From the NCBI RefSeq assembly GCF_019931275.1, contig NZ_JAIOTY010000001.1, forward strand, positions 806,001 to 870,000: a stretch of DNA of 64,000 nucleotides, written 5' to 3'. The notes beneath the pieces are model-generated. The model did not search any database and had not been told where the DNA came from. It was given only the letters and a program-made list of their open reading frames with translations. Every line of letters begins with the position of its first letter. Position 1 is the first letter of the stretch. The position numbers and the translations under genes were made by a program. Shown here piece by piece: positions 1 through 64,000 of the stretch. Source of the DNA: Nitratidesulfovibrio sp. SRB-5. Its GTDB lineage: Bacteria; Desulfobacterota; Desulfovibrionia; Desulfovibrionales; Desulfovibrionaceae.

Positions 1-519
1 GCAAAAATGCGGTGGGCAAGGGCGAAGCGGGATGCAACGGCGGTATGACGTCTTCCTGCGGGGGCAGTGGGCCGCTGATTCCCGGACGTGCTGCCATATC
101 TGGCACAGCATGGTGCAACGTATTCCTAAATGCAAGCATGGCGGATGGGGGCGCGAGCGGAACATGCTGTGCGGCAAGCGCTTTTTTTGTGCGCGCGGGA
201 TGCCGGGAGGAGGTGGTGCGACTGTGCGGCGCCGGAAAGCGTGCGGGGGCGCCCATCGGGGCTGGTCACCGGGGCTTGTCTTCCGGGGGGGGGGGAGTCA
301 GGGGGCGAGGAGGGGGTGCCGTTCCTGATGGGGCAACAGCGGTCAAGGCCGGTCAACCGGGCGCAGGATGCGGCGCTGTCGTGGGCAATGGGAAGGGCCA
401 CGCTGGCGCGTGCCGTGGCGGGGTCCGGAATACGTTCCGGCGCCATGCGGCATCGCAGTGACAACGTGGCCCTCATCAGGCAGGGCTTCGCGGTGGCGAA
501 GCCGCGAACCGGCGGGAAT
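1..519. other. Non-coding stretch at window edge, no supported gene
   Basis: No reading frame here has convincing protein character; the open frames on both strands are Arg/Gly/Pro-rich, as expected from GC-rich non-coding DNA. A run of 11 G at 285-295 is followed by further G tracts to about 315. A small inverted repeat (484-491 with 496-503) lies just past the stop of the FlgO-like gene on the minus strand, but it lacks a T tract, so it is not a convincing terminator. Confidence 0.5.
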
Positions 520-1128
520 CTACCATTCGGCCAGGGGCGAAACCACCGGGCTGTTCACCACGGAATAGTCGCAGGACGAAAGCACCATGCTGTCGTCGGC
601 GCGGACGATGCGCGAGGCCACGTAAATCTTTTCCTGCGGATTGCTGTGCCCGGAAACGCTGGAGCGAACCACCGCGTAGGTGCCGACAACCACGGTGGCG
701 GCGTTGTGCATTCTGCTGATTTCTTTCACGTCGCGGCTCAGCATGAATTCCCCTTTGCCCTCCTGCACGAACAGTGAGTTCTGGCGCAGCTTCAGTTCCA
801 CCACATGGTAGCCCCGTTGCGAAAGCCGCGACCCCACGTGCTCCGCGATCATCCTGCCGAAGGTGGAGGATTCCGTCAGGTTGTTCACGTTGACGAAGCT
901 GGCCACGATGATGGGCTGGTCCTTGGAAATAGGCAGGCGCAGGTTGGTGTCGAGCTTGTCGGCGATGGCGTAGCCCGCCTCGACGTAGTCGCTGCCCAGT
1001 TCATAGGGGGTGCTCCGCGCGTCGGTCGATTGCCGGGGCGCGCAGGCCGCCACAAGCAGGATGCAGGCCACGGCCAGCAGCACAAGCAGCGCGTGACCGG
1101 AACGGAAAGCGGAAATGAACGGTTTCAT
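520..1128 (-). CDS. FlgO-like outer-membrane lipoprotein
   Basis: A 202-residue predicted lipoprotein. The N-terminus has a basic start, a hydrophobic stretch at about residues 13-27 and a lipobox LLVAAC, so lipidation would fall on Cys29. The rest resembles the FlgO domain: a segment on simultaneous identity of small adhesin-like repeats around PIIVASFVNVNNLTESSTFG, then a C-terminal part with ATVVVGTYAVVRSSV. Family members sit at the outer membrane, and FlgO of Vibrio is needed for flagellar function; a flagellar role here is only inference, although fliD and fliS lie 55 kb away in the same window. It follows another lipoprotein gene by 9 bp, so the two are very likely one transcript. Confidence 0.75.
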   Translation of the reverse strand: MKPFISAFRSGHALLVLLAVACILLVAACAPRQSTDARSTPYELGSDYVEAGYAIADKLDTNLRLPISKDQPIIVASFVNVNNLTESSTFGRMIAEHVGSRLSQRGYHVVELKLRQNSLFVQEGKGEFMLSRDVKEISRMHNAATVVVGTYAVVRSSVSGHSNPQEKIYVASRIVRADDSMVLSSCDYSVVNSPVVSPLAEW

Positions 1129-1137
1129 GCGGCCCCC

Positions 1138-1827
1138 CTACTTGTTGACGACCTGAAGTTGCCTGGTGGGCAGCACGGTCGGCGCCTCCCACGGAACCTG
1201 ACGTTCCCAGTATTGTCCCTTCTCGGCCTTGTCGATGTAGTAGACGGCCAGGAAGTTTCGGCGCAGTTGCCCGTTCTGTCTGGCAACCACGCCGATGACG
1301 AGTTCGGTGTCGGTGGTTTGCATGGCGCCCCATTGCATGCTGGCGTGGCTGGTCTCTACCGCAAGGCCGCTCAGTATCAGGATGGTGTCGAGGCTGTCGT
1401 GCCAGGTGGCGTCGTTGTGGGTGTAGTAGTGCGCACCTGCCATGCCCAACCCGGCCAGCAGCAGACCCGCACCGGGGAAGGGCGCGTTGCTGGGGCGCGG
1501 CCCGCGGTGTTCGACGATCTGGGTGCCCCAGTCCAGCACCATGGCGCCCTTGGGTGACGCGCTGACCGGCATGCCGCGCAGCATGGCCTCGTGCCGCATG
1601 AACTGCGAAAAGGCGCGCCCGAAGTCGGACCGGTCATCCTGCGCCACATGGACCGGGGTTCCCGGTTCCAGCTTCAGGCCGTCGAGCACCGTGGCGGCCA
1701 GCTCGCGCCAGTGTTCGGCGGCTTCCAACTGCTGCTGGGTGGAAAAGGCATGCCCCACCGGTTTGGGCACGCGGGCGCAACCCGCCATGATCAGGGCGAG
1801 GAACAACAGGGCGAACACTCTGGGCAT
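1138..1827 (-). CDS. Predicted lipoprotein of unknown function
   Basis: A 229-residue protein starting MPRVFALLFLALIMAGCARV, a short signal peptide with lipobox IMAGC (Cys17). The mature part is mixed alpha/beta with one glycine-rich hydrophobic stretch near residues 118-134 (PGAGLLLAGLGMAGAHYY), too short to be a confident membrane helix. I do not recognise a family. The start is supported by a GGAGGA ribosome-binding site directly upstream (reverse complement of 1829-1836). It is the first gene of a two-gene unit with the FlgO-like lipoprotein, which suggests the two products work together in the envelope. Confidence 0.7.
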   Translation of the reverse strand: MPRVFALLFLALIMAGCARVPKPVGHAFSTQQQLEAAEHWRELAATVLDGLKLEPGTPVHVAQDDRSDFGRAFSQFMRHEAMLRGMPVSASPKGAMVLDWGTQIVEHRGPRPSNAPFPGAGLLLAGLGMAGAHYYTHNDATWHDSLDTILILSGLAVETSHASMQWGAMQTTDTELVIGVVARQNGQLRRNFLAVYYIDKAEKGQYWERQVPWEAPTVLPTRQLQVVNK

Positions 1828-1854
1828 GGGATCCTCCTGCGCGGTTTTTTCCCA

Positions 1855-1882
1855 TGCATACCGTGTCTATATGTAAGGTCAA
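1855..1882 (-). promoter_or_regulatory. Candidate sigma70 promoter of the lipoprotein pair
   Basis: Reading the minus strand, TTGACC (1882-1877) is followed after 16 bp by TATGCA (1860-1855), in an AT-rich patch unusual for this genome. It ends about 28 bp before the start codon of the upstream lipoprotein gene. It is a pattern match only. Confidence 0.4.
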
Positions 1883-2000
1883 TTTTTATTTTCGGGAAAG
1901 CTGGATGTGGCGAGAGGGGCAGGCGGGAGGGTACCAGCGGGCCGTGCGGGGCATTTGGCACGAGCCGTGTACGGATGCCAAATTCACGGCACAACGCGAA

Positions 2001-2028
2001 AAGGGTCACGGTTTGCACCGTGACCCTT
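2001..2028 (-). terminator. Intrinsic terminator of the tRNA-Ser gene
   Basis: A perfect 12-bp stem (2001-2012 with 2017-2028) with a 4-nt loop lies 7 nt past the 3' end of the tRNA. On the minus strand it ends in TTTT, the classical rho-independent form. Confidence 0.8.
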
Positions 2029-2035
2029 TGTCGTC

Positions 2036-2128
2036 TGGCGGAGAGGGAGAGATTTGAACTCTCGATACAGGTTTTGCCCGTATACTCCCTTAGCAGGGGA
2101 GCGCCTTCGGCCGCTCGGCCACCTCTCC
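2036..2128 (-). tRNA. tRNA-Ser (anticodon GCU)
   Basis: The minus strand folds as a class II tRNA of 93 nt with an encoded CCA. The acceptor arm GGAGAGG pairs with CCTCTCC. The D-arm region reads GGCCGAGCGGCCGAAGG, and the anticodon loop CTGCTAA sits in the CTCCC/GGGAG stem, giving anticodon GCT. A long variable arm and a TTCAAATC T-loop follow. The long variable arm and anticodon identify a serine tRNA reading AGC/AGU codons. No integrated element is seen at its 3' end. Confidence 0.95.
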
Positions 2129-2380
2129 GTTGTCGCGCGGCACGCCGCGCGAGAAAGCGTGTGTACCCGGTTGGCGGGCGCGCTGTCAAGCGCGTGGCCC
2201 ACTTTCGTGGGGCGGAAAGCGTGCCGGGGTGGCTTTGCCGCCACTCCGCCCCGTTCGTGAACGGGCAGCCGCTGCACAGCCCAGCCACCAGCCGCCATTC
2301 CCCCTGACCAACCGCAAAACCTTCGGCGATCTGCACCGCCCGTCGCCAGCATGCGGCAGGCAGCCGCCAACCACCCGCCG

Positions 2381-3619
2381 TTAACTGCGGTAGTCGGCGT
2401 TGCAGCTGATGTAGTCGTGCGTCAGGTCCGAGGCCAGCAGGCGGTAGCTGCCCGGCCCGTTGCCCAGCATGATGTTGACCACGATGTCGCGACCGGCCAG
2501 CGGTTCCTTGAGCAGCGCGTCGAAGTCGAGATTGGTGGGCTGACCGCCCCGGAACAGTTCCACCCCGCACAGGGACACGATGACCGCCGCCGGGTTGAAG
2601 GTGGCCCCGCTGCGGCCCAGCGCCGCCACGATGCGCCCCCAGTTGGCGTCGCGCCCGTACATGGCCGTCTTGACCAGTTGCGAATGGCCCACGGTGCGCG
2701 CGGCCAGTTCCGCGTCGGCGTCGTCGCGCGCGCCAGCCACGTTGATATGGATGACCTTGGTGGCGCCTTCGCCGTCCTTCACCAGCATGTAGGCCACGTC
2801 GCCCAGCACGCCGGTAAGCGCCGCGCCCAGCACGGCCAGGTCCGCGCCGCGCGCTGCCACGCCGGAAGCGCCGTTGGCCAGCCCGAACACCGTGTCGTTG
2901 GTGGAGGTGTCGCCGTCCACGGTCACGCGATTGAAGGTGGCGTCCACCGCATCGCGGAACAGGGCCTGCCAGGCGGCGGGCTCCACGTCGGCGTCGCACA
3001 GCACGGTGGCCAGCATGGTGGCCATGTTGGGGCAGATCATGCCCGCGCCCTTGGCCATGCCCACCAGAGTCACTGTGCCGCCGGAAAGCTCCACCGTGCG
3101 CGAGGCGAACTTGGGAAAGGCGTCGGTGGTCATGATGGCCTTGGCGAAATCTTCCGGGCCCTTCCTGCCAAGGTCTGCCGCAAGGGCGGGCACGGTGGCG
3201 GACCACTTGTCCATGGCCAGTTGCGCGCCGATGACCCCCGTGGACGCGGGCAGGATGTCCTGCGGCGCAAGGCCGGTGGCGGCGGCCACCAGTTCCAGCG
3301 TGGCGCGGCAGTTGGCGAGGCCCTCGTCGCCGGTGCAGGCGTTGGCCTGGCCGGAATTGATCAGCACCGCGCGGGCCTTGGGGGCGTGGGCCAGAATGTC
3401 GCGCGCCACCAGTACCGGAGCGGCCTGGAACAGGTTTTTGGTGAACACGGCGGCGGCCACGGCGGGGGTATCGCTGACCACCAGGGCCAGATCGTCCCGA
3501 CCCGCCTTTCGGAACCCGGCGCCCGCAGTGGCAAAGCGGAAGCCCTTGGGAGCCGCGCAGGGGGCGGGGATTTCGCCGTTAGTGGTCGGGGACGTTGCCG
3601 GGGTGTCGTTGGTGGCCAT
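2381..3619 (-). CDS. argJ: Bifunctional glutamate N-acetyltransferase/amino-acid acetyltransferase ArgJ
   Basis: A 412-residue ArgJ of normal family length. It recycles the acetyl group from N-acetylornithine to glutamate in arginine synthesis, and bifunctional forms also use acetyl-CoA. The self-cleavage motif is present: KGAGMICPNMATMLA, in which the Thr of ATM is the nucleophile created by autoproteolysis into alpha and beta chains. The C-terminal KTAMYGRDANWGRIVAA block is also characteristic. I chose the ATG at 3619 because GGAG sits 8 nt upstream and the family N-terminus begins shortly after; the frame stays open further upstream but without protein character. Bifunctionality cannot be decided from the sequence. 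Confidence 0.93.
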   Translation of the reverse strand: MATNDTPATSPTTNGEIPAPCAAPKGFRFATAGAGFRKAGRDDLALVVSDTPAVAAAVFTKNLFQAAPVLVARDILAHAPKARAVLINSGQANACTGDEGLANCRATLELVAAATGLAPQDILPASTGVIGAQLAMDKWSATVPALAADLGRKGPEDFAKAIMTTDAFPKFASRTVELSGGTVTLVGMAKGAGMICPNMATMLATVLCDADVEPAAWQALFRDAVDATFNRVTVDGDTSTNDTVFGLANGASGVAARGADLAVLGAALTGVLGDVAYMLVKDGEGATKVIHINVAGARDDADAELAARTVGHSQLVKTAMYGRDANWGRIVAALGRSGATFNPAAVIVSLCGVELFRGGQPTNLDFDALLKEPLAGRDIVVNIMLGNGPGSYRLLASDLTHDYISCNADYRS

Positions 3620-3734
3620 ACTGGCTCCGTGTTCGGCCCGATGGGCCGGTTGTCGGGTGCGTGGGGTGCCCGCAGGCGCATGGCGGCGGCACACGTGGTG
3701 CGTATTACGGGCAAGTTTCGGAAAAGTGAAGGGC

Positions 3735-3755
3735 GGAGCGGGTAATACCCGCTCC
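3735..3755. repeat. Palindrome, copy 1 of the argJ-secA spacer
   Basis: A perfect inverted repeat whose core is GCGGGTAATACCCGC, flanked by GGA/TCC. A near-identical core recurs at 3896-3929 in the same 338-bp spacer. The two copies bracket a third, unrelated hairpin at 3771-3795. Confidence 0.6.
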
Positions 3756-3770
3756 GGTCCATGACCGATG

Positions 3771-3795
3771 GCAAGCCCCGCAAACCGGGGCTTGC
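3771..3795 (-). terminator. Hairpin between secA and argJ, possible terminator
   Basis: A 10-bp perfect stem (GCAAGCCCCG, 3771-3780, with 3786-3795) and a 5-nt loop. It lies downstream of secA on the minus strand but has no clear T tract, so termination is uncertain. Confidence 0.4.
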
Positions 3796-3895
3796 AAAGG
3801 CACGCCCGCACGATCGTTTGCAGGCGGCAGTGCATGCCACCTGCGCCCGTGCGGCGTCGTCGGGACAGTCGGAAGGCCCGTCTGCCCCAACGGGC

Positions 3896-3929
3896 AGGGG
3901 CGGAACGGGTAATACCCGCTCCGCCCCTG
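3896..3929 (-). terminator. Palindrome copy 2, likely secA 3' hairpin
   Basis: An extended inverted repeat about 28 nt past the secA stop, with arms CAGGGGCGGA.CGGGT and their near-complement around a TAATA-type centre. It shares its core with the palindrome at 3735-3755. It could serve as a transcript end for secA, though there is no T run. Confidence 0.45.
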
Positions 3930-3957
3930 ATTATGTGCGACTGTGTCGTACGGCGCG

Positions 3958-6492
<2,535 letters not shown>

Positions 6493-6782
6493 TCCTTCTC
6501 CCGAATGGTGGGGGCGGTGGGAACGCGGGGCGGCGATGGCCGGTTGCCGCGCATAAGGCCCCGCGCGGGGCGGGGCTGGCGATGGCCGCAGGGCCGACGG
6601 ACCGGTCTGCCGCGTGGCGTGGGGCGCGGTTTTCGCGAAGACCCGGCGAACGCCGGGGGCGGAACCTGCGCGCGGCACGCGGTGCCGGGCGGTTCGGCTG
6701 CACCTGCGGGTGGTGCGCGCGGCGCGCTTTGCGCGGCAGGGCATGAAGGCATGTGCCGCGCGGCGGGTGGCCGAACCCATCT
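6493..6782 (-). other. Long secA leader, no gene
   Basis: About 290 nt lie between the candidate secA promoter and the secA start. The sequence is GC-rich with several short complementary segments. Many bacteria control secA from its leader, but I see no SecM-like arrest peptide here. Confidence 0.35.
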
Positions 6783-6811
6783 CAGATAAGTCAAATACTT
6801 GCGGTTGGCAA
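6783..6811 (-). promoter_or_regulatory. Candidate sigma70 promoter of secA
   Basis: On the minus strand TTGCCA (6811-6806) is separated by exactly 17 bp from TATCTG (6788-6783), within a locally AT-rich patch. Pattern match only; it implies a leader of about 280 nt. Confidence 0.4.
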
Positions 6812-6928
6812 TGCGCGCACCTTTAATTCGCACGCATTGCTCCGGAATGACAGGAAATCGTGACGCAGATGCGCGCGGTGGACAATGCCGGTGGGGGGGC
6901 GGGCGGCAGCGCGATGCGCGAACGGCAT

Positions 6929-6980
6929 GCAAAACGGACGGGCGGCGGCTTCGGACATGACGTGCCGATGCCGCCGCCCG
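6929..6980 (-). terminator. Intrinsic terminator of the GlcD/GlcF-type pair
   Basis: An 11-bp perfect GC stem (6939-6949 with 6970-6980) lies 40 nt past the stop of the iron-sulfur subunit gene. On the minus strand it is followed by TCCGTTTTGC. Confidence 0.6.
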
Positions 6981-7019
6981 CGAGGATGCACGGAAAGGGC
7001 GATGCGGACGGGGGCCGAA

Positions 7020-8444
7020 CTAGGTGCGCGGCACGCCCACCACGTCCAGCCAGTGCAGCACGCGCACATCGGGGGGGGCGGTTGCCGCCAGTTGCAGGGT
7101 GCAGCCGCTGCATCCCGTAAGCACGGTGATGCCCGGCTGTCGTGTTGCATTGGCCGTTGCGGCGGGTGCGTCTGGCGCGGCTGGCGTGGCAGGGGTGGAC
7201 GCGGCGGCGGATGTGGCGGAAGCCGCATCCGGCGAGGAGGGCGCGCGGGACGAGGAGGGCGCGGAAGTGGACGCGGCGGCGCGTTCCGGCAGCAGCGCGT
7301 TCCAGCAGGCATCGGCCACGGTGCGGGAAAGGTCGGGCGCGGCCAGTTGCAGCACGCCGCCCATGCCGCAGCAGTTCACTCCGCCGGGGGCGCGCATGCG
7401 GCTGCCCAGCAGGGCGCGCAGCCACACGGCATCCGGGTCCGTGTCCTTGCGGTGGCAGGGCTGGTGGTAACGCACGGGCGCGGGGGCGTCTGCCTCCGGT
7501 TGGGCCGGGGCATCGGCGGTGACGCGGAACGCGGCGTCCCCCCACAGGGTGGAAAGGGGGCGCAGGGCTGCGGTCCAGGCCTCGCGTTCGCCGTCCTGCC
7601 AGTCAAGGTCGGCGTGGCCGGGGTATTCGGACAGGCCGTGGTGGCAGGTGGCGCAAAAGGTGACCAGCAGCGGGCGACCGGCGGCGCGCCAGGCGTCCAG
7701 ATTGCGGGCGCGGGCCGTGGCGGCGGCATCGGGAATGCCCGCATGCTCCAGGGTGGAGCCGCAGCAGGTGAAGGAATCCTCATCGCCCTGGGCGGGCGCT
7801 GGGTGGCCCAGCCAGCGCAGCAGGGCGCGGGCCGTGTCCTTCCAGCGGGGGCGGATGCGCCGGGCGGTGCACCCGGCAAAGAGCATGGCCGGCGGACGGG
7901 CAGCCTCGCCGCGTGGTGCCTCCTGCGTTGCCTCATGCGTCACCTGGTCCGCCACTATCCACGGGGCGGGCGGCGGCGGGGGCAGCATGGCGGCGGCGGA
8001 CCGCAGCATGTGCTGCACGCCCTCCGGCACCACCGCGCCGGGCACCACGCGGGTCATTTGGGCCAGCGCGGGCCACAGCAGGCGGCCATGCTCTATCCAT
8101 TGCTTCCACAGCCACTGCTGCCAGTTGGGGTGCCTGGCGCGCAGGGCGGCCAGCGCCTGCGGCACCGACAGCCCCTGCGGGCAGATGGTCGCGCAGCGCC
8201 CGCAGGACAGGCAGCGGTCGGCCAGTTCGCGCGCTGGCTTCAGGCTCAGGCGTCCCGGCTCGTCGCGCAGGGCGGCGAACACCAGGTGCTTGGCGCGGGG
8301 AGAAAGTTCTTCCTGCCCGGTGGTCAGAAAGGCGGGGCACACGGCGGTGCACTGGCCGCACAGCAGGCAGGCGCGGGGCTGCCCGGCGGTGTCGCCCGGC
8401 GTGCCGCCGTTGGTCGTGGATATGGAGGTGGTGTCCGTGCTCAT
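7020..8444 (-). CDS. GlcF-type iron-sulfur subunit of a 2-hydroxyacid (lactate/glycolate) oxidase
   Basis: A 474-residue protein with two N-terminal 4Fe-4S motifs, CLLCGQCTAVCP (about residues 26-37) and CLSCGRCATICP (about 74-85). CCG-type cysteine segments follow: CTARR...TCCGS, FCATCHHG, YHQPCH and NCCGMGG. This is the architecture of GlcF and of the iron-sulfur partner of D-lactate dehydrogenases. A low-complexity Ala/Ser/Pro/Thr insertion of about 40 residues sits near residue 400, before the last CSGC motif. The gene starts 12 nt past the stop of the flavoprotein gene, so the two form an operon and probably a complex passing electrons from the flavin to the membrane pool. Lactate is the most likely substrate in this group, but glycolate is not excluded. 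Confidence 0.85.
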   Translation of the reverse strand: MSTDTTSISTTNGGTPGDTAGQPRACLLCGQCTAVCPAFLTTGQEELSPRAKHLVFAALRDEPGRLSLKPARELADRCLSCGRCATICPQGLSVPQALAALRARHPNWQQWLWKQWIEHGRLLWPALAQMTRVVPGAVVPEGVQHMLRSAAAMLPPPPPAPWIVADQVTHEATQEAPRGEAARPPAMLFAGCTARRIRPRWKDTARALLRWLGHPAPAQGDEDSFTCCGSTLEHAGIPDAAATARARNLDAWRAAGRPLLVTFCATCHHGLSEYPGHADLDWQDGEREAWTAALRPLSTLWGDAAFRVTADAPAQPEADAPAPVRYHQPCHRKDTDPDAVWLRALLGSRMRAPGGVNCCGMGGVLQLAAPDLSRTVADACWNALLPERAAASTSAPSSSRAPSSPDAASATSAAASTPATPAAPDAPAATANATRQPGITVLTGCSGCTLQLAATAPPDVRVLHWLDVVGVPRT

Positions 8445-8456
8445 GGTGTGTTGCCC

Positions 8457-9881
8457 CTAGTACGCCTTGTCCGGGTTCATGATGCCCAGCGGATCGAAGG
8501 CGTGCTTCACCTGGCGCATCAGTTCCGTTTCCAGGGGCGAAAGTTGCAGGTGCAGGAATTCCTTCTTGGCCATGCCCACGCCGTGCTCTCCGGAAAGGGT
8601 GCCGTCCATGGAGCGGACAAGACGCATCACTTCCACTGTGGCGGCGTCGGCGCGGGTGGTTTCCGAAGGGTCTGCCCCGTCGTACATGATGTTCACGTGG
8701 ATGTTGCCGTCGCCCACGTGGCCGTAGGTGAGGATGGGCAGGTCGTGCGCCTGCGCGATGGCCCGGATGCCGGTCAGCGCGTCCAGCAGGCGACCGCGCG
8801 GCACGGCGATGTCCTCGCCGATCTTGTTGGGCCGCACCAGGTACGACGAAGGGCTGATGCCGCGCCGCATGGCCCACAGGGGTTCTTCCTCGTCGCGGCC
8901 CACGCCGTGGGCGGACCACACCGGCGGTTCGTTGCCGGGCGTGGCGTCCGCAGCATTGCCGGGGGAGTGCAGGGCGTCGTGCATGCGGCGCACTTCCAGC
9001 GGCAGCGATTCGCGGCTGCCGTCCAGGCGGATCAGCAGCGCGCCGCGCACGCTGTCGGGCCACGGGGGCGTCTGGCGGCGGGCCACGCAGTCCAGCACTT
9101 CCGGGCTCAGGAATTCCAGCGCCACCGGCAGGATGCCCGCGCGAAAGATGCGCCGCACGCCGTGCATGGCCGCTTCCATGGAGCCGAACCCGGCCAGCAG
9201 GGTGGCCGTGGCCTGCGGCAGGGGCAGCAGCTTCAGCGTGATGCGGGTGACGATGCCGAGGGTGCCTTCCGACCCCACGAACAGGCGGGTAAGGTCCAGC
9301 CCCACCACGTTCTTGTGGCAGCGGCCCCCGGTGTGTAGCACCCTGCCGCCGGGCAGCACGGCTGTCAGCCCCAGCACGTATTCGCGGGTGACGCCGTACT
9401 TCAGGGCGCGCATGCCGCCCGCGCAGGTGGCCACATTGCCGCCGATGGTGGAAATGTCGATGCTGGCCGGGTCCGGCGGGTAGAACAGGCCGCGCGCTTC
9501 CACGGCGCGTTGCAGGTCGGAGGTGACAACGCCCGGCTCCACCTCGGCCACGAAGTCATCGTCCGCGATGTCGAGGATGCGGTTCATGTGCAGCAGGGAC
9601 ACCACGATGCCGGGCCGGTCGGGCACGCATGCGCCCACCTGGTTGGAGGCGCGGCCCCGCGCATACACGGGCAGGCGTTCCGCCTGAGCCAGGCGCAGCA
9701 GTTCAACCACCTGCGCTTCGGTGGTGGGGCGCACCACGGCCAGCGGGGTGCCCATGCGGCGGCCCGCGTCAGTGGCGAAGATCAGGGTCTGCTCCGGCGT
9801 GAGCAGCAGCGAATCACCGGGAAAGATGTCGCGCAGGGAACGTTCCTGCGTGGCGGTAAGGTGGGGAGCTTGGGTGGACAC
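8457..9881 (-). CDS. FAD-binding 2-hydroxyacid oxidase (GlcD / D-lactate dehydrogenase family)
   Basis: A 474-residue flavoprotein of the VAO/PCMH fold. The FAD-binding part shows VRPTTEAQVVELLRLA, then PVYARGRASNQVGAC, then TIGGNVATCAGGMRALKYGVT and LFVGSEGTLGIVT. The C-terminal oxidase domain carries YGHVGDGNIHVNIM and SGEHGVGMAKKEF, both hallmarks of GlcD and Dld enzymes. It oxidises D-lactate or glycolate to the 2-oxoacid and hands electrons to the neighbouring iron-sulfur subunit. Sulfate reducers of this type grow on lactate, which makes a D-lactate role plausible. Substrate choice cannot be read from the sequence. Confidence 0.88.
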   Translation of the reverse strand: MSTQAPHLTATQERSLRDIFPGDSLLLTPEQTLIFATDAGRRMGTPLAVVRPTTEAQVVELLRLAQAERLPVYARGRASNQVGACVPDRPGIVVSLLHMNRILDIADDDFVAEVEPGVVTSDLQRAVEARGLFYPPDPASIDISTIGGNVATCAGGMRALKYGVTREYVLGLTAVLPGGRVLHTGGRCHKNVVGLDLTRLFVGSEGTLGIVTRITLKLLPLPQATATLLAGFGSMEAAMHGVRRIFRAGILPVALEFLSPEVLDCVARRQTPPWPDSVRGALLIRLDGSRESLPLEVRRMHDALHSPGNAADATPGNEPPVWSAHGVGRDEEEPLWAMRRGISPSSYLVRPNKIGEDIAVPRGRLLDALTGIRAIAQAHDLPILTYGHVGDGNIHVNIMYDGADPSETTRADAATVEVMRLVRSMDGTLSGEHGVGMAKKEFLHLQLSPLETELMRQVKHAFDPLGIMNPDKAY

Positions 9882-9979
9882 GGGGCTATCCGGCTGATGC
9901 GGTTGGGGATTGGCTGGGAGATGGCCGAGGGGATGGATTGGTTTTGGAGCGTCAGTGCGCGGGCAAACCAGAATTCCTT

Positions 9980-10014
9980 GGCGCTGGCAGGTAGGGTTCG
10001 ACGCTGCCAGCGCC
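9980..10014 (-). terminator. Hairpin downstream of smpB
   Basis: An 11-bp perfect stem (GGCGCTGGCAG, 9980-9990, with 10004-10014) lies 25 nt past the smpB stop on the minus strand. There is no T tract, so it is a transcript-end hairpin of uncertain strength. Confidence 0.4.
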
Positions 10015-10039
10015 CGAACGGATGGTTTGCAGGGACAGG

Positions 10040-10501
10040 CTAGAACCGGGCCAGTTCGCGCTCGGTATCCCGGTCGGCGGCGCGCTTCTTCAGGTCCTCG
10101 CGCTGGTCGTGCAGCTTCTTGCCGCGACCCACGGCTATTTCCACCTTCACCCGACCCTTGCTGAAGTGCAGGTTTACCGGCACCACGGTCAGGCCCTTCT
10201 GGGCCACGCGCAGGGCCAGCGTGTTGATCTGCTTGGCGTGCAGCAGCATCTTGCGGTCGCGGTCGGGATCGTGCTGGGCGTAGCCCGCGTTGTCGTACGG
10301 GGCAATGTGCAGGCCCACCAGAAAGGCTTCGCCGTTGCGGAAATCCACGTAGCTGTCGCGGAAGTTCACGTGCCCCGCGCGCAGGCTTTTGACCTCCGAT
10401 CCGGTCAGGACGAGGCCCGCCTCCATGAAATCGTCGAGTTCATAGAGATGTCGGGCCTTCTTGTTCTGGGCGATAAGGGCGGGAGAGGGTTTCTTGCTCA
10501 T
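10040..10501 (-). CDS. smpB: SsrA-binding protein SmpB
   Basis: A 153-residue SmpB of standard length. It binds tmRNA and brings it to stalled ribosomes for trans-translation. Conserved blocks are visible: NKKARHLYELDDFMEAGLVLTGSEVKSLRAG at the N-terminus, FRNGEAFLVGLHIAPY, HDPDRDRKMLLHAKQI, GLTVVPVNLHFSKGRVKVEIAVGRGKKLHDQRE, and a basic C-terminal tail. I chose the ATG at 10501 because it gives the family N-terminus; the upstream frame is low-complexity. The tmRNA gene itself is not in this window. Confidence 0.96.
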   Translation of the reverse strand: MSKKPSPALIAQNKKARHLYELDDFMEAGLVLTGSEVKSLRAGHVNFRDSYVDFRNGEAFLVGLHIAPYDNAGYAQHDPDRDRKMLLHAKQINTLALRVAQKGLTVVPVNLHFSKGRVKVEIAVGRGKKLHDQREDLKKRAADRDTERELARF

Positions 10502-10802
10502 ATATTTGGGGAATGTTGGTGCGGTTGGTGGCGCGCGTGTGGAGGAAGCCCCGGCGGGGCGGCGATGGTGGCTGGTTGGCGACGGCTGTGGGGCGAAGCG
10601 AGGGCTGGGTGCCGGTGCCGGTGCCGGTGCCGGTGCCGCGCGGTGACATGGCGCGCAAGGGGTTTCAAGACCAGAAATCTGCGGGAATGGCAAGGGTGGT
10701 GGAAGGGCGCTACGCTGAAGGGGGAGACAAGGCGAGGTCGTGCGCGGTTGCAGCAGCGCTGAACCTAAATCCCACACCGCCGAAGGCCCTCACCGCCTCG
10801 CG
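10502..10802. other. Spacer between ptsI and smpB
   Basis: About 300 bp without a supported gene. It contains a perfect (GGTGCC)5 tract at 10608-10637. It lies past the 3' end of ptsI and upstream of smpB, so it must hold the smpB promoter unless smpB is read through from ptsI. I find no clear -35/-10 pair. Confidence 0.5.
10608..10637. repeat. Hexanucleotide tandem repeat (GGTGCC)5
   Basis: Five perfect copies of GGTGCC in the ptsI-smpB spacer. Perfect short arrays like this can change copy number by slippage. Confidence 0.9.
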
Positions 10803-12578
10803 CTAATCATCCTGGTCCAGCATGGACGAGAAGAACGTCAGCTCTTCCGGGAAGCGGTTGTAAATCGTTTCCTTCACCATGCGGTTGATCGTGGAGACGG
10901 TGGACGCACTCAGCACGTCGCGCAAGAGTTCCTTGCACTCTTCCATGTTGGTGCGCCGCAGAATGTGCTTGATGCCCGGTATGGCCTGCGGGGCGATGGA
11001 AATGGCGTCTATCTGCATGCCCAGCAGGATGGGCAGGCAGTACGGGTCTGACGCCACTTCGCCGCACACGCACACCGATATGCCCATGCGGTGGGCAGAA
11101 TCCACCACGTACTTGATGGACCGCACGATGGCCGGGTGCAGCGGCTGGTACAGGTACGAGACGTGCTTGTTGCCCCGGTCGATGCCCAGCGAATACTGGA
11201 TCAGGTCGTTGGTGCCGATGCTGAAGAAGTCCACTTCCTGCGCCAGCGCCTCGGAAATCATCACGGCGGACGGCAGCTCCACCATGATGCCCACGGGCAT
11301 GTCCGGGTCGTAGGGCAGGCCCGCCGCGTCCAGTTCTGCCCGCACCTCGTTCAGGATGTGCTTGGCCTGCCGCAGTTCGTGCAGCCCCGAGATCATGGGG
11401 AACAGCAGCGAGGCGGAGCCGTGCGCGCTGGCCCGCAGGATGGCCCGCAACTGCCGCCGGAACACGTCCTGATGGCGCAGGCAGAAACGGATGGCCCGCA
11501 GCCCCAGGGCCGGGTTGGGCTCTTCCAACTGGCTCTGCTCGGACAGCATCTTGTCCGCGCCCACGTCCAGCGTGCGGAACACCACCCGCCGGGGCGAAAG
11601 CAGCCCGGCAAGCTGGGAATACTCGTCGTACAGTTCTTCCTCGGTGGGCGAGGTGCGGCGGTTCAGGAAGGCGTATTCGGTGCGGTACAGGCCCACGCCG
11701 TCGCCGCCGCCGTCCAGCACCTGGGGCACTTCCTCCACCAGTTCTATGTTGGCCTGCACGTCGATGCGGTAGCCGTCCAGGGTTTCCGCGGGCAGGGTGG
11801 ACTGGCGGCGGATGGACTTCTGATAGTTTTCGAACTGGTACTTGAGGTCGGTGTAGTCGGCCAGTTCCGTCTCGTCCGGGTCCACCACGATGAGGCCGCG
11901 CAGGGCGTCCACGATGACCAGGTCGCCGTCGGCCACGGATTCTTCCAGCGACGAGACGCCGACCACGGCGGGAATCTGCAGGCTGCGCGCCAGAATGCCG
12001 GTGTGCGAGGTCTTGCCGCCCTCCGCCGTGGCGAAGGACATGATCTTGACCGTGGGCAGGCCCATGGCGTCCGCCGGGGTCAGGTCGTGGGCCATGAGCA
12101 CGATGCGCTCGTCCGGGGTGCGCAGCGGTTCGGCGTGGCGGCCCACCAGGCGGGTCTGGATGCGTTCGGCCACGGCGCGCACATCCTGCACGCGTTCACG
12201 GATGTACGGGTCCTCGATGGCCGAGAACGCGGCGGCAATGGCCTCCACAGCCTGGTCCAGCGCCCATTCGGCGCAGATGTGATGGTCGCGGATGCGCTGC
12301 GAGGCGGCGCGGATAAGCTTGGGATCCTGGCAGATCATCATGTGCGAATTGATGATCGCGGCGTGGTCGCGCAGTTCGGCGGGCACGTTGTCGCGGGCGC
12401 GGGCAAGGTCGTCGCGCACGTCGCTGGCGGCCTGCTCCAGGCGGGCCACCTCCGAATCCGCCGCGCCGGGCGGAATGATTTCGAACGAGACGCTTCTGCG
12501 GCGGCGGTTGGTGAAGAACGCCTTGCCGATGGAAACGCCCGCCGAAACGGCTATGCCTTGCAGGATCTCGCGCGCCAC
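10803..12578 (-). CDS. ptsI: Phosphoenolpyruvate-protein phosphotransferase (PTS enzyme I)
   Basis: A 591-residue enzyme I, the normal length. It takes the phosphate from PEP onto its own histidine and passes it to HPr. The N-terminal domain carries the active-site block GGKTSHTGILARSLQIPAVVG, with His as the phosphorylated residue. The PEP-binding TIM barrel shows GLYRTEYAFLNR, FRTLDVGADK, NPALGLRAIRF, FFSIGTNDLIQYSLGIDR and a VCVCGEVASDP cysteine block. It follows the HPr gene by 3 bp in a ptsH-ptsI unit, with a IID-type gene just upstream. Confidence 0.96.
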   Translation of the reverse strand: MAREILQGIAVSAGVSIGKAFFTNRRRRSVSFEIIPPGAADSEVARLEQAASDVRDDLARARDNVPAELRDHAAIINSHMMICQDPKLIRAASQRIRDHHICAEWALDQAVEAIAAAFSAIEDPYIRERVQDVRAVAERIQTRLVGRHAEPLRTPDERIVLMAHDLTPADAMGLPTVKIMSFATAEGGKTSHTGILARSLQIPAVVGVSSLEESVADGDLVIVDALRGLIVVDPDETELADYTDLKYQFENYQKSIRRQSTLPAETLDGYRIDVQANIELVEEVPQVLDGGGDGVGLYRTEYAFLNRRTSPTEEELYDEYSQLAGLLSPRRVVFRTLDVGADKMLSEQSQLEEPNPALGLRAIRFCLRHQDVFRRQLRAILRASAHGSASLLFPMISGLHELRQAKHILNEVRAELDAAGLPYDPDMPVGIMVELPSAVMISEALAQEVDFFSIGTNDLIQYSLGIDRGNKHVSYLYQPLHPAIVRSIKYVVDSAHRMGISVCVCGEVASDPYCLPILLGMQIDAISIAPQAIPGIKHILRRTNMEECKELLRDVLSASTVSTINRMVKETIYNRFPEELTFFSSMLDQDD

Positions 12579-12581
12579 CGG

Positions 12582-12878
12582 CTACTCCTCTCGAAAACGG
12601 TTGCGGAACAGGGCGGAAAGGTGCTCCAGCGCGTGTCGCGCATCGGCCCCCACCCCGCGCAAGGTAAGGTGCGTACCCTTGGCGGCGGCCAGGGACAGGA
12701 TGTCCAGAATGCTCTTGGCGTCCACTTCCATGCCGTCCATGGCAAGAAAGAGCTCCGCGCCGAACTTCTGCGCTTCCTGGGCCAGGCGGGCGGCCGGTCT
12801 GGCGTGCAGGCCCTGGTCGTTGGCCACGCACACCGTCACGGTAAGTCCTTCCTGCGTCTCTTCGATGGGTTCCTGCAC
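12582..12878 (-). CDS. ptsH: Phosphocarrier protein HPr
   Basis: A 98-residue HPr with an 11-residue N-terminal extension. The active histidine lies in NDQGLHARPAARLAQ, and the regulatory-type serine is in DAKSILDILSLAAAKG. It shuttles phosphate from enzyme I to EIIA components or to regulatory targets. The start is a GTG at 12878, supported by AGGA 8 nt upstream. The gene lies between the IID gene and ptsI and is clearly co-transcribed with both. Confidence 0.95.
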   Translation of the reverse strand: MQEPIEETQEGLTVTVCVANDQGLHARPAARLAQEAQKFGAELFLAMDGMEVDAKSILDILSLAAAKGTHLTLRGVGADARHALEHLSALFRNRFREE

Positions 12879-12932
12879 GTCGTGTATCCTGTAGGCTATG
12901 GCGTCGGTATGGTTCGTGATGCGGGCGACTGG

Positions 12933-13712
12933 CTAAAAACCCCAGGGCAAGGGCATCCAATCATCGGCCCACGGCAGGGCGAAGGCTGCTGCGGTAGCGC
13001 AGACGGCCAGAAAGATTCGCGAAACATGAAAGCGGCCAATCAGCCACGAGGCCAGCATGAGCAGCAGCGCGGACAGCGTCCAGCGCGAGGCATGCTGGTG
13101 GTGCGGCCAGATCAGCCACAACAGGCTCGCCAGCACCACGGCGTTGCACAGCTTCAGCTTTTCGCCCCAGTTGATGAGGTCCCACTGCTTCAGCCGTTGC
13201 AGCACCTTCAGCCCTTCGCGCAGGCCCGCAGCAAAGGTGAACAGCTTGAACACCTGCAACGAGACGAACAGCATCAGGCTCCACAGGAAGGCCGCGCCGT
13301 TGTTGCCCGAAACCACCAGCGCGCAGGTGGTCAGCGACCAGAACACCAGCATGCTGCCGCCGAACACCGAATCGCCGATGGCCGACAGGGTGTACACGGT
13401 GGTGTCCTTCAGGCTGCGCAGCACCTCTGCCGGAAAGGTGCCGCGCGCGATGCGCGCCTCCAGCGACAGGAACGTGCCCACCAGCAGCGGGGCCCAGAAC
13501 GGATGCGTATTGAAATGACGCAGGTAGCGCTTGCGCGCCTCTCGGCGGGCGCGCGGGTCCGGGTAGATGGCGGCCAGCCCCGGTTCCATGGCGAACACGA
13601 TGCCGATGTTCTGGTGCCCGCGCGTGTTGAACGCCGCGCCCACGAGATACGACCGCAGAAAGCACAGCAGCAGCGTCTTGGCGTCGGGCATGGCGTTGGC
13701 GGAAGTGGGCAT
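12933..13712 (-). CDS. PTS mannose/fructose/sorbose-family IID component
   Basis: A protein of about 259 residues with the IID signature: the N-terminal LLCFLRSYLVGAAFNTRGHQNIG, the soluble part (ARKRYLRHFNTHPFWAPLLVG), GDSVFGGSMLVFW, and a hydrophobic C-terminus with several membrane segments. IID normally pairs with IIC to form a sugar-transporting membrane complex. No IIC, IIB or IIA gene is next to it here, so partners must be elsewhere or missing. I set the start at the ATG at 13712; an in-frame TTG at 13727 and an ATG at 13691 are alternatives. HPr follows after 54 nt. Confidence 0.85.
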   Translation of the reverse strand: MPTSANAMPDAKTLLLCFLRSYLVGAAFNTRGHQNIGIVFAMEPGLAAIYPDPRARREARKRYLRHFNTHPFWAPLLVGTFLSLEARIARGTFPAEVLRSLKDTTVYTLSAIGDSVFGGSMLVFWSLTTCALVVSGNNGAAFLWSLMLFVSLQVFKLFTFAAGLREGLKVLQRLKQWDLINWGEKLKLCNAVVLASLLWLIWPHHQHASRWTLSALLLMLASWLIGRFHVSRIFLAVCATAAAFALPWADDWMPLPWGF

Positions 13713-13796
13713 GGAGCACCGTGGCAAGGACGTTGTGGTGTTGAGAGCCTGTCTGCCTGCTTGGCCTGTCTGGCCCGCCTGCCGGACGGATTCGTC

Positions 13797-13841
13797 TGGC
13801 CTGTCTGGCCTGTCTGGCCGGACTGGCCGGACTGGCCGGGG
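13797..13841. repeat. 9-bp tandem repeat (TGGCCTGTC / TGGCCGGAC)
   Basis: Five 9-bp units form two sub-types, with two further degenerate units at 13762-13779, in the spacer between rsmI and the IID gene. The same 9-bp periodicity recurs inside several genes of this window. Confidence 0.85.
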
Positions 13842-13866
13842 CCGGGATGCGCGCCGGGGAATATTC

Positions 13867-14706
13867 CTAGCGCGCGTCCTGCATCAGCTTGTAGATATCC
13901 TTCACCGTCCAGCCCCGGGTTGCCTCGTGCACCCTGCGGGCCAGTTCGCGCGGTTTCTCGTCGGGGGCCGCCCTGGCCTCGTCGGCCAGCAGGGCCAGCA
14001 CCTCTGCGCGCGGGGTGGCGGTCACGGATTCCGGAGGACCAATGACTACCGTGATTTCTCCAAGTAATTCACGCGTCAGCTGCGCCCTGTCTTCCAACCT
14101 TAGAAGGATAAACTCCTCGTGAGGCTTGGTCAATTCCCGAGCGATGCAGCACTCGCGCGGGCCCAGAACGGCGTGGGCGGCGTCCAGCGTATCGGCCAGT
14201 CTGTCCTTGCGTTCGAAAAAGACCAGGGTGGTGCGCACGTTGGCGTATTCAGCGAACAGCTTTTCCACGTCAGAGCGCTTGCGCGGCGGAAAGCCCAGAA
14301 AGGTGAACGGCTGCGGGGCAATGCCGCTGCCCGCCAGCGCAGTAATGGGGGCCGAGGGGCCGGGCAGCACCGAAACGTCGATGCCCTCTGCCCGGCAGGC
14401 GCGCACCAGCCGAAAGCCGGGGTCGGCCATCAGGGGCATGCCCGCGTCGGAAATGAGCGCGATGTGGGCCCCGGCGCGCAGTTCGTCGAGGATGCGCGGC
14501 AGGCGCTCTTCCTCGTTGTGGTCGTGAAAGCTCATGAACCGCTGGGCGGTCAGGCCGCACCGGGCAAACAGCTGCCCGGCACGCCGGGTGTCTTCCGCCA
14601 GCACCAGCGCGGCTTCGGTCAGCACCTCGCGGGCGCGGGGCGAAAGGTCACCAGGGTTGCCAAGCGGCGTCGCCACCACCCAGAGACGCGGTGAGGTCGA
14701 AGGCAT
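13867..14706 (-). CDS. rsmI: 16S rRNA (cytidine-2'-O-)methyltransferase RsmI
   Basis: A 279-residue RsmI of the tetrapyrrole-methylase fold, which methylates the 2'-O of C1402 in 16S rRNA. Motifs: [18 protein letters not shown] at the N-terminus, ALVLAEDTRRAGQL, FHDHNEEERLP, ALISDAGMPLMADPGFRLVR, VLPGPSAPITALAGSG, FTFLGFPPRK, and a C-terminal helical region. The start overlaps the 3' end of yraN by 59 bp, and no later Met would preserve the SAM-binding N-terminus, so the overlap is real. It is the last gene of the ffh-to-rsmI cluster. Confidence 0.95.
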   Translation of the reverse strand: MPSTSPRLWVVATPLGNPGDLSPRAREVLTEAALVLAEDTRRAGQLFARCGLTAQRFMSFHDHNEEERLPRILDELRAGAHIALISDAGMPLMADPGFRLVRACRAEGIDVSVLPGPSAPITALAGSGIAPQPFTFLGFPPRKRSDVEKLFAEYANVRTTLVFFERKDRLADTLDAAHAVLGPRECCIARELTKPHEEFILLRLEDRAQLTRELLGEITVVIGPPESVTATPRAEVLALLADEARAAPDEKPRELARRVHEATRGWTVKDIYKLMQDAR

Positions 14707-15088
14707 GGGGGTAGTGCTCCAGCGTCAGGGTTGCCCCGTCGTGCACCACGCACACGAGGTCGAAACGGCATGGCCTGTCCCAGCAGTCGTGGGCGGCCAG
14801 ATACTGCCGGGCGGCGCGCACCAGCTTGCCGCGCTTGGCCGGGGTCAGCGCCTCGTCCGGGCGGGCGGGACCGCTGGCGGCGCGGGTTTTTACTTCCACG
14901 AACACCAGAGTGCCCCGGTCGTCGCAGACGATGTCCAGTTCAAGGCCGCCGTGCCGCCAGTTGCGGGCCAGCACCCGCAGGCCGCGTTGGGCCAGCAGCC
15001 GGGCCGCCGCCTCTTCGCCCCGCGCCCCGATGGCTGCATTGCCGGTGGCGGATGGTGTGGTCGGGGGGGCGGCGCGGGGCGGCGTCAC
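14648..15088 (-). CDS. UPF0102 family YraN-like endonuclease-fold protein
   Basis: A 146-residue protein of the UPF0102 (YraN) family, which has a restriction-endonuclease-like fold and unknown cellular role. The core shows [42 protein letters not shown] (the D..E.K catalytic-type pattern) and the C-terminal FDLVCV. I chose a GTG at 15088 that overlaps the rnhB stop (GTGA), giving a 20-residue Pro/Ala-rich lead-in before the conserved core. Coupling to rnhB is common in this family. Confidence 0.85.
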
Positions 15089-16053
15089 AGCAGGGTACCC
15101 TGCGTCTGGGGCGGTTCTGGCCGCACCCCGCGAAAGGTGGCCCGGTGTTGCGGGCAGGGGCCGTGTTCGGCAATGGCCGCCATGTGCTCCGCCGTGCCGT
15201 AGCCCTTGTGCACGGCCAGGCCGTAGTGGGGAAAACGGCGGTCCAGTGCGGTCATGAGCTGGTCGCGAAACGTCTTGGCCAGGATGGATGCGGCGGACAC
15301 CGCCGGAACCAGCGCATCGCCCCCCACCACGGCGCGCTGCACGGGCGCGGGAAACGGGATGGCAGGGGCGGCCTGATCCGAATGGACCGTATGGACCGAA
15401 CGGATTGAACTGATCGGATAGTCTGAACCGATCGGTCTGATCGGACGGGCCGGGCAGGGCGGCTGCCCCGCGAACACGGCGGCGGGGATGATCTTGTCCC
15501 CGTCGACGATCAACGGAACATCGGACAGGTCGAATTTTCCAGACACACTGGGCAGGCCATGCAGATCGGGCAGGAGCGCCGGAGCCCGGTCGGGGCCGTT
15601 CGCCGCATTCCGTGCCGCGTGGCCGGGGCGCAGGAAGCGCACGGCGCGCCACATGGCGTGGAAGGTGGCCTGCAGGATGTTGATGCGCTCGATGTCGCGC
15701 GGCCAGACCACGCCCAGGCCCCAGGCCACGGCGTGCTGGCGGATGCACGGGGCCAGGGCCTCGCGTTTGGCGGCGGTGAGCTTCTTGGAATCGGTCAGCC
15801 CGGCAAGGTCGGGCAACAGGGCGACCAGCGCGGCGGCGTCGGCGTGGGGCGGCAGGATGACGGCGGCGGCAACTACCGGCCCGGCAAGGCAGCCGCGCCC
15901 GGCCTCGTCTATGCCAATGTATGGCGTGGACGGGTGTGGGGGGGCCATATCCGCAAGCAGGCCCTGAAGCATGCCGGGCGCACCGGATACACCGCTTCTG
16001 CCACGCGTGGAACGCGCGCTGGGGGCGCTGGCGCGGCGAGCGGGCGGTGACAT
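15085..16053 (-). CDS. rnhB: Ribonuclease HII with a repeat-encoded insertion
   Basis: A 322-residue RNase HII that removes ribonucleotides and RNA from DNA hybrids. The catalytic DEG motif is in [56 protein letters not shown] and [15 protein letters not shown] follow. Typical bacterial RNase HII is 190-260 residues. The excess comes from an N-terminal Arg/Pro-rich extension and from a stretch of about 35 residues after VDGDKIIP containing [15 protein letters not shown], encoded by the 9-bp repeats at 15374-15454. The start at 16053 is chosen for its strong AGGAGG; ATGs at 15972 and 15948 are alternatives. Confidence 0.92.
15374..15454. repeat. Degenerate 9-bp tandem repeat inside rnhB
   Basis: About nine imperfect units resembling TGATCGGAC/TGGACCGAA. 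They encode an in-frame loop with alternating Ile, Arg, Pro and Ser that lies outside the catalytic motifs. Confidence 0.75.
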
Positions 16054-16197
16054 GCGGCCTCCTGCGGATGACGGAACAGGTGGAGCGGGCCGAAACGGAA
16101 GGCAGGGTGCGTGGCCGGAGGGTGGATGCGTCCGGCCCGGCGTGGCTGGGCGTTCGCAGCGCATCACGCGGACTGGATGACAGGTGCCGCGCCAACG

Positions 16198-16232
16198 AAA
16201 AAAGGGGGGACCGGCGTGCCGGACCCCCCTTG
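16198..16232 (-). terminator. Intrinsic terminator of rplS
   Basis: A 14-bp GC-rich stem with a single A/A mismatch (16202-16215 with 16218-16231) lies 17 nt past the rplS stop and is followed by a run of T on the minus strand. Confidence 0.85.
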
Positions 16233-16248
16233 CATGAAGCAGTCTGGC

Positions 16249-16596
16249 CTAGAAGCGGTTCTTGGGCTTGATGCGCGCGGCCTTGCCCTTGAGTTCGCGC
16301 AGGTAGTACAGGCGGCTGCGGCGCACGCGGCCTTCCGTCACCATTTCCACGCGGTCGATGAAGGGAGAGTGCAGGGGGAACACGCGTTCCACGCCCACGC
16401 CGTCAGACACCTTGCGCACGGTGAACGTTGCGCCGGTGGTGCCGCGGTGGATGCGGATGACGTTGCCCTGGAACACCTGGATGCGTTCCTTTTCACCTTC
16501 CACGATGCGCAGGTGCACCTTGATGGTGTCGCCGGACTTGAACTTGGGCAGGTCGAGGCGCAGGTGTTCGCCTTCGATTTTCTTGATGATATTCAT
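16249..16596 (-). CDS. rplS: 50S ribosomal protein L19
   Basis: A 115-residue L19, full length, located at the 30S-50S interface. It begins [19 protein letters not shown], contains the block [30 protein letters not shown] and ends with the basic [26 protein letters not shown] ribosome-binding site precedes the start. It is preceded by trmD, as in most bacteria, and followed by a strong terminator, so rnhB, yraN and rsmI probably start from their own promoter. Confidence 0.98.
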
Positions 16597-16651
16597 GCTC
16601 GTGTCTCCCTTGGACCGGAGTTTTTCGCTATCGTGGGTTCGCCGGTTCCGC

Positions 16652-17947
16652 CTAATAGCAGTCGCCGAGAATCCTGTCCATTATGATGGCGGCGGCGGTG
16701 CGCACCGAAAGGTGGTTGTACCCGTCCATCCACCGGACGGGCCGCAGGGTGCCGTCGCACGCCGCCACAAGATGCGGCGACAAGCCGTGGCCGGTGCCGA
16801 ACAACAGCAGCACCGGGCGTTCCGCGAGGATGGACCTTACCTGACCGACGGTCGTGTCGCCCGCGCCGCGCGCACTGGTTGCCATAACCAGGGGGCGCTG
16901 GCCCGTGCGGCGGGTAATGTCGTCCACCGCTTCCTGTACCGTATCGGCGCCGCGCACCAGCCCGAGCGCCTCGCCCCTGTCGGGGTTTGCCGCCAGGCCC
17001 GGACCCTCCGTCCAGTGCCGGAGAATGCCGTCGAGCAGCCGCCGCTGGTCCTCGATGGGTGTTACGATGTAATACCCGCCAAGCCCATACGTGCAGGAAC
17101 AGCGGCCTATATCGTGAATGTCGAGGTTTGTCAAAGACACGGCCACCGATTTTTTTTCCTTGTTCAGCACCGGGTAGTGCACCAGGGCGCAATGCAAGTT
17201 GCGTCCGGCCCGTTCCACGGTCTCGGCGGCCTTGTGCCGCAGGAAGGTCATGTCGGTTTCGGTCAGCGGGGCTTCCGGCAGCAGCTCCGGGCGCAGGCGC
17301 AGGGTGGCGGCCAGCGACTGCTCGCGCCGCCATGCGGCGATGCGGCCATGGTCGCCGGAGCGCAGCACGTCGGGCACGGGCAGCCCCTCGAACACTTCCG
17401 GCCTGGTGTAGTGCGGGTATTCCAGCAGGCCGTCGGAAAAGCTTTCGTCCTCGCCCGATTCCTCCTTGCCCATGAAGCCGGGCACCAGCCGGGCCACGGC
17501 CTCGATGACGTTCAGCGCCGCCGTTTCGCCGCCGTTGAGCACGAAATCGCCCACGCAGACCGGTTCGATGTCGAACAGTTCCTCGATGCGCGCGTCGAAC
17601 CCTTCGTAGCGGCCGCACAGGATGGCCACGTGTTCTTCGCGGGCCAGTTCGCGGGCCATCTGCTGGGTGAAGCGCCGCCCGCGCGGGGCCATCATCAGGA
17701 TGCGGGCTCTGGGGGCGTCTTCACGCAGGGCGCGCAGGGTGACGGCCAGCGGTTCCGGCAGCATGACCATGCCGGGGCCGCCGCCGTAGGGGCGGTCGTC
17801 CACGGTGCGGTGCCGGTCGGTGGTGGCATCGCGCGGGTTGCGGAAGGAAAAGTCCACGGTGCCCGACTCGCGCGCCTTGGCCATGAGCCCGGCGGACAGG
17901 GGCGAGTCGAAGAATTCCGGGAACAGGGTGACCAGAGTGAAGTGCAT
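16652..17947 (-). CDS. trmD: TrmD tRNA (guanine-37-N1) methyltransferase fused to a second RNA-methyltransferase-like domain
   Basis: A 431-residue protein against about 250 for ordinary TrmD. Residues 1-250 are Trm[71 protein letters not shown] and [11 protein letters not shown]. It methylates G37 of tRNAs to prevent frameshifting. From about residue 260 there is a second alpha/beta domain with [48 protein letters not shown] and [12 protein letters not shown]. This resembles the SAM-dependent RNA methyltransferase family I know as Methyltrn_RNA_4 (SPOUT-like). Start at 17947. Confidence 0.93.
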
Positions 17948-17963
17948 GGCGGCTGTCCGGGCG

Positions 17964-18596
17964 CTACGCGCCGCCCGATCCTGCTGGATTCCCGGTGCCT
18001 GCGGGCTCCCCGGCCTCGTCCGGTCCGGTGGCATCCGCATCAGGCTTGCGGGCGGCGGATTTCTCCGGCGCCTCCAGATACAGTTCCATCAGCCCCGGCG
18101 GCGGGGTGATGCGCACCTCGCGCGCGTCGAGGTCGATGGCGGCCACGAATTCCTCCACGGCAGGCAGCAGCACTTCCTTGCCGTCGGCAGTGCGGATGGA
18201 CCACACCTCCTGCCCGCCGGGCATCTGCACGTCGTCCAGGGTGCCCAGCGCCGCGCCCGTGTCGTGCAGCAGCACGCGCAGGCCCAGCAGTTCGTGCAGG
18301 TACACCTCGTCCTCGGCGGGTTCGGGCAGGCGGTCCTTGGGCACCAGCACGTGCATGCCGCGCAGGGTTTCCGCCGCGCTGCGGTCGGCGATGCCTTCGA
18401 ACAGCACCAGCGGGCGGCCCTGATGGCGCCGCACGGCAGCCACCGTGTGGGGGCGGGGCGCGCCGCGCCCCGGGCGCAGCCACAGGGTGCCGCGCAGAAG
18501 GTCGGGCGATTCGGCCCAGAAGTCCACGCCCACTTCGCCGCGCAGGCCGTGGGGTCTGCCGACGAGGCCGATTTCGATGAAGGAGTCGTCGCTCAT
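17964..18596 (-). CDS. rimM: Ribosome maturation factor RimM
   Basis: A 210-residue RimM, slightly long. It assists 30S assembly around helices 31 and 33b and binds S19. The N-terminal RimM domain shows IEIGLVGRPHGLRGEVGVDF, and the PRC-barrel domain shows DEVYLHELLGLRVL, GTLDDVQMPGGQEVW and VEEFVAAIDLDAREVRITPPPGLMELY. A disordered tail rich in Gly, Pro, Ala and Asp (about 30 residues) is added after the PRC barrel. It lies 16 bp upstream of trmD and is co-transcribed with it. Confidence 0.95.
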   Translation of the reverse strand: MSDDSFIEIGLVGRPHGLRGEVGVDFWAESPDLLRGTLWLRPGRGAPRPHTVAAVRRHQGRPLVLFEGIADRSAAETLRGMHVLVPKDRLPEPAEDEVYLHELLGLRVLLHDTGAALGTLDDVQMPGGQEVWSIRTADGKEVLLPAVEEFVAAIDLDAREVRITPPPGLMELYLEAPEKSAARKPDADATGPDEAGEPAGTGNPAGSGGA

Positions 18597-18794
18597 GTGC
18601 GCCCGTTGCGTGGATTGAAGGTGATGCCCGTGGGCGTCGGGAAAGGGCCGCAGGTAACGGCCCGCCGTGCGTGCACGGTCGCCCAAGCGACAAGAGCCCT
18701 TCGGCTTGCGCGTCCGGGCTAGTCGTTCTGATGGGCTTCTTGTCGCGTGTCCGCCCCGTCCGACCGTATCACTACGTGCCAGGGGGGCAGAAGG

Positions 18795-19028
18795 CTACTC
18801 GAGGATTTCGAGCACGGAACGCTTGCGCGCCTTGGTGGATGCCGCACCCAGAATGGTGCGCATGGCACGCGCCGTGCGGCCCTGTTTTCCGATGACCTTG
18901 CCGAGGTCTTCCTTCGCTACCTTCAGTTCGAGAACGGACGTCTGCTCGCCCTCGACCTCCGTCACATGCACGTCTTCCGGCTTGTCGACGAGGGATTTCG
19001 CGATGTATTCGACCAGATCCTTCAGCAT
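18795..19028 (-). CDS. khpA: KhpA-like KH-domain RNA-binding protein
   Basis: A 77-residue single KH-domain protein of the KhpA (YlqC) family. The GXXG loop is in [19 protein letters not shown], preceded by LKVAKED. It binds RNA, often as a heterodimer with KhpB, and in other bacteria affects cell division and small-RNA regulation. The start at 19028 is favoured by GGAGG 6 nt upstream; an ATG four codons earlier is the alternative. Its place between rpsP and rimM is the usual one. Confidence 0.93.
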
Positions 19029-19111
19029 GGCCACCTCCACAGGATGTTCCGCAGGATTACAGCTTCCGGCGAGGCGCCTCCGCGACGGGATACCGGGTTA
19101 CCGGCGCCGCA

Positions 19112-19351
19112 CTATCCGGCCTGCTTCTTGAGCAGGGTACGGACGGTGTCGGTGGGCTCGGCGCCCTGATCCAGCCACTTCTGCACCTTTGCAGTGTCGA
19201 TCTTCACTTCGGCAGGATTCACCATGGGGTTGTAGAAGCCCAGGAATTCCAGCGGACGGCCATCGCGGCGCGCAGCGCTGTTGACGGCGACGATCCGGTA
19301 GAAGGCACGCTTCTTGTTGCCCATGCGGGCGAGTCTCAGCTTCACGGACAT
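19112..19351 (-). CDS. rpsP: 30S ribosomal protein S16
   Basis: A 79-residue S16. It starts [35 protein letters not shown] in the family pattern and ends with [21 protein letters not shown], the conserved C-terminal helix. It is an early-assembly protein of the 30S body. It lies between ffh and khpA; the frame is open upstream of 19351, but only this start gives the family N-terminus. Confidence 0.98.
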
Positions 19352-19439
19352 GATTTGGTCTCCAACTAGTCTGTGTATAGTATGGTATCTCGGGAAAAGC
19401 GCAAGTGGGCGAGAATTCCCACCCGACAACTTTTCGTCC

Positions 19440-20996
19440 TCAGCGCTTCTTGCTCTTGTTGCGCTGCTGCTTGCGCAGCTGCTTCTTCTTCTTGAGCGCG
19501 GTCTTGGACATGGGGTTGGGGCCGCCGGGCGCGCCTTCGCCGTCACCCGTGCCGGGCATTCCCGGCATTCCCGGCATGCCGCCGAGCCCGCCCATGCCGC
19601 CCATTCCGGGCAGTCCACCCATTCCTCCAAGGCCCCCCATGCCGCCCATTCCGGGCAGCTTGGGCATGCGCGGCATCTTTCCGGCCTGCGCGGGTTTGCC
19701 CCCGCCCATGACCTTTTTCATCATTCCGCGCATCTGCTCGAAATTGTTGATCAGCTGATTCACGTCCTGCACGGTGGTGCCGGAACCCATGGCAATGCGC
19801 TGGCGGCGGCTGCCATTCAGCACCTTGGGGTTGCGGCGTTCCTGCATGGTCATGGAATTGATGATGGCCTCTACCCGGCCCATCTCCTTTTCCGGCACGT
19901 TCATCTCGCCCAGCTTTTCGCGCAGCGCGCCCATGCCGGGAATCAGCTTCAGGATGCCTTCCAGCGAGCCCAGCTTCTTCAGCCGGCGCATCTGGGTGCG
20001 GAAGTCCTCCAGGTCGAACTCCGCCTTCTGGAACTTGCGGCCCAGTTCCTCTGCTTCTTCGGCCTTGATGGTGGACTGCGCCTTCTCGATGAGCGTCATC
20101 ATGTCGCCCATGCCAAGAATGCGGCCCGCCACGCGGTCGGGGTGGAAGACCTCGATGTCCGAGAGCTTCTCGCCCATGCCCACGAACTTCACCGGCTTGC
20201 CGGTGACAGAGCGGATGGACAGGGCCGCGCCGCCGCGGGCATCGCCGTCCATCTTGGTGAGCACGACGCCGGAAATATCGAGCGCGGCGTTGAACGATTC
20301 GGCAACCGTCACCGCGTCCTGGCCGGTCATGGCGTCGGCCACGAACAGGATTTCCTGCGGCTCGACGCGACCCTTGATGGAGACCAGCTCCTGCATCAGG
20401 GTTTCGTCGATGTGCAGGCGGCCCGCGGTGTCCACGATGACCACGTTGCACTGCTTTTCGCGTGCGTCTTCCACGGCGGCCACGGCGATGTCCACCGGGT
20501 TCATGCCGGGGGCCGAGGGATAGGCCGGGATGTCGAGTTGTTTGGCCAGCGTGTGCAACTGGTCGATGGCCGCCGGGCGGTACACGTCGGCGGGCACCAG
20601 GTACGGGCGCATCTTCTGCTTGCGCAGCAGGTTGGCAATCTTGGCAGACGACGTGGTCTTGCCCGAGCCCTGCAGGCCCACCATCATGATGACGTAGGGC
20701 TGCCTGCCGCGCAGGTCCAGCTGGGTGGTGCCGCCGCCCAGCAGTTCGACCAGTTCGTCATGGACGATCTTCACCACCTGCTGGGCAGGGGTGAGGCTTT
20801 TCAGCACGTCCTGGCCGAGACACCGTTCGCGCACGCGCTCGATGAAGTCGCGGACGACCTTGAAGTTGACGTCGGCTTCCAGCAGCGCCAGACGCACCTC
20901 GCGAAGGCCATCCTGGATGTTGGCTTCGTCAAGGCGGCCCGTGCCGGTGAACTTCCGGAAAACTCCTGTCAGTCTGTCCGAGAGACTATCGAACAT
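19440..20996 (-). CDS. ffh: Signal recognition particle GTPase Ffh
   Basis: A 518-residue Ffh, which binds signal peptides together with 4.5S RNA and docks at FtsY. The N domain begins [16 protein letters not shown]. The G domain has the P-loop [38 protein letters not shown] and [14 protein letters not shown]. The M domain contains the RNA-binding helix with [14 protein letters not shown]. It ends in a tail of about 45 residues made almost only of Gly, Met, Leu and Pro (GMGG/LGG repeats, DNA 19540-19670), then a Lys/Arg-rich end. It starts the cluster that continues into rpsP. Confidence 0.97.
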
Positions 20997-21119
20997 GCAT
21001 ACCCCGTCCGGCGAATATCGTAAGAGGAGGTTCGGTACATGGGTTTGGGGGGGAAGTCAAGGATGTGGGTGGTGGGAAGGGAGGGGATGGGGAGGGGGAA
21101 AGTGATGTTCGTTTGGGGT

Positions 21120-21300
21120 AGTGCGCGGTTGGAGGCGGTTTCTACGAAGACACGCCAGCGCTGTTGTCCGCCCTCGATTTCGTTATGTCTCCGACGGGTG
21201 GGAGATGGGGAGTGCGTGGTTGGAGACTGCTTCTACGATGACAGTTGTGCCCTCTTGGTCCCCCCCGATTTCGTTATGTCTCCGGCAGGCAAGGGGCCGC
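21120..21300 (+). repeat. Dispersed repeat: two direct copies, 91-bp period
   Basis: Two copies begin with AGTGCGYGGTTGGAG at 21120 and 21211. Both continue through TTCTACGA to ATTTCGTTATGTCTCCG. The plus-strand frame reads FYED.....LDFVMSP-like in both copies. A third direct copy lies at 34143-34219, and an inverted one is at 21307-21380. Confidence 0.85.
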
Positions 21301-21340
21301 CGCTCTGCGGCCCCTTGCCTGCCGGAGACATAACGAAATC
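21267..21340. repeat. Perfect 34-bp inverted repeat with 6-nt loop
   Basis: The left arm 21267-21300 is exactly complementary to 21307-21340, with loop CGCTCT. The arms contain the conserved end of the dispersed repeat (ATTTCGTTATGTCTCCGGC...). The transcript would form a very stable cruciform or hairpin in either direction. Confidence 0.95.
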
Positions 21341-21423
21341 GAGAGTGAACAAAAGGGCAGTACTGTCTTCGTTGAAGCCGGGTGCGAGCGAGCGGGGCCT
21401 CTTCCGTTCCTGTCCATCAAAAT

Positions 21424-21461
21424 AAAGAGAGGCCGCACCCATCAGGGCACGGCCTCTCTTT
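21424..21461 (-). terminator. Terminator of the aminotransferase gene
   Basis: A 12-bp perfect stem (21424-21435 with 21450-21461) lies 36 nt past the stop codon. On the minus strand it is followed by TTTATTTTG; T-rich flanks on both sides make it potentially bidirectional. Confidence 0.85.
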
Positions 21462-21496
21462 TCTTGCTCTTAATCCGAGTCCATCGGCGTCAGCCG

Positions 21497-22681
21497 CTAC
21501 CCCTTGATGGCCCTTCTGAACCCTTCCTCCGACCTTGCAATCACATCCTCGCCCACGCAGAAGGTCAGCCGGAAGTGCCCCGGCCCGCCGAAGCCGGAAC
21601 CCGGAACGGCTAGCACCTTCTCTTCCATCAGCCGGTTGACGAACTTCACGTCGTCGCCGCCCGGTGCCTTGGGAAAGAAGTAGAACGCCCCGGCGGGCAT
21701 CTGGAATTCGTACCCCGCATCTCGCAGGATGCGCGCCATCATGTCGCGGCGGCGGGCGTAGATGCCCGCGTCCACCTGCGAACCCAGCGCCTTGGCCATC
21801 AGGTGCTGGCCCACGGCGGGCGGGTTCACGAAGCCGAGGATGCGGTTGGTCAGCAGCAGCGCGGCCGTCAGCGTGGACCGGCCTTCCATCAGCGGCGAAA
21901 GGGCGATGTAACCCAGTCGCTCGCCCGCCAGCGAAAGGTTCTTGGAGAACGAGCTGATCACCACCGCGTGCTGGTACAGGGGCAGCAGCGACGGCACCTC
22001 GTCGCCGTCATAGGACAGGAAGCGGTAGGGCTCGTCCGAGATCAGGAAGATGGGGCGCCCGTGCTTTTGCGATGCGCGGCCCAGCGCCGCCGCAAGCTCG
22101 GTCAGTTCCGCCCGGTTGTAGATGACTCCGGTGGGGTTGTTGGGCGAGTTGACGATGAGCGCCCGTGTCCTGGGGCCGATGGCGGCCTCGATGGCGGCCA
22201 CGTCCAGCGCGAAGGTGTCGGGTTTCGAGGGCACGGTGCGGAAGGTGCCGCCGTGGTTGGCCACGTAGAAGCCGTATTCCACGAAGAACGGCGACACGGC
22301 CAGCACCTCGTCGCCGGGCTCCAGCACCGCGCGCAGGAAGGCGTTCAGCCCGCCCGCCGCGCCGCAGGTGAGCACCACGTCGTCGGCGGCCAGGTCCACG
22401 CCCTGCTCGGCGGAAAGGTGCGCGGCCAGCTTGGCGCGGGCCCACGGGTAGCCGCCGTTGGGCATGTAGCCGAAGGTGAACGGCTCGCCCGCGTGGTCGG
22501 CCAGTTCGCGCAGGGCCTGGCCCACGGCGGGCGGGGCAGGCAGGTCGGGGTTGCCCAGGCTGAAGTCGCACACGGCCTCTTCGCCGTACTGCTGCTTGAG
22601 GGCTATGCCCGCCTCGAACATCTTGCGGATCCACGACGAACGTTCAAGGTACCCGGAAATCTGCTGGGATATGAGCGACAT
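21497..22681 (-). CDS. Class I/II PLP-dependent aminotransferase
   Basis: A 394-residue fold-type I aminotransferase (aspartate/aromatic aminotransferase superfamily). Visible: CDFSLGNPDLPAPP, YMPNGGYPWARAKLA, VVLTCGAAGGLNAFLRAVLEPGDEVLAVSPFFVEY, the cofactor motif NSPNNPTGVIYN, FLISDEPYRFL, the Schiff-base lysine in SSFSKNLSLAGERLGY, and the substrate-carboxylate arginine in GHFRLTFC. It transfers an amino group between amino and keto acids; substrate unknown. The start at 22681 matches the family N-terminus. It lies downstream of the chorismate-mutase/EPSPS-like gene, which hints at aromatic amino acids, but a hairpin separates them. Confidence 0.9.
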   Translation of the reverse strand: MSLISQQISGYLERSSWIRKMFEAGIALKQQYGEEAVCDFSLGNPDLPAPPAVGQALRELADHAGEPFTFGYMPNGGYPWARAKLAAHLSAEQGVDLAADDVVLTCGAAGGLNAFLRAVLEPGDEVLAVSPFFVEYGFYVANHGGTFRTVPSKPDTFALDVAAIEAAIGPRTRALIVNSPNNPTGVIYNRAELTELAAALGRASQKHGRPIFLISDEPYRFLSYDGDEVPSLLPLYQHAVVISSFSKNLSLAGERLGYIALSPLMEGRSTLTAALLLTNRILGFVNPPAVGQHLMAKALGSQVDAGIYARRRDMMARILRDAGYEFQMPAGAFYFFPKAPGGDDVKFVNRLMEEKVLAVPGSGFGGPGHFRLTFCVGEDVIARSEEGFRRAIKG

Positions 22682-22752
22682 GTTGCGACCTCGGCGGGTT
22701 GTCGGTGGTGCGGGCGGCCCTCGCAAAGCAGGCGGCGGGCCGCAAACGGCGC

Positions 22753-22785
22753 GGGGGAGGCGACGCGGCGCGCGTCGCCTCCCCC
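22753..22785 (-). terminator. Strong hairpin between the small coiled-coil ORF and the aminotransferase
   Basis: A 15-bp perfect GC stem (22753-22767 with 22771-22785) with a 3-nt loop, just past the stop of the small ORF. It has no T tract. Confidence 0.5.
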
Positions 22786-22798
22786 GGCGGGTCATGAT

Positions 22799-23065
22799 CT
22801 AGAACATGGAGTTGGCGTCCAGGCGCAGGCGGTTGATGCGCACCCGCCGCAGTTCCTTCTGCACTTCCAGTTGCAGCTTGCGCTGGCGCGCCTGGTGGAT
22901 TTCCTGCGCGAAGCAGATTCCCTCGTCGGGGCGCTCCGTCTCGCACAGGTGGCGCACGGTGGCCTCGCAGGCGCGGCGTTCCTCTTCGAGCAGGGCCATC
23001 TGGGCCTCCAGCTCGGGGATGCTATTCGGCAATGATGCGTCGTCGAGCGGGCTTGGCACCGTCAT
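22799..23065 (-). CDS. Small coiled-coil protein overlapping the EPSPS-like gene
   Basis: An 88-residue acidic/basic helical protein, no recognised family. Residues 17-75 are heptad-rich (ELEAQMALLEEERRACEATV; LQLEVQKELRRVRINRLRL) and predict one long helix or coiled coil. The start at 23065 has AGGAG 8 nt upstream and lies inside the 3' end of the chorismate-mutase/EPSPS-like gene (44-bp overlap), so the two are translationally coupled. A small helical partner of the upstream enzyme is possible but unproven. Confidence 0.65.
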   Translation of the reverse strand: MTVPSPLDDASLPNSIPELEAQMALLEEERRACEATVRHLCETERPDEGICFAQEIHQARQRKLQLEVQKELRRVRINRLRLDANSMF

Positions 23066-24926
23066 CCTTCTGCTCCTTGGGCTTGCGCGGGGCGTTATCG
23101 GGCGAGGGCAGGCCGTTGTACAGCGCCCAGAAGCCGGGCATCAGCTCGGTCACGTTGCCGGGGTTGGACAGGTGCAGGCCGGGGCGCAGCAGCGCGCCCA
23201 GCGCCAGCCCGAACGTCCAGGCCGCCGTGGGGCTGGCCCAGGGCGAACCGTTGGCCGGGGCCTTGGAACCGGCGGCCACCACGGAGCGCAGCACCGGCTG
23301 CCCAGCCTCGGTGGCCAGGGCGAAGCCCAGCTGCTCGGCAAAGCTTTCAGCCGTCACCGTGTCCACCCCTTCGGGCAGCAGCGGCGCGGGCACCACGTCC
23401 ACCTTGGCCGCGCGGGCCGTGGCGGCGGCCAGGGCCAGCGCCAGCGGGGCGTAGTCGAGGGGCAGGGCCGATGCGTCCAGCGGGGCGGTGGGCGCGGGCG
23501 CGGCCTGCACCGAAGGCTTCATGGCGGGTTTGGCCGCCACGCCCTTGGCGTCGGCGGTGACCATGAGGCCCGTGGCGCGCAGCAGGTCCAGCACCTGCCC
23601 GGCGTGGGGCTGCGTGGCGTCCCAGGTGCCGGAAAGGCGGGCCTCGCCGCTGGTGAAGGCGGGCATGGCCAGCATCACGGCGGACACCAGGGGGTCGATG
23701 CCCATGGCAGGGACCTTGGGCACGCGCAGCTTGGCGGCGGGCACGGGGGTGACGCTCACAGACAGCGCGTCGTCGCCGGTTTCGCCCAGCGTGGCCACCT
23801 TGGCCTTGCAGGTGTGCAGCAGGGGCAGCACTTCCGCGATGCAGGCGGCGGCGTCGGGGTGGGCGGCGCAGTGCAGGGTGATGGGGGCGTTCCAGAACGG
23901 GGCGGCCAGCAGCAGCGCGGTCAGCGCGTCGGCGGGCAGTTCCGCCGGGATGCGCACCTCGTCGGGCAGCACGCCGGAACATTCCAGACGCACCGGCAGG
24001 CCGGACGACTTGGGCACCACGGGGGCCAGACGCGCGCCGAGCAGCGGCAGGAACTGGCGCAGCGCGGTGGTGTCGGCCATCTTCAGGGCCGGGCCGCCGG
24101 TGAACTTGACCTTGCCGACGGCGCCAAGGGACAACGCGGCCAGCAGGTGGAAATTGAGGGAATCGTCACCCGCGTAGATGACCTTGTCGGTGAATTCCAG
24201 CGGGTCGCCGCCCTTGCTGCGCACCAGCGAATCGCCTTCCCACGACAGATGGGCACCCGCCTGGTTCAACGCCTTCACGGCGTCGATCAGGTGGTCGCCC
24301 AGCATGGCGCCCTCTATGTCGGCCTCGGCACCGGCGGCGGCGGCCAGGGCCACCCAGAGCCGGGTGGGGCGGACGGCCAGCGGTCCATATATATTGATGG
24401 AGACGGGGCGGCGCGGCGGGGCAAGGTTGAAACTGGGGCGCACTTCGCCTTCGGGGCTGCGCTCCTGCATTTCCACTTCCTGCAACAGTGCGAACAGCTG
24501 GCGCACGAAGCGCGGGTCGCGGCTGACGCGCGCGGCGGCGCTTTCCCAGGCCTCGCGCAGCTGCTTTTCGGCCACGGTGTCGCGCGCGGGGGCGGATGAC
24601 ACGCCGGGACGGCGGCTGCCGCGCACCTTCTGGAAGAGGCGGGCGCGCTTGGCCAGCAGGCGGATGATGTCGCGGTCGAGCTCCATGATGGATTCGACCA
24701 GCGACTGGCCGGAAGCGGGGCGGCCCTGACCGGGGCGGGGCGAGCGGGCGGGCCTGTCGGACCGGTCGGGCCGGTCGGATCGCTCAGGTCTGTCGGCTCG
24801 GTCGGTCCGGTCGGAGCGCTCGGGCCGGTCGGATCGGGCAGGGCGCTCGGCCCGTTCAAAGCGTTCCGGCTGGGACGCGGCATCCCGTTCCGGACGGCCG
24901 GACGGGGAATCGTTGGTGTCGTGCAT
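23022..24926 (-). CDS. Chorismate-mutase-like / EPSP-synthase-like fusion protein, probably degenerate
   Basis: A 634-residue protein in three parts. Residues 1-68 are low complexity (Arg/Asp/Ser/Pro, RSDRPERSDRTDR-like), encoded by the 9-bp repeats at 24750-24848. Residues about 70-150 look like an AroQ-type chorismate mutase helix bundle (SIMELDRDIIRLLAKRARLF). The rest follows an EPSP synthase (AroA) fold: INIYGPLAVRPTRLWVALAAAAG, GDHLIDAVKALNQAGA, GDDSLNFHLLAALSLGAVG, LPADALTALLLAAP and LSNPGNVTELMPGF. Yet the usual AroA catalytic signatures (PGDKS.S.R, GN.GT, RP(M), the late DHR) are not recognisable, and Ser replaces the first conserved Arg of AroQ. It is probably not a normal shikimate enzyme. 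The start at 24926 is the first Met with family-like sequence and has only a weak ribosome-binding site. Confidence 0.75.
   Translation of the reverse strand: MHDTNDSPSGRPERDAASQPERFERAERPARSDRPERSDRTDRADRPERSDRPDRSDRPARSPRPGQGRPASGQSLVESIMELDRDIIRLLAKRARLFQKVRGSRRPGVSSAPARDTVAEKQLREAWESAAARVSRDPRFVRQLFALLQEVEMQERSPEGEVRPSFNLAPPRRPVSINIYGPLAVRPTRLWVALAAAAGAEADIEGAMLGDHLIDAVKALNQAGAHLSWEGDSLVRSKGGDPLEFTDKVIYAGDDSLNFHLLAALSLGAVGKVKFTGGPALKMADTTALRQFLPLLGARLAPVVPKSSGLPVRLECSGVLPDEVRIPAELPADALTALLLAAPFWNAPITLHCAAHPDAAACIAEVLPLLHTCKAKVATLGETGDDALSVSVTPVPAAKLRVPKVPAMGIDPLVSAVMLAMPAFTSGEARLSGTWDATQPHAGQVLDLLRATGLMVTADAKGVAAKPAMKPSVQAAPAPTAPLDASALPLDYAPLALALAAATARAAKVDVVPAPLLPEGVDTVTAESFAEQLGFALATEAGQPVLRSVVAAGSKAPANGSPWASPTAAWTFGLALGALLRPGLHLSNPGNVTELMPGFWALYNGLPSPDNAPRKPKEQKDDGAKPARRRIIAE
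24750..24848. repeat. 9-bp tandem repeat in the 5' end of the EPSPS-like gene
   Basis: Eleven units of the form GGNCCGGTC / GGATCGCTC. On the minus strand they encode alternating Asp-Arg-Pro/Ser-Asp-Arg triplets, a charged disordered N-terminus. Confidence 0.9.
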
Positions 24927-25595
24927 GGGGAAACCTGTGTTGGGATGGTGATGTGGCGTACCACCTAGCCCGAAACGTGCGCTTCGGCAAGTGGCAAGGC
25001 CCGTGCGGAACTGGCGATGCGTGGGGCAGAGCGGCAAGCGGACTGGCGGAAGGGCTTCGGATCGGGTGGGCGTCTGGTGCCCGCAGGGAAGGCCGCTACC
25101 CTGCATTGGCGCGTGTGCCCACATCCGACGATGGGGGCGCTGTCACCAGCTTGAGACAATGTGCACATGCCAGGCAGTGGCGGGGTTTCTGGTGTATTTG
25201 TTTTTATTTCGGTGCGTTGTGTGTAGGGTGCGTGGGCGCGCTCGCGAAGCAGGGCGTATGCGGGAAGCCCCTTTGGTGACATTTTCGCGCCATGCGCATG
25301 TCGTCACAAGGGTGTCGCAAGGGTGTCGCGGCGGCATGTAACTGCTTGTTTGAACAGTCATAGCCGGGGTGCCCGGTTCCGGATCGCCCTAATCCTTCAT
25401 TGCCGGAAACCCGTTCCGGGCGGTCTTTCGTGAAAAAATGGATAAAAGGCCGCGAAACGACGGCAGACGGGCTTGAAACTCTGCCTGCTTCACGATACAC
25501 CGCAAGGGGCAGTGCGGCGGGCTCGACCCCCATGGGCGGCGCAACGTGGCGAAATATCCCGGTAAACCACGCAAAAACAAGCCCATGGCGTATCC

Positions 25596-25614
25596 TTGTG
25601 AAGGGTTTGAACAA
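25596..25614 (+). promoter_or_regulatory. Upstream Rex-like half-site pair
   Basis: TTGTGAA matches exactly the left half of the Rex consensus (TTGTGAA-N4-TTCACAA). After 5 bp, TGAACAA is a poor right half. It lies directly upstream of the apr -35 box and may be a secondary or degenerate operator. Confidence 0.35.
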
Positions 25615-25619
25615 GTTGC

Positions 25620-25648
25620 TTGACACTATCGGGCCACATTGTTAAATC
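25620..25648 (+). promoter_or_regulatory. Candidate sigma70 promoter of the apr operon
   Basis: A perfect -35 TTGACA (25620-25625), a 17-bp spacer and TAAATC as -10 (25643-25648). Transcription would start near 25655, leaving a leader of about 150 nt before aprB. The perfect -35 fits the very high expression known for APS reductase in sulfate reducers. Confidence 0.6.
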
Positions 25649-25656
25649 AGTCACAA
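25639..25656 (+). promoter_or_regulatory. Rex-type operator over the apr -10 region
   Basis: TTGTTAAATCAGTCACAA matches the Rex consensus TTGTGAA-N4-TTCACAA at 12 of 14 specified positions. It covers the -10 box and the expected start point, the right place for repression. Rex senses NADH/NAD+, and regulon reconstructions in Desulfovibrionales have linked it to sulfate-reduction genes. Binding here is inferred. Confidence 0.6.
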
Positions 25657-25693
25657 GCAACACGATCTGGCCGCTAGAGGGCGATGCAGTCCG

Positions 25694-25721
25694 AAAAGGC
25701 AGGCTCCCGAACCTGCTTTTT
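25694..25721 (+). terminator. Terminator-like hairpin in the aprBA leader
   Basis: A 10-bp stem (25694-25703 with 25712-25721, one G-U pair) with an 8-nt loop; the descending arm ends in TTTTT. It sits between the promoter and aprB, so it would end or attenuate most transcripts unless antiterminated. Confidence 0.55.
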
Positions 25722-25808
25722 CAGCCTCCATCGACATGATGGTGGGATCCGCATGGGTTGAGGCTGACAAGGTATAACCCCTTAATTCGCTGAGTTGGAG
25801 GATAAGGT

Positions 25809-26312
25809 ATGCCGACTTATGTTGATCCGTCCAAGTGTGACGGCTGCAAGGGTGGCGAAAAGACCGCTTGCATGTACATCTGCCCCAACGACCTCATGAT
25901 CCTCGACCCCGAGGCCATGAAGGCCTACAACCAGGAGCCCGAAGCCTGCTGGGAATGCTACTCCTGCGTGAAGATCTGCCCCCAGGGCGCCATCACGGCC
26001 CGCCCCTACGCCGACTTCGCGCCCATGGGCGGCACCTGCATCCCCATGCGCTCGGCCGACTCCATCATGTGGACCGTCAAGTTCCGCAACGGGAATGTGA
26101 AGCGCTTCAAGTTCCCCATTCGTACCACCCCTGAAGGCTCCATCAAGCCCTTCGACGGCAAGCCCGAAGCTGGCGACCTGGAAAATGAACTGCTGTTCAC
26201 CGAAACGGCGCTCATCGCTCCCAAGGTTGCCCTGGGCGAAAAGGCCGCGATCAGCGACTCTGATCTGAGCCAGTGCTGGTATGAAACCGGTTGCGAAGGC
26301 GGCAACCGCTAG
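25809..26312 (+). CDS. aprB: Adenylylsulfate reductase beta subunit (AprB)
   Basis: A 167-residue iron-sulfur subunit of dissimilatory APS reductase, which reduces adenosine 5'-phosphosulfate to sulfite and AMP in the cytoplasm. It begins MPTYVDPSKCDGCKGGEKTA and carries the two cluster motifs CDGC.....TACMYICP and CWECYSCVKICPQGAI, giving two 4Fe-4S clusters that feed electrons to the flavin of AprA. The C-terminal tail that wraps around AprA is present. GGAGG lies 8 nt before the ATG. Codon use is biased to C-ending codons, as expected for a very highly expressed gene. It precedes aprA by 42 bp. Confidence 0.98.
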   Translation: MPTYVDPSKCDGCKGGEKTACMYICPNDLMILDPEAMKAYNQEPEACWECYSCVKICPQGAITARPYADFAPMGGTCIPMRSADSIMWTVKFRNGNVKRFKFPIRTTPEGSIKPFDGKPEAGDLENELLFTETALIAPKVALGEKAAISDSDLSQCWYETGCEGGNR

Positions 26313-26354
26313 TTCGGAACCCACCGCAAGTCATTGCGATAAGGAGATTTAGCT

Positions 26355-28352
26355 ATGCCGATGATTCCCGTTAAGGAACAGCCGAAGGGTGTGGCCATCG
26401 CCGATCCCATCGTGAAGGAACATGACGTCGACATTCTCATCGTCGGCGGTGGTATGGGCTCTTGCGGCACCGCGTTCGAAGTCGTTCGCTGGGCCGACAA
26501 GTACGCTCCCGACCTGAAGATCATGCTGCTGGACAAGGCCACCCTTGAGCGTTCCGGCGCCGTTGCGCAGGGCCTGTCCGCCATCAACACGTACCTCGGC
26601 AAGAACCCTTGCGACGACTACGTGCGCATGGTCCGCACCGACCTCATGGGCCTCGTGCGCGAAGACCTTATCTTCGACCTTGGCCGTCACGTTGACGACT
26701 CCGTGCACCTGTTCGAAGAGTGGGGCCTGCCCTGCTGGATCAAGGACGAACACGGCCACAACCTCGACGGCGCCCAGGCCAAGGCCGCCGGCAAGTCGCT
26801 GCGCGCCGGCGACGACCCCGTCCGCTCCGGCCGCTGGCAGATCATGATCAACGGTGAATCGTACAAGTGCATCGTGGCCGAAGCGGCCAAGAACGCCCTT
26901 GGCGAAGCCCGCATCATGGAACGCATTTTCATCGTGAAGCTGCTGCTTGACGCCAACACCGACAACCGCATCGCTGGCGCCGTGGGCTTCAACCTGCGCG
27001 ACAACGAAGTGCACATCTTCCGTACCAACGCGATGATGGTTGCCTGCGGCGGCGCGGTGAACGTGTACAAGCCCCGCTCCACTGGTGAAGGCATGGGCCG
27101 CGCTTGGTACCCCGTGTGGAACGCCGGTTCGACCTACACCATGTGTGCCCAGGTCGGCGCCGAAATGACCATGATGGAAAACCGCTTCGTGCCCGCCCGC
27201 TTCAAGGACGGTTACGGCCCGGTCGGCGCGTGGTTCCTGCTGTTCAAGGCGAAGGCCACCAACTACAAGGGTGAAGACTACTGCGCCACCAACCGCGCGA
27301 TGCTGAAGCCCTACGAAGATCGCGGCTACGCCAAGGGTCACGTCATTCCGACCTGCCTGCGTAACCACATGATGCTTCGCGAAATGCGCGAAGGTCGCGG
27401 TCCCATCTACATGGACACCAAGACCGCCCTGCAGAACACCTTCGCCACCATGACCCCCGAACAGCAGAAGCACCTCGAGTCCGAAGCCTGGGAAGACTTC
27501 CTCGACATGTGCGTGGGTCAGGCCAACCTGTGGGCGTCCATGAACATCCAGCCCGAAGAACGCGGCTCGGAAATCATGCCCACCGAACCTTACCTGCTCG
27601 GCTCGCACTCCGGCTGCTGCGGTATCTGGGTGTCCGGTCCGGACGAAGCCTGGGTGCCCGAAGACTACAAGGTGCGCGCTGACAACGGCAAGGTCTACAA
27701 CCGCATGACCACCGTGATGGGCCTGTGGACCTGCGCCGACGGCGTGGGCGCTTCCGGCCACAAGTTCTCCTCCGGTTCGCACGCCGAAGGCCGTATCTGC
27801 GGCAAGCAGATGGTCCGCTGGTGCATCGACCACAAGGACTTCAAGCCCGCCATCAAGGAAACGGCCGAAGAGCTGAAGCAGCTCATCTACCGTCCTTACT
27901 ACAACTACCTGGCTGGCAAGGACGCCTCCACCGATCCGGTGGTGAACCCGACCTACATCAGCCCCAAGAACTTCATGATGCGCCTCGTGAAGTGCACCGA
28001 CGAATACGGCGGTGGTTGCGGTACCTACTACACCACCTCCGCTGCGGCGCTGGACACCGGCTTCGCGCTCATGGACATGATGGAAGAAGACTCCCTCAAG
28101 CTGGCCGCTCGCGACCTGCACGAACTGCTGCGCTGCTGGGAAAACTACCACCGTCTGTGGACCGTGCGCCTGCACATGCAGCACATCCGCTTCCGTGAAG
28201 AGTCCCGTTACCCCGGCTTCTACTACCGAGCCGACTTCATGGGCCTCGACGACTCCAAGTGGAAGTGCTTCGTGAACTCGAAGCATGATCCCAAGAAGGG
28301 CGAAACGAAGATCTTCAAGAAGCCCTACTACCAGATCATTCCCACCGAATAG
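26355..28352 (+). CDS. aprA: Adenylylsulfate reductase alpha subunit (AprA)
   Basis: A 665-residue flavoprotein subunit of APS reductase, of the fumarate reductase/succinate dehydrogenase flavoprotein superfamily. The dinucleotide motif is in DILIVGGGMGSCGTAFE, and LLDKATLERSGAVAQGLSAIN follows. Also visible: SGRWQIMINGESYK, the active-site region RFVPARFKDGYGPVGAWFLLFKAK, LGSHSGCCGIWVSGPDEAW and the C-terminal helical domain ending FKKPYYQIIPTE. FAD attacks the sulfur of APS to form an adduct that releases AMP and sulfite. The pair makes an AprBA heterodimer that receives electrons from Qmo, encoded directly downstream. Confidence 0.99.
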   Translation: MPMIPVKEQPKGVAIADPIVKEHDVDILIVGGGMGSCGTAFEVVRWADKYAPDLKIMLLDKATLERSGAVAQGLSAINTYLGKNPCDDYVRMVRTDLMGLVREDLIFDLGRHVDDSVHLFEEWGLPCWIKDEHGHNLDGAQAKAAGKSLRAGDDPVRSGRWQIMINGESYKCIVAEAAKNALGEARIMERIFIVKLLLDANTDNRIAGAVGFNLRDNEVHIFRTNAMMVACGGAVNVYKPRSTGEGMGRAWYPVWNAGSTYTMCAQVGAEMTMMENRFVPARFKDGYGPVGAWFLLFKAKATNYKGEDYCATNRAMLKPYEDRGYAKGHVIPTCLRNHMMLREMREGRGPIYMDTKTALQNTFATMTPEQQKHLESEAWEDFLDMCVGQANLWASMNIQPEERGSEIMPTEPYLLGSHSGCCGIWVSGPDEAWVPEDYKVRADNGKVYNRMTTVMGLWTCADGVGASGHKFSSGSHAEGRICGKQMVRWCIDHKDFKPAIKETAEELKQLIYRPYYNYLAGKDASTDPVVNPTYISPKNFMMRLVKCTDEYGGGCGTYYTTSAAALDTGFALMDMMEEDSLKLAARDLHELLRCWENYHRLWTVRLHMQHIRFREESRYPGFYYRADFMGLDDSKWKCFVNSKHDPKKGETKIFKKPYYQIIPTE

Positions 28353-28361
28353 GTGAGCTTC

Positions 28362-28400
28362 AGGGGCGGTTGCGGCAAGCCGCAACCGCCCCTTTCTCCT
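28362..28400 (+). terminator. Intrinsic terminator of aprBA
   Basis: A 15-bp perfect stem (28362-28376 with 28379-28393), a 2-nt formal loop and a T-rich tail, 10 nt past the aprA stop. Its position suggests that qmo is either read through at low level or has its own promoter. Confidence 0.92.
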
Positions 28401-28409
28401 TTCACCCGG

Positions 28410-28460
28410 ACGGCCTAAGCCGGGGCAGTAAGCATGCCTTATTGTCTGGGCTTAGGCCGT
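28410..28460 (+). promoter_or_regulatory. Long inverted repeat ahead of qmoA
   Basis: A 12-bp perfect inverted repeat ACGGCCTAAGCC/GGCTTAGGCCGT (28410-28421 with 28449-28460); its 27-nt loop holds a second, smaller palindrome around GCATGC. TTTT follows. It could be a second terminator, an operator or a processing site between apr and qmo. Confidence 0.45.
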
Positions 28461-28500
28461 TTTGACGAAGGCCCGATAAACTGTAGGGAGGATAGCGAGA

Positions 28501-29739
28501 ATGTCGAACTCCATACTCGTCGTCGGAGGCGGTTTCAGCGGACTTACGGCCGCCATTGAAGCCGCGGAAGTCGGCTATGAAGTGTACATCGTCGAGAAAA
28601 CACCATTTCTTGGCGGGCGGGTTGCGCAGCTGAACAAGTATTTCCCCAAGCTTTGCCCTCCCTCCTGCGGTCTGGAAATCCAGTTCCAGCGCATCAAGAA
28701 GAACCCCCGCATCAAGTTCTTCACCCAGGCGGAAGTGACCGCCGTGTCCGGCGATGCCGGCAACTACACCGTTAAGGTGCACATCGAGCCGCGCGGCACC
28801 GTGCCGAGCAGCGCCGATCTTTCCCTGCTCGCCTCCTCCCTTGAAAGCGACGTCGACAACGAGTTCGAACTGGGCCTCGCCAAGCGCAAGCCGCTGTACA
28901 TGAGCGTGCCGTTCGCCTTCCCCAGCCGCTTCGTGCTCGACAAGGCCGCGCTTTCCCGCGCCGACGAACTGAAGGTCGGCAAGAGCGCGTTCTGCGACAT
29001 GAACGAAGCCCCCCGCGACATCGAGCTGAATGTGGGCAGCATCGTGGTCGCCACCGGGTGGAAGCCGTACGACGTGACCAAGCTTTCCAACCTTGGCGCG
29101 GGTGCGTTCGCCAACTGCGTGTCCAACATGCAGTTGGAACGCCTGGCCTCGGCCAGCGGCCCCACCGCCGGGCAGATCAAGCGCCCCTCCGACGGCAAGG
29201 CCCCCAAGAAGGTGGCCTTCGTGCAGTGTGCTGGCTCGCGCGACCAGAACCACCTGAACTACTGTTCCTACATCTGCTGCATGGCCTCCCTCAAGCAGGC
29301 CCTGTACGTGCGCGAGCAGTACCCCGACGCGGAAGTGACGGTGTACTACATCGACCTGCGCACCCCGGGGCGCTATGACAAGTTCCTGCGCAAGGTGAAG
29401 GCGGACGAAAAGATCGCCCTGGTCAAGGGCAAGGTCGCCGGCGTCGAGGAAGACGCCGCCACCGGTGACGTCATCGTCGAGGTGGAAGATGCGGTGAAGG
29501 GCGAAAAGCGCAAGTACCGCTACGACCTCGTCGTGCTGGCCACCGGCATGCAGCCGAGTCTTGCCGGGCAGAAGCTGCCCTTCGACGTACCCGTTGACGA
29601 GGAAGGCTTCATCGTCGGCGGCGAGGAAAAGGGCATCTTTGCCGCCGGGTGCGCCCAGAAGCCGCTCGACGTGATGCGCACCGCCCAGTCCGGCACCAGC
29701 GCCGCCCTGAAGGCGATTCAAACGGTGAGAGGGAGGTAA
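28501..29739 (+). CDS. qmoA: Quinone-interacting membrane-bound oxidoreductase subunit QmoA
   Basis: A 412-residue soluble flavoprotein related to heterodisulfide reductase HdrA. The N-terminal FAD motif is in ILVVGGGFSGLTAAIEAAEVGYEVYIVEK, followed by FLGGRVAQLNKYFPKLCPPSCGLE with the HdrA-type cysteines. A second cysteine patch lies in FVQCAGSRDQNHLNYCSYICC. The end has the flavin-domain signature GIFAAGCAQKPLDVMRTAQSG. It is part of the QmoABC complex that carries electrons from menaquinol toward APS reductase. GGGAGG precedes the ATG; qmoB follows after 6 bp. Confidence 0.98.
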   Translation: MSNSILVVGGGFSGLTAAIEAAEVGYEVYIVEKTPFLGGRVAQLNKYFPKLCPPSCGLEIQFQRIKKNPRIKFFTQAEVTAVSGDAGNYTVKVHIEPRGTVPSSADLSLLASSLESDVDNEFELGLAKRKPLYMSVPFAFPSRFVLDKAALSRADELKVGKSAFCDMNEAPRDIELNVGSIVVATGWKPYDVTKLSNLGAGAFANCVSNMQLERLASASGPTAGQIKRPSDGKAPKKVAFVQCAGSRDQNHLNYCSYICCMASLKQALYVREQYPDAEVTVYYIDLRTPGRYDKFLRKVKADEKIALVKGKVAGVEEDAATGDVIVEVEDAVKGEKRKYRYDLVVLATGMQPSLAGQKLPFDVPVDEEGFIVGGEEKGIFAAGCAQKPLDVMRTAQSGTSAALKAIQTVRGR

Positions 29740-29745
29740 TACAGA

Positions 29746-32010
29746 ATGGCCACCAAAATTGGCGTCTATTTCGACCAGTCGAGCATCGGCGGCGGTCTCG
29801 ACCTTGAGTCCCTTGCCGACACCGTTGGCGGCAAATGGGGCGATCTCACGCCGGTCTGCAAGGTCTTTCCCGTCCTTGCCGACAAGAAGGCCCGTGACGA
29901 GATCGCTGCCGACATAGAGGAAGAAGGGCTGGACGGCGTGCTGCTGTGCGGCGCTTCTCCCCGCGTGGACTGGGACCTCTACGAGTTCGAAGGCGTGCTT
30001 GTGGACCGCGTGAACCTGCGCGAGCAGGGCGTGATGAGCTACAAGAACCCCGACGGCTCGCTGGCCGACCCCGAAGCGGCCCCCGCACTGCTTGAACTGC
30101 TGGTCACCGACTACGTGAACATGGGCGTGGTGCGGTTGCAGAAGACCACCGCGCCCGACGGTTCGCCCTCCGAGGGCGTGCGCCGCATCCTGGTGCTGGG
30201 CGGCGGCTGGACCGGCCTTACCGCGGCCGTCAACGGCTCGCTGGCCGGGCACGAAGTGGTGCTGGTGGAAAAGGACGAAGTCCTCGGCGGTCGCACCCTG
30301 GGCCTTCTGAAGACCGTGCCGCTCAGCCACCCCTACACCGACGTGCACGACACCGGCATCGAAAAGAAGATCGCCGCCGTGCAGGCTGACGACAACATCA
30401 CCGTGTACACCAAGGCGAAGCTGGCCAAGCTGTCCGGGCAGCCCGGCGACTTCACCGCCACCATCGCCCTTGCTTCCGGCGAACAGGAAGTGAAGGTGGG
30501 CGCCGTGGTGCTGGCCACCGGCTGGCAGCCGCAGGACACCAAGGTGCTCGAACCCTTCGGGTACGGCTCCCTGCAGAACGTTGTCACCGCCGCCGAATTC
30601 GAGAAGATGGCCAAGACGGGCACCATCACCGCCCGCCGCGTGGCCTTCATCCTGAACACCGCGCTGGCCGAGCCCGCTGACCCCTACGCCGAACTGTGCG
30701 CCCCCGAGGCCCCGGCCGAAGCCCCCGCCCCGGCGGAAGGCGAAGCCGCCGCCCCGGCGGTGAAGGACCACGAAAGCGTGCGCCACCTGCCCATCTCCAA
30801 CGCCATCAGCAGCGTTGTTGCCCTGAAGCAGGCCGGGTACGTGTGTGACGCCTTCGACGGCGGCCAGGCCTTCATCCTGTACGACAGCATGGTGGTGCAG
30901 GGCATCCACGAGCGGTTCTACAAGGCCGCGCAGGACCGTCTGGGTGTCATGATGTCCAAGGCGGAAATCCGCTCCATCACCCAGGCCGCCGACGGCAGCC
31001 TGAACGTGCTGTGCGACAAGACCCTGATCGGCGACGACATCGAGATCAACGTGGACATGGTGGTGCTGCCCACCGGCATCGTGCCCGCCACCGCCAAGGA
31101 TCCCATCGTCAACTTCGACTACCGCCAGGGTCCGGCCTTCCCGGACCTGGAACTGTTCGAAGGCTACGCCGACTCGAACTACATCTGCTTCCCCTACGAA
31201 ACCCGCCGCACGGGCGTGTACGCCGCCGGTTGCGTGCGCCAGCCCATGATGCTGGATGCCGCCGAGGAAGACGCCGTTGGCGCCACCATGAAGGCCATCC
31301 AGTGCATCGAATCCGCCAACAAGGGCGTTGCGGTGCACCCCCGCTCGGGCGACCTGTCGTACCCGCTGTTCAACTTCGTCCGCTGCACCCAGTGCAAGCG
31401 CTGCACCGAGGAATGTCCCTTCGGCGCGCTGGACGACGATGAAAAGGGCACGCCGAAGCCGAACCCCGCCCGCTGCCGCCGCTGCGGCACGTGCATGGGC
31501 GCCTGCCCCGAGCGCGTCATCTCCTTCGCCAACTACAATGTCGACCAGATCGGTTCCATGATCCGCGAGATCAACGTGCCGCCGGACATGAAGAAGGGCG
31601 GCCCCCGCGTGGTCATCCTGGCCTGCGAGAACGACGCCTACCCCGCGCTGGACATGGCCGCGCTGCGCGGCAAGCACTGGAGCCCGTACGTGCGCATCAT
31701 TCCCGTGCGCTGCCTTGGCTCGGTCAACGCCATCTGGGTTGCCGACGCCATGTCCAAGGGCATCGACGGCGTGATGATGCTGGGCTGCAAGTACGGCGAC
31801 GACTACCAGTGCCACTTCGTCAAGGGTTCGGAAATCTGCAAGCGCCGCAAGGAGAACATTGCCGAGACGCTGAACCGCCTTGGCGTGGAACCGGACCGCG
31901 TGGAGCAGTACGAAGTCGCCATTGACGAGTACGACAAGCTCCCCGGCGTGATCGAGGACTTCATGAACATGATCCTTGAGAAGGGTCCGAACCCGTTCAA
32001 GGGGTACTAG
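29746..32010 (+). CDS. qmoB: Quinone-interacting membrane-bound oxidoreductase subunit QmoB
   Basis: A 754-residue protein made of an HdrA-like flavoprotein and a C-terminal MvhD/FlpD-like domain. FAD motif: ILVLGGGWTGLTAAVNGSLAGHEVVLVEKDEVLGGRT (about residue 150). An Ala/Pro/Glu-rich insertion sits at about 325-345. Two 4Fe-4S motifs follow: CTQCKRCTEECPFGA and CRRCGTCMGACPERV. The tail with ILACENDAYPALD, IIPVRCLGSVNAIWVADAMSKGIDGVMMLGCKYGDDYQCHF is the delta-subunit type of MvhD. This makes QmoB the likely electron hub. It lies between qmoA and qmoC in the operon. Confidence 0.98.
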   Translation: MATKIGVYFDQSSIGGGLDLESLADTVGGKWGDLTPVCKVFPVLADKKARDEIAADIEEEGLDGVLLCGASPRVDWDLYEFEGVLVDRVNLREQGVMSYKNPDGSLADPEAAPALLELLVTDYVNMGVVRLQKTTAPDGSPSEGVRRILVLGGGWTGLTAAVNGSLAGHEVVLVEKDEVLGGRTLGLLKTVPLSHPYTDVHDTGIEKKIAAVQADDNITVYTKAKLAKLSGQPGDFTATIALASGEQEVKVGAVVLATGWQPQDTKVLEPFGYGSLQNVVTAAEFEKMAKTGTITARRVAFILNTALAEPADPYAELCAPEAPAEAPAPAEGEAAAPAVKDHESVRHLPISNAISSVVALKQAGYVCDAFDGGQAFILYDSMVVQGIHERFYKAAQDRLGVMMSKAEIRSITQAADGSLNVLCDKTLIGDDIEINVDMVVLPTGIVPATAKDPIVNFDYRQGPAFPDLELFEGYADSNYICFPYETRRTGVYAAGCVRQPMMLDAAEEDAVGATMKAIQCIESANKGVAVHPRSGDLSYPLFNFVRCTQCKRCTEECPFGALDDDEKGTPKPNPARCRRCGTCMGACPERVISFANYNVDQIGSMIREINVPPDMKKGGPRVVILACENDAYPALDMAALRGKHWSPYVRIIPVRCLGSVNAIWVADAMSKGIDGVMMLGCKYGDDYQCHFVKGSEICKRRKENIAETLNRLGVEPDRVEQYEVAIDEYDKLPGVIEDFMNMILEKGPNPFKGY

Positions 32011-32023
32011 GAGGAGATGGAAC

Positions 32024-33178
32024 ATGGCTCAACCCGTCAGGATTCAACCCGATCTTGAGTTCGTCAAAGAACTGCAGGCAGTCGGTGGCGAATCGCTCAA
32101 GAAGTGCTACCAGTGCGCCACTTGCAGCGTGGCCTGCCCCATCTCCCCCACCAACAACCCCTATCCCCGCAAGGAGATGGTCTGGGCCTCGTGGGGCCTG
32201 AAAGACAAGCTGCTGTCCGACGTGGACATCTGGCTGTGCCACAACTGCGGCACCTGTTCCGACCTGTGCCCCCGTGGCGCCAAGCCCGGCGACCTGCTGT
32301 CCGCCCTGCGCAACATGACCTATGCGCGGCTCACCCAGCCCACCGTGGTGGGCAAGTGGCTGTCGTCCGCACAATACCTGCCCATCCTGGTGGCCATTCC
32401 GGCCATCCTGTGGGCGGTCATCTGGGCGATCATGGCCGGGGTTAACGGTTCCGTCTTCCCCGAAGGCGAAATCGTGTTCGGCAAGCTGTTCCCCGGCGAC
32501 TTCACCATCGACCCCATCTTCATGCTTACCTTCTTCACGGCGGTGGGCATCCTGTTCAAGGGGACCAAGAACCTCATCGCCTCGTTCCAGCCGGAAGGCC
32601 GCACCATGATGCTCGGCAAGACCAAGCACTGGACGCTGCACCTGGTGGACGTGATCCTTGAGGAAGTGCTGACCCACACCAAGTTCAAGGATTGCGGCGC
32701 GGACAAGTCCGACCGCAAGGTGGGCCACATGGTTCTCATGTACTCCTTCGTCATCCTGGCCTTCGTCACCGGCGTGGTGGCCGTGGGGCACTGGGGCGGC
32801 AAGGTTATTCCGGCCATCGCGATCCACACGCCCATGCCGCTGACCTTCCCGGTCAAGATTCTGGCGAACATCGGCGCGGTGATGCTGCTGGTGGGCCTGG
32901 CCATCCTTACGGTGCGCCGCAAGGCGCTTGATCCCAAGAAGACCAGCTCGAACTACTACGACTGGTACCTGCTCGGCGTCATCTGGGTTGTGGCCGTCAC
33001 CGGCGTGCTCAGCCAGCTGTTCCGCCTCGCGGGCATCGCTCCTGTCGCCTACAGCGTGTACTACGTGCACCTTGTGGCGGTGTGGATGCTGTTCGCCTAC
33101 CTGCCGTGGTCGAAGCTCGGCCACCTTGTGTACCGTACCGCCGCGCTCACCTACGTGCGCGCCATGGGCCGCCGCTAG
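32024..33178 (+). CDS. qmoC: Quinone-interacting membrane-bound oxidoreductase subunit QmoC
   Basis: A 384-residue fusion of an HdrC-like iron-sulfur domain and an HdrE/NarI-like cytochrome b domain. The N-terminal part has CYQCATCSVACPISP and CHNCGTCSDLCPRGA. The C-terminal two thirds has about six hydrophobic helices with histidines suitable for b-heme binding (for example in WTLHLVDVILEE and VGHWGGKVIPAIAIH). It anchors the complex and oxidises menaquinol. The start is the ATG at 32024 behind AGGAGGAG; the frame is open upstream into the qmoB end but gives no family sequence. Confidence 0.98.
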   Translation: MAQPVRIQPDLEFVKELQAVGGESLKKCYQCATCSVACPISPTNNPYPRKEMVWASWGLKDKLLSDVDIWLCHNCGTCSDLCPRGAKPGDLLSALRNMTYARLTQPTVVGKWLSSAQYLPILVAIPAILWAVIWAIMAGVNGSVFPEGEIVFGKLFPGDFTIDPIFMLTFFTAVGILFKGTKNLIASFQPEGRTMMLGKTKHWTLHLVDVILEEVLTHTKFKDCGADKSDRKVGHMVLMYSFVILAFVTGVVAVGHWGGKVIPAIAIHTPMPLTFPVKILANIGAVMLLVGLAILTVRRKALDPKKTSSNYYDWYLLGVIWVVAVTGVLSQLFRLAGIAPVAYSVYYVHLVAVWMLFAYLPWSKLGHLVYRTAALTYVRAMGRR

Positions 33179-33262
33179 CGGCAGAGAAGGCGGCGCGCGA
33201 AGGCGCGCGCCCGGCCGGAACAACGAACCGAGAAGTCATTCTTCCGATATCAGGAGGCTGCA

Positions 33263-34009
33263 ATGTCTGACGAAGGTCGCAGAGTGTTCAAGATGGAAAC
33301 CGTTCTCGGCCTGGTCGCCGGGAAAGCCGGTGCCGACGTGTCCGACCTGCTGGGTTACCTGGCCCAGCGCGCCCTGGCCACCGAAGAAGAAGCCGCCGTG
33401 GCGCCCATGGCCAAGGGCTGGCTGTACAGCCAGAACCCCGCGTTCATGCAGTGCGGTGAAGCCGAAGGCAATTACGACGACTGGGTGAAGAAGGAATGTG
33501 GCCGCCTGGGCGACAACGTGTCCCTCCAGCCCATTTCCGCTGCGGAACTGGCCGGCATCAGCGTGGTGCTGGACAAGATCGCCGCGCTGAAGGCCAACGT
33601 GGCCGACCTGGAAGAAACCGTGGCCGGTCTGCAGGCCCAGGTGAAGGAACTGACCCCCTTCAAGGGCCAGGCCGCCGACCTTGAAAAGAAGCTTGGCCAG
33701 TCCGAGCAGAAGGTCCAGGGCCTGAACGGCGACATCGCCAACCTGAAGAAGGAACTGGCTCCCTTCAACGGCAAGGTGGCCATTGACGAGAAGGAAATCG
33801 AGTCCAGCGTGAAGGACATCGTTTCCCGCGCCGTCAAGGACGCCCTGAAGGCCCTGCCCGTGGCCGCCGCTGGCGCCGCTGGCGCGGCTGCCGCCGAAGG
33901 TGGCGCCATGGCCGACTTCGATGCGCCCGCCGAAGACACCAGCGGCGGCGTGCCCGATACCTTCGGCTTTGGCGCCTCCGGCGCCAGCGACGACGGTTTC
34001 GGTTTCTAG
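33263..34009 (+). CDS. qmoD: QmoD, fourth protein of the qmo operon
   Basis: A 248-residue soluble protein with no cofactor motif. Residues 1-95 form a conserved globular part (VLGLVAGKAGADVSDLLGYLAQRALATEEEA; WLYSQNPAFMQCGEAEGNYDDW). Residues about 105-180 are a coiled coil with regular heptads. The tail is Ala-rich, then Gly/Phe/Asp-rich (GGVPDTFGFGASGASDDGFGF). The gene is known as the fourth member of qmo operons in Desulfovibrio, and its biochemical role is not settled. AGGAGG precedes the ATG, and a strong terminator follows. Confidence 0.9.
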   Translation: MSDEGRRVFKMETVLGLVAGKAGADVSDLLGYLAQRALATEEEAAVAPMAKGWLYSQNPAFMQCGEAEGNYDDWVKKECGRLGDNVSLQPISAAELAGISVVLDKIAALKANVADLEETVAGLQAQVKELTPFKGQAADLEKKLGQSEQKVQGLNGDIANLKKELAPFNGKVAIDEKEIESSVKDIVSRAVKDALKALPVAAAGAAGAAAAEGGAMADFDAPAEDTSGGVPDTFGFGASGASDDGFGF

Positions 34010-34054
34010 TTGCGAGGCGGCTGCGAGTCGCCACGCGGTCTGATGTGAGAAGAG

Positions 34055-34087
34055 AGCGCCCGGTCGGTATGGCCGGGCGCTTTTTTT
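34055..34087 (+). terminator. Intrinsic terminator of the qmo operon
   Basis: A 9-bp stem AGCGCCCGG (34055-34063 with 34073-34081), followed by seven T, 45 nt past the qmoD stop. Confidence 0.92.
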
Positions 34088-34577
34088 GTTTTGCGGAAGA
34101 AGAGAAGGAAGAAGAGATGAAAGGCGATGTCGAGCCTTGATGGGGGCGGCTTCTACGAAGGCACGTCAGCCCTGTTGAACACCCTCGATTTCGTTATGCC
34201 TCCGGCGGGCAAGGGGCCATCGCGCTGCGGTCGCCATCCGTAAGACTCGCGCTACGCGCTCGCCTAACGGCTGCCGCTGAACGATGGCCCTTTGCATCCC
34301 CGCGTTCCAGGGGGCGCTGCCCCCTGAACCCCCGGCGTGTCATGCGCGGCGTCCCTACGGCGTCAGCTTCCCTTCGGCGCGGGGCGCCTTCGGGCGATCT
34401 GCCGCCGGTGCCGCCAATGCGCGCGCATCTCCCGCAGCCCTGATTTCACTTGGGTGCTCTATCCACGCCCTCGTCGCGACGCATGTGCCGCCGCCAAGGC
34501 GCGGCGTCACACGCTTCTACGCGCGGGACGTTTCCTTCGGGTGTTGCGGATGAGGCTGCTCTTTTCCCGACCTTTTC
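34088..34577. other. Spacer with repeats between convergent qmo and rtcB
   Basis: About 490 bp between two convergent units. It holds another copy of the dispersed repeat (34143-34219), then GC-rich sequence with a palindrome around CCAGGGGGCGCTGCCCCCTG (34307-34326). The open frame at 34284-34553 is Ala/Pro/Arg-rich, lacks a ribosome-binding site and is not called. Confidence 0.5.
34143..34219 (+). repeat. Dispersed repeat, third direct copy
   Basis: It matches the copies at 21120-21300 over GGCGGCTTCTACGAAG, CCCTGTTG and TCGATTTCGTTATG, then GGGCAAGGGGCC. The frame reads GFYEGTSALLNTLDFVMPPA, close to that of the other copies. Confidence 0.8.
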
Positions 34578-36071
34578 CTAGCCCTTCAGCACCACCAGCG
34601 GGCGGAAGTGGTCGATGATCCGCACCAATATGCCGTCTTGTGCGGCCAGCACCTCGGCGATGGGTTTGTAGGCGTCCGGGGCCTCGTCCAACACCCCTTT
34701 GTCAGCGCGGCAAACAATGCCGCGCATCTGCGACCGGAATCGTTCGAGGGGGATGGTGCGGTGTGCCTCGTTGCGGGACATGCGGCGGCCCGCCCCGTGC
34801 GAGGCCGAGGACAGGTATTCCTCGTTGCCGAGTCCCTCCGTGACATACACCCCGTCCCGCTGGTTGGCGGGAATGATGCCGGGCTGGCCCGCGTCCGCCG
34901 GTGTTGCGCCCTTGCGGTGCAGCACCAGTGGCGCTCCGGATGGCCCGAGCCGGTTAAGGACCACGGCGTGGTTGTGGTTCTCGTTGATCATGCGGCCCAG
35001 CAGCAGGGAAATTTCCTGTTCGGAGAGAGGGGGGTGGGCAGAGGGAATCGGGGTGGCTGTTGAGGCGAGGGACGATAGGGGAGAGGTAGGGGAAATGGAC
35101 CCCGGAGAGGCTGTCGAGGCGGCAGGGGCCGGGGAAGTCGGGGCATGCGGGTGTATGGTGTGCCCCTTGAGGTCTGTGGCCCCATTGGCTGCCATGGGCG
35201 CGGCGGGGCGTGCGGGGCGCTTGTGTGCGGGCCGCGCCGGTTGCCGATGCACGTCGGCCAGTGCGCGTAGGGCGTGTTCCAGCATCAGGCGGCGGTTCAG
35301 CAGCGCATAGTCCAGCGCCCAGTCCATGTCCTGCCGGTAGGCGCGGCCAAGGCGCGAATCCAGCGGGAACAGGCGCCCCTGCTTCATGTACCACGCCCCG
35401 ATGTCCCAGCCGGACCGGCGCGAGCCGGAGTGCACGGTAACGCCTATCTCGCCCCGCTTGTTCACCCCCACTTCGAGGAAGTGGTTGCCCCCGCCCAGGG
35501 TGGCCAACTGGATGGACTGGCGCGCGTTGACGGCATCGGTCAGTTGCGTGTCGCCGCTGGCGCTGATGAAGCGCGTCAGGTCGTATTCGCCGGGGGCGCG
35601 GGTGGCGGTGCCCACGGGAATGGCCAGCCGCAGCCGGTCGAACAGCAGTTGCCGCGCGGCCTCGTCGGGCAGCACCTCGTCCACGGGCAGGCCGGTGTTC
35701 ACGTGGCACATGCCGCAGCCGATGTCGTAGCCCACGAAGCTGGGACTGATGTGCCCGTCCAGCAGGGCCACCCCGCCGATGCACAGGTCGTAGCCCGCGT
35801 GGGCGTCGGGCATGATGGCCAGGTGCACCATGCAGGGCAGGGCCAGCGCGCTTTCGATCTGCTCCCATGTGGCGGCGTCGAGCCGGTCCGGCGGAATGGT
35901 CAGGGACAGGCGCGGCGGCGCGTTGCGCACCCCGGTGCAGGTGGCGTAGGCCATGCGGTCAGCCGGGGCCGCGCCGGATGTGCGCCCCTGGCCGCGTTTC
36001 CGGCGGGAGTCGTCGGCGGACGGTTGCGAGCCCCGTTTGCCGGTGTGCTTCTTGTGTGTGGTGCGTCCCAT
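34578..36071 (-). CDS. rtcB: RtcB-family RNA ligase with a long disordered insertion
   Basis: A 497-residue RtcB, which joins 2',3'-cyclic phosphate and 5'-OH RNA ends with GTP and Mn2+. Conserved blocks: AIMPDAHAGYDLCIGGVALLDG, FVGYDIGCGM (metal-binding Cys), TLGGGNHFLEV, VTVHSGSRRSGWDIG, NENHNHAVV, LHRKGATPA and SHGAGRRMSR (the His that takes GMP). Between about residues 275 and 345 lies a Pro/Ser/Thr/Ala-rich insertion (HKRPARPAAP ... TSPAPAASTASPGS) that family members normally lack. A basic N-terminus of about 40 residues is also extra. A partner RNA-end-processing gene (rtcA) is not in the window. It follows the DUF3995 gene by 42 bp. Confidence 0.92.
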   Translation of the reverse strand: MGRTTHKKHTGKRGSQPSADDSRRKRGQGRTSGAAPADRMAYATCTGVRNAPPRLSLTIPPDRLDAATWEQIESALALPCMVHLAIMPDAHAGYDLCIGGVALLDGHISPSFVGYDIGCGMCHVNTGLPVDEVLPDEAARQLLFDRLRLAIPVGTATRAPGEYDLTRFISASGDTQLTDAVNARQSIQLATLGGGNHFLEVGVNKRGEIGVTVHSGSRRSGWDIGAWYMKQGRLFPLDSRLGRAYRQDMDWALDYALLNRRLMLEHALRALADVHRQPARPAHKRPARPAAPMAANGATDLKGHTIHPHAPTSPAPAASTASPGSISPTSPLSSLASTATPIPSAHPPLSEQEISLLLGRMINENHNHAVVLNRLGPSGAPLVLHRKGATPADAGQPGIIPANQRDGVYVTEGLGNEEYLSSASHGAGRRMSRNEAHRTIPLERFRSQMRGIVCRADKGVLDEAPDAYKPIAEVLAAQDGILVRIIDHFRPLVVLKG

Positions 36072-36113
36072 GCCCCATCCATAGGGCAGGCGACGCGGGC
36101 GGGCAAGGTCGCG

Positions 36114-36566
36114 TCAGTGCGGAGCGACGCCCAACAGGCCGTAACAGGCGGCCAGCAGCAGGCACAGCGGGGTGTACAGCCGGGCATCCCAATGGGCGAA
36201 GGTGGTGGAACGGATGCGCCGGAACACGCCGCAGTACCGGAAGTCGCCAATGGCCCGCACCACGAAGATGAAGGCCGCGCCAAGGCACAGCGTGGGGGCC
36301 ATGCCGGGCGGCGGCAGGGGCAGCCAGCCCAGGGTCATCCCGGGCAGCAGCGCCAGCAGGGCAAAGGCCAGGGTGACCGCGCCGGTAAGCCCGCGTGAGA
36401 TGGCGAACAGCGGGCGACCGCCCACAGAGTCAGGCGTGCGGGGAATGACCTTGTCGAGCCACAGGGTGGAGCCCAGAACCCACGCCCCGTGCAACAGCGC
36501 GATGGCGGCAAGGCAGACTGTGGCCACGAATGCGGCGACGACGGAGAGCAGGGTGAGGATGGTCAT
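36114..36566 (-). CDS. DUF3995-like four-helix membrane protein
   Basis: A 150-residue protein with four hydrophobic segments (about residues 5-30, 57-78, 88-108 and 128-146). It contains GSTLWLDKVIPRT...GRPLF and the RAIGDFRYCGVFRRIRSTTFAHWDARLYTPLCL block that I associate with DUF3995. Function unknown. It is upstream of rtcB with 42 bp between them, so the two may share a transcript, but no functional link is obvious. Confidence 0.7.
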   Translation of the reverse strand: MTILTLLSVVAAFVATVCLAAIALLHGAWVLGSTLWLDKVIPRTPDSVGGRPLFAISRGLTGAVTLAFALLALLPGMTLGWLPLPPPGMAPTLCLGAAFIFVVRAIGDFRYCGVFRRIRSTTFAHWDARLYTPLCLLLAACYGLLGVAPH

Positions 36567-36676
36567 GAGACATGGATAGCACGGACGCGGCGGCGCGTCA
36601 TGCCGTTGGGGCCACGCGGGGCATGGGGGCGGAGGGCACTCGCTTGCCCCGATGATCGGAAAGGGCGCGACACATG

Positions 36677-36712
36677 CAAAAGCCCCGGAACGTCATCCGA
36701 CATTCCGGGGCT
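36677..36712 (-). terminator. Intrinsic terminator of the ahb/hemB genes
   Basis: A 10-bp perfect stem AGCCCCGGAA (36681-36690 with 36703-36712), followed on the minus strand by TTTTGC, 25 nt past the stop of the siroheme decarboxylase subunit gene. Confidence 0.88.
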
Positions 36713-36737
36713 TGATCTTGCTGCGTTATGGCAGGCC

Positions 36738-37229
36738 CTAGTCGGCCATCTGGAAATCAACCTTGATCTTGAACAGCTTCGTCGCGGGCAGGTTCAGGAT
36801 GGGGATGCCCGTCTTTGCGGTGATTTCGGCCAGCGTGGCGCACACGCTGTCCCACGAGGGGCCGATGCAGGTGAACCAGATGTTGTATTCGTGGTTGCGC
36901 AGGTAGTTGTGGGTGACGCCCACATGGCGGTTCACCTCGGCCACGAACCCGTCCATGGCCTCGTCGGGCACCTTGGCCGCGCACAGCGTGGAGCGAAAGC
37001 CCAGCTTGGCCGACTGGAAGTTGGCCCCCATGCGGCGGATGAGCCTGCGTTCCTTCATGGCGCGCACGCGGGCCAGCGCCTCGGCCTCGGTGACGCCGCA
37101 CTTTTCGCCGATGACGGCGTAGGGGCGCGATTCCAGCGGAAAGTCCGACTGGATCACGTCCAGAATGCGCTTGTCGATCTGGTCCAGCGTGTCAGTCTCA
37201 GTGCAGCTTGCGGCGTGTGATGCGGTCAT
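36738..37229 (-). CDS. Siroheme decarboxylase subunit (AhbA/AhbB, Lrp/AsnC-like fold)
   Basis: A 163-residue protein with an AsnC-type helix-turn-helix (IDKRILDVIQSDFPLESRPYAVIGEKCGVTEAEALARVRAM) and a RAM-like C-terminal domain (VNRHVGVTHNYLRNHEYNIWFTCIGPSW). In this NirD/NirG/NirL/NirH family the fold is used as an enzyme, not a regulator: AhbA and AhbB together decarboxylate siroheme to 12,18-didecarboxysiroheme. RRMGANFQS and HNYLRNHEYN match the family pattern. Only one such subunit is found here, so I cannot tell AhbA from AhbB. It lies 10 bp past ahbC and ends at a terminator. Confidence 0.85.
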   Translation of the reverse strand: MTASHAASCTETDTLDQIDKRILDVIQSDFPLESRPYAVIGEKCGVTEAEALARVRAMKERRLIRRMGANFQSAKLGFRSTLCAAKVPDEAMDGFVAEVNRHVGVTHNYLRNHEYNIWFTCIGPSWDSVCATLAEITAKTGIPILNLPATKLFKIKVDFQMAD

Positions 37230-37239
37230 GATGCCTCCG

Positions 37240-38493
37240 TCAGCGGCACGCGCCGGTGCGTCTGGGGGTGTACGAGCACAGCGGTTCCTCGGCCATGTGG
37301 TCGCCGCTCATGTTGTAGGCCCGCGCGCGGCAGCCGCCGCACACCTTGTGGTATTCGCAGGGGCCGCACTTGCCGGTGTAGGCTTCCTGATCGCGGAACT
37401 GCTTGAAGTGGTGCGTGTTGCGCCAGATTTCGGGGAAGGGCGTTTCGCGCACGTTGCCGCAGTCCAGTTCCAGGTAGCCGCACGGCTGCACCTGGCCCAC
37501 ATGGCTGATGAAGCAGAACCCGATGCCGCCAAGGCAGCCGCGCGTCATGGCGTCCATGCCGAAGGTGTCGGGCGTGACGGCCAGGCCTTCTTCCTTGGCC
37601 CGCTGGCGCATGATGCGGTAGTAGTGCGGCGCGCAGGTGGCCTTCAGGTGCATGGAGGTGGTCTTGCGGAAGTCGTAGAACCAGTTCAGCACTTCCTCGT
37701 ATTCCGTGGCGGAGATGACCTGGTCGCCAAGACCCGCCGCGCGCCCGGTGGGCACCAGCAGGAAGATGTGCCACGCCGCCGCGCCGATGCGCTCGCACAG
37801 CTTGAAGATGTCCTTGAAGCTGCCGAGGTTGTCGCGGGTGACGGTGGTGTTGATCTGGAACTCGATGCCCGCCTGCTTCAGGTATTCGATGCCCCGCAGG
37901 GATGCGTCGAACGCGCCGGGCACGCCCCGGAAGGCGTCGTGGCTGGCGGCGTCCGGCCCGTCGATGGAGATGGAGCAGCGCTGCACGCCCGCTTCCTTCA
38001 TCTTGCGGGCCGTTTCCGGCGTGATCAGGGTGCCGTTGGGCGACATGACGCAGCGCAGGCCAAGGCCGGTGGCGTACGCGATGAGCTCGTACACGTCGGC
38101 GCGCATCATGGGGTCGCCCCCGGTGAAGATGATGATGGGGTTGCCCACCTGCGGAAAGGTGTCGATGAGGGCCTTGGCCTCTTCGGTGGAAAACTCGCCG
38201 GGGTAGGGTTCTTCGTGCGCTTCGGCCCGGCAGTGCTTGCAGGCCAGATTGCACGAGCGGGTCACTTCCCACGCGATGAGCTTGCAGGTGGGGGTGCCGT
38301 CGGGCAGGGTGCGCGGCATCTGCGGCGCGCCCACTCCTGTGGGGTGGCCTCCCATGCTGGCCGGATGGCCGCCGCCCGGATGCCCACCGGGATGTCCACC
38401 CGGATGTCCGCCGGGGTGCCCCCCCATGCCTGCGGGATGTCCGCCCTCTGGGCTGGCCTTGCGTTCGTCGCCGGGGTGTTGCGGATGGCTCAT
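37240..38493 (-). CDS. ahbC: Radical SAM protein AhbC (12,18-didecarboxysiroheme to Fe-coproporphyrin)
   Basis: A 417-residue radical SAM/SPASM enzyme. The radical SAM cysteines are in RSCNLACKHCRAEA, then IIIFTGGDPMMRADVYEL and SISIDGPDAASHDAFRGVPGAF. The SPASM-type C-terminal cluster cysteines are in PCGYLELDCGNV, CGPCEYHKVCGGCRAR and PLCSY. AhbC removes acetate side chains in the siroheme-dependent heme route. Residues 1-55 are a Gly/His/Pro-rich extension with repeated GGHP units (DNA 38378-38424), absent from typical homologues. It follows hemB almost without a gap and precedes the decarboxylase subunit. Confidence 0.92.
   Translation of the reverse strand: MSHPQHPGDERKASPEGGHPAGMGGHPGGHPGGHPGGHPGGGHPASMGGHPTGVGAPQMPRTLPDGTPTCKLIAWEVTRSCNLACKHCRAEAHEEPYPGEFSTEEAKALIDTFPQVGNPIIIFTGGDPMMRADVYELIAYATGLGLRCVMSPNGTLITPETARKMKEAGVQRCSISIDGPDAASHDAFRGVPGAFDASLRGIEYLKQAGIEFQINTTVTRDNLGSFKDIFKLCERIGAAAWHIFLLVPTGRAAGLGDQVISATEYEEVLNWFYDFRKTTSMHLKATCAPHYYRIMRQRAKEEGLAVTPDTFGMDAMTRGCLGGIGFCFISHVGQVQPCGYLELDCGNVRETPFPEIWRNTHHFKQFRDQEAYTGKCGPCEYHKVCGGCRARAYNMSGDHMAEEPLCSYTPRRTGACR
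38378..38424. repeat. 12-bp tandem repeat encoding Gly-Gly-His-Pro units in ahbC
   Basis: Four near-identical 12-bp units (such as GGATGTCCACCC on the plus strand) encode consecutive GGHP tetrapeptides near the AhbC N-terminus. Confidence 0.85.
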
Positions 38494-38494
38494 G

Positions 38495-39496
38495 CTATTT
38501 CACCAGCCCTTTGCGCAGCAGGTCTTCGGTAAAGTACGTGATGATCAGCCCGGCCCCGGCGCGCTTGATGCCCAGCAGCGATTCCATGACCACGGCGTCC
38601 TCGTTGATCCAGCCGTTCAGACCGGCGGCGCGGATCATGGAGTATTCGCCGCTCACCTGATAGGCGGCCACGGGCACGTCGAAGCGGTCGCGCACGTCGC
38701 GGATGATGTCCAGGTAGGGCCCGGCGGGCTTGACGATGAGCATGTCCGCGCCCTCGGCGATGTCCGCCGCCGCCTCGCGCATGGCTTCCACCCGGTTGGC
38801 GGGGTCCATCTGGTACGTCTTGCGGTCTCCGAACTGGGGGGTGGATTCCGCCGCCTCGCGGAACGGGCCGTAAAAGCTTGATGCGTACTTCACCGCGTAG
38901 GACATGACGGGGATGTGGCTGAACCCGTTCTGGTCCAGCGCCCGGCGGATGGCCTGCACCCGTCCGTCCATCATGTCGGACGGGGCCACCATGTCCGCGC
39001 CTGCCTCGGCATGGCTGATGGCGGTCTTGGCCAGCAGCGACAGGGTGGGGTCGTTGTGCACCTCGCCGGACGTGTCGCCCTGGCGCACCAGACCGCAGTG
39101 GCCGTGGTCGGTGTATTCGCACAGGCACACGTCGGTGCACACCACAAGGTTCGGCCAGCGCTTCTTCAGCAGGCGCACGGCCTGCTGGACTATGCCGTCC
39201 TTGTTGTAGGCCTCGCTGCCGCGATAGTCCTTTTCCTTGGGAATGCCGAACAGGATGCAGCTGCGCAGGCCCGTGGCCACGGCGGCTTCCACCTGCTTTT
39301 CCAGTTCCTGCAACGAAAGCTGGTACTGGCCGGGCATGGCCCCGATTTCCTTGCGGAAGGTGGGGTCGTCGGTTTCCACCACGAAATAGGCCATCATCAG
39401 GTCGGCCGCGTGCAGCGCGGTTTCGCGCACGATTTCACGCAGGGCGGCGGTGCGGCGCAGTCTGCGCCCCCGGAAGAAGTCCCCGAATTCGGACAT
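38495..39496 (-). CDS. hemB: Delta-aminolevulinic acid dehydratase (porphobilinogen synthase)
   Basis: A 333-residue HemB that condenses two aminolevulinates to porphobilinogen. The metal-binding cysteines are in [16 protein letters not shown] (zinc type). The Schiff-base lysines are in [20 protein letters not shown] and [29 protein letters not shown] and [10 protein letters not shown] are also typical. The start at 39496 has GGAG 8 nt upstream. The neighbouring ahb genes make this a dedicated tetrapyrrole unit, from porphobilinogen on one side to the final heme steps on the other. Confidence 0.97.
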
Positions 39497-39699
39497 GCCG
39501 TCTCCTGGAGTAGGCAGGGTTGAAACGCTGCGCCCGATGCTCTCGGTGCGCCGGGCTTGCGGCCCGTTGCAGGCAGGCACGGTCAACCGGGGCCAGTCAC
39601 GGCCAGTTTAGGCTGGCGGGTGGCAGCCGCTTGGCGGCGGTGCGGGCGGCCCGCCGAGGTGGCGGGGTGGCTGGGTGGCGGCCTGCGTGGGTGCAGCGT

Positions 39700-39731
39700 G
39701 CACCCGGACGGCGCGGAGGCCGTCCGGGTGC
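39700..39731 (-). terminator. GC hairpin between ahbD and hemB
   Basis: A 13-bp perfect stem (39700-39712 with 39719-39731) in the 269-bp gap after ahbD. No T run follows, so it may only weaken read-through into hemB. Confidence 0.45.
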
Positions 39732-39765
39732 CGTCATGGCAGGTATGGTTCCGGCGCGGGCGAAC

Positions 39766-40947
39766 CTACGCGCGGATTTCGTCGTCGCTCAGGTAGCAGG
39801 CGGGATCCTGCGCCCAGATGTCGCCGTAGTAGGCTTCGGCGCGGGCGCGGAAGTTGCCGCCGCAGATGTTCAGGAAGCGGCAGGTGGCGCAACGGCCGCC
39901 CACGTGCTGCTTCTTGTCCTTCAGCTTGTGCAGCAGTTCGATGTTCGGGTCGTCCCAGATCTGCGAGAAGGGGCGTTCCAGAACATTGCCCACCACGTGC
40001 TGGCGCCAGAACTGGTCGGGGTGCACCTTGCCGTCCCACGAGATGCAGCCGATGCCGCGCCCGGAGTTGTTGCCCTCGTTGTACTGGAGCAGTTCGAACA
40101 CCTCGGCGGCGCGCTTGGGATCTTCCTTCAGCATGCGCATCCACACGTAGGGGCCGTCGGCGTGGTTGTCCACGGTCAGCACTTCCTTGGGCAGCCCGGC
40201 GTCGAACAGTTCGCGGGTCTTGTCCATGATCAGGTCCACCATGGCGCGGGTTTCCGCGTGGTCCAGGTCTTCCTTGATCAGTTCGGAGCCGCGACCGGAG
40301 TACACCAGGTGGTAGAAGCAGATGCGCGGCACTTCAAGGTCGCGCAGCAGCTGGAAGAGCTTGGGCACTTCGCCCTGGTTGCGCTTGTTGATGGTGAAGC
40401 GCAGGCCCACCTTCAGCCCTTCGGCCTTGCAGTTTTCGATGCCTTCCAGCGCGCGGCGGAACGAGCCGGGCACGGCGCGGAACTTGTCGTGCACCTCTTC
40501 GCCGCCGTCCAGCGAAATGCCCACGTAGGACAGGCCCACTTCCTTCAGTTCGCGGGCCTTCTGCTTGGTGATCAGGGTGCCGTTGGTGGAGATGACCGCG
40601 CGCATGCCCTTGGTGGTGGCGTGCTTGGCCAGTTCCACCAGGTCCTGGCGCACCAACGGCTCGCCGCCGGAAAAGAGCATCACCGGGGCGCCGTAGGCGG
40701 CCAGGTCGTCGATGATGGCCTTGCCCTGTTCGGTGGAAATTTCGTCCTTGCCTTCAGGGTCAATGGCCTGGGCGTAGCAGTGGACGCACTTCAGATTGCA
40801 ACGGCGGGTCATGTTCCAGACCACAACCGGTTTCTTGTCCTTGGAGAACTGGAGCAGGTGGGAGGGAAGCTGGCCCGAATGGCGCCCGTAGCGAAGGGCG
40901 TCGGAGGGTTCGACCTGACCACAGTAAAGCTTGGAGATCCCGATCAT
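39766..40947 (-). CDS. ahbD: Radical SAM heme synthase AhbD
   Basis: A 393-residue radical SAM/SPASM enzyme that oxidatively decarboxylates Fe-coproporphyrin III to heme. It begins MIGISKLYCGQVEPSDALRYG; the SAM cluster is in RRCNLKCVHCYAQA, followed by VMLFSGGEPLVRQDL and VGISLDGGEEVHDKFR. The auxiliary-cluster cysteines are in GIGCISWDGKVHPDQFWR, CATCRFLNICGGNFRAR and PACYLSDDE. I chose the ATG at 40947, with AGGAG 5 nt upstream, over an in-frame GTG two codons earlier. It is the first gene of the heme group. Confidence 0.94.
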   Translation of the reverse strand: MIGISKLYCGQVEPSDALRYGRHSGQLPSHLLQFSKDKKPVVVWNMTRRCNLKCVHCYAQAIDPEGKDEISTEQGKAIIDDLAAYGAPVMLFSGGEPLVRQDLVELAKHATTKGMRAVISTNGTLITKQKARELKEVGLSYVGISLDGGEEVHDKFRAVPGSFRRALEGIENCKAEGLKVGLRFTINKRNQGEVPKLFQLLRDLEVPRICFYHLVYSGRGSELIKEDLDHAETRAMVDLIMDKTRELFDAGLPKEVLTVDNHADGPYVWMRMLKEDPKRAAEVFELLQYNEGNNSGRGIGCISWDGKVHPDQFWRQHVVGNVLERPFSQIWDDPNIELLHKLKDKKQHVGGRCATCRFLNICGGNFRARAEAYYGDIWAQDPACYLSDDEIRA

Positions 40948-41055
40948 TCTCACTCCTGTTGGCTGGCCGCCGGGCGCGCTGACAAGAGAGGCCCCGGCCT
41001 TCTGGCACGGGGCGTAGCGCGGCGGGCTGGCACCGGAAAAACGTCCTCACGCCCT

Positions 41056-41083
41056 AGCATAAATCGTGGCGGAGGGAAAGCAA
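41056..41083 (-). promoter_or_regulatory. Candidate sigma70 promoter of ahbD
   Basis: On the minus strand TTGCTT (41083-41078), a 16-bp spacer, then TATGCT (41061-41056), giving a leader of about 100 nt. Pattern match only. Confidence 0.45.
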
Positions 41084-41143
41084 CTCCGGCCCGGCGGGCA
41101 TTGCGGCGCAGCAGGCGGAAGCGGCGGGCGCAAGGGTGCGGTG

Positions 41144-44100
41144 TCAGTAGTCCTTTTTCCACATGATGCCCAGTTCGCTCGACGTGGGCGAACTGCGGCC
41201 TTCCAGATTCAGGCGGGGCAGCAGCTCCACTTCCACCCGCGCGCCGGTCGCGCCTGCCTCCGTGCCCTGCTCCACGCCCACGTAGACGTTGTCCAGCAGG
41301 TACTTGCCCGCTTCCAGCGTGGGGCGGGCCTGTTCGCCGGAGGCGGATGCGCCCGGCATGGAGGACGTGCGCGAAAGGGAAGGGTCGCGCGGGGCGGTGG
41401 TGGTGCGCTGCCGTGCCGGGTCCGACGAGCCCACCCGCAGCACGTCCACCCCAAGGGTACGCCGTACGGAGGTCAGCACGTCGAAGTCGCCGCCCGCGCC
41501 GGACAGGGTGCGCAGGGCGTTGGCGGCCTGCAACGCCTCGAACCGGCTGAGTTCGGTCAACGGCTTGCCGAACAGCACGTAGCTCATCACCTCGTCCTGG
41601 GGCAGGGGGGGCGTGCTGGACAGGGCAAGCGCCGGGCGGCGGGCCGTGCCGCCCACGTGGGCCACGGCGGTGACGGCAGAACCTTCGTTGGTCAGGTCCA
41701 GGTCCAGCGCGGGGTTGGGCGGCTGTTCGCCGGTGAAGGTGATGTTGCCGCGCGACAGGCTGAAGGGCTTGGCCAGCAGATCGAACCTGCCGCGTACCGG
41801 CGACAGCGTGCCCGTCAGCGCGGGGGATGCGGCGGCGCCCGCCACGCGCAGGTCGCCCCGCCATTCGCTGTCCAGACCGCGCCCCCGGATGAAGAACCGT
41901 TGCGGGGCCACGATGCGCAGGTCCAGCCGGGGGCCTGTGGAGGACATGGAAGGCCCGGCGGCACTGGCGGTGGGCGGCGCATCCATCGGGGCGGTGGCCG
42001 CCATCGGGGACGAGGCTGCGGAAGAGGCCGGGGCTGCATGAGGGGCCAAGCCTGCGGGAAGGGGGGAACCTGCCGGAAGGGCCGGGTTTGCCGAAAGGGG
42101 AGCCGCGGGCACGGCCTTTTCGGTCACCTCCAGCGTGGTGACCCCGCCGCCCAGACCGCGCAGCAGGCGCAGTTCGCCTTCGGGCACGGTGATGTCTGCC
42201 CGTACCAGCGGCGCGGTAAGCGGCCCGTTGGCTTCGATGCTGCCGGACAGGGTCAGCGACAGGTCGTCGCGGTGCAGGGGGCTGAGGCGCAGCAACTGGC
42301 CGCGCAGGTCTATGCGCGGGGCAAGGTCGCGCGAAAGACCGTGCCGGGCAGCGGGGGGGGGCGACGCGGTCTGTCCGGTGCCGGTGGCGGGCTGGAGTGC
42401 GCGAGGAGCGGCCCCGGGAGCGGCGGCGGATGCGGCATCGGGGACATGGGCGGGGGCGAAACCGGCGTCCGGGGGCGGTGAGAGGCGTCCCTCGAAGGCC
42501 GCCGCGCCGCCGCGCCCATCACCCAGCCGTGCGCGTATGGACAGCGTTCCGTCGTCCTCGTGCAGGGCGTCCATCCGGATGTCGGTCAGCAGCACGCCGG
42601 ACACCAGGTCTTCGTACCTGCCGCCGCACAGGAAGGCTTCCGCCTCCACGCGGGGAGCGCCCACCGGGCCGCGCAGCGAGGCGGTCAGGCTGCCCGTGCC
42701 GGTCAGGTGCCGGTCGGCCAGCGGCACGAAGCGCCACACCGGGGCCACCGGACCGCGCCAGCGGACATCCGCCGTCATGTCGCCCGCAAGGTCCGGTCTG
42801 GGGAGACCGGAGTTGAAGCGCAACGGCAGGGTGGCCTCGGCTTCCGCCACGTCGGCCTGCAAGCCGTGGGCGGACAGGGTGGCGTGCAGTTGTCCGGTGC
42901 CGGAAGAACTGGCCGGGGCGCGGCGAGCGGGGCTGCCGGATTCGGCGGCGGCAGAATCAGGGGCGGCGGGCCGGATGGTGCCCGACAGACGAAAGGCGGC
43001 GGGCGTCTGCCCGGGGTCGGGGTAGGCCACGTCCTCGGCCTCCAGTTCGAAGGCCCCGCTGCCGGAGTTGCCCTGCCCGCGCAGGGACGCGGAACCGGAA
43101 ATGCGGCCCTCGGGCAGGGGCAGGTCTGCGGCCAGACGCAGCACGCGCAGGGGCACATCGGTCAGGGCGGCGTCCAGCATCACGTCGGGGGTGGCGGCGT
43201 TGGCGTTGCCGCCGTTGCGCAGGCCCAGCGAAAGGTCCAGCGTGCCGGTGGCGCTGTCGTGCTGTCGTGCGTGCGGGCTGGCTTGCCCGGGAGGGGACGC
43301 GGTTGATGGCAAGGGTGGCGGCGTGGCGGTCAATGTCAGATGCAGGCCGTCCATTCGCACGCCCCCGGCCAGTTGGATGTCCGCCGGGCGGGTCAGGTCC
43401 ACACTGGCCGCGTGGGTCGCATCCGAAAGGTGCAGGGTGTCCAGTCGCAGGATTTGTGCGGCGGCGTCGTAGCCACCGTGCACGTTCGCGGTGCTGCGTC
43501 CGCGCAGTGCCAGCCCGAAGGCCGCGCCGGGCGAGCCCGCGTTGTCGTCATGCAGGTCCAGCGTGGCGTCGGCTGCATCCCAGGCCAGCCCGGCTGCCGT
43601 GCCGGGGCCGGTGCGCAGGCGGGCGGTGCCGCGCGGGGTGGGAGGCCCGTCCTGCCCGTCCCGCAGATGCAGCAGGTCGGGCAGGCGCAGGGTCAGGGTC
43701 AGGGCATTGAGCGTGGCCGCGCCGCCCACGGCAAGGCGGTTGGCCGTCGCCTCCGCGTGCAGCGGAATGGCGAAACCACGCGGGGCAGTACGGGACGCGC
43801 GGGCCATGGTGCCGGAGCCAGTGCCGGTGTCGGTCGCGGGCGATGCAGCGGCGTGTTGCGGGGGCTTGCGCGTTTTGGGGCTGGAACCGGCGGTGCGTTC
43901 GGCATCGGCACGTGAGGGGAGGGGAGCTTCATTTCCCAGCCATATCCGCAGCCTGGCATCGTCGCCGGACAGGGACGTGCCCGCCGCGCGGGAGAGCGCA
44001 GTCCAGTCGGCCACGGCAAGGTCGACGGTACCGGACAGGATGGGGCCAGACAGGATGGGACCGGATAAGGCGGGGGCGGATCCCGTATCCCGCGCCTTTC

Positions 44101-46933
44101 GCATGTCGTTCCATGACGCGGCCAGTGCGGCCAGCCCGCGCAGGCCGGCACCCTCGGCACGGGTGATTTGCAGGCGCGCGTCACCCGCGCCGCCGCGCTG
44201 CTCCAACTGCCAGTTGGCGGCAATTGCCAGCGGCGCGTTCAGGGCGCTGGCGGCGGATACGTCCAACTGGCCCCGTGCGCCCGATACGGCGTCGGTGGGG
44301 AGCGGGGCGGGGACGATGCGGCCGGTTGTGGCGCTTTCGGCGGCGCGCGCTGCGGCCACCGGAGGGTCGAGGGGCAGGCGCAGGTCCGCATCCAGCCGGG
44401 CCGTCACCCCGCGCACCGTACCCACGGGCAGTTCCAGATGCGGCAGCGTCGCAGTCAGGCGCGCCGTGGGTGCGGCCAGCGTGCCTCTGGCGTCCAGGTT
44501 CAGGGTCAGGGTGTCGCTGGCGGCGGCTGGCGGGGGCGTTTGCCTCGTCGCCCCTTCGTCGGGCGCCAGCAGGCCGTTCACGCCGGTCACCGTGAACCGG
44601 GCCGAAGCATCAAGCAGGGTTGTTCCGGTAACGGGCGGCAAAAGTTTGGGAGTACCGCCGACATGCGGGGCGGGCGTGCCGAGGCTGGCCGTGCCCCGGC
44701 CCGACAGCCGGGCCGTGGCGAGGTGGCGCAGTTCCAGCCGCAACGGGGCGGCGTAGCCGCCGGTCACATCGGCGGACAGGGCGGGCGATGGCCCCAGCAG
44801 GTAGCGCGCCTGCGGAGCATTCCAGCGCAGGCCGGCGCCCTGGGCGCGCACTGTCATGTTCAGGCCGGGCGCGGAAGCGGCGGGCGCGGCCCCCGGAGAG
44901 CCCGCACCCGGAGCATCGGGCGGCAGGCGCAGGTCCACGTCCGCCTCCATCCGTGCGCCGCCCGCCAGCAGGGGAGAATCGGCGGGGCTGCTGCTTCCGG
45001 ATGTTCGGGGCGCCGCACCGCGTCCTTTGGCCGGGGTCGGGTGGGTGGCCTCCAATGGCAAGGACAGCGCGGACAGCGCGGGCAGGTCGGGCAGTTCTGC
45101 CGCAAGGGTGGCGGTGGCGTGCCGGGTTGCGGCATCCCAGGTGCCGTTGCCGGTGAGGATGGCCAGCGGAACCGGTGGGGACTCGGCAGTGTAGGGCCGC
45201 GCGGCGGTGTTCCCTTTGCCCTTGCCGGGGCGTGCCGCATCAAGGCTGCCACCCGTGCCGTCAGGGCCGTCCGTACCGTCCACACCGCCCGGGCCGCCCC
45301 CGGCTGCGGGACCGGCGGCAGGCCGCGAACCGTTCAGGGCCAGGCGCAATCCGTCCAGTGTCAGGCGTTGGCCGGTGCGGCGCAGGTTGCCGTCCATGTC
45401 CACGGCAATGTCCGTGCGCGCCACCGCAGCCAAGCCGCGCAGATCGATCCGGCCACGCAGGGCCAGTGCGTCCCCGTCCGGGGTATTCAGGCTGCCGTTC
45501 AGCGCCAGTGCCGCCTCGGCTGCGCGCAGGGGGGCATCGGGCAGCAGGGCGGCGGCATCGTGCACCCGCGTTCGCACGGTGGCGCGCAGGTCCGTGGGGG
45601 CGACGAAGGCCGTCCCGGCGGGCGCATGCAGGGTGGCGTCGGCAAGCTCCAGGTTCCATGCGCCGCCATCCAGCGTCAGCCGGGGGATATCCAGCGTCAT
45701 GCCGGTGCGCCCGAAGTTGCCGGATGCCTGTGCCCGCAGGGCCACCCCCTTGATGTGAGATGCCATGACGGGAGAATCCGGCGCGCCGGATGCGCCCTGA
45801 CTGCCGGTGCCCCCCATCCAGCGGCGCAGTTCCGACGGGGCGTCCGCGCCGCTTTGCGCTGCCAGCCGCAGGTCGGCCCGCCAGGCGGAATCCTTTCGGC
45901 CCGCCAGCCACGCGGCGATGCCCGGAGCGCTGGTGTCCAGTTCCACGTCTGCCTCGCTGTCCAGCCGCAGCAGATCGCCTGCCGAGACCGCAAGCCAGCC
46001 GCGCCACCGGCCTCCCGTGCCGTGCCCGGCCATGCGCAGGCCATAGGCGGGCAGGTCGGGCTGGCCGAGCAGGCAGCCCAGCAGGCCGCCCGTGTCTTCG
46101 CCTCCGGCGGCGTCCAGTTGCAGGTCGCCGGTGCGCGCGGTGTAGGACAGGGCAAGGGCCAGCCCGCCGGGGGCAGCCGTAGCCGGTGCGCTGGTGTTCG
46201 GTACGCTCGCGTTCGGCGCACCCTCGGCGTGCAGCGGTTCGCGGTCCATGTTCATCCGGACGGAGACGGAACCCGGCGGCGCGTCCAGCGCACCGCGCAG
46301 CGAAAAGGCCAGCCTCCGGCCCAGCAGGTCCGCGCCCAGCGCGGCACGCCGCACGTCCAGTTCATCCAGCCGCACCCGCAGCGGCAGGGCCGGGGGATCG
46401 AATCCCGTCGGGGCCTTCGGCTTCGGGCTCTCCGTGGCGGGCATGTCCGGCATCCGCTCCCAGCGGGGGGCGGACAGGCGCATCAGTTCCACATCCAGCG
46501 TGCCGTGCAGCAGGGCCAGTGGCCGCAGGCGCACTTCCGCCTCGTCCAGATGCAGCCACGGGCCGCGCGCGTCGGACAGGGTCAGGTTGCGCAGCCGCAG
46601 CCGCTCGGGCAGGGGGCCTTCCAGGCTGTCCAGCGTGGAGGTGATGCCCGCAGCAGCCAGCATCCGCACGGCCTGCGCGGTCAGCCATGCCTCGCCGGGC
46701 GCGCTGCGCAGAAAGGTCGTTCCGGCCCCCAGCGCCAGCAGCAGGATGAGCAGCACCGCCAGCGCCGCACGTCCTGCAGCGCCAAGGATGCGCCACGTGC
46801 GGTTTTTCCTTTCGGGCGGCGTCGGTTCCGATGCACGCACGGCACTGCCCCCGGCGTTTTCCGGCAGGGCGGGCGGCGACGACGGTGCGGTGGGCGCGGC
46901 GTCGGGGCCGGTATGGCGGCGCGGGGCGGTCAT
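41144..46933 (-). CDS. tamB: TamB-like (DUF490) envelope protein
   Basis: A 1929-residue protein, longer than E. coli TamB (about 1260). One N-terminal membrane helix (about residues 50-70, GRAALAVLLILLLALGAG) follows a Pro/Ala-rich cytoplasmic lead. The long middle is a series of short beta-strand stretches with many Ala/Gly/Pro-rich linkers, fitting the beta-taco groove used for lipid or outer-membrane-protein traffic. The C-terminus carries the DUF490 pattern: RGRFDLLAKPFSLSRGNITFTGE, PALDLDLTNEGSAVTAVAHVGGTARRPALALSSTPPLPQDEVMSYVLFGKPLTELS and a final GIMWKKDY. It overlaps the tamA stop by ATGA, so the two are coupled. Confidence 0.9.
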   Translation of the reverse strand: MTAPRRHTGPDAAPTAPSSPPALPENAGGSAVRASEPTPPERKNRTWRILGAAGRAALAVLLILLLALGAGTTFLRSAPGEAWLTAQAVRMLAAAGITSTLDSLEGPLPERLRLRNLTLSDARGPWLHLDEAEVRLRPLALLHGTLDVELMRLSAPRWERMPDMPATESPKPKAPTGFDPPALPLRVRLDELDVRRAALGADLLGRRLAFSLRGALDAPPGSVSVRMNMDREPLHAEGAPNASVPNTSAPATAAPGGLALALSYTARTGDLQLDAAGGEDTGGLLGCLLGQPDLPAYGLRMAGHGTGGRWRGWLAVSAGDLLRLDSEADVELDTSAPGIAAWLAGRKDSAWRADLRLAAQSGADAPSELRRWMGGTGSQGASGAPDSPVMASHIKGVALRAQASGNFGRTGMTLDIPRLTLDGGAWNLELADATLHAPAGTAFVAPTDLRATVRTRVHDAAALLPDAPLRAAEAALALNGSLNTPDGDALALRGRIDLRGLAAVARTDIAVDMDGNLRRTGQRLTLDGLRLALNGSRPAAGPAAGGGPGGVDGTDGPDGTGGSLDAARPGKGKGNTAARPYTAESPPVPLAILTGNGTWDAATRHATATLAAELPDLPALSALSLPLEATHPTPAKGRGAAPRTSGSSSPADSPLLAGGARMEADVDLRLPPDAPGAGSPGAAPAASAPGLNMTVRAQGAGLRWNAPQARYLLGPSPALSADVTGGYAAPLRLELRHLATARLSGRGTASLGTPAPHVGGTPKLLPPVTGTTLLDASARFTVTGVNGLLAPDEGATRQTPPPAAASDTLTLNLDARGTLAAPTARLTATLPHLELPVGTVRGVTARLDADLRLPLDPPVAAARAAESATTGRIVPAPLPTDAVSGARGQLDVSAASALNAPLAIAANWQLEQRGGAGDARLQITRAEGAGLRGLAALAASWNDMRKARDTGSAPALSGPILSGPILSGTVDLAVADWTALSRAAGTSLSGDDARLRIWLGNEAPLPSRADAERTAGSSPKTRKPPQHAAASPATDTGTGSGTMARASRTAPRGFAIPLHAEATANRLAVGGAATLNALTLTLRLPDLLHLRDGQDGPPTPRGTARLRTGPGTAAGLAWDAADATLDLHDDNAGSPGAAFGLALRGRSTANVHGGYDAAAQILRLDTLHLSDATHAASVDLTRPADIQLAGGVRMDGLHLTLTATPPPLPSTASPPGQASPHARQHDSATGTLDLSLGLRNGGNANAATPDVMLDAALTDVPLRVLRLAADLPLPEGRISGSASLRGQGNSGSGAFELEAEDVAYPDPGQTPAAFRLSGTIRPAAPDSAAAESGSPARRAPASSSGTGQLHATLSAHGLQADVAEAEATLPLRFNSGLPRPDLAGDMTADVRWRGPVAPVWRFVPLADRHLTGTGSLTASLRGPVGAPRVEAEAFLCGGRYEDLVSGVLLTDIRMDALHEDDGTLSIRARLGDGRGGAAAFEGRLSPPPDAGFAPAHVPDAASAAAPGAAPRALQPATGTGQTASPPPAARHGLSRDLAPRIDLRGQLLRLSPLHRDDLSLTLSGSIEANGPLTAPLVRADITVPEGELRLLRGLGGGVTTLEVTEKAVPAAPLSANPALPAGSPLPAGLAPHAAPASSAASSPMAATAPMDAPPTASAAGPSMSSTGPRLDLRIVAPQRFFIRGRGLDSEWRGDLRVAGAAASPALTGTLSPVRGRFDLLAKPFSLSRGNITFTGEQPPNPALDLDLTNEGSAVTAVAHVGGTARRPALALSSTPPLPQDEVMSYVLFGKPLTELSRFEALQAANALRTLSGAGGDFDVLTSVRRTLGVDVLRVGSSDPARQRTTTAPRDPSLSRTSSMPGASASGEQARPTLEAGKYLLDNVYVGVEQGTEAGATGARVEVELLPRLNLEGRSSPTSSELGIMWKKDY

Positions 46934-49344
46934 CAGAAGCTTTGCCCGATGCTGATGTAGAATTGCAGGGGGGCGTCGTCCTCGCGCGGGTTCAGCGGGG
47001 TGGCCACGTCGAGGCGCAGCGGGCCTGCCACGGTGTAGTAGCGCACGCCGATGCCCGCGCCCCAGCGCATGGCGTCGCCGAAGCGGGGTGTTTCTTCTTC
47101 GTAGACGTTGCCGCCGTCCAGAAAGGGTACGATGCCCAGGGTTTCGGAAATGCGGTAGCGCAGTTCGAAGCTGGCCTCGCCGAACGAGGAGCCGCCGATG
47201 GGGTCGCCGTCCTCGCGCGGGCCCAGGGACTGGTAGGAATAGCCGCGTACGGAACCGCCCCCGCCGCCGTAAAAGCGGATGGAGCCGGGCACCGCGCCGC
47301 TGGACGCCCCGGACAGCGACCCGGCAGCCGCGCTGGCGGCCAGCACCAGCCGTCCGTCGGGACCGTCCGGATAGCCGCCCGCGAGATCGTCCGGGTGACC
47401 GCCGGGCCCGTTGTCGGAAGCGGCGGCCCTGTCACCCCTGTCGGTCCTGTCGGCCTGCCCCGCGCGGTGTGCCTTGCCGCGCAGCAAGACATGATAGGCG
47501 CTGACATCCAGCCGCGAACGCACCACGTTGAACGGTTCGTCATACACCCCGGTGTAGGGGGTGACGGAAAGGTCGGCCCGCGTGCCGCGCGTCGGGTCCA
47601 GCAGGTCGTCGGTGGCGTCGCGGCGCAGCGAAAGCGGCAGCCCCCACATGGTGTACGAGCGCTCCGGGCCGCCCGCGTCTTCTATGCGGCCACCCTCGGT
47701 GGACACGCCGACCCCGGCCCGCCAGCCGGGGGCCAGGTCGCGCGCCAGGCCCACGGAGGCAAAGGCGGCCTGCTGGTCGTAGGCGTCGGACGTTTCGTTG
47801 CGCATCCAGCTTTCGGCCAGCAGTTCCTGGTCGGGCCGCAGGAAGGACGGCTTGCGGAAGCTGGCCTTGCCCTCTTGCCGCTTGTCCCAGACCGGCAGCT
47901 CCAGCCGCAGCCGTTCTCCTTCGCCCAGCAGGTTGCGGTGTTCCCAGAAGGCCAGCACGCCGGGGCCCAGGGTGGAATCGTAGCGCAGGCCGCCGCCCAC
48001 GGTGCGTTGCGGGCCTTCGGTCACCTCCACCCGTACCGGGCTGGTGTAGGCGGCGTCGGTCCGGGTGCCGGACGGCAGGGCCGTCTCAATGTCGGACGGC
48101 AGGGCAGTCTCGATGTCCGGTGCGGCGTCGGGCGCGGCGTGGGCGTCCGTAGCCGTGGCGGATTCCGGCGCGGGCACGACCCCGGCGCTGACCGCACTGA
48201 ACAGCCCGGTGGCGCGCAGCCGCTCACGGTAGCGCTCTACCGTCCGTTCGTCCCACGGCTGGCCCGCCTGCCAGTCCGCCATGGATTCCAGCCATTCGGG
48301 GCGCACCGTGCGGGCGCCGCTGATTTGCGGTGGCCCCATGCGGGTGGGCAGCCCCGCCACCACGTCCACGGTGGCGTCCAGAGTGCGCGCGTCATGGTCC
48401 ACCTCGTACCGGGCGGATGCCACCCGCGCGAAGGGGTAGCCCGTGTCGCGCAGGGCGGCTGGCACGCGCCCCACGGCGTCCAGAACGGCGTCGGAAACGG
48501 CGGGCGCGCCGGAGGCAAGGCCCACCTCGGCCAGGGTGCGCGGCGGCGCAGAGGCAAATTCCGAGGCGAAGGAAGACACGCCGTCCACGATGCGAATGTG
48601 CGTTGCGCCCACCACGTAGCGCGGGCCGGGCCGCAGTTCCAGCCTGACGGCCACGGGCGATGCGCCGTCGTCGATGCTGCCCGCCGCCGTGCCCGCGTAG
48701 TACCCATGGGCGCGCAGCACCTTCACCGCTTCCTGCTCGTCGGCCAGCATGCGGCGCCGCAGGCCGGTCATGCTTTCGGGAGGGGTGTCGGCAAGGCGTT
48801 GCAGCAGGCTGGCGTTGCGCGTCGCGTCCAGCAGTTCCCGATCGTCCGCGCCGGGATCGGGCCGGGATGCCGGGGGCGTGTCAGGGATACTGTCATGGGG
48901 GAGGACGCCACGGGGGGGATCGCCATGGGGGCCACTGCCGTCGGAAGCGCTGCCCGCTGGCGCGATGATGAAGGAGACCCGGTAGGCCACGTTTTTCGAA
49001 GGCTGGCTCGGCGGCTGGCCGGGTGCCGTGCCCGGCGCAGTGTTCTGGGGCTGGGGCGCAGCCGTGGCGTCTGCCATGGCGGAGGGGCACAGTCCGGGCG
49101 GGGTGCGCGGCGGGGCCACGGCGTCAAGCGCGCTGGTGGCCTCGGGGGCGCTGGGGGCGGCGTTGCGAACGGCTGTTGGGGCGGACGTTCCGGGGGTGGG
49201 GGGCACGTCGTTGCGCGGTGCGGCGCAGCCCGCCAGCGTCAGGAATAGCGTGGTGAGCAGCGCCAGTGCCAGCCTCCGGCTTGGTAGCGGCGGAGCATGG
49301 GAGAAGGTGCGCGCCACGGCGGCATGAAGGCGGATGCACGGCAT
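46933..49344 (-). CDS. tamA: TamA-like Omp85-family outer-membrane protein with lipoprotein-type signal
   Basis: A protein of about 803 residues with POTRA-type repeats and a C-terminal Omp85 barrel. Barrel signatures: GGGLRYDSTLGPGVLAFWEHRNLLGEGERLRLEL, FYGGGGGSVRGYSYQSLGP, FELRYRISETLGIVPFLDGGNV, and the end LRLDVATPLNPREDDAPLQFYISIGQSF with a terminal Phe. The signal peptide LALALLTTLFLTLAGCAAP contains a lipobox LAGC, unusual for a TamA. A Pro/Ala/Thr-rich stretch follows. The start at 49344 is preferred over the ATG at 49422, which lies in the loop of the neighbour's terminator. It is coupled to tamB. Confidence 0.88.
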   Translation of the reverse strand: MPCIRLHAAVARTFSHAPPLPSRRLALALLTTLFLTLAGCAAPRNDVPPTPGTSAPTAVRNAAPSAPEATSALDAVAPPRTPPGLCPSAMADATAAPQPQNTAPGTAPGQPPSQPSKNVAYRVSFIIAPAGSASDGSGPHGDPPRGVLPHDSIPDTPPASRPDPGADDRELLDATRNASLLQRLADTPPESMTGLRRRMLADEQEAVKVLRAHGYYAGTAAGSIDDGASPVAVRLELRPGPRYVVGATHIRIVDGVSSFASEFASAPPRTLAEVGLASGAPAVSDAVLDAVGRVPAALRDTGYPFARVASARYEVDHDARTLDATVDVVAGLPTRMGPPQISGARTVRPEWLESMADWQAGQPWDERTVERYRERLRATGLFSAVSAGVVPAPESATATDAHAAPDAAPDIETALPSDIETALPSGTRTDAAYTSPVRVEVTEGPQRTVGGGLRYDSTLGPGVLAFWEHRNLLGEGERLRLELPVWDKRQEGKASFRKPSFLRPDQELLAESWMRNETSDAYDQQAAFASVGLARDLAPGWRAGVGVSTEGGRIEDAGGPERSYTMWGLPLSLRRDATDDLLDPTRGTRADLSVTPYTGVYDEPFNVVRSRLDVSAYHVLLRGKAHRAGQADRTDRGDRAAASDNGPGGHPDDLAGGYPDGPDGRLVLAASAAAGSLSGASSGAVPGSIRFYGGGGGSVRGYSYQSLGPREDGDPIGGSSFGEASFELRYRISETLGIVPFLDGGNVYEEETPRFGDAMRWGAGIGVRYYTVAGPLRLDVATPLNPREDDAPLQFYISIGQSF
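48065..48113. repeat. 24-bp direct repeat inside tamA
   Basis: Two near-identical 24-bp units encode DIETALPS twice in the linker before the barrel. It shows that local duplications also reach this gene. Confidence 0.75.
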
Positions 49345-49389
49345 GCCGCACGATAGCGGCTGGGCGCGGATTTGACAACGTGAGGCGGG

Positions 49390-49433
49390 CAAAAGGCCAA
49401 AAGGTGGCGGGGCGGCCAGCATGGCCGCCCCGC
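49390..49433 (-). terminator. Intrinsic terminator of the upstream lipoprotein gene
   Basis: An 11-bp perfect stem (49407-49417 with 49423-49433) with loop AGCAT, 28 nt past the stop, followed on the minus strand by ACCTTTTGGCCTTTT. Confidence 0.8.
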
Positions 49434-49461
49434 GAGAATTGGCGATGGACGCCGACAGCCC

Positions 49462-50220
49462 CTAGAACGCGGGTTCCTTGGACAAGCCCTTGGGCGCGGG
49501 CGGGTCGATCCACAGCTTGATTTCCTGCGCCATGTCCCACGAAACGGTCTGGGTTACGGCCCACATGGGGTCGCTGGGCTTGCGCGCCTTGGCGGAGAAC
49601 AGGATGAAGTCGTTGGTGAACTGGTGTTCCATGACCCCGGCGTGGCCCATGGCCCAGATCATCTGGCCGGTGTTCACGTCCCATATCTCCAGCGAAACAG
49701 ACAGCTTGGAATCGCCGGAAGTGCCGCCGTTGACGTAATGGGTCACGTAGCCGCCGATGAGCAACTGTGCCCCGCGCAGGGCGGCCATCTGCATGGCCAG
49801 GTCGCGCCGGTAGGGGGTGGCGTTTTCCGCGAATTCGATGACCGGGAAGACCTTTTCCGACAGCCACGTCTGCCAGATCTGGCGCGATACCTCCAGGCCG
49901 ACAACGCCCGGCTTTTCCATCTGCTGGGTGACCCGGAAGGGCACGAACAGCGCGGTCAGGGGGCGGTTGGGCGGCGTGGCCGGGCGCACGCTGACCTGCG
50001 GGTTGCCGCGCCGTACCCAGTCGTCCATGTAGAAGATGGGCTGGCTGGCAAGGTCGATGTACACCCCGGTCTTGGGCGGGCTGGAACAGGACATGACCAG
50101 CGGCAGAAGCAGCAGGCACAATGCAAGCAGCGGAAGGCGCAGGGTCGGACGGGCGCATCTGGCGGATATGGCGCATCGGGCACGGTGGGCGGGGGATGCC
50201 GGACTGGGCATGAAGGGCAT
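49462..50220 (-). CDS. Predicted lipoprotein, CsgG/LpoB-like in outline
   Basis: About 252 residues. A hydrophobic signal (LRLPLLALCLLLLPLVMSCSS) ends in a plausible lipobox Cys. The mature part has alternating strands and helices: ALFVPFRVTQQMEKPGVVGLEVSRQIWQTWL, VIEFAEN, AALRGAQLLIGGYVTHYVNGG and SLEIWDVNTGQMIWAMGHAGVM. That order (small-molecule-free Rossmann-like fold with a strand naming an activity or type) resembles CsgG/LpoB/FlgO-type lipoproteins, but I cannot name a family. The start at 50220 has GGAG 9 nt upstream; 50211 is an alternative. It ends at a good terminator. Confidence 0.65.
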   Translation of the reverse strand: MPFMPSPASPAHRARCAISARCARPTLRLPLLALCLLLLPLVMSCSSPPKTGVYIDLASQPIFYMDDWVRRGNPQVSVRPATPPNRPLTALFVPFRVTQQMEKPGVVGLEVSRQIWQTWLSEKVFPVIEFAENATPYRRDLAMQMAALRGAQLLIGGYVTHYVNGGTSGDSKLSVSLEIWDVNTGQMIWAMGHAGVMEHQFTNDFILFSAKARKPSDPMWAVTQTVSWDMAQEIKLWIDPPAPKGLSKEPAF

Positions 50221-50568
50221 GGACAACGCTCCGGGAATGGCCGCGCGCCTGCCGTTGCCCTGTGGGGGCGGGAAGGCGCACGGGGGTGATGTCGGAAAGC
50301 CGTCGCGTGGACGGGTGTGCACATGCCGCAGCAAGAATGGTGCCGTAGATGCCTGCAAGGGGGGCATGCGGCGGAGGCGGAAGGAGGCGGGACCGGTGCG
50401 AAGGGGGGCGAAAAGGCGTGGAAGGGGCGAACGTGCTGCGGAACCATGCGGAAGGTGCCGGACGCCAAGTGCGGATTGGCTGGCGAGGGGCACGGACCGG
50501 GCGGGACGAGGAGCGGGCAGGACGCGAATCGGACAGGACGCGTGGCGGCTGAGGCGGCGCCGGGCGGT
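50221..50568. other. GC-rich spacer, nothing recognised
   Basis: About 350 bp between the lipoprotein gene and the 111-residue helical protein gene. Open frames here are Arg/Gly-rich noise. It should hold the lipoprotein promoter, but no clear -35/-10 or sigma54 pattern is visible. Confidence 0.4.
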
Positions 50569-50904
50569 CTATTGCAGACGGGTGGTGGGCGTGGGCGCGG
50601 CCTGGGCCGATTCCAGAATCTGTTCGCGGGTGCGCTGGATGCCGTTGTGCAGGTCCAGCCTGCGCTGGGCGGGAATGCGGTGGAATTCCGGGCGGCGGGT
50701 AAGGTCCATCAGGTCGTTCATTTCGTGGCGGATGCGCCGCAGGCGCACCAGCGTCTCGGCGTCCACCGGGGCCACCCGCTCGGCGATCTCGGCCAGTTCA
50801 CGCAGTTCGGCGGCCAGATTGCGGATGGTGCGCGGGGCTATTTCGCGGGAATGCCTGCGCCGTTCGCGCAGTTCGTTCCACAGGGCGCGCAGTTTCCTGA
50901 ACAT
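50569..50904 (-). CDS. Small charged helical protein of unknown function
   Basis: A 111-residue, Arg/Glu/Leu-rich protein predicted to be almost all helix (MFRKLRALWNELRERRRH; LAAELRELAEIAERV; EMNDLMDLTRRPEFHRIP). No signal peptide, membrane segment or cofactor motif. It is a plausible real gene because amphipathic heptad patterns run through the whole length and it sits on the same strand as its neighbours. Function unknown. Confidence 0.55.
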   Translation of the reverse strand: MFRKLRALWNELRERRRHSREIAPRTIRNLAAELRELAEIAERVAPVDAETLVRLRRIRHEMNDLMDLTRRPEFHRIPAQRRLDLHNGIQRTREQILESAQAAPTPTTRLQ

Positions 50905-51072
50905 GGCCGCCTCCCCGGTTACCCGGTCGGGCCCCCCGCCCGATGGCCGTTTCCGCGTTCCTCCGGGGCGGGGCCAGCGCCCCGCATCCCGTCATTCTTG
51001 TTCCGCATCCCCGTTTGCGCCGCCCGGTAGTGGCGTGTCCCGCGTTCCCGCACGGCGTGCGGGCCGCACCGC

Positions 51073-52773
51073 CTACATGGGAGCCGAGGACATGAACATG
51101 CGCAGCAACTGCACCGTCAGCGCGAAGCCCAGCCCCAGCAGAGGGCCGATGGCCAGCGCCGTGCGCGACCAGGGCAGCCGGTGGGCGTACTTGACCCCCA
51201 CGAAGGTACATACCACGAACCACAGCGAACCCACCACCGGCCCCACCAGCGGCACCACACTGAGCACCGTGGGCGCTGCACTGTACGAGATGACCCGCAC
51301 CGTGGTGGGCAGGTCTGCCGCGCGCGGCTCCACCAGCCGGATCATGAAGTGGTACAGGCCGGACAGCACCGCCAGTTGCAGCAGCAGGGTGAAGGGCGAG
51401 ACCAGCAGGGTCAGGGGCAGGCTCATGTCGTGGGTGACGCTGCCCATCCAGGCGTGCAGTTGCGGGTCTTCGATGAAGCCGCCGAAGGCGCGCATGCTCA
51501 TGAGATACCACAGCCGCTCGGTGAGCGCCTGAAAGATGCCGATGAGCAGGTAGAACGCCACCGGCCGCTTGAGCGAGCCCGAGGAACGCACCCCGGAGAA
51601 GAAGCGCGGCGCCGCCAGCATCACCCGCAGGATGGTCTGGTACAGGCCGGGGAAAAAGCCCACCCGGTCCAGGTTTTCCCACGGCACCTCGCTGCGGGCG
51701 GATGCGGCCCACGGCGGCAGGGGGGCGTCCCGTTCGCCGGGGTGCCCGCCATCGTGCGGGGGAAAGGCATCGCCGTGGTTTCCGGCGTTCCATCCGTCAG
51801 GGGAGCCATTTGGGGAGCCATTTGGGGAGCCATTTGGGGAGCCATTTGGGGCACCGTTTGGGGAGTCGCCGGGGGTGCCGTCCCGGTAGTTGTCCCGGTC
51901 GTGGGGGGGGGCGCCGTTGCCGGGCCGCGTGCGGGATTCGGACTGCTTGCGCCAGCGGTCGCCCACCGAGGCCACGGCGTCCCATATGTCGCGGGGCGAG
52001 CCGGGGCGGCGCTGTCCCCCGGCGGAGCCCGGGGCAGCGTTGTGCCCGTTGGGGGCATCGTGATTGTCGTCGTGGGCGGGGGTGCTGCTCCGGCCGGGAA
52101 TCACCGCGCCGGGGGGCAGCGGGTCGTCGCCGGGGCGGGAAAGATCGGTGTGCCCGTGGGCGTTGCGGGGCGCATCGGCGCTGGAAGGCGCGGTGCCCGC
52201 CGGATGGGGGGCGGTGGGTGAAGCGCCCGGATCGGCCATGCGCGGCGTGCCGGTGCCGGAGACGGGGCGGGGTTCGCCCACGTGGTCGTCCTCTCCGGCA
52301 TAGTCGGCTTCTGCGCCAGATACGCCGGATACGCCCGATGCGCCCGAGGTGGCAGATACGTCAGACTCGTCAGCCCCGTCAGGTCCGTCAGCCCTATCCG
52401 GCGGAAGCGATGCGCCGGACGCCGGGGGCTGCGAAGTGGCGGAAGTGCCACGCCGGAAGGCGGCGGGCAGGTCGTCGCCCTCGTCCTGATCCATGGCAGG
52501 CCCGGCAAGGGGCATGGCGTCGGGCGCCACCGCATCATCCGGCGCGCGGCGAGAACCCGCGTCCGCTGCCTGCGGGGCACGAGGGGCCTGCGGGGCACGA
52601 GGGGCCTGCGCTGTGTGCCCGGCGGGGGAAACGTCCGGGGTTTCATCAGGTGCCAGGGCGCGAAAACGAAAACGGTGACGGCACTTGGGACAGGTGGCGA
52701 TGGCGGCCGAGGACGGAATCTTGCTGCTGTCGATGCTCCGTTCGAACTGGCACTCCGGGCAGCGTATAATCAT
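51073..52773 (-). CDS. Zinc-ribbon (MJ0042-type) and Yip1-domain membrane protein with long disordered linker
   Basis: A 566-residue protein in three parts. Residues 1-43 are an MJ0042-like zinc ribbon (MIIRCPECQFERSI...TCPKCRHRFRFRAL, CXXC-X-CXXC). Residues about 45-355 are low complexity, rich in Pro, Gly, Asp, Ser and Asn, including NGSP tetrapeptides from the 12-bp repeat at 51800-51859 and Ser/Gly/Val triplets from 9-bp repeats near 52310-52400. Residues about 360-566 are a Yip1-like domain with five hydrophobic helices. Such proteins are predicted envelope sensors or scaffolds; no substrate is known. Start at 52773. Confidence 0.85.
   Translation of the reverse strand: MIIRCPECQFERSIDSSKIPSSAAIATCPKCRHRFRFRALAPDETPDVSPAGHTAQAPRAPQAPRAPQAADAGSRRAPDDAVAPDAMPLAGPAMDQDEGDDLPAAFRRGTSATSQPPASGASLPPDRADGPDGADESDVSATSGASGVSGVSGAEADYAGEDDHVGEPRPVSGTGTPRMADPGASPTAPHPAGTAPSSADAPRNAHGHTDLSRPGDDPLPPGAVIPGRSSTPAHDDNHDAPNGHNAAPGSAGGQRRPGSPRDIWDAVASVGDRWRKQSESRTRPGNGAPPHDRDNYRDGTPGDSPNGAPNGSPNGSPNGSPNGSPDGWNAGNHGDAFPPHDGGHPGERDAPLPPWAASARSEVPWENLDRVGFFPGLYQTILRVMLAAPRFFSGVRSSGSLKRPVAFYLLIGIFQALTERLWYLMSMRAFGGFIEDPQLHAWMGSVTHDMSLPLTLLVSPFTLLLQLAVLSGLYHFMIRLVEPRAADLPTTVRVISYSAAPTVLSVVPLVGPVVGSLWFVVCTFVGVKYAHRLPWSRTALAIGPLLGLGFALTVQLLRMFMSSAPM
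51800..51859. repeat. 12-bp tandem repeat (GGGGAGCCATTT), five units
   Basis: Four perfect copies and one diverged copy; on the minus strand they encode repeated Asn-Gly-Ser-Pro. Length change in this array would be in frame. Confidence 0.95.
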
Positions 52774-52936
52774 GGGAAATCCTTTGCTTCCTTGCATATG
52801 CCCAGTGTAGGGCATCAGGCAGCGCAAATCAAGGTGGGCTCCGTTCCGTAGCGTTCCGTGCCGTCCCGCACAGGGGGAGCGGCGGGGTGACGCTGGTTTT
52901 CCGCCGGTTCCCGGAACCGAAGCCGGGGCGGCGCGC

Positions 52937-54478
52937 TCAGGGTGACAGGGGCAGGCGCAGGGCCAGATGGCGGCGGTGCGCATCCGGCTCCGTGTCGCGG
53001 CGTTCCGCGCTGTCCTCGGCTGGCCGTGCGTTGTCGCCGGAAACCAGCCCGGCATGGGCGAACAGGCTCCGGGGCAGGGCCGGGTATTCCGTGCTGAGCC
53101 GGTGCAGCCCGCCCGAAGGGGACGGGGTCGCCTGGCCCGCCCCCGCCGCATTGAACACCCGCAGGCGCTCGGCCAGCGCGTCCCGGTCCTTGGCGGTCCA
53201 GCTCAGGTGGTCGATCCAGACATCGCCCAGCAGGCAGGTGTGGCCGTGCACCCCCACCACCCGTTCGTGCACCGCACCCCGGAAGCATACCCCCGGCATG
53301 CGGCGGAACAGCCGCAGTTGCACGTCGGGCCACAGGCCGTAGCCCACGCGCAGGTGGTCCGCGTCGGGGTAGGCGGTGGCGCGGGGCAACAGCCAGGCCC
53401 CGGCGCCGGGCACGGCCATCAGGCGGGGCAGCAGCGCCCAGGCGTGGGGCTCCAACCGCTCGTCGGCGTCGAGGTACAGACACCATTGCGTGGACAGCAG
53501 CCCCAGCATGGCGTTGCGCTGGGCGGAAAAATTGCCCCCTAGCGTTCGCACTGACTGGCGCAGCGGCACGGGGCACAGGGGAATCGGATCGAAATCGGGG
53601 GGCGCGCCGTCCCAGACCACGGCCATTTCGCGCACCCAGCCGGGCACCTGGGCGAAAAAGGCGGGCAGGTTCGGCTCTGCGGGGTGCAGGATGGCCCCCA
53701 CGCCCAAATCGGCCTGATCGGCCAGATCGGCCATACAGGCCAGATCGGTCGGATTGGCCGGATCGGCCAGATGGGGGGGGCGGTCCGCGCCTTCGGGCGC
53801 GGCTTCGCCCGGGTGTTGTCGCGCATCCCGATTCGCATGGGGCAGCGTCACGGGCACGCACCCGGCGAACAGGCGACGCCAGTGGTGCAATGCCTCGGTC
53901 TCCGCCTCCGGCAGGAACGGGTTGGGGAACAGGGTGGCGGTTTCCGGCGTGACGCCGGTGCCCCGCAACAGCAGCAGCAGCGCCCATGGCGAGGTGTCGG
54001 CCAGCAGGCGCGGGGCGTCCGGCGCTGGCGTCGGGGCGGTGAAATCCTTCAGGCGGCCGGTGGCCAGCGCGGTGCGCATCCGGTCCGGGGCAAGGTCGCA
54101 CAGGGTCAGGCGCGGCACGGTGGCCGACGCGGCCCGCCCTGCGGCGTTGGCGGCAGCGTTCAGGGCGGCGCAAACGGCCTCGGGCAGGGTGCCGTCGCCG
54201 GTGCCCAGCAACACCAGATGCGGCCGCCCGCTGCGCAGGGCAAGGCGCACCGCCTTGTCCGCCGCCTGCCGGACCGCCTGTTGGAGGGCATCCGCATCGG
54301 GCCGGGGCAGTCCGGGAACGTCGTCCGCCGGTTTCTCCTGTCCGGCACCGCCCAGCCGGAACCCCAGGACCGTGGAGGTATACGCGGCCAGCAGGGCGTC
54401 CGTGGCGCCGGAGGCGACTGTGGCTCCGGGGGCGTCGGGGCGGGCGGCTCCGCGGGGCGTTTCGGGTGCGATGCTCAT
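52937..54478 (-). CDS. Glycosyltransferase (GT2-like) with N-terminal extra domain
   Basis: A 513-residue protein. The first half has an unassigned alpha/beta region (LVLLGTGDGTLPEAVCAAL; LTLCDLAPDRMRTALATGRL) that looks like a nucleotide- or SAM-binding fold. A linker with 9-bp-repeat-encoded LADPANPTDLACMADLADQAD follows (about 245-270). The second half is GT2-like: WDGAPPDFDPIPL, NFSAQRNAMLGLLSTQWCLYLDADERLEP (DAD, the nucleotide-sugar metal site), RLMAVPGAGAWLLPRA and RLFRRMPGVCFRGAVHERV. The start at 54478 overlaps the previous stop by ATGA, with GGGGAGG upstream. Acceptor unknown; its place next to a GT4 enzyme and fliS/fliD raises flagellin or surface glycosylation as an option. Confidence 0.75.
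   Translation of the reverse strand: MSIAPETPRGAARPDAPGATVASGATDALLAAYTSTVLGFRLGGAGQEKPADDVPGLPRPDADALQQAVRQAADKAVRLALRSGRPHLVLLGTGDGTLPEAVCAALNAAANAAGRAASATVPRLTLCDLAPDRMRTALATGRLKDFTAPTPAPDAPRLLADTSPWALLLLLRGTGVTPETATLFPNPFLPEAETEALHHWRRLFAGCVPVTLPHANRDARQHPGEAAPEGADRPPHLADPANPTDLACMADLADQADLGVGAILHPAEPNLPAFFAQVPGWVREMAVVWDGAPPDFDPIPLCPVPLRQSVRTLGGNFSAQRNAMLGLLSTQWCLYLDADERLEPHAWALLPRLMAVPGAGAWLLPRATAYPDADHLRVGYGLWPDVQLRLFRRMPGVCFRGAVHERVVGVHGHTCLLGDVWIDHLSWTAKDRDALAERLRVFNAAGAGQATPSPSGGLHRLSTEYPALPRSLFAHAGLVSGDNARPAEDSAERRDTEPDAHRRHLALRLPLSP
53711..53773. repeat. 9-bp tandem repeat in the glycosyltransferase gene
   Basis: Seven units of GGCCAGATC type encode an Ala/Asp/Leu linker between the two domains. 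Confidence 0.85.
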
Positions 54479-55740
54479 GGGGCCTCCCCGCATGCCATCT
54501 CCGCCGGGCACACCTCGTCATACAGCGCTTCCAGGGCGCGGGCCTGCATGTCGGCGTCGAACAGCGCGGCGGCCTTGCGCCGCCCGGCCTCACCCATGCG
54601 CCGGGCCGCGCCGGGGTGACGCAGCAGATGCAGCACGGCCCCGGCGTAATCGTCCGCCGTTTCGGCCACCAGCCCGGTGACGCCGTGCTCCACCAGTTCC
54701 AGTTGGGCGTTGTCGCGCAGGCCCGGGCAGGGGTGGGTGACCACGGGCAGCCCGGCGGCCATGGCCTCCGCGATGGCCAGTCCGAAACTTTCGCCGGTGT
54801 CGTTGGCATGGGCCAGCAGGGAAAGTTCGTTGAAGAACCCGGCCAGTTCCGCGTCGTCGCGCAGCGGCGGCAGAAAGCGCACGTTGTCCGACAGGCCGTG
54901 TTCGCGCACGTAGCGTTCCGCGTCCGGGGTGCCGCCGACGACGTCGTAGCGGAAGTGGGGCAACTCGCGGCGCAGCACGGGCAGGATGTGCAGAGCCAGC
55001 GGCGACCATTTGCCGGGGTCTGGCCGGGACAGGCGGCCCAGCACGGGGCGGGTGTAGTCGCGCTCGGCGGGCGGCGGGGTCAGCCGGGCGAACAGGGCGG
55101 TGTCCACGGGGTTGTACAGCACCCGCCAGCGCGGGGGCACGGCGGCGATGCCCTGCACGCGGGCGAAGCGTTGGGCGCAGAAGTGCGAGACGAACAGGGT
55201 GACGTCGATGAGCTGGCCCGAAGGGGAAGGATCGTGCCGCCCGAAGACGTTGGTTTCCACGATGGCGGGCAGGCGCCGGTGGGGGGCATCGGCGTTCGCG
55301 TCCGGAGAACGCGCGGCGGCGGGCGCCTGGCGGAAGGCCATGCGCAGGGGGCGCAACAGTTCCGGCTGGGGCCAGCCCGCGCGGTGCACGTGCACGATGT
55401 GGGGAAGAAAGCGGGCGGCCACGCTGCCCAGGTCGCCTCCGATGAAGGTGGTCACCCCCGCCTCGCGCAGGGGGGCGGCGCGGGGGCCGTCGGCGGGGCT
55501 CCATACCGCGCGCTGGAAGCGGGACGGGGCCAGCCGGGTAAGCAGCAGTTGCATGACCTTTTCGGTGCCGCCAAGCCCCAGCGAGGAAACCACGTGCAGC
55601 ACCCGGCGCGGCGCAAGGGGCTCCTGCAGCCCGGAATGGTCCGATGGGGCGAGCGCTGCGGCCCCGTCGGGAGAGTCGGGAGAGCCGGAAGAGCCGGGGG
55701 AGCCGGCGTTTCCTGTCGCGTGGGTTGCGGCGGTGACCAT
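54475..55740 (-). CDS. GT4-family glycosyltransferase
   Basis: A 421-residue GT-B enzyme. After a Gly/Ser/Pro-rich lead of 40 residues it shows VLHVVSSLGLGGTEKVMQLLL (N-terminal acceptor domain), IVHVHRAGWPQ, LFVSHFCAQRF, VLYNPVDTALF, then the donor domain with VLGRLSRPDPGKW, YDVVGGTPDAERYV, VRFLPPLRDD and the diagnostic ESFGLAIAEAMAAGLPVVTHPCPGLRDN (EX7E). It transfers a sugar from a nucleotide or lipid donor; target unknown. It is coupled to the next glycosyltransferase by an ATGA overlap. Confidence 0.88.
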   Translation of the reverse strand: MVTAATHATGNAGSPGSSGSPDSPDGAAALAPSDHSGLQEPLAPRRVLHVVSSLGLGGTEKVMQLLLTRLAPSRFQRAVWSPADGPRAAPLREAGVTTFIGGDLGSVAARFLPHIVHVHRAGWPQPELLRPLRMAFRQAPAAARSPDANADAPHRRLPAIVETNVFGRHDPSPSGQLIDVTLFVSHFCAQRFARVQGIAAVPPRWRVLYNPVDTALFARLTPPPAERDYTRPVLGRLSRPDPGKWSPLALHILPVLRRELPHFRYDVVGGTPDAERYVREHGLSDNVRFLPPLRDDAELAGFFNELSLLAHANDTGESFGLAIAEAMAAGLPVVTHPCPGLRDNAQLELVEHGVTGLVAETADDYAGAVLHLLRHPGAARRMGEAGRRKAAALFDADMQARALEALYDEVCPAEMACGEAP

Positions 55741-55800
55741 GGGCCGTGTTCTAGCCCAGCGGCGCGGGCATGGGAAGGGTGTCTCCCGCCGACGTTCGGC

Positions 55801-56628
55801 CTAGCCCTGCGCGAACTTGCGGTACAGGCTGGCCGCGGCCATGCGGCTGGGGGCAAAGCCCTTCACCGGCTGGGTGTCGGAAGCTTCGGATGTTTCGGCA
55901 GCCGTCGGTGCGGCTGGTTCCCCGGTGGCAGTCGCCGGGGCAGTGGGCGGCATGCCAGCCGATGTCGGCGCTGCTTGCTGTGCCGAAGGCGCAGTGGACA
56001 CGGGGGCGGCTGTCTGTGCTGTCTGCACGGCCTGCTCTGCCTGCTCTGGCGGGCTTGGCAGGGGGGGCAGGGCCTGTGCGACCGCCTGCGGCGCGGCATC
56101 GGCTGCCGGGGCCTGCTGGCCGTAGGCCTGGGCGTGGGCGCGACCGAACTGCGCGGGCTTGCCCAGCGGGGGCATCTGCGCGGTGGGCAGCGGCACGCGC
56201 GAGGGCGCGGCGTTGGCGGGCGTGCGGCTGGCAGCCATGCTGGCTCCCACGGCCATGGCCTCCGGGGTGTTGACGATCTGTCCGTAGGCGCCGCGCAGGC
56301 CGGACAGTATCTTGATCACCTCGTCGATGAACGTCACGTCCATCTTCAGGTTGGCGTTGAGCAGGCGGGTGGAGCAGTAGAAATACAGCTTGTGCAGGTT
56401 TTCCGCCAGTTCGCCGCCCTTTTCCAGGTTCAGGCTGGCGTCCAGTTCGTTGACGATGTCCAGGGCCTTGGAGATCAGGATGCCCTTGCCCGCGTAGTCG
56501 CGTTCGGCGATCTTTTCCTTGGCCTGGTTCAGGAACTTGATGGCCCCGTCATACAGCAGGAGCAACAGCTCGCCCTGGGTGGTCGTGGTGACCTGGGTCT
56601 GTAGGTAGGCGTGTGCGGCCTTCTGCAT
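55801..56628 (-). CDS. fliS: Flagellar secretion chaperone FliS with long C-terminal extension
   Basis: A 275-residue protein, twice the usual 125-150. Residues 1-125 are FliS: AAHAYLQTQVTTTTQGELLLLLYDGAIKFLNQAKEKI, ISKALDIVNELDASLNLEKGGELAENLHKLYFYCSTRLLNANL, DEVIKILSGLRGAYGQI. It keeps flagellin soluble and unpolymerised until export. The remaining 150 residues are Ala/Pro/Gln/Thr-rich and disordered, ending in a short conserved-looking KGFAPSRMAAASLYRKFAQG. It lies after fliD with a 120-bp gap. Confidence 0.93.
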   Translation of the reverse strand: MQKAAHAYLQTQVTTTTQGELLLLLYDGAIKFLNQAKEKIAERDYAGKGILISKALDIVNELDASLNLEKGGELAENLHKLYFYCSTRLLNANLKMDVTFIDEVIKILSGLRGAYGQIVNTPEAMAVGASMAASRTPANAAPSRVPLPTAQMPPLGKPAQFGRAHAQAYGQQAPAADAAPQAVAQALPPLPSPPEQAEQAVQTAQTAAPVSTAPSAQQAAPTSAGMPPTAPATATGEPAAPTAAETSEASDTQPVKGFAPSRMAAASLYRKFAQG

Positions 56629-56748
56629 TGCATTCTCCCGGTATATGCGCCCGCGTGTCGATGCGGTGAGTGTGTCGCGCGTTGTGGTCGTTTTCCGCGC
56701 CGTGGCGGGTGTGGCCGCCCCGGTTGTTCCGGCGGTTCCGGCCCTTGG

Positions 56749-58482
56749 CTACGAAGACGTTGACGAGGACAACGACTTGATCTGGCTTTCCACGGACTTG
56801 CCCAGCGCGTCGTAGCGGGCCAGGGTGGCCTCCAGCCGCGAGTAGCGCAGCCGTTCGCGCCGTTCCCACTGGGTGACGCGGTCCACTTCCTTGTCGATCT
56901 TCTTCTGTATGTCGTCCATGATGTCCTGGTAGTTGTCTTCCAGGATCTTCAGTGCGCCGTCGCTGCCCAGCATGTCGCTGAGTTGCTCGCTGAGGCCGCT
57001 GAGCTTGCCTTCCTTGATGCGCATGCGGCTCGCGTAGCTGCCCTGCGAAAGATTGTCGATTTGCAGCGCCAGGCCTCGGGCGTCGCCTTCCATGGCCGTG
57101 ATCTGCTTGTTGGCGTTGTCGATGTTGGCGCGCTTGCCGCCGATGAAGGCATTGACGATGTTGCCCGAGGCGTCCACGTCGTAGGTCACGTCGTAGATGC
57201 CCGCCTTGGTCACGCCCTTGACGTGCGAATAATAGCTGAAGTCGGACGAATCGGACTCGGGCAGCCCGTCTGCGGCAAACAGTTCCGCCACTGCCGTGGG
57301 GTTGTTCTTCAGCACCTCGTCCAGTTTTGCCTCGTCCAGTTCCAGCAGGCCGGCGTTCAGGCTGTTGGTCTCGGCGTTGGTCAGGATGCCGATGTGCGCC
57401 AGCGACGAAAATTCGTCGCCTCGCAGCAGGTTGCCGTCCTTGTACTGGTATTCGAAGCCCGCCGCCCTGTCTGCCGTGGCCATCTTGAGCTGGGTCGACA
57501 GCAGCTGCACGCCGTAGTTGCCGGTAAGGATGGACCCCTTCTGCATGGAATACAGCGACGAGGCGTCGTCCGGGTTATCCACGTCCTTGGAGCTGTTGAC
57601 GGCGGTCAATTCCTTGATCTTGGATCGTACGGCGTTCATGGCGTCCACGAACGACTTTACGTTTTCCTTGATCTTTTCGGTGTCCGTGGCCACCGAAATC
57701 TGGGTGGTGCCCACGTCCTTGAGGGTAAGGGTCATACCCTCCACGGCGCCGGTCAGTGTGTTGGACGTGGATTCCAGCCAGGTGGCGGCGGGCCAGCCGT
57801 TGACCCGGTACTTGGCGTTCTGGCTGGCCTGCACGGTCCATGCGGCCGCCGTGCCGGGAAGGCCGGTGACGGTGGTGCCCGAATCCACGGACAACGTGGC
57901 GTTGGCCCCCAGATCCATGCCCCGGAACTGGAAGGTGTAGCCGGTGCCGTTCTGCACCAGCATGGCCTTTACCCCCGGGTTCTGGGGGTCGTTGTTGATC
58001 ATGTTCTTGAGGGCGTCGATGGTGGTGCCGCTTGGCACCGTGATCGAGCGGGTCTTGCCCATGTAGGTGTAAACGAACTGCTGGTCGCTGCCGGAGTCGT
58101 TGACCTTGGTTTTCTTGTCGGCGAAGGCGGTGTTGTAGGTCCAGATGGAGCTGGAGGCCAGCTGGCCCACCTCGATCTTGTAGTTGCCTTCAAGCACGCT
58201 GGAATCGGTGGTGGCGCTGGCCACGGTTTCGGCGGAACTGGAACTCGTTTTCACCAGGAACTTGTTCATGGAGCTCATGGAGTCCACGATGTCCTTGAGC
58301 GATGCGATTTCCGTGCGCAACTCGCCAAAGGCGTCCTGACGCCGCTGCCAGTCGGCCTTCCACAAGGTAAGCCGCTTTTGCGGAATCTGCTCGATGGACT
58401 TCAACTGGTCGATGACCTTGGAGAAGTCCGTGCCGTTGCCGAGCCCGGAAAAGTATACGCCGCCGGATGCCAGATCGACCAT
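56749..58482 (-). CDS. fliD: Flagellar hook-associated protein 2 (filament cap, FliD)
   Basis: A 577-residue FliD that caps the filament and inserts flagellin subunits. N-terminal FliD_N: VYFSGLGNGTDFSKVIDQLKSIEQIPQKRLTLWKADWQRRQDAFGEL. Middle FliD repeats: YRVNGWPAATWLESTSNTLTGAVEGMTLTLKDVG. C-terminal FliD_C: VKSFVDAMNAVRSKIKEL, GVQLLSTQLKMA, HIGILTNAETNSLNAGLLELDEAKLDEVLKNNPTAVAELF, then a coiled coil near the end (DDIQKKIDKEVDRVTQWERRERLRYSRLEATL). The start at 58482 gives the family N-terminus. Expression probably depends on the sigma54 site upstream. Confidence 0.96.
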   Translation of the reverse strand: MVDLASGGVYFSGLGNGTDFSKVIDQLKSIEQIPQKRLTLWKADWQRRQDAFGELRTEIASLKDIVDSMSSMNKFLVKTSSSSAETVASATTDSSVLEGNYKIEVGQLASSSIWTYNTAFADKKTKVNDSGSDQQFVYTYMGKTRSITVPSGTTIDALKNMINNDPQNPGVKAMLVQNGTGYTFQFRGMDLGANATLSVDSGTTVTGLPGTAAAWTVQASQNAKYRVNGWPAATWLESTSNTLTGAVEGMTLTLKDVGTTQISVATDTEKIKENVKSFVDAMNAVRSKIKELTAVNSSKDVDNPDDASSLYSMQKGSILTGNYGVQLLSTQLKMATADRAAGFEYQYKDGNLLRGDEFSSLAHIGILTNAETNSLNAGLLELDEAKLDEVLKNNPTAVAELFAADGLPESDSSDFSYYSHVKGVTKAGIYDVTYDVDASGNIVNAFIGGKRANIDNANKQITAMEGDARGLALQIDNLSQGSYASRMRIKEGKLSGLSEQLSDMLGSDGALKILEDNYQDIMDDIQKKIDKEVDRVTQWERRERLRYSRLEATLARYDALGKSVESQIKSLSSSTSS

Positions 58483-58537
58483 GATGCACCTCTTCGTCGG
58501 AAGAAATTTCCCGATGGGGGTCTCCCGCCGTGGGGGC

Positions 58538-58553
58538 TGCAAGGCTGGTGCCA
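58538..58553 (-). promoter_or_regulatory. Sigma54 (RpoN) promoter of fliD
   Basis: The minus strand reads TGGCACCAGCCTTGCA, a near-perfect match to TGGCACG-N4-TTGCA with the required GG/GC spacing at -24/-12. Transcription would start near 58526, about 44 nt before the fliD ATG. Sigma54 control of flagellar genes is well known in this group. Confidence 0.8.
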
Positions 58554-58767
58554 GAACGGCGCCGCCTGTCCCTCGTGCATCTTATCGGCGGGGATGGCGG
58601 AGGGCTTTAGGTTGCGGGGCCGGACGTGCGGTTGCGAGGGGCGCGTGGGGCGAAAGGCAAGGGGGGAGAGCGGCGACGCAAGGGAAAAGGCCGGAGCCGG
58701 GGGGGATGCGGAGCGGCGGGGGAAACCCGCCGGACGACGGTGCGGGCGTGGCGTTGCCACGCGCCGG

Positions 58768-59928
58768 TCAGCGGAGTGCCTGCCGGGTGGTGCCGGATGG
58801 GGTGGTGTCTGCCGGGGGAGTGGCGGCCAGCGGTGCGCTGGTCAGCCGGGCCAGCTGCCGCCGGGCCTGCTCCGGATCCATGCCGCGTGCGGCGGCCATG
58901 GCGGGGAGGTTTTCTTCCGCATCGCAGGGGCGCACGTACAGCGGCTGCACGTCATCGGGACCGTAGATGGCTGCGGCGGCCAGGGGCAGCAGCAGGGCGG
59001 GGGCGGGGTGGTCGAACCGGTCGGGCAGAAAGCGCGCCTGCGGCAACAGTTCAGCCAGGGCCTGCGCCAGCACGGTCCGGTTGCGGGTGGCCCCGCTGCC
59101 CATCAGGCAGACGGCGGGGGCGGTGTCAGTGTCGCACCCGGCCCGGTTTGTTGGCAGCGTCTGTTCTTGGGCGCCTCTGGCGGCCAAGGGGCTATCGTCC
59201 CTTGGAACCCCATGGTCGGGTTTGTCAGCAGTCTGTGGCGCCGCCGATTTGCCCGCAGGGTTTTCCGTGGTTGACCGGAACGCGACTATCCGGGCCACGG
59301 CGGCGTCAAGCGTCGCCGCCTCCACCGGGGTCAGGGCTTCGGGCAACCCGCAGGGCATGCCGTGGGCAGCGGCGCTGGCGGCGTCCGGCATTTCGCCGGG
59401 CATGCGGAAGGCCTGCATGTGCACCAGCCCGCGCCGGGCGTGGGTCAGCACCCACAGCACCGTGCCGCGCGGCAGCAGCGGGCCGCAGGCCAGCAGTTGC
59501 GTGTACGAAAGCCCGGCCTGCTCCGCTCCCAGCGCGCGGGCCATGCCCGCCGCCGTGGACAGCACCAGGCGCAGCCCGGTGAAGCTGCCGGGGCCTTGCA
59601 CGCAGGCAATGCGCCGCACGTCGGCCAGCGAAAGGCGCATCCGCGCAAAGGCGTCGGCAAGGGCCGGGGCCAGCAGTTCCGTGCCCTGCGAGGGCACATG
59701 CCATTCCTGCGCGAACAGGGTTTCGCCGTCGCTCAGGGCGGCAACCTGCACGCGCGATTCCGCCGCGTTCAGGGCCAGGGTGATGGCCCCCACGCCGTGC
59801 GCAGCGCAGGTCCCAACGGGGCCAGTTGGGGAGGTCGGGCCAGTGGGGCCAGTGGGGCCAGTTGGAGCGGTCGGGGCAGTCGGGTCGGAAGCCACGGCCA
59901 GCCCCGCCGCCGGGGGCACCTGGGTCAT
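58768..59928 (-). CDS. tsaB: tRNA threonylcarbamoyladenosine biosynthesis protein TsaB, extended
   Basis: A 386-residue TsaB-like protein (usual length 220-240). The core shows ITLALNAAESRVQVAAL, QEWHVPSQGTELLAPALADAFARMRLSLADVRRIACVQGPGSFTGLRLVLSTAAGMARAL and the later LPQARF...YVRP region. TsaB binds TsaD and TsaE to make t6A at position 37 of ANN-reading tRNAs. Extra parts are an N-terminal (Gly-Pro-Thr)n stretch from the 9-bp repeat at 59822-59884 and a Pro/Ala/Asp-rich insertion at about residues 230-290. The start overlaps the rseP stop by ATGA. Confidence 0.87.
   Translation of the reverse strand: MTQVPPAAGLAVASDPTAPTAPTGPTGPTGPTSPTGPVGTCAAHGVGAITLALNAAESRVQVAALSDGETLFAQEWHVPSQGTELLAPALADAFARMRLSLADVRRIACVQGPGSFTGLRLVLSTAAGMARALGAEQAGLSYTQLLACGPLLPRGTVLWVLTHARRGLVHMQAFRMPGEMPDAASAAAHGMPCGLPEALTPVEAATLDAAVARIVAFRSTTENPAGKSAAPQTADKPDHGVPRDDSPLAARGAQEQTLPTNRAGCDTDTAPAVCLMGSGATRNRTVLAQALAELLPQARFLPDRFDHPAPALLLPLAAAAIYGPDDVQPLYVRPCDAEENLPAMAAARGMDPEQARRQLARLTSAPLAATPPADTTPSGTTRQALR
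59822..59884. repeat. 9-bp tandem repeat in tsaB
   Basis: Seven units of CCAGTGGGG/GCGGTCGGG type; on the minus strand they encode repeated Pro-Thr-Gly near the TsaB N-terminus. Confidence 0.9.
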
Positions 59929-60989
59929 TGCAGGTTCCGCACGATGTCGTTGTAGGTGGCCAGCAGCATCAGGGCCAGCAGGAAGGCCAGGCCGATGCGG
60001 GTGGTTATCTCGCGCAGGCGGGCGTTGACCGGGCGGCGCATGACCATTTCCATGGTCAGGAAGATGATGTGCCCGCCGTCCAGCACCGGTATGGGCAGCA
60101 GGTTCAGCAGACCAAGGTTGATGCTGATGAGCGCGGTGAGGGCCAGCACGCTGTCCAGCCCCTGGCGCGACTGCTCGCTGACCATCTGGGCGATCATGAT
60201 GGGCCCGCCCACCGAATCCAGCGGCACCACCCGCTCGAAGATCTTCTGCACGCTCTGGCCGGTGATGACGATCATCCGCCAGGTCTGGTCCAGTCCGGCC
60301 TTCATGGCCGAGGTGCCGTCCAGCGGCAGGGAGACGGTGCGGCCCGAGGCCTGGATGCCGATGAGCCAGGTGCGCTCGTCCTCGCCGAAGATGGTCTTGC
60401 GGGTGCGCACTTCCGGCTTCACGTTCAGGGTCAGGGCCGTGCCGTTGCGGTCGATGGCGATGGCCAGTTCGCGGCCCTCGCTGGCCACGATGGACCCGGC
60501 CACATCGTCCCACCACTGCACCGGCTTGCCGCCGATGGACAGCACCCGGTCGCCCGGGGCCACGCCCGCGATGGCGGCGGGGCTTTCCGGCTGCACCCGG
60601 CCCACTTCCGGGGCCAGCTGGAACTGGCCGTGCGCCCAGAACAGCCCCCAGTAGATGAACCACGCCAGCAGCAGGTTGAACACGGGACCGGCGGCAATGA
60701 CCAGCAACCGCTGCCACGCCGGGCGCAGGGTGAAGCTGTGGCGCTTTTCGAAGCCTTCGGGCAGTTCGGCCTCTTCGCTTTCACCCACCAGCGACACGTA
60801 GCCGCCCAGGGGCACCAGCGACAGCCGGTAGTCGGTCTGGCCGCCGCGCCAGCCGAACAGGCGCGGGCCGAAGCCCAGCGAAAAGGTCTGCACGCCGATG
60901 CCGAACAGCCGGGCAATCAGGAAGTGCCCGAGTTCGTGGAAGAATATCAGGCCGCCAAGGACCAGGAGTACCGAAAGGAAGCTGCTCAT
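59925..60989 (-). CDS. rseP: Site-2 intramembrane protease RseP
   Basis: A 354-residue zinc metalloprotease of the inner membrane. The zinc site is FFHELGHFLIARLFGI (HExxH, first helix); FSLGFGP and SLVPLGGYVSLVGE follow. One PDZ domain (PESPAAIAGVAPGDRVLSIGGKPV) and then NLLPIPVLDGGHIIF with the third metal ligand. It cleaves anti-sigma factors or signal-peptide remnants within the membrane. It overlaps dxr upstream and tsaB downstream by ATGA, so all three are translated as a coupled unit. Confidence 0.96.
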   Translation of the reverse strand: MSSFLSVLLVLGGLIFFHELGHFLIARLFGIGVQTFSLGFGPRLFGWRGGQTDYRLSLVPLGGYVSLVGESEEAELPEGFEKRHSFTLRPAWQRLLVIAAGPVFNLLLAWFIYWGLFWAHGQFQLAPEVGRVQPESPAAIAGVAPGDRVLSIGGKPVQWWDDVAGSIVASEGRELAIAIDRNGTALTLNVKPEVRTRKTIFGEDERTWLIGIQASGRTVSLPLDGTSAMKAGLDQTWRMIVITGQSVQKIFERVVPLDSVGGPIMIAQMVSEQSRQGLDSVLALTALISINLGLLNLLPIPVLDGGHIIFLTMEMVMRRPVNARLREITTRIGLAFLLALMLLATYNDIVRNLQ

Positions 60990-62359
60990 GCGTTGCCCGT
61001 TCCTTGCGTGCCTGCCGCGTCTGCCCAGTGGCGCACGCGGCGGCGGGTTGCGGCGTCGAGCGCCTCTATGTGGTCGATGTCGTGCATCAGGAATGTTCCG
61101 TCGGTGCCGGTCGATGCGGCGTCCGGCTCCGCAGTGGCTGGCGAGCTCGTGTCTGGTCCGCTCGTGTCTGGCCCGTTCGTGTCTGGCGTTCCTGCTTCAT
61201 GGGCGTCCAGCGCCCGTTCGATGAGCGCGGGAATGTCCATGAACCCGATGCGCCCGTGCAGGAAAAGGTCCACCGCCACCTCGTTGGCGGCATTGAGCAC
61301 CACGGGCAGGCCCGCGCCGCCGGGGCTGCGCGCCTCGCGCGCAAGCACGCGCCGCGCCAGCGCAAGGCACGGGAAAGAGGATAAGTCGGGGGCCTCGAAG
61401 GTCAAGCTGCCCACCCGTACCAGGTCCAGCGGGGCCACCCCGGTGTCCACGCAGTGCGGCCAGGCCATGCAGTAGGCGATGGCGATGCGCATGTCCGGCG
61501 TGCCCAGATGGGCGATTTGCGAGCCGTCGGCGTATTCCACCAGCGAATGCACGATGGACTGCGGGTGCACCACCACCTCTATGGACTCCGGGGCCACCCC
61601 GTACAGGTGGTAGGCCTCGATGACCTCCAGCCCCTTGTTCATCAGCGTGGCGGAATCAATGGTGATTTTTGCGCCCATGGACCAGTTGGGATGATTCAGG
61701 GCCTGCTCGCGGGTGACAGTGGACAGGAACGCCCGGTCGCGCCCCCGGAACGGCCCGCCCGATGCGGTAAGGATGACCCGGCGCACGGCATGGGGAGCGC
61801 GGCCCCCGTCCTGCAAGGTATCGTGCACGCGCAGGGCCTGGAACACGGCGTTGTGTTCCGAATCCACGGGCAGCACCACCGCGCCCGTTTCGGCGCAGAT
61901 CTGACGGATGAGCGCGCCCGCCAGCACCAGTGATTCCTTGTTGGCCAGGCAGATGACCTTGCCCGCCCGCGCCGCCGCCACCGTGGCCCGCAGGCCCGCG
62001 GCACCCACCTGGGCGGACAGCACCGTGGAGGCATCGGGCAGGACGGCCAGCGCGGCGTACCCTTCCGGCCCGACATGAATCTCCGGCGCGTACCCGGCGG
62101 GCAGCAGCGCGCGCAGTTCCTTCGCGCCCGTTTCGTCCAGCACGCCGAGGTGCGCGGGCCGGTGGCGGGCGGCCTGTTCGGCCAGCAGACGCACGTTGCG
62201 CGCCCCGGCCAGCGCGGCCACCTGGAACAGGCCGGGGTGGGCCTCGATGACCTTCAACGCGCTGGTGCCGATGGAGCCGGTGCTGCCCAGCAGGGCCACC
62301 GTGCGCGGCGTGGCGTCTTCCCATGCCCGGTCCGGCATGCGCGAAATGTAGCGGATCAT
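60986..62359 (-). CDS. dxr: 1-deoxy-D-xylulose 5-phosphate reductoisomerase
   Basis: A 457-residue Dxr that converts DXP to MEP, the committed step of the non-mevalonate isoprenoid route. NADPH motif: VALLGSTGSIGTSALKVIEAHP. Metal and substrate sites: LPVDSEHNAVFQAL, ILTASGGPFR, TREQALNHPNWSMGAKITIDSATLMNKGLEVIEAYHLYGV, HPQSIVHSLVEYADGSQIAHLGTPDMRI and VLNAANEVAVDLFL. An in-frame Pro/Asp/Thr/Ser/Gly insertion (DTNGPDTSGPDTSS, from the 15-bp repeat at 61146-61190) sits before the last helices. It is followed by rseP with an ATGA overlap. Confidence 0.96.
   Translation of the reverse strand: MIRYISRMPDRAWEDATPRTVALLGSTGSIGTSALKVIEAHPGLFQVAALAGARNVRLLAEQAARHRPAHLGVLDETGAKELRALLPAGYAPEIHVGPEGYAALAVLPDASTVLSAQVGAAGLRATVAAARAGKVICLANKESLVLAGALIRQICAETGAVVLPVDSEHNAVFQALRVHDTLQDGGRAPHAVRRVILTASGGPFRGRDRAFLSTVTREQALNHPNWSMGAKITIDSATLMNKGLEVIEAYHLYGVAPESIEVVVHPQSIVHSLVEYADGSQIAHLGTPDMRIAIAYCMAWPHCVDTGVAPLDLVRVGSLTFEAPDLSSFPCLALARRVLAREARSPGGAGLPVVLNAANEVAVDLFLHGRIGFMDIPALIERALDAHEAGTPDTNGPDTSGPDTSSPATAEPDAASTGTDGTFLMHDIDHIEALDAATRRRVRHWADAAGTQGTGNA
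61146..61190. repeat. 15-bp tandem repeat in dxr
   Basis: Three units of CTCGTGTCTGGTCCG type encode repeated Gly-Pro-Asp-Thr-Ser in the C-terminal part of Dxr. Confidence 0.9.
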
Positions 62360-62395
62360 GCCCGTGTTCTTCCCTTTCCGCCGTGCCCGGCGGGT

Positions 62396-63928
62396 CTAGA
62401 CCTGCGGGGTCTGCGTGGTCTGGGGCGCCTGGGGGGGCTGCGAAGCATGGGGGCCTTGGGGGCCCTGCGCCACAAGCTCGCGGCCAAGCGTGGTCATGAG
62501 GTCGAACAGCAGGCGGATGTCGGCCTCGGAGGTGCGGTGGTTGGCCACGCACAGGCGCACCCCGGCCCTGCCGCGCACCATGGCCGGGGTCAGGAACCCC
62601 TCGCCCGATGCCTCCAGCCGTTCCAGCAGGCGCACCTGCAAGCGGTCCACGTCTTCCTCGGTCCAGCCGCCCCCCTGCGGCACGTAGCGCGCGCAGGCGA
62701 TGGACAGCTGCACCGGGGCCAGCACCCGCCATTCCGGCGAGGCGGCGCACAGGTCGCGGAAGTGCCGCGCCAGTTCCATGTTGCGCGTCACGATGCGCCG
62801 CAGCCGCTCGCGCCCGTACGTGCGGAAGGCAAACCACACCTTCAGCGCGCGGTTGGCGCGGCTGAGGATGAATGTGGTGTTCTTGAGGTCGTGCGGGTTT
62901 TCCTCGCCCAGGTACGAGGCGCGCGCCCGGAACGTGGCGAGCTGTTGCGCCTTGCTGCGGAACAGGGTCACCCCGCATTCGAGCGGGATGAAGAACCACT
63001 TGTGCGGGTCCACGCAGATGGAGTCCGCCCGGTGGATGCCCGCCAGCAGCGCCCGGCCCTCGTCCGTCAGCATGGCCGCGCCCCCGTAGGCCGCATCCAC
63101 GTGGAACCACAGGCCTTCGTCCGCGCACGTGTCGGCGATCTCCGGCAGCGGGTCCACCGCGCCTGTGGTCACCGAGCCAGCCTGGGCCACCACGCAGAAC
63201 GGGGCAAGGCCCGCCTCGCGGTCCATCGTGATGGCCGCGCGCAGGGCCGCCACGTCCATGCGGTTGTCCGCGCCGGAAGGGATGGCGCGCACGTTGTCCG
63301 CGCCCAGTCCCAGCAGCACTGCGGAACGCTCGATGGACATGTGCCCCTGGTCGGAAACATACAGCACCGGGATGCGCCCGATGCCCGCAAGGCCCCTGGT
63401 GGCCGCTTCCGGAAAGTGCGTGTGGCGCGCCACGGTCAGCCCCATCAGGTTGGCCATGGTGCCGCCGGACACGATGGTGCCGCCCGCGCCGTCCATGCCC
63501 TCGTCAGCCGCCTGAGGCAGGCCGAACAGCCGGGCCAGCCAGCCGAGGACCACGTGTTCCAGCACCGTGGCCGCCGGGCCGCCCTTGAACGACAGCGGCG
63601 CCTGGTTCAGCCCCGTGCACACGATGTCGCCCAGCGTGCCCGCCGGGGCCGGGCTGGTCGTTATCCACGCCAGAAAACGCGGATGCCCGATGCGCGTGGC
63701 GTACGGTTCTATGCACCGCGCCACGTCGTCCAGCACTGCGTGCGCCCCCGCGCCCGCCTCCGGCCAGTCGGACGGAATCAGCGCCGCCAGTTCGTCGAAC
63801 GTGGCCGGGTGCACCACCGGACCCTGCGCACACGGGCCGATGCGCTCCACCCGGTCCGCGATCATGGTCGCAGCCCGGTGCAGCAGGGCTTCGAAATCTT
63901 CCAGGTCAAGTGTCTCGTGTCGTTGCAT
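62396..63928 (-). CDS. Group II PLP-dependent decarboxylase (aromatic/glutamate decarboxylase family)
   Basis: A 510-residue fold-type I decarboxylase. Visible: HPRFLAWITTSPAPAGTLGDI, GTIVSGGTMANLMGLTVAR, VSDQGHMSIERSAVLLGLG, FCVVAQAGSVTTGAVDPLPEIADTCADEGLWFHVDAAYGGAAML (the Asp that holds the PLP nitrogen), the Schiff-base lysine in SICVDPHKWFFIPLECG, and RANRALKVWFAFRTYG. It removes CO2 from an amino acid; tyrosine, tryptophan, aspartate and glutamate are all possible. The tail (AQGPQGPHASQPPQAPQTTQ) is low complexity. It lies 36 bp upstream of dxr and may share its transcript. Start at 63928. Confidence 0.88.
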   Translation of the reverse strand: MQRHETLDLEDFEALLHRAATMIADRVERIGPCAQGPVVHPATFDELAALIPSDWPEAGAGAHAVLDDVARCIEPYATRIGHPRFLAWITTSPAPAGTLGDIVCTGLNQAPLSFKGGPAATVLEHVVLGWLARLFGLPQAADEGMDGAGGTIVSGGTMANLMGLTVARHTHFPEAATRGLAGIGRIPVLYVSDQGHMSIERSAVLLGLGADNVRAIPSGADNRMDVAALRAAITMDREAGLAPFCVVAQAGSVTTGAVDPLPEIADTCADEGLWFHVDAAYGGAAMLTDEGRALLAGIHRADSICVDPHKWFFIPLECGVTLFRSKAQQLATFRARASYLGEENPHDLKNTTFILSRANRALKVWFAFRTYGRERLRRIVTRNMELARHFRDLCAASPEWRVLAPVQLSIACARYVPQGGGWTEEDVDRLQVRLLERLEASGEGFLTPAMVRGRAGVRLCVANHRTSEADIRLLFDLMTTLGRELVAQGPQGPHASQPPQAPQTTQTPQV

Positions 63929-64000
63929 GGGGTGTAAAGTATGCGAGTTGCGGCGTGTCTGGAGCTATTCCGGGGGAAGGGGGAAAACCACTTTTGCGGC

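Follow-up and report, generated by a model that had tools for sequence, protein, structure and literature searches.

A gene in the window, which is the whole 64,000-nucleotide stretch of Nitratidesulfovibrio sp. SRB-5 DNA analysed here, encodes a protein that joins an AroQ chorismate-mutase-like domain to an EPSP-synthase-like domain. This fusion is likely to be an order-level pseudoenzyme that has been recast as a non-catalytic binding or scaffold protein outside aromatic biosynthesis. Judged from its sequence, it appears to be an enzyme homologue that is kept by selection without the catalytic residues, and it is unlikely to work as either an EPSP synthase or a chorismate mutase. The fusion event, which joined an AroQ-type mutase domain to an EPSP synthase, would have taken place in a common ancestor of the Desulfovibrionales. 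The EPSP-synthase active site would then have been lost, together with about half of the mutase site, and the fold would have been retained as a binding or scaffold protein. The first-pass annotation of this DNA had proposed either a pseudoenzyme or an enzyme with a new substrate. The first proposal is supported by active-site loss in all 50 orthologues, by a canonical aroA elsewhere in the genome and by the retention of the fusion in the relative G018. The set of 50 sequences is composed of 49 orthologues and the window copy; duplicates and partial copies were omitted, and four sequences come from one genus.

The fusion gene is found on the minus strand at 23022-24926, where the open reading frame, supported by the orthologues, runs from an ATG at 24926 to a stop at 23022 and encodes 634 aa. 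A further in-frame ATG upstream of 24926 gives a 700-aa alternative; in the orthologue L012, the longest ATG-initiated reading starts at the ATG equivalent to that of the 634-aa form. From the N-terminus, the protein is composed of an R/D-rich tail (residues 1-69; 24720-24926), the AroQ chorismate-mutase-like domain (residues 76-151; 24474-24701), the EPSP-synthase-like domain that lacks active-site residues (residues 163-610; 23097-24440) and a C-terminal basic motif, RRRI (residues 628-631; 23034-23045), all on the minus strand. The two domains are assigned from structure and residue tables, with the Pfam CM_2 score added for the first and hhalign for the second. The basic motif is conserved, and residues 628, 629 and 630 are K or R in 44/50, 49/50 and 50/50 orthologues, respectively. 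There was no Rfam match in 20900-26400, no Sigma-70-like promoter in a simple scan, no plasmid match and no PHROGs match for the fusion.

The N-terminal tail is encoded by repeats, as described in the first-pass annotation, with a tandem array at 24745-24837. Its length and composition differ between orthologues, and its dN/dS is 0.18-0.42 between the window copy and five same-genus orthologues. Repeats of the RPDRSDRPDR type recur in further proteins encoded by this genome (loci L165, L166 and L167), which by reading of their sequences are two sensor-kinase-like proteins and one PSP1-like protein; a fourth repeat locus, L168, holds no clear gene. The repeat is apparently a genome-level low-complexity expansion. 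An RNA-binding role for the R/D-rich tail was considered and dropped because repeats of the same kind are found in these sensor-kinase-like and PSP1-like proteins.

The folds of both domains had been named in the first-pass annotation, and both are upheld by family models and structure prediction. Pfam CM_2 (PF01817) scores 28.4 bits against the window protein, above its cut-off of 27, in support of the AroQ helix-bundle outline, and it matches 33 of the 50 orthologues at E <= 0.001. NCBIfam aroA (TIGR01356) gives the window protein only 30.4 bits, far below the family cut-off of 287, and matches 40/50 orthologues at E <= 0.001. Pfam EPSP_synthase (PF00275) does not match the window protein and matches 27/50 orthologues at the same threshold. 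An AlphaFold2 model of residues 70-634, made with the 50-sequence alignment, has a mean pLDDT of 90.1 and a pTM of 0.84. Its best matches in the PDB are EPSP synthases, with a Foldseek E of about 1e-20. Comparison by VIA with the M. tuberculosis EPSPS (2bjb) gave a Z of 31.1 and an rmsd of 3.2 over 406 residues, and MurA chains are at Z 24-25 among the matches listed. Alignment of the fusion profile with 22 canonical AroAs by hhalign gave a probability of 100 and an E of 1.5e-52 over 422 columns. As modelled, the two-domain fold of EPSP synthase is clearly predicted to be present in full.

Modelled alone, the mutase domain has a pLDDT of 83.9. The best 13 rows of its structural comparison are all AroQ-family chains, at Z 4.7-6.5, which is modest for a helical bundle. 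The top row is the mutase-like domain of the B. subtilis DAHP synthase (5gmu; Z 6.5), tied with other AroQ rows. No match at E <= 0.001 came from Foldseek with the mutase domain alone. At the level of sequence, a profile of the domain reaches E. coli AroQ (1ecm) among PDB sequences at E 1.3e-6, in a search where a designed coiled coil outscores 1ecm through repeated weak matches.

The catalytic set of AroQ, which we take to be R11', R28, K39, D48, R51, E52, S84 and Q88, is retained in part, and roughly half of the mutase site is gone. The equivalents of R28 and E52 are each found in 50/50 orthologues, and the equivalent of K39 is R or K in 44/50. The letter of E. coli AroQ is kept at R11 in 3/50, at R51 in 2/50, at S84 in 9/50 and at Q88 in 1/50; the R11 position is Val in the window copy. 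The D48 equivalent is Asp in 35/50, and two live mutases in the alignment are also without it. The claim in the first-pass annotation that the AroQ signatures, including the first Arg, cannot be recognised is correct for that Arg and too broad for the site as a whole. The surviving half-site, R94, R/K105 and E120, may have a structural role, or a small acid may bind there. Because three pocket residues survive, ligand binding and even weak mutase activity are conceivable for this domain.

With both domains derived from the pathway and three mutase pocket positions kept, the fusion could be a regulator of aromatic biosynthesis. The half-site would then sense chorismate or prephenate, or the fusion would activate AroA or PheA, like some DAHP-synthase mutase-like domains; the top structural row from the B. 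subtilis DAHP synthase, tied as it is, fits such a role. We hold this to be doubtful, and the evidence against it comes from G018 and from the gene neighbourhoods. G018, a draft assembly of 110 contigs that is 98% complete, carries the fusion at E 1.6e-163. It has no match for aroC (chorismate synthase) or for aroB', the DHQS-type dehydroquinate synthase of the window genome, and against the aroA model it gives only a MurA-level match of 85 bits. G453, a genus mate that is 54% complete, also carries the fusion and has no match for chorismate synthase or DHQS. The gene absences in G018 are strong, but they are not final because the assembly is a draft. Since G018 keeps the fusion without aroB', aroC or an AroA-level match, the role of the fusion appears to be independent of chorismate synthesis. 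Moreover, no relative of the aroB', pheA, aroA or tyrA of the window genome was found at E <= 1e-3 in the window or in 40 other fusion loci.

In G018 (loci L019, L067 and L163), a lineage of the Desulfovibrionaceae, chorismate biosynthesis thus seems to be gone, and external aromatic amino acids are probably needed. In G052, aroA is present and aroC has no match, which is probably an assembly gap.

The first-pass annotation had named, as one outcome that would refute it, the fusion being the only aroA of its genome. This is not the case, as pheA, aroA and tyrA are clustered on another contig of the window genome, which also has a murA-type gene. Canonical aroA scores above the cut-off in 53/59 genomes of the order and in 48/50 of those of good quality; the aroA tally of 50/50 in the good genomes includes the MurA-level match of G018, and the match of G050 is partial. 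D. vulgaris Miyazaki F is, we assume, of the same genus as the window genome by current naming. We infer that its gene DvMF_1748 is aroA. In the accessible part of a transposon study of this strain, chorismate-pathway genes that include DvMF_1748 appear essential (PMC5764234). The D. vulgaris cluster is given as aroA'-aroB'-aroQ-pheA-aroF-tyrA in the available portion of another paper, which mentions no second EPSPS (PMC1173090). A search of the open-access literature returned nothing on the fusion; the parts of PMC5701242 and PMC4162548 that could be consulted deal with the canonical cluster, except for an entry on a 'chorismate mutase related enzyme', which is unrelated.

The EPSP-synthase active site is almost wholly lost in all 50 orthologues. 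Twenty active-site positions that are invariant in all 22 canonical AroAs were compared with the 50 orthologues by profile alignment; the selection of these positions and their roles are assumed, and their invariance was measured. In E. coli AroA, the residues that bind PEP and shikimate-3-phosphate are presumably K22, S23, R27, R124, Q171, D313, E341, R344, R386 and K411. Each orthologue retains 0-3 of the 20 active-site residues (mean 1.3, or 6.6%; n=50), with 11 orthologues keeping none, 19 one, 13 two and seven three. At 37 other AroA-invariant positions, retention is 36%, compared with the 6.6% at the active site. The equivalents of E. coli K22, R27, R100, R124, Q171, Y200 and H385 are kept in 0/50 orthologues. 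The loss of AroA motifs reported in the first-pass annotation thus stands position by position, with the qualification that D491 and E519 of the window copy align with the catalytic D313 and E341, a match found across the family in 9/50 and 12/50 orthologues. At the level of the profile alignment, the catalytic residues do not appear to fall into place.

A control for this loss is provided by MurA, which uses another acceptor. Of 11 MurA control rows, L174 was in the wrong frame, and each of the 10 correctly read MurAs keeps 8/20 of the AroA active-site residues. The MurA and AroA profiles align at an E of 3.4e-19 (with only 11 rows), which places MurA more distant from AroA than the fusion is. 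The active-site residues common to MurA and AroA are not retained in the fusion (mean 1.3/20, compared with 8). Because MurA keeps 8/20 with a different acceptor, an altered substrate alone does not account for the loss in the fusion.

The charges that the family conserves are also placed differently from those of AroA. A position was scored as conserved when charged in >= 80% of orthologues. Six such positions are in the mutase domain and 14 are outside it. Nine of the 14 belong to the N-terminal EPSPS half (D211, D/E215, K218, K248, K274, K282, R299, R313 and E315), and three to the C-terminal tail (R628-R630). In the C-terminal EPSPS half, only D411 (canonical D242) and D484 are conserved as charged, and among the 50 orthologues there is no newly conserved charged residue in this half of the barrel. 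Canonical AroA has 21 positions that are charged in >= 80%, spread over both halves. R299 and E315 are invariant in 50/50 orthologues. From this pattern, the charges on the N-terminal half would form a binding face and not a site in the cleft.

These results bear on the other proposal of the first-pass annotation, an enzyme with a new substrate. Such a protein would be an enolpyruvyl transferase, or a relative of one, with a rebuilt active site. An intact fold under purifying selection within the genus, the new invariant residues R299 and E315, and the alignment of D491 and E519 of the window copy with catalytic residues are what such an enzyme could be expected to display. We nevertheless judge it unlikely. 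MurA changed the acceptor, kept the chemistry and still has 8/20 of the residues, compared with a mean of 1.3 in the fusion; the D313 and E341 equivalents are confined to a minority of orthologues; and a site between the halves would have no newly conserved charge to draw on in the C-terminal half.

The reading that we prefer is a binding or scaffold protein. AroQ enzymes are dimers, and by analogy the AroQ-like bundle probably dimerises the fusion. The charged set on the N-terminal half and the RRRI motif, which is carried on a linker, would probably bind a partner macromolecule.

The neighbourhood of the fusion was compared in 41 loci, the window and 40 others. The gene calls in these neighbourhoods are crude (the fusion was missed in 3/41 loci), several loci end at contig ends, and neighbour identities were taken from one member each. 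In the window, aprB (Pfam APS-reductase_C) and aprA (named by position and size) are on the opposite strand at 25809-28352; the other neighbours are an aminotransferase and a small coiled-coil-like gene at the fusion 3' end. The aprA cluster, with aprA assigned by position, is found in 25 of the 41 loci; 23 loci have aconitase and 22 have a PpiD/SurA-like gene. An aminotransferase, whose specificity is unassigned, is close to the fusion at four loci besides the window. A role in sulfate reduction, suggested by the vicinity of aprBA, is not supported as a general one, since the aprA cluster is limited to those 25 loci and the fusion is kept elsewhere too.

The small coiled-coil-like gene (22799-23065, minus strand), identified as an ORF and by neighbourhood comparison, encodes 88 aa and overlaps the fusion 3' end by 44 nt. 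This overlap is seen in 20/21 loci in which both genes were called. The small protein (22802-23065 in the window) has a conserved pattern around ED..GI.FA.EIF..Q..KLRL..E...R..KI.RL, and its window copy has no Pfam match at E <= 0.1. The gene is present in 50/59 Desulfovibrionales genomes (own included). The pair is usual and not obligatory, because 46 of the 59 genomes have both the fusion and the small gene, eight have the fusion only, four have the small gene only and one has neither; an obligate partnership of the two proteins was therefore rejected. Where the fusion is gone, the small gene persists beside aconitase or aldehyde dehydrogenase (named by reading). At L127 of G016 (3722-7379 on the reversed strand), genes that by reading are sat, the gene of the small coiled-coil protein and aconitase follow one another, and the fusion is missing between them. 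It looks as though the fusion has been cleanly removed from the customary order.

The half-site and the aconitase gene could point to a sensor of small acids, and not an aromatic-pathway protein, in which the half-site would bind a di- or tricarboxylate and the charged face and RRRI would signal to a housekeeping partner, perhaps one linked to aconitase. Malate is present in the solved structures of two AroQ chains from the structural comparison, 2vkl and 3rmi. Aconitase is near the fusion in 23/41 loci, although in the window it does not adjoin the fusion. We regard this sensor as distinctly improbable.

The fusion is widespread in its order. It was found in 54/59 Desulfovibrionales genomes searched (own included) and in 47/50 of those that are >= 90% complete. 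G012 is not counted as a carrier because its only match is the repeat tail; with it, the counts would be 55/59 and 48/50. In a 395-genome sample of the phylum, the fusion occurs, among the matches listed, in 14 genomes of the window's family (own included), and three genomes of that family lack it (G271, G335 and G449). None of the listed matches outside the family begins before profile position 70, so that they leave out most of the mutase domain or the whole of it; 16 of these matches were read, and all are canonical AroAs. In all, the fusion was not found in the near-complete genomes G012, G016, G032, G271, G335 and G449; four of these six genomes gave a match that is their own canonical AroA. 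The absence of the fusion from several near-complete genomes means that it is dispensable in some.

Within the genus, the fusion is under purifying selection. Between the window copy and five same-genus orthologues, dN/dS ranges over 0.04-0.28 in the mutase part and 0.09-0.28 in the EPSPS part. Across the 50 sequences, five positions are invariant, and identity to the window protein is 22-47% for orthologues outside the genus. It is very improbable that the fusion is a decaying, functionless paralogue heading for loss, as several near-complete relatives without it and the divergence of the orthologues might suggest, given that dN/dS is well under 1 in every comparison made, that 47/50 good genomes and even the 1.5 Mb genome G013 carry the fusion, that five positions are invariant in 50/50, and that the listed matches that span both domains have no internal stops. 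A tree was built by a quick method from 50 rows, namely 18 of the 50 fusions, 14 AroAs of the order, 16 AroAs of the phylum selected as the best scorers against the profile of the fusion itself, the AroA of E. coli and a single MurA. In it, the 18 fusions form one clade (SH-aLRT 100), separate from the AroA clade of the order and on a very long stem (3.85). A recent duplication of the order's aroA as the origin of the fusion is not supported by this tree, though the stem is long.

If our reading is true, the fusion is a clear example of two metabolic folds that were joined, lost their catalytic equipment and were retained across a bacterial order to do something else. In practice, fusion genes may be mistaken for a second EPSP synthase or chorismate mutase and thus blur pathway reconstruction. 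The order also offers a natural test, since G018 seems to be without the pathway and has the fusion, while G012, G016 and G032 lost the fusion and keep the pathway.

Among known systems, EPSP synthase (AroA) shares with the fusion the whole two-domain fold and full-length sequence homology; the fusion differs in holding 0-3/20 active-site residues and in scoring far under the family cut-off. AroQ chorismate mutase is alike in the three-helix outline and in R28, K39 (as R/K) and E52, whereas the fusion differs at R11, R51, S84 and Q88 and has the EPSP-synthase fold attached. MurA has the same fold and keeps 8/20 of the AroA active-site residues, compared with 0-3 in the fusion. The AdoMetDC prozyme of T. 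brucei is a dead paralogue beside a live enzyme (PMC5201418), as the fusion appears to be. The prozyme activates its live enzyme as described there (PMC5201418), whereas there is no sign that the fusion acts on AroA, and it is kept without an AroA-level match. TyrA-AroF (EPSPS) and AroQ-PheA are also fusions of aromatic-pathway domains, and the enzymes in them are live or recently broken (PMC1173090). The same paper raises the possibility that P. syringae has, in a broken EPSPS domain, a future regulatory domain of a new kind (PMC1173090). Compared with TyrA-AroF and AroQ-PheA, the fusion described here appears to be dead order-wide.
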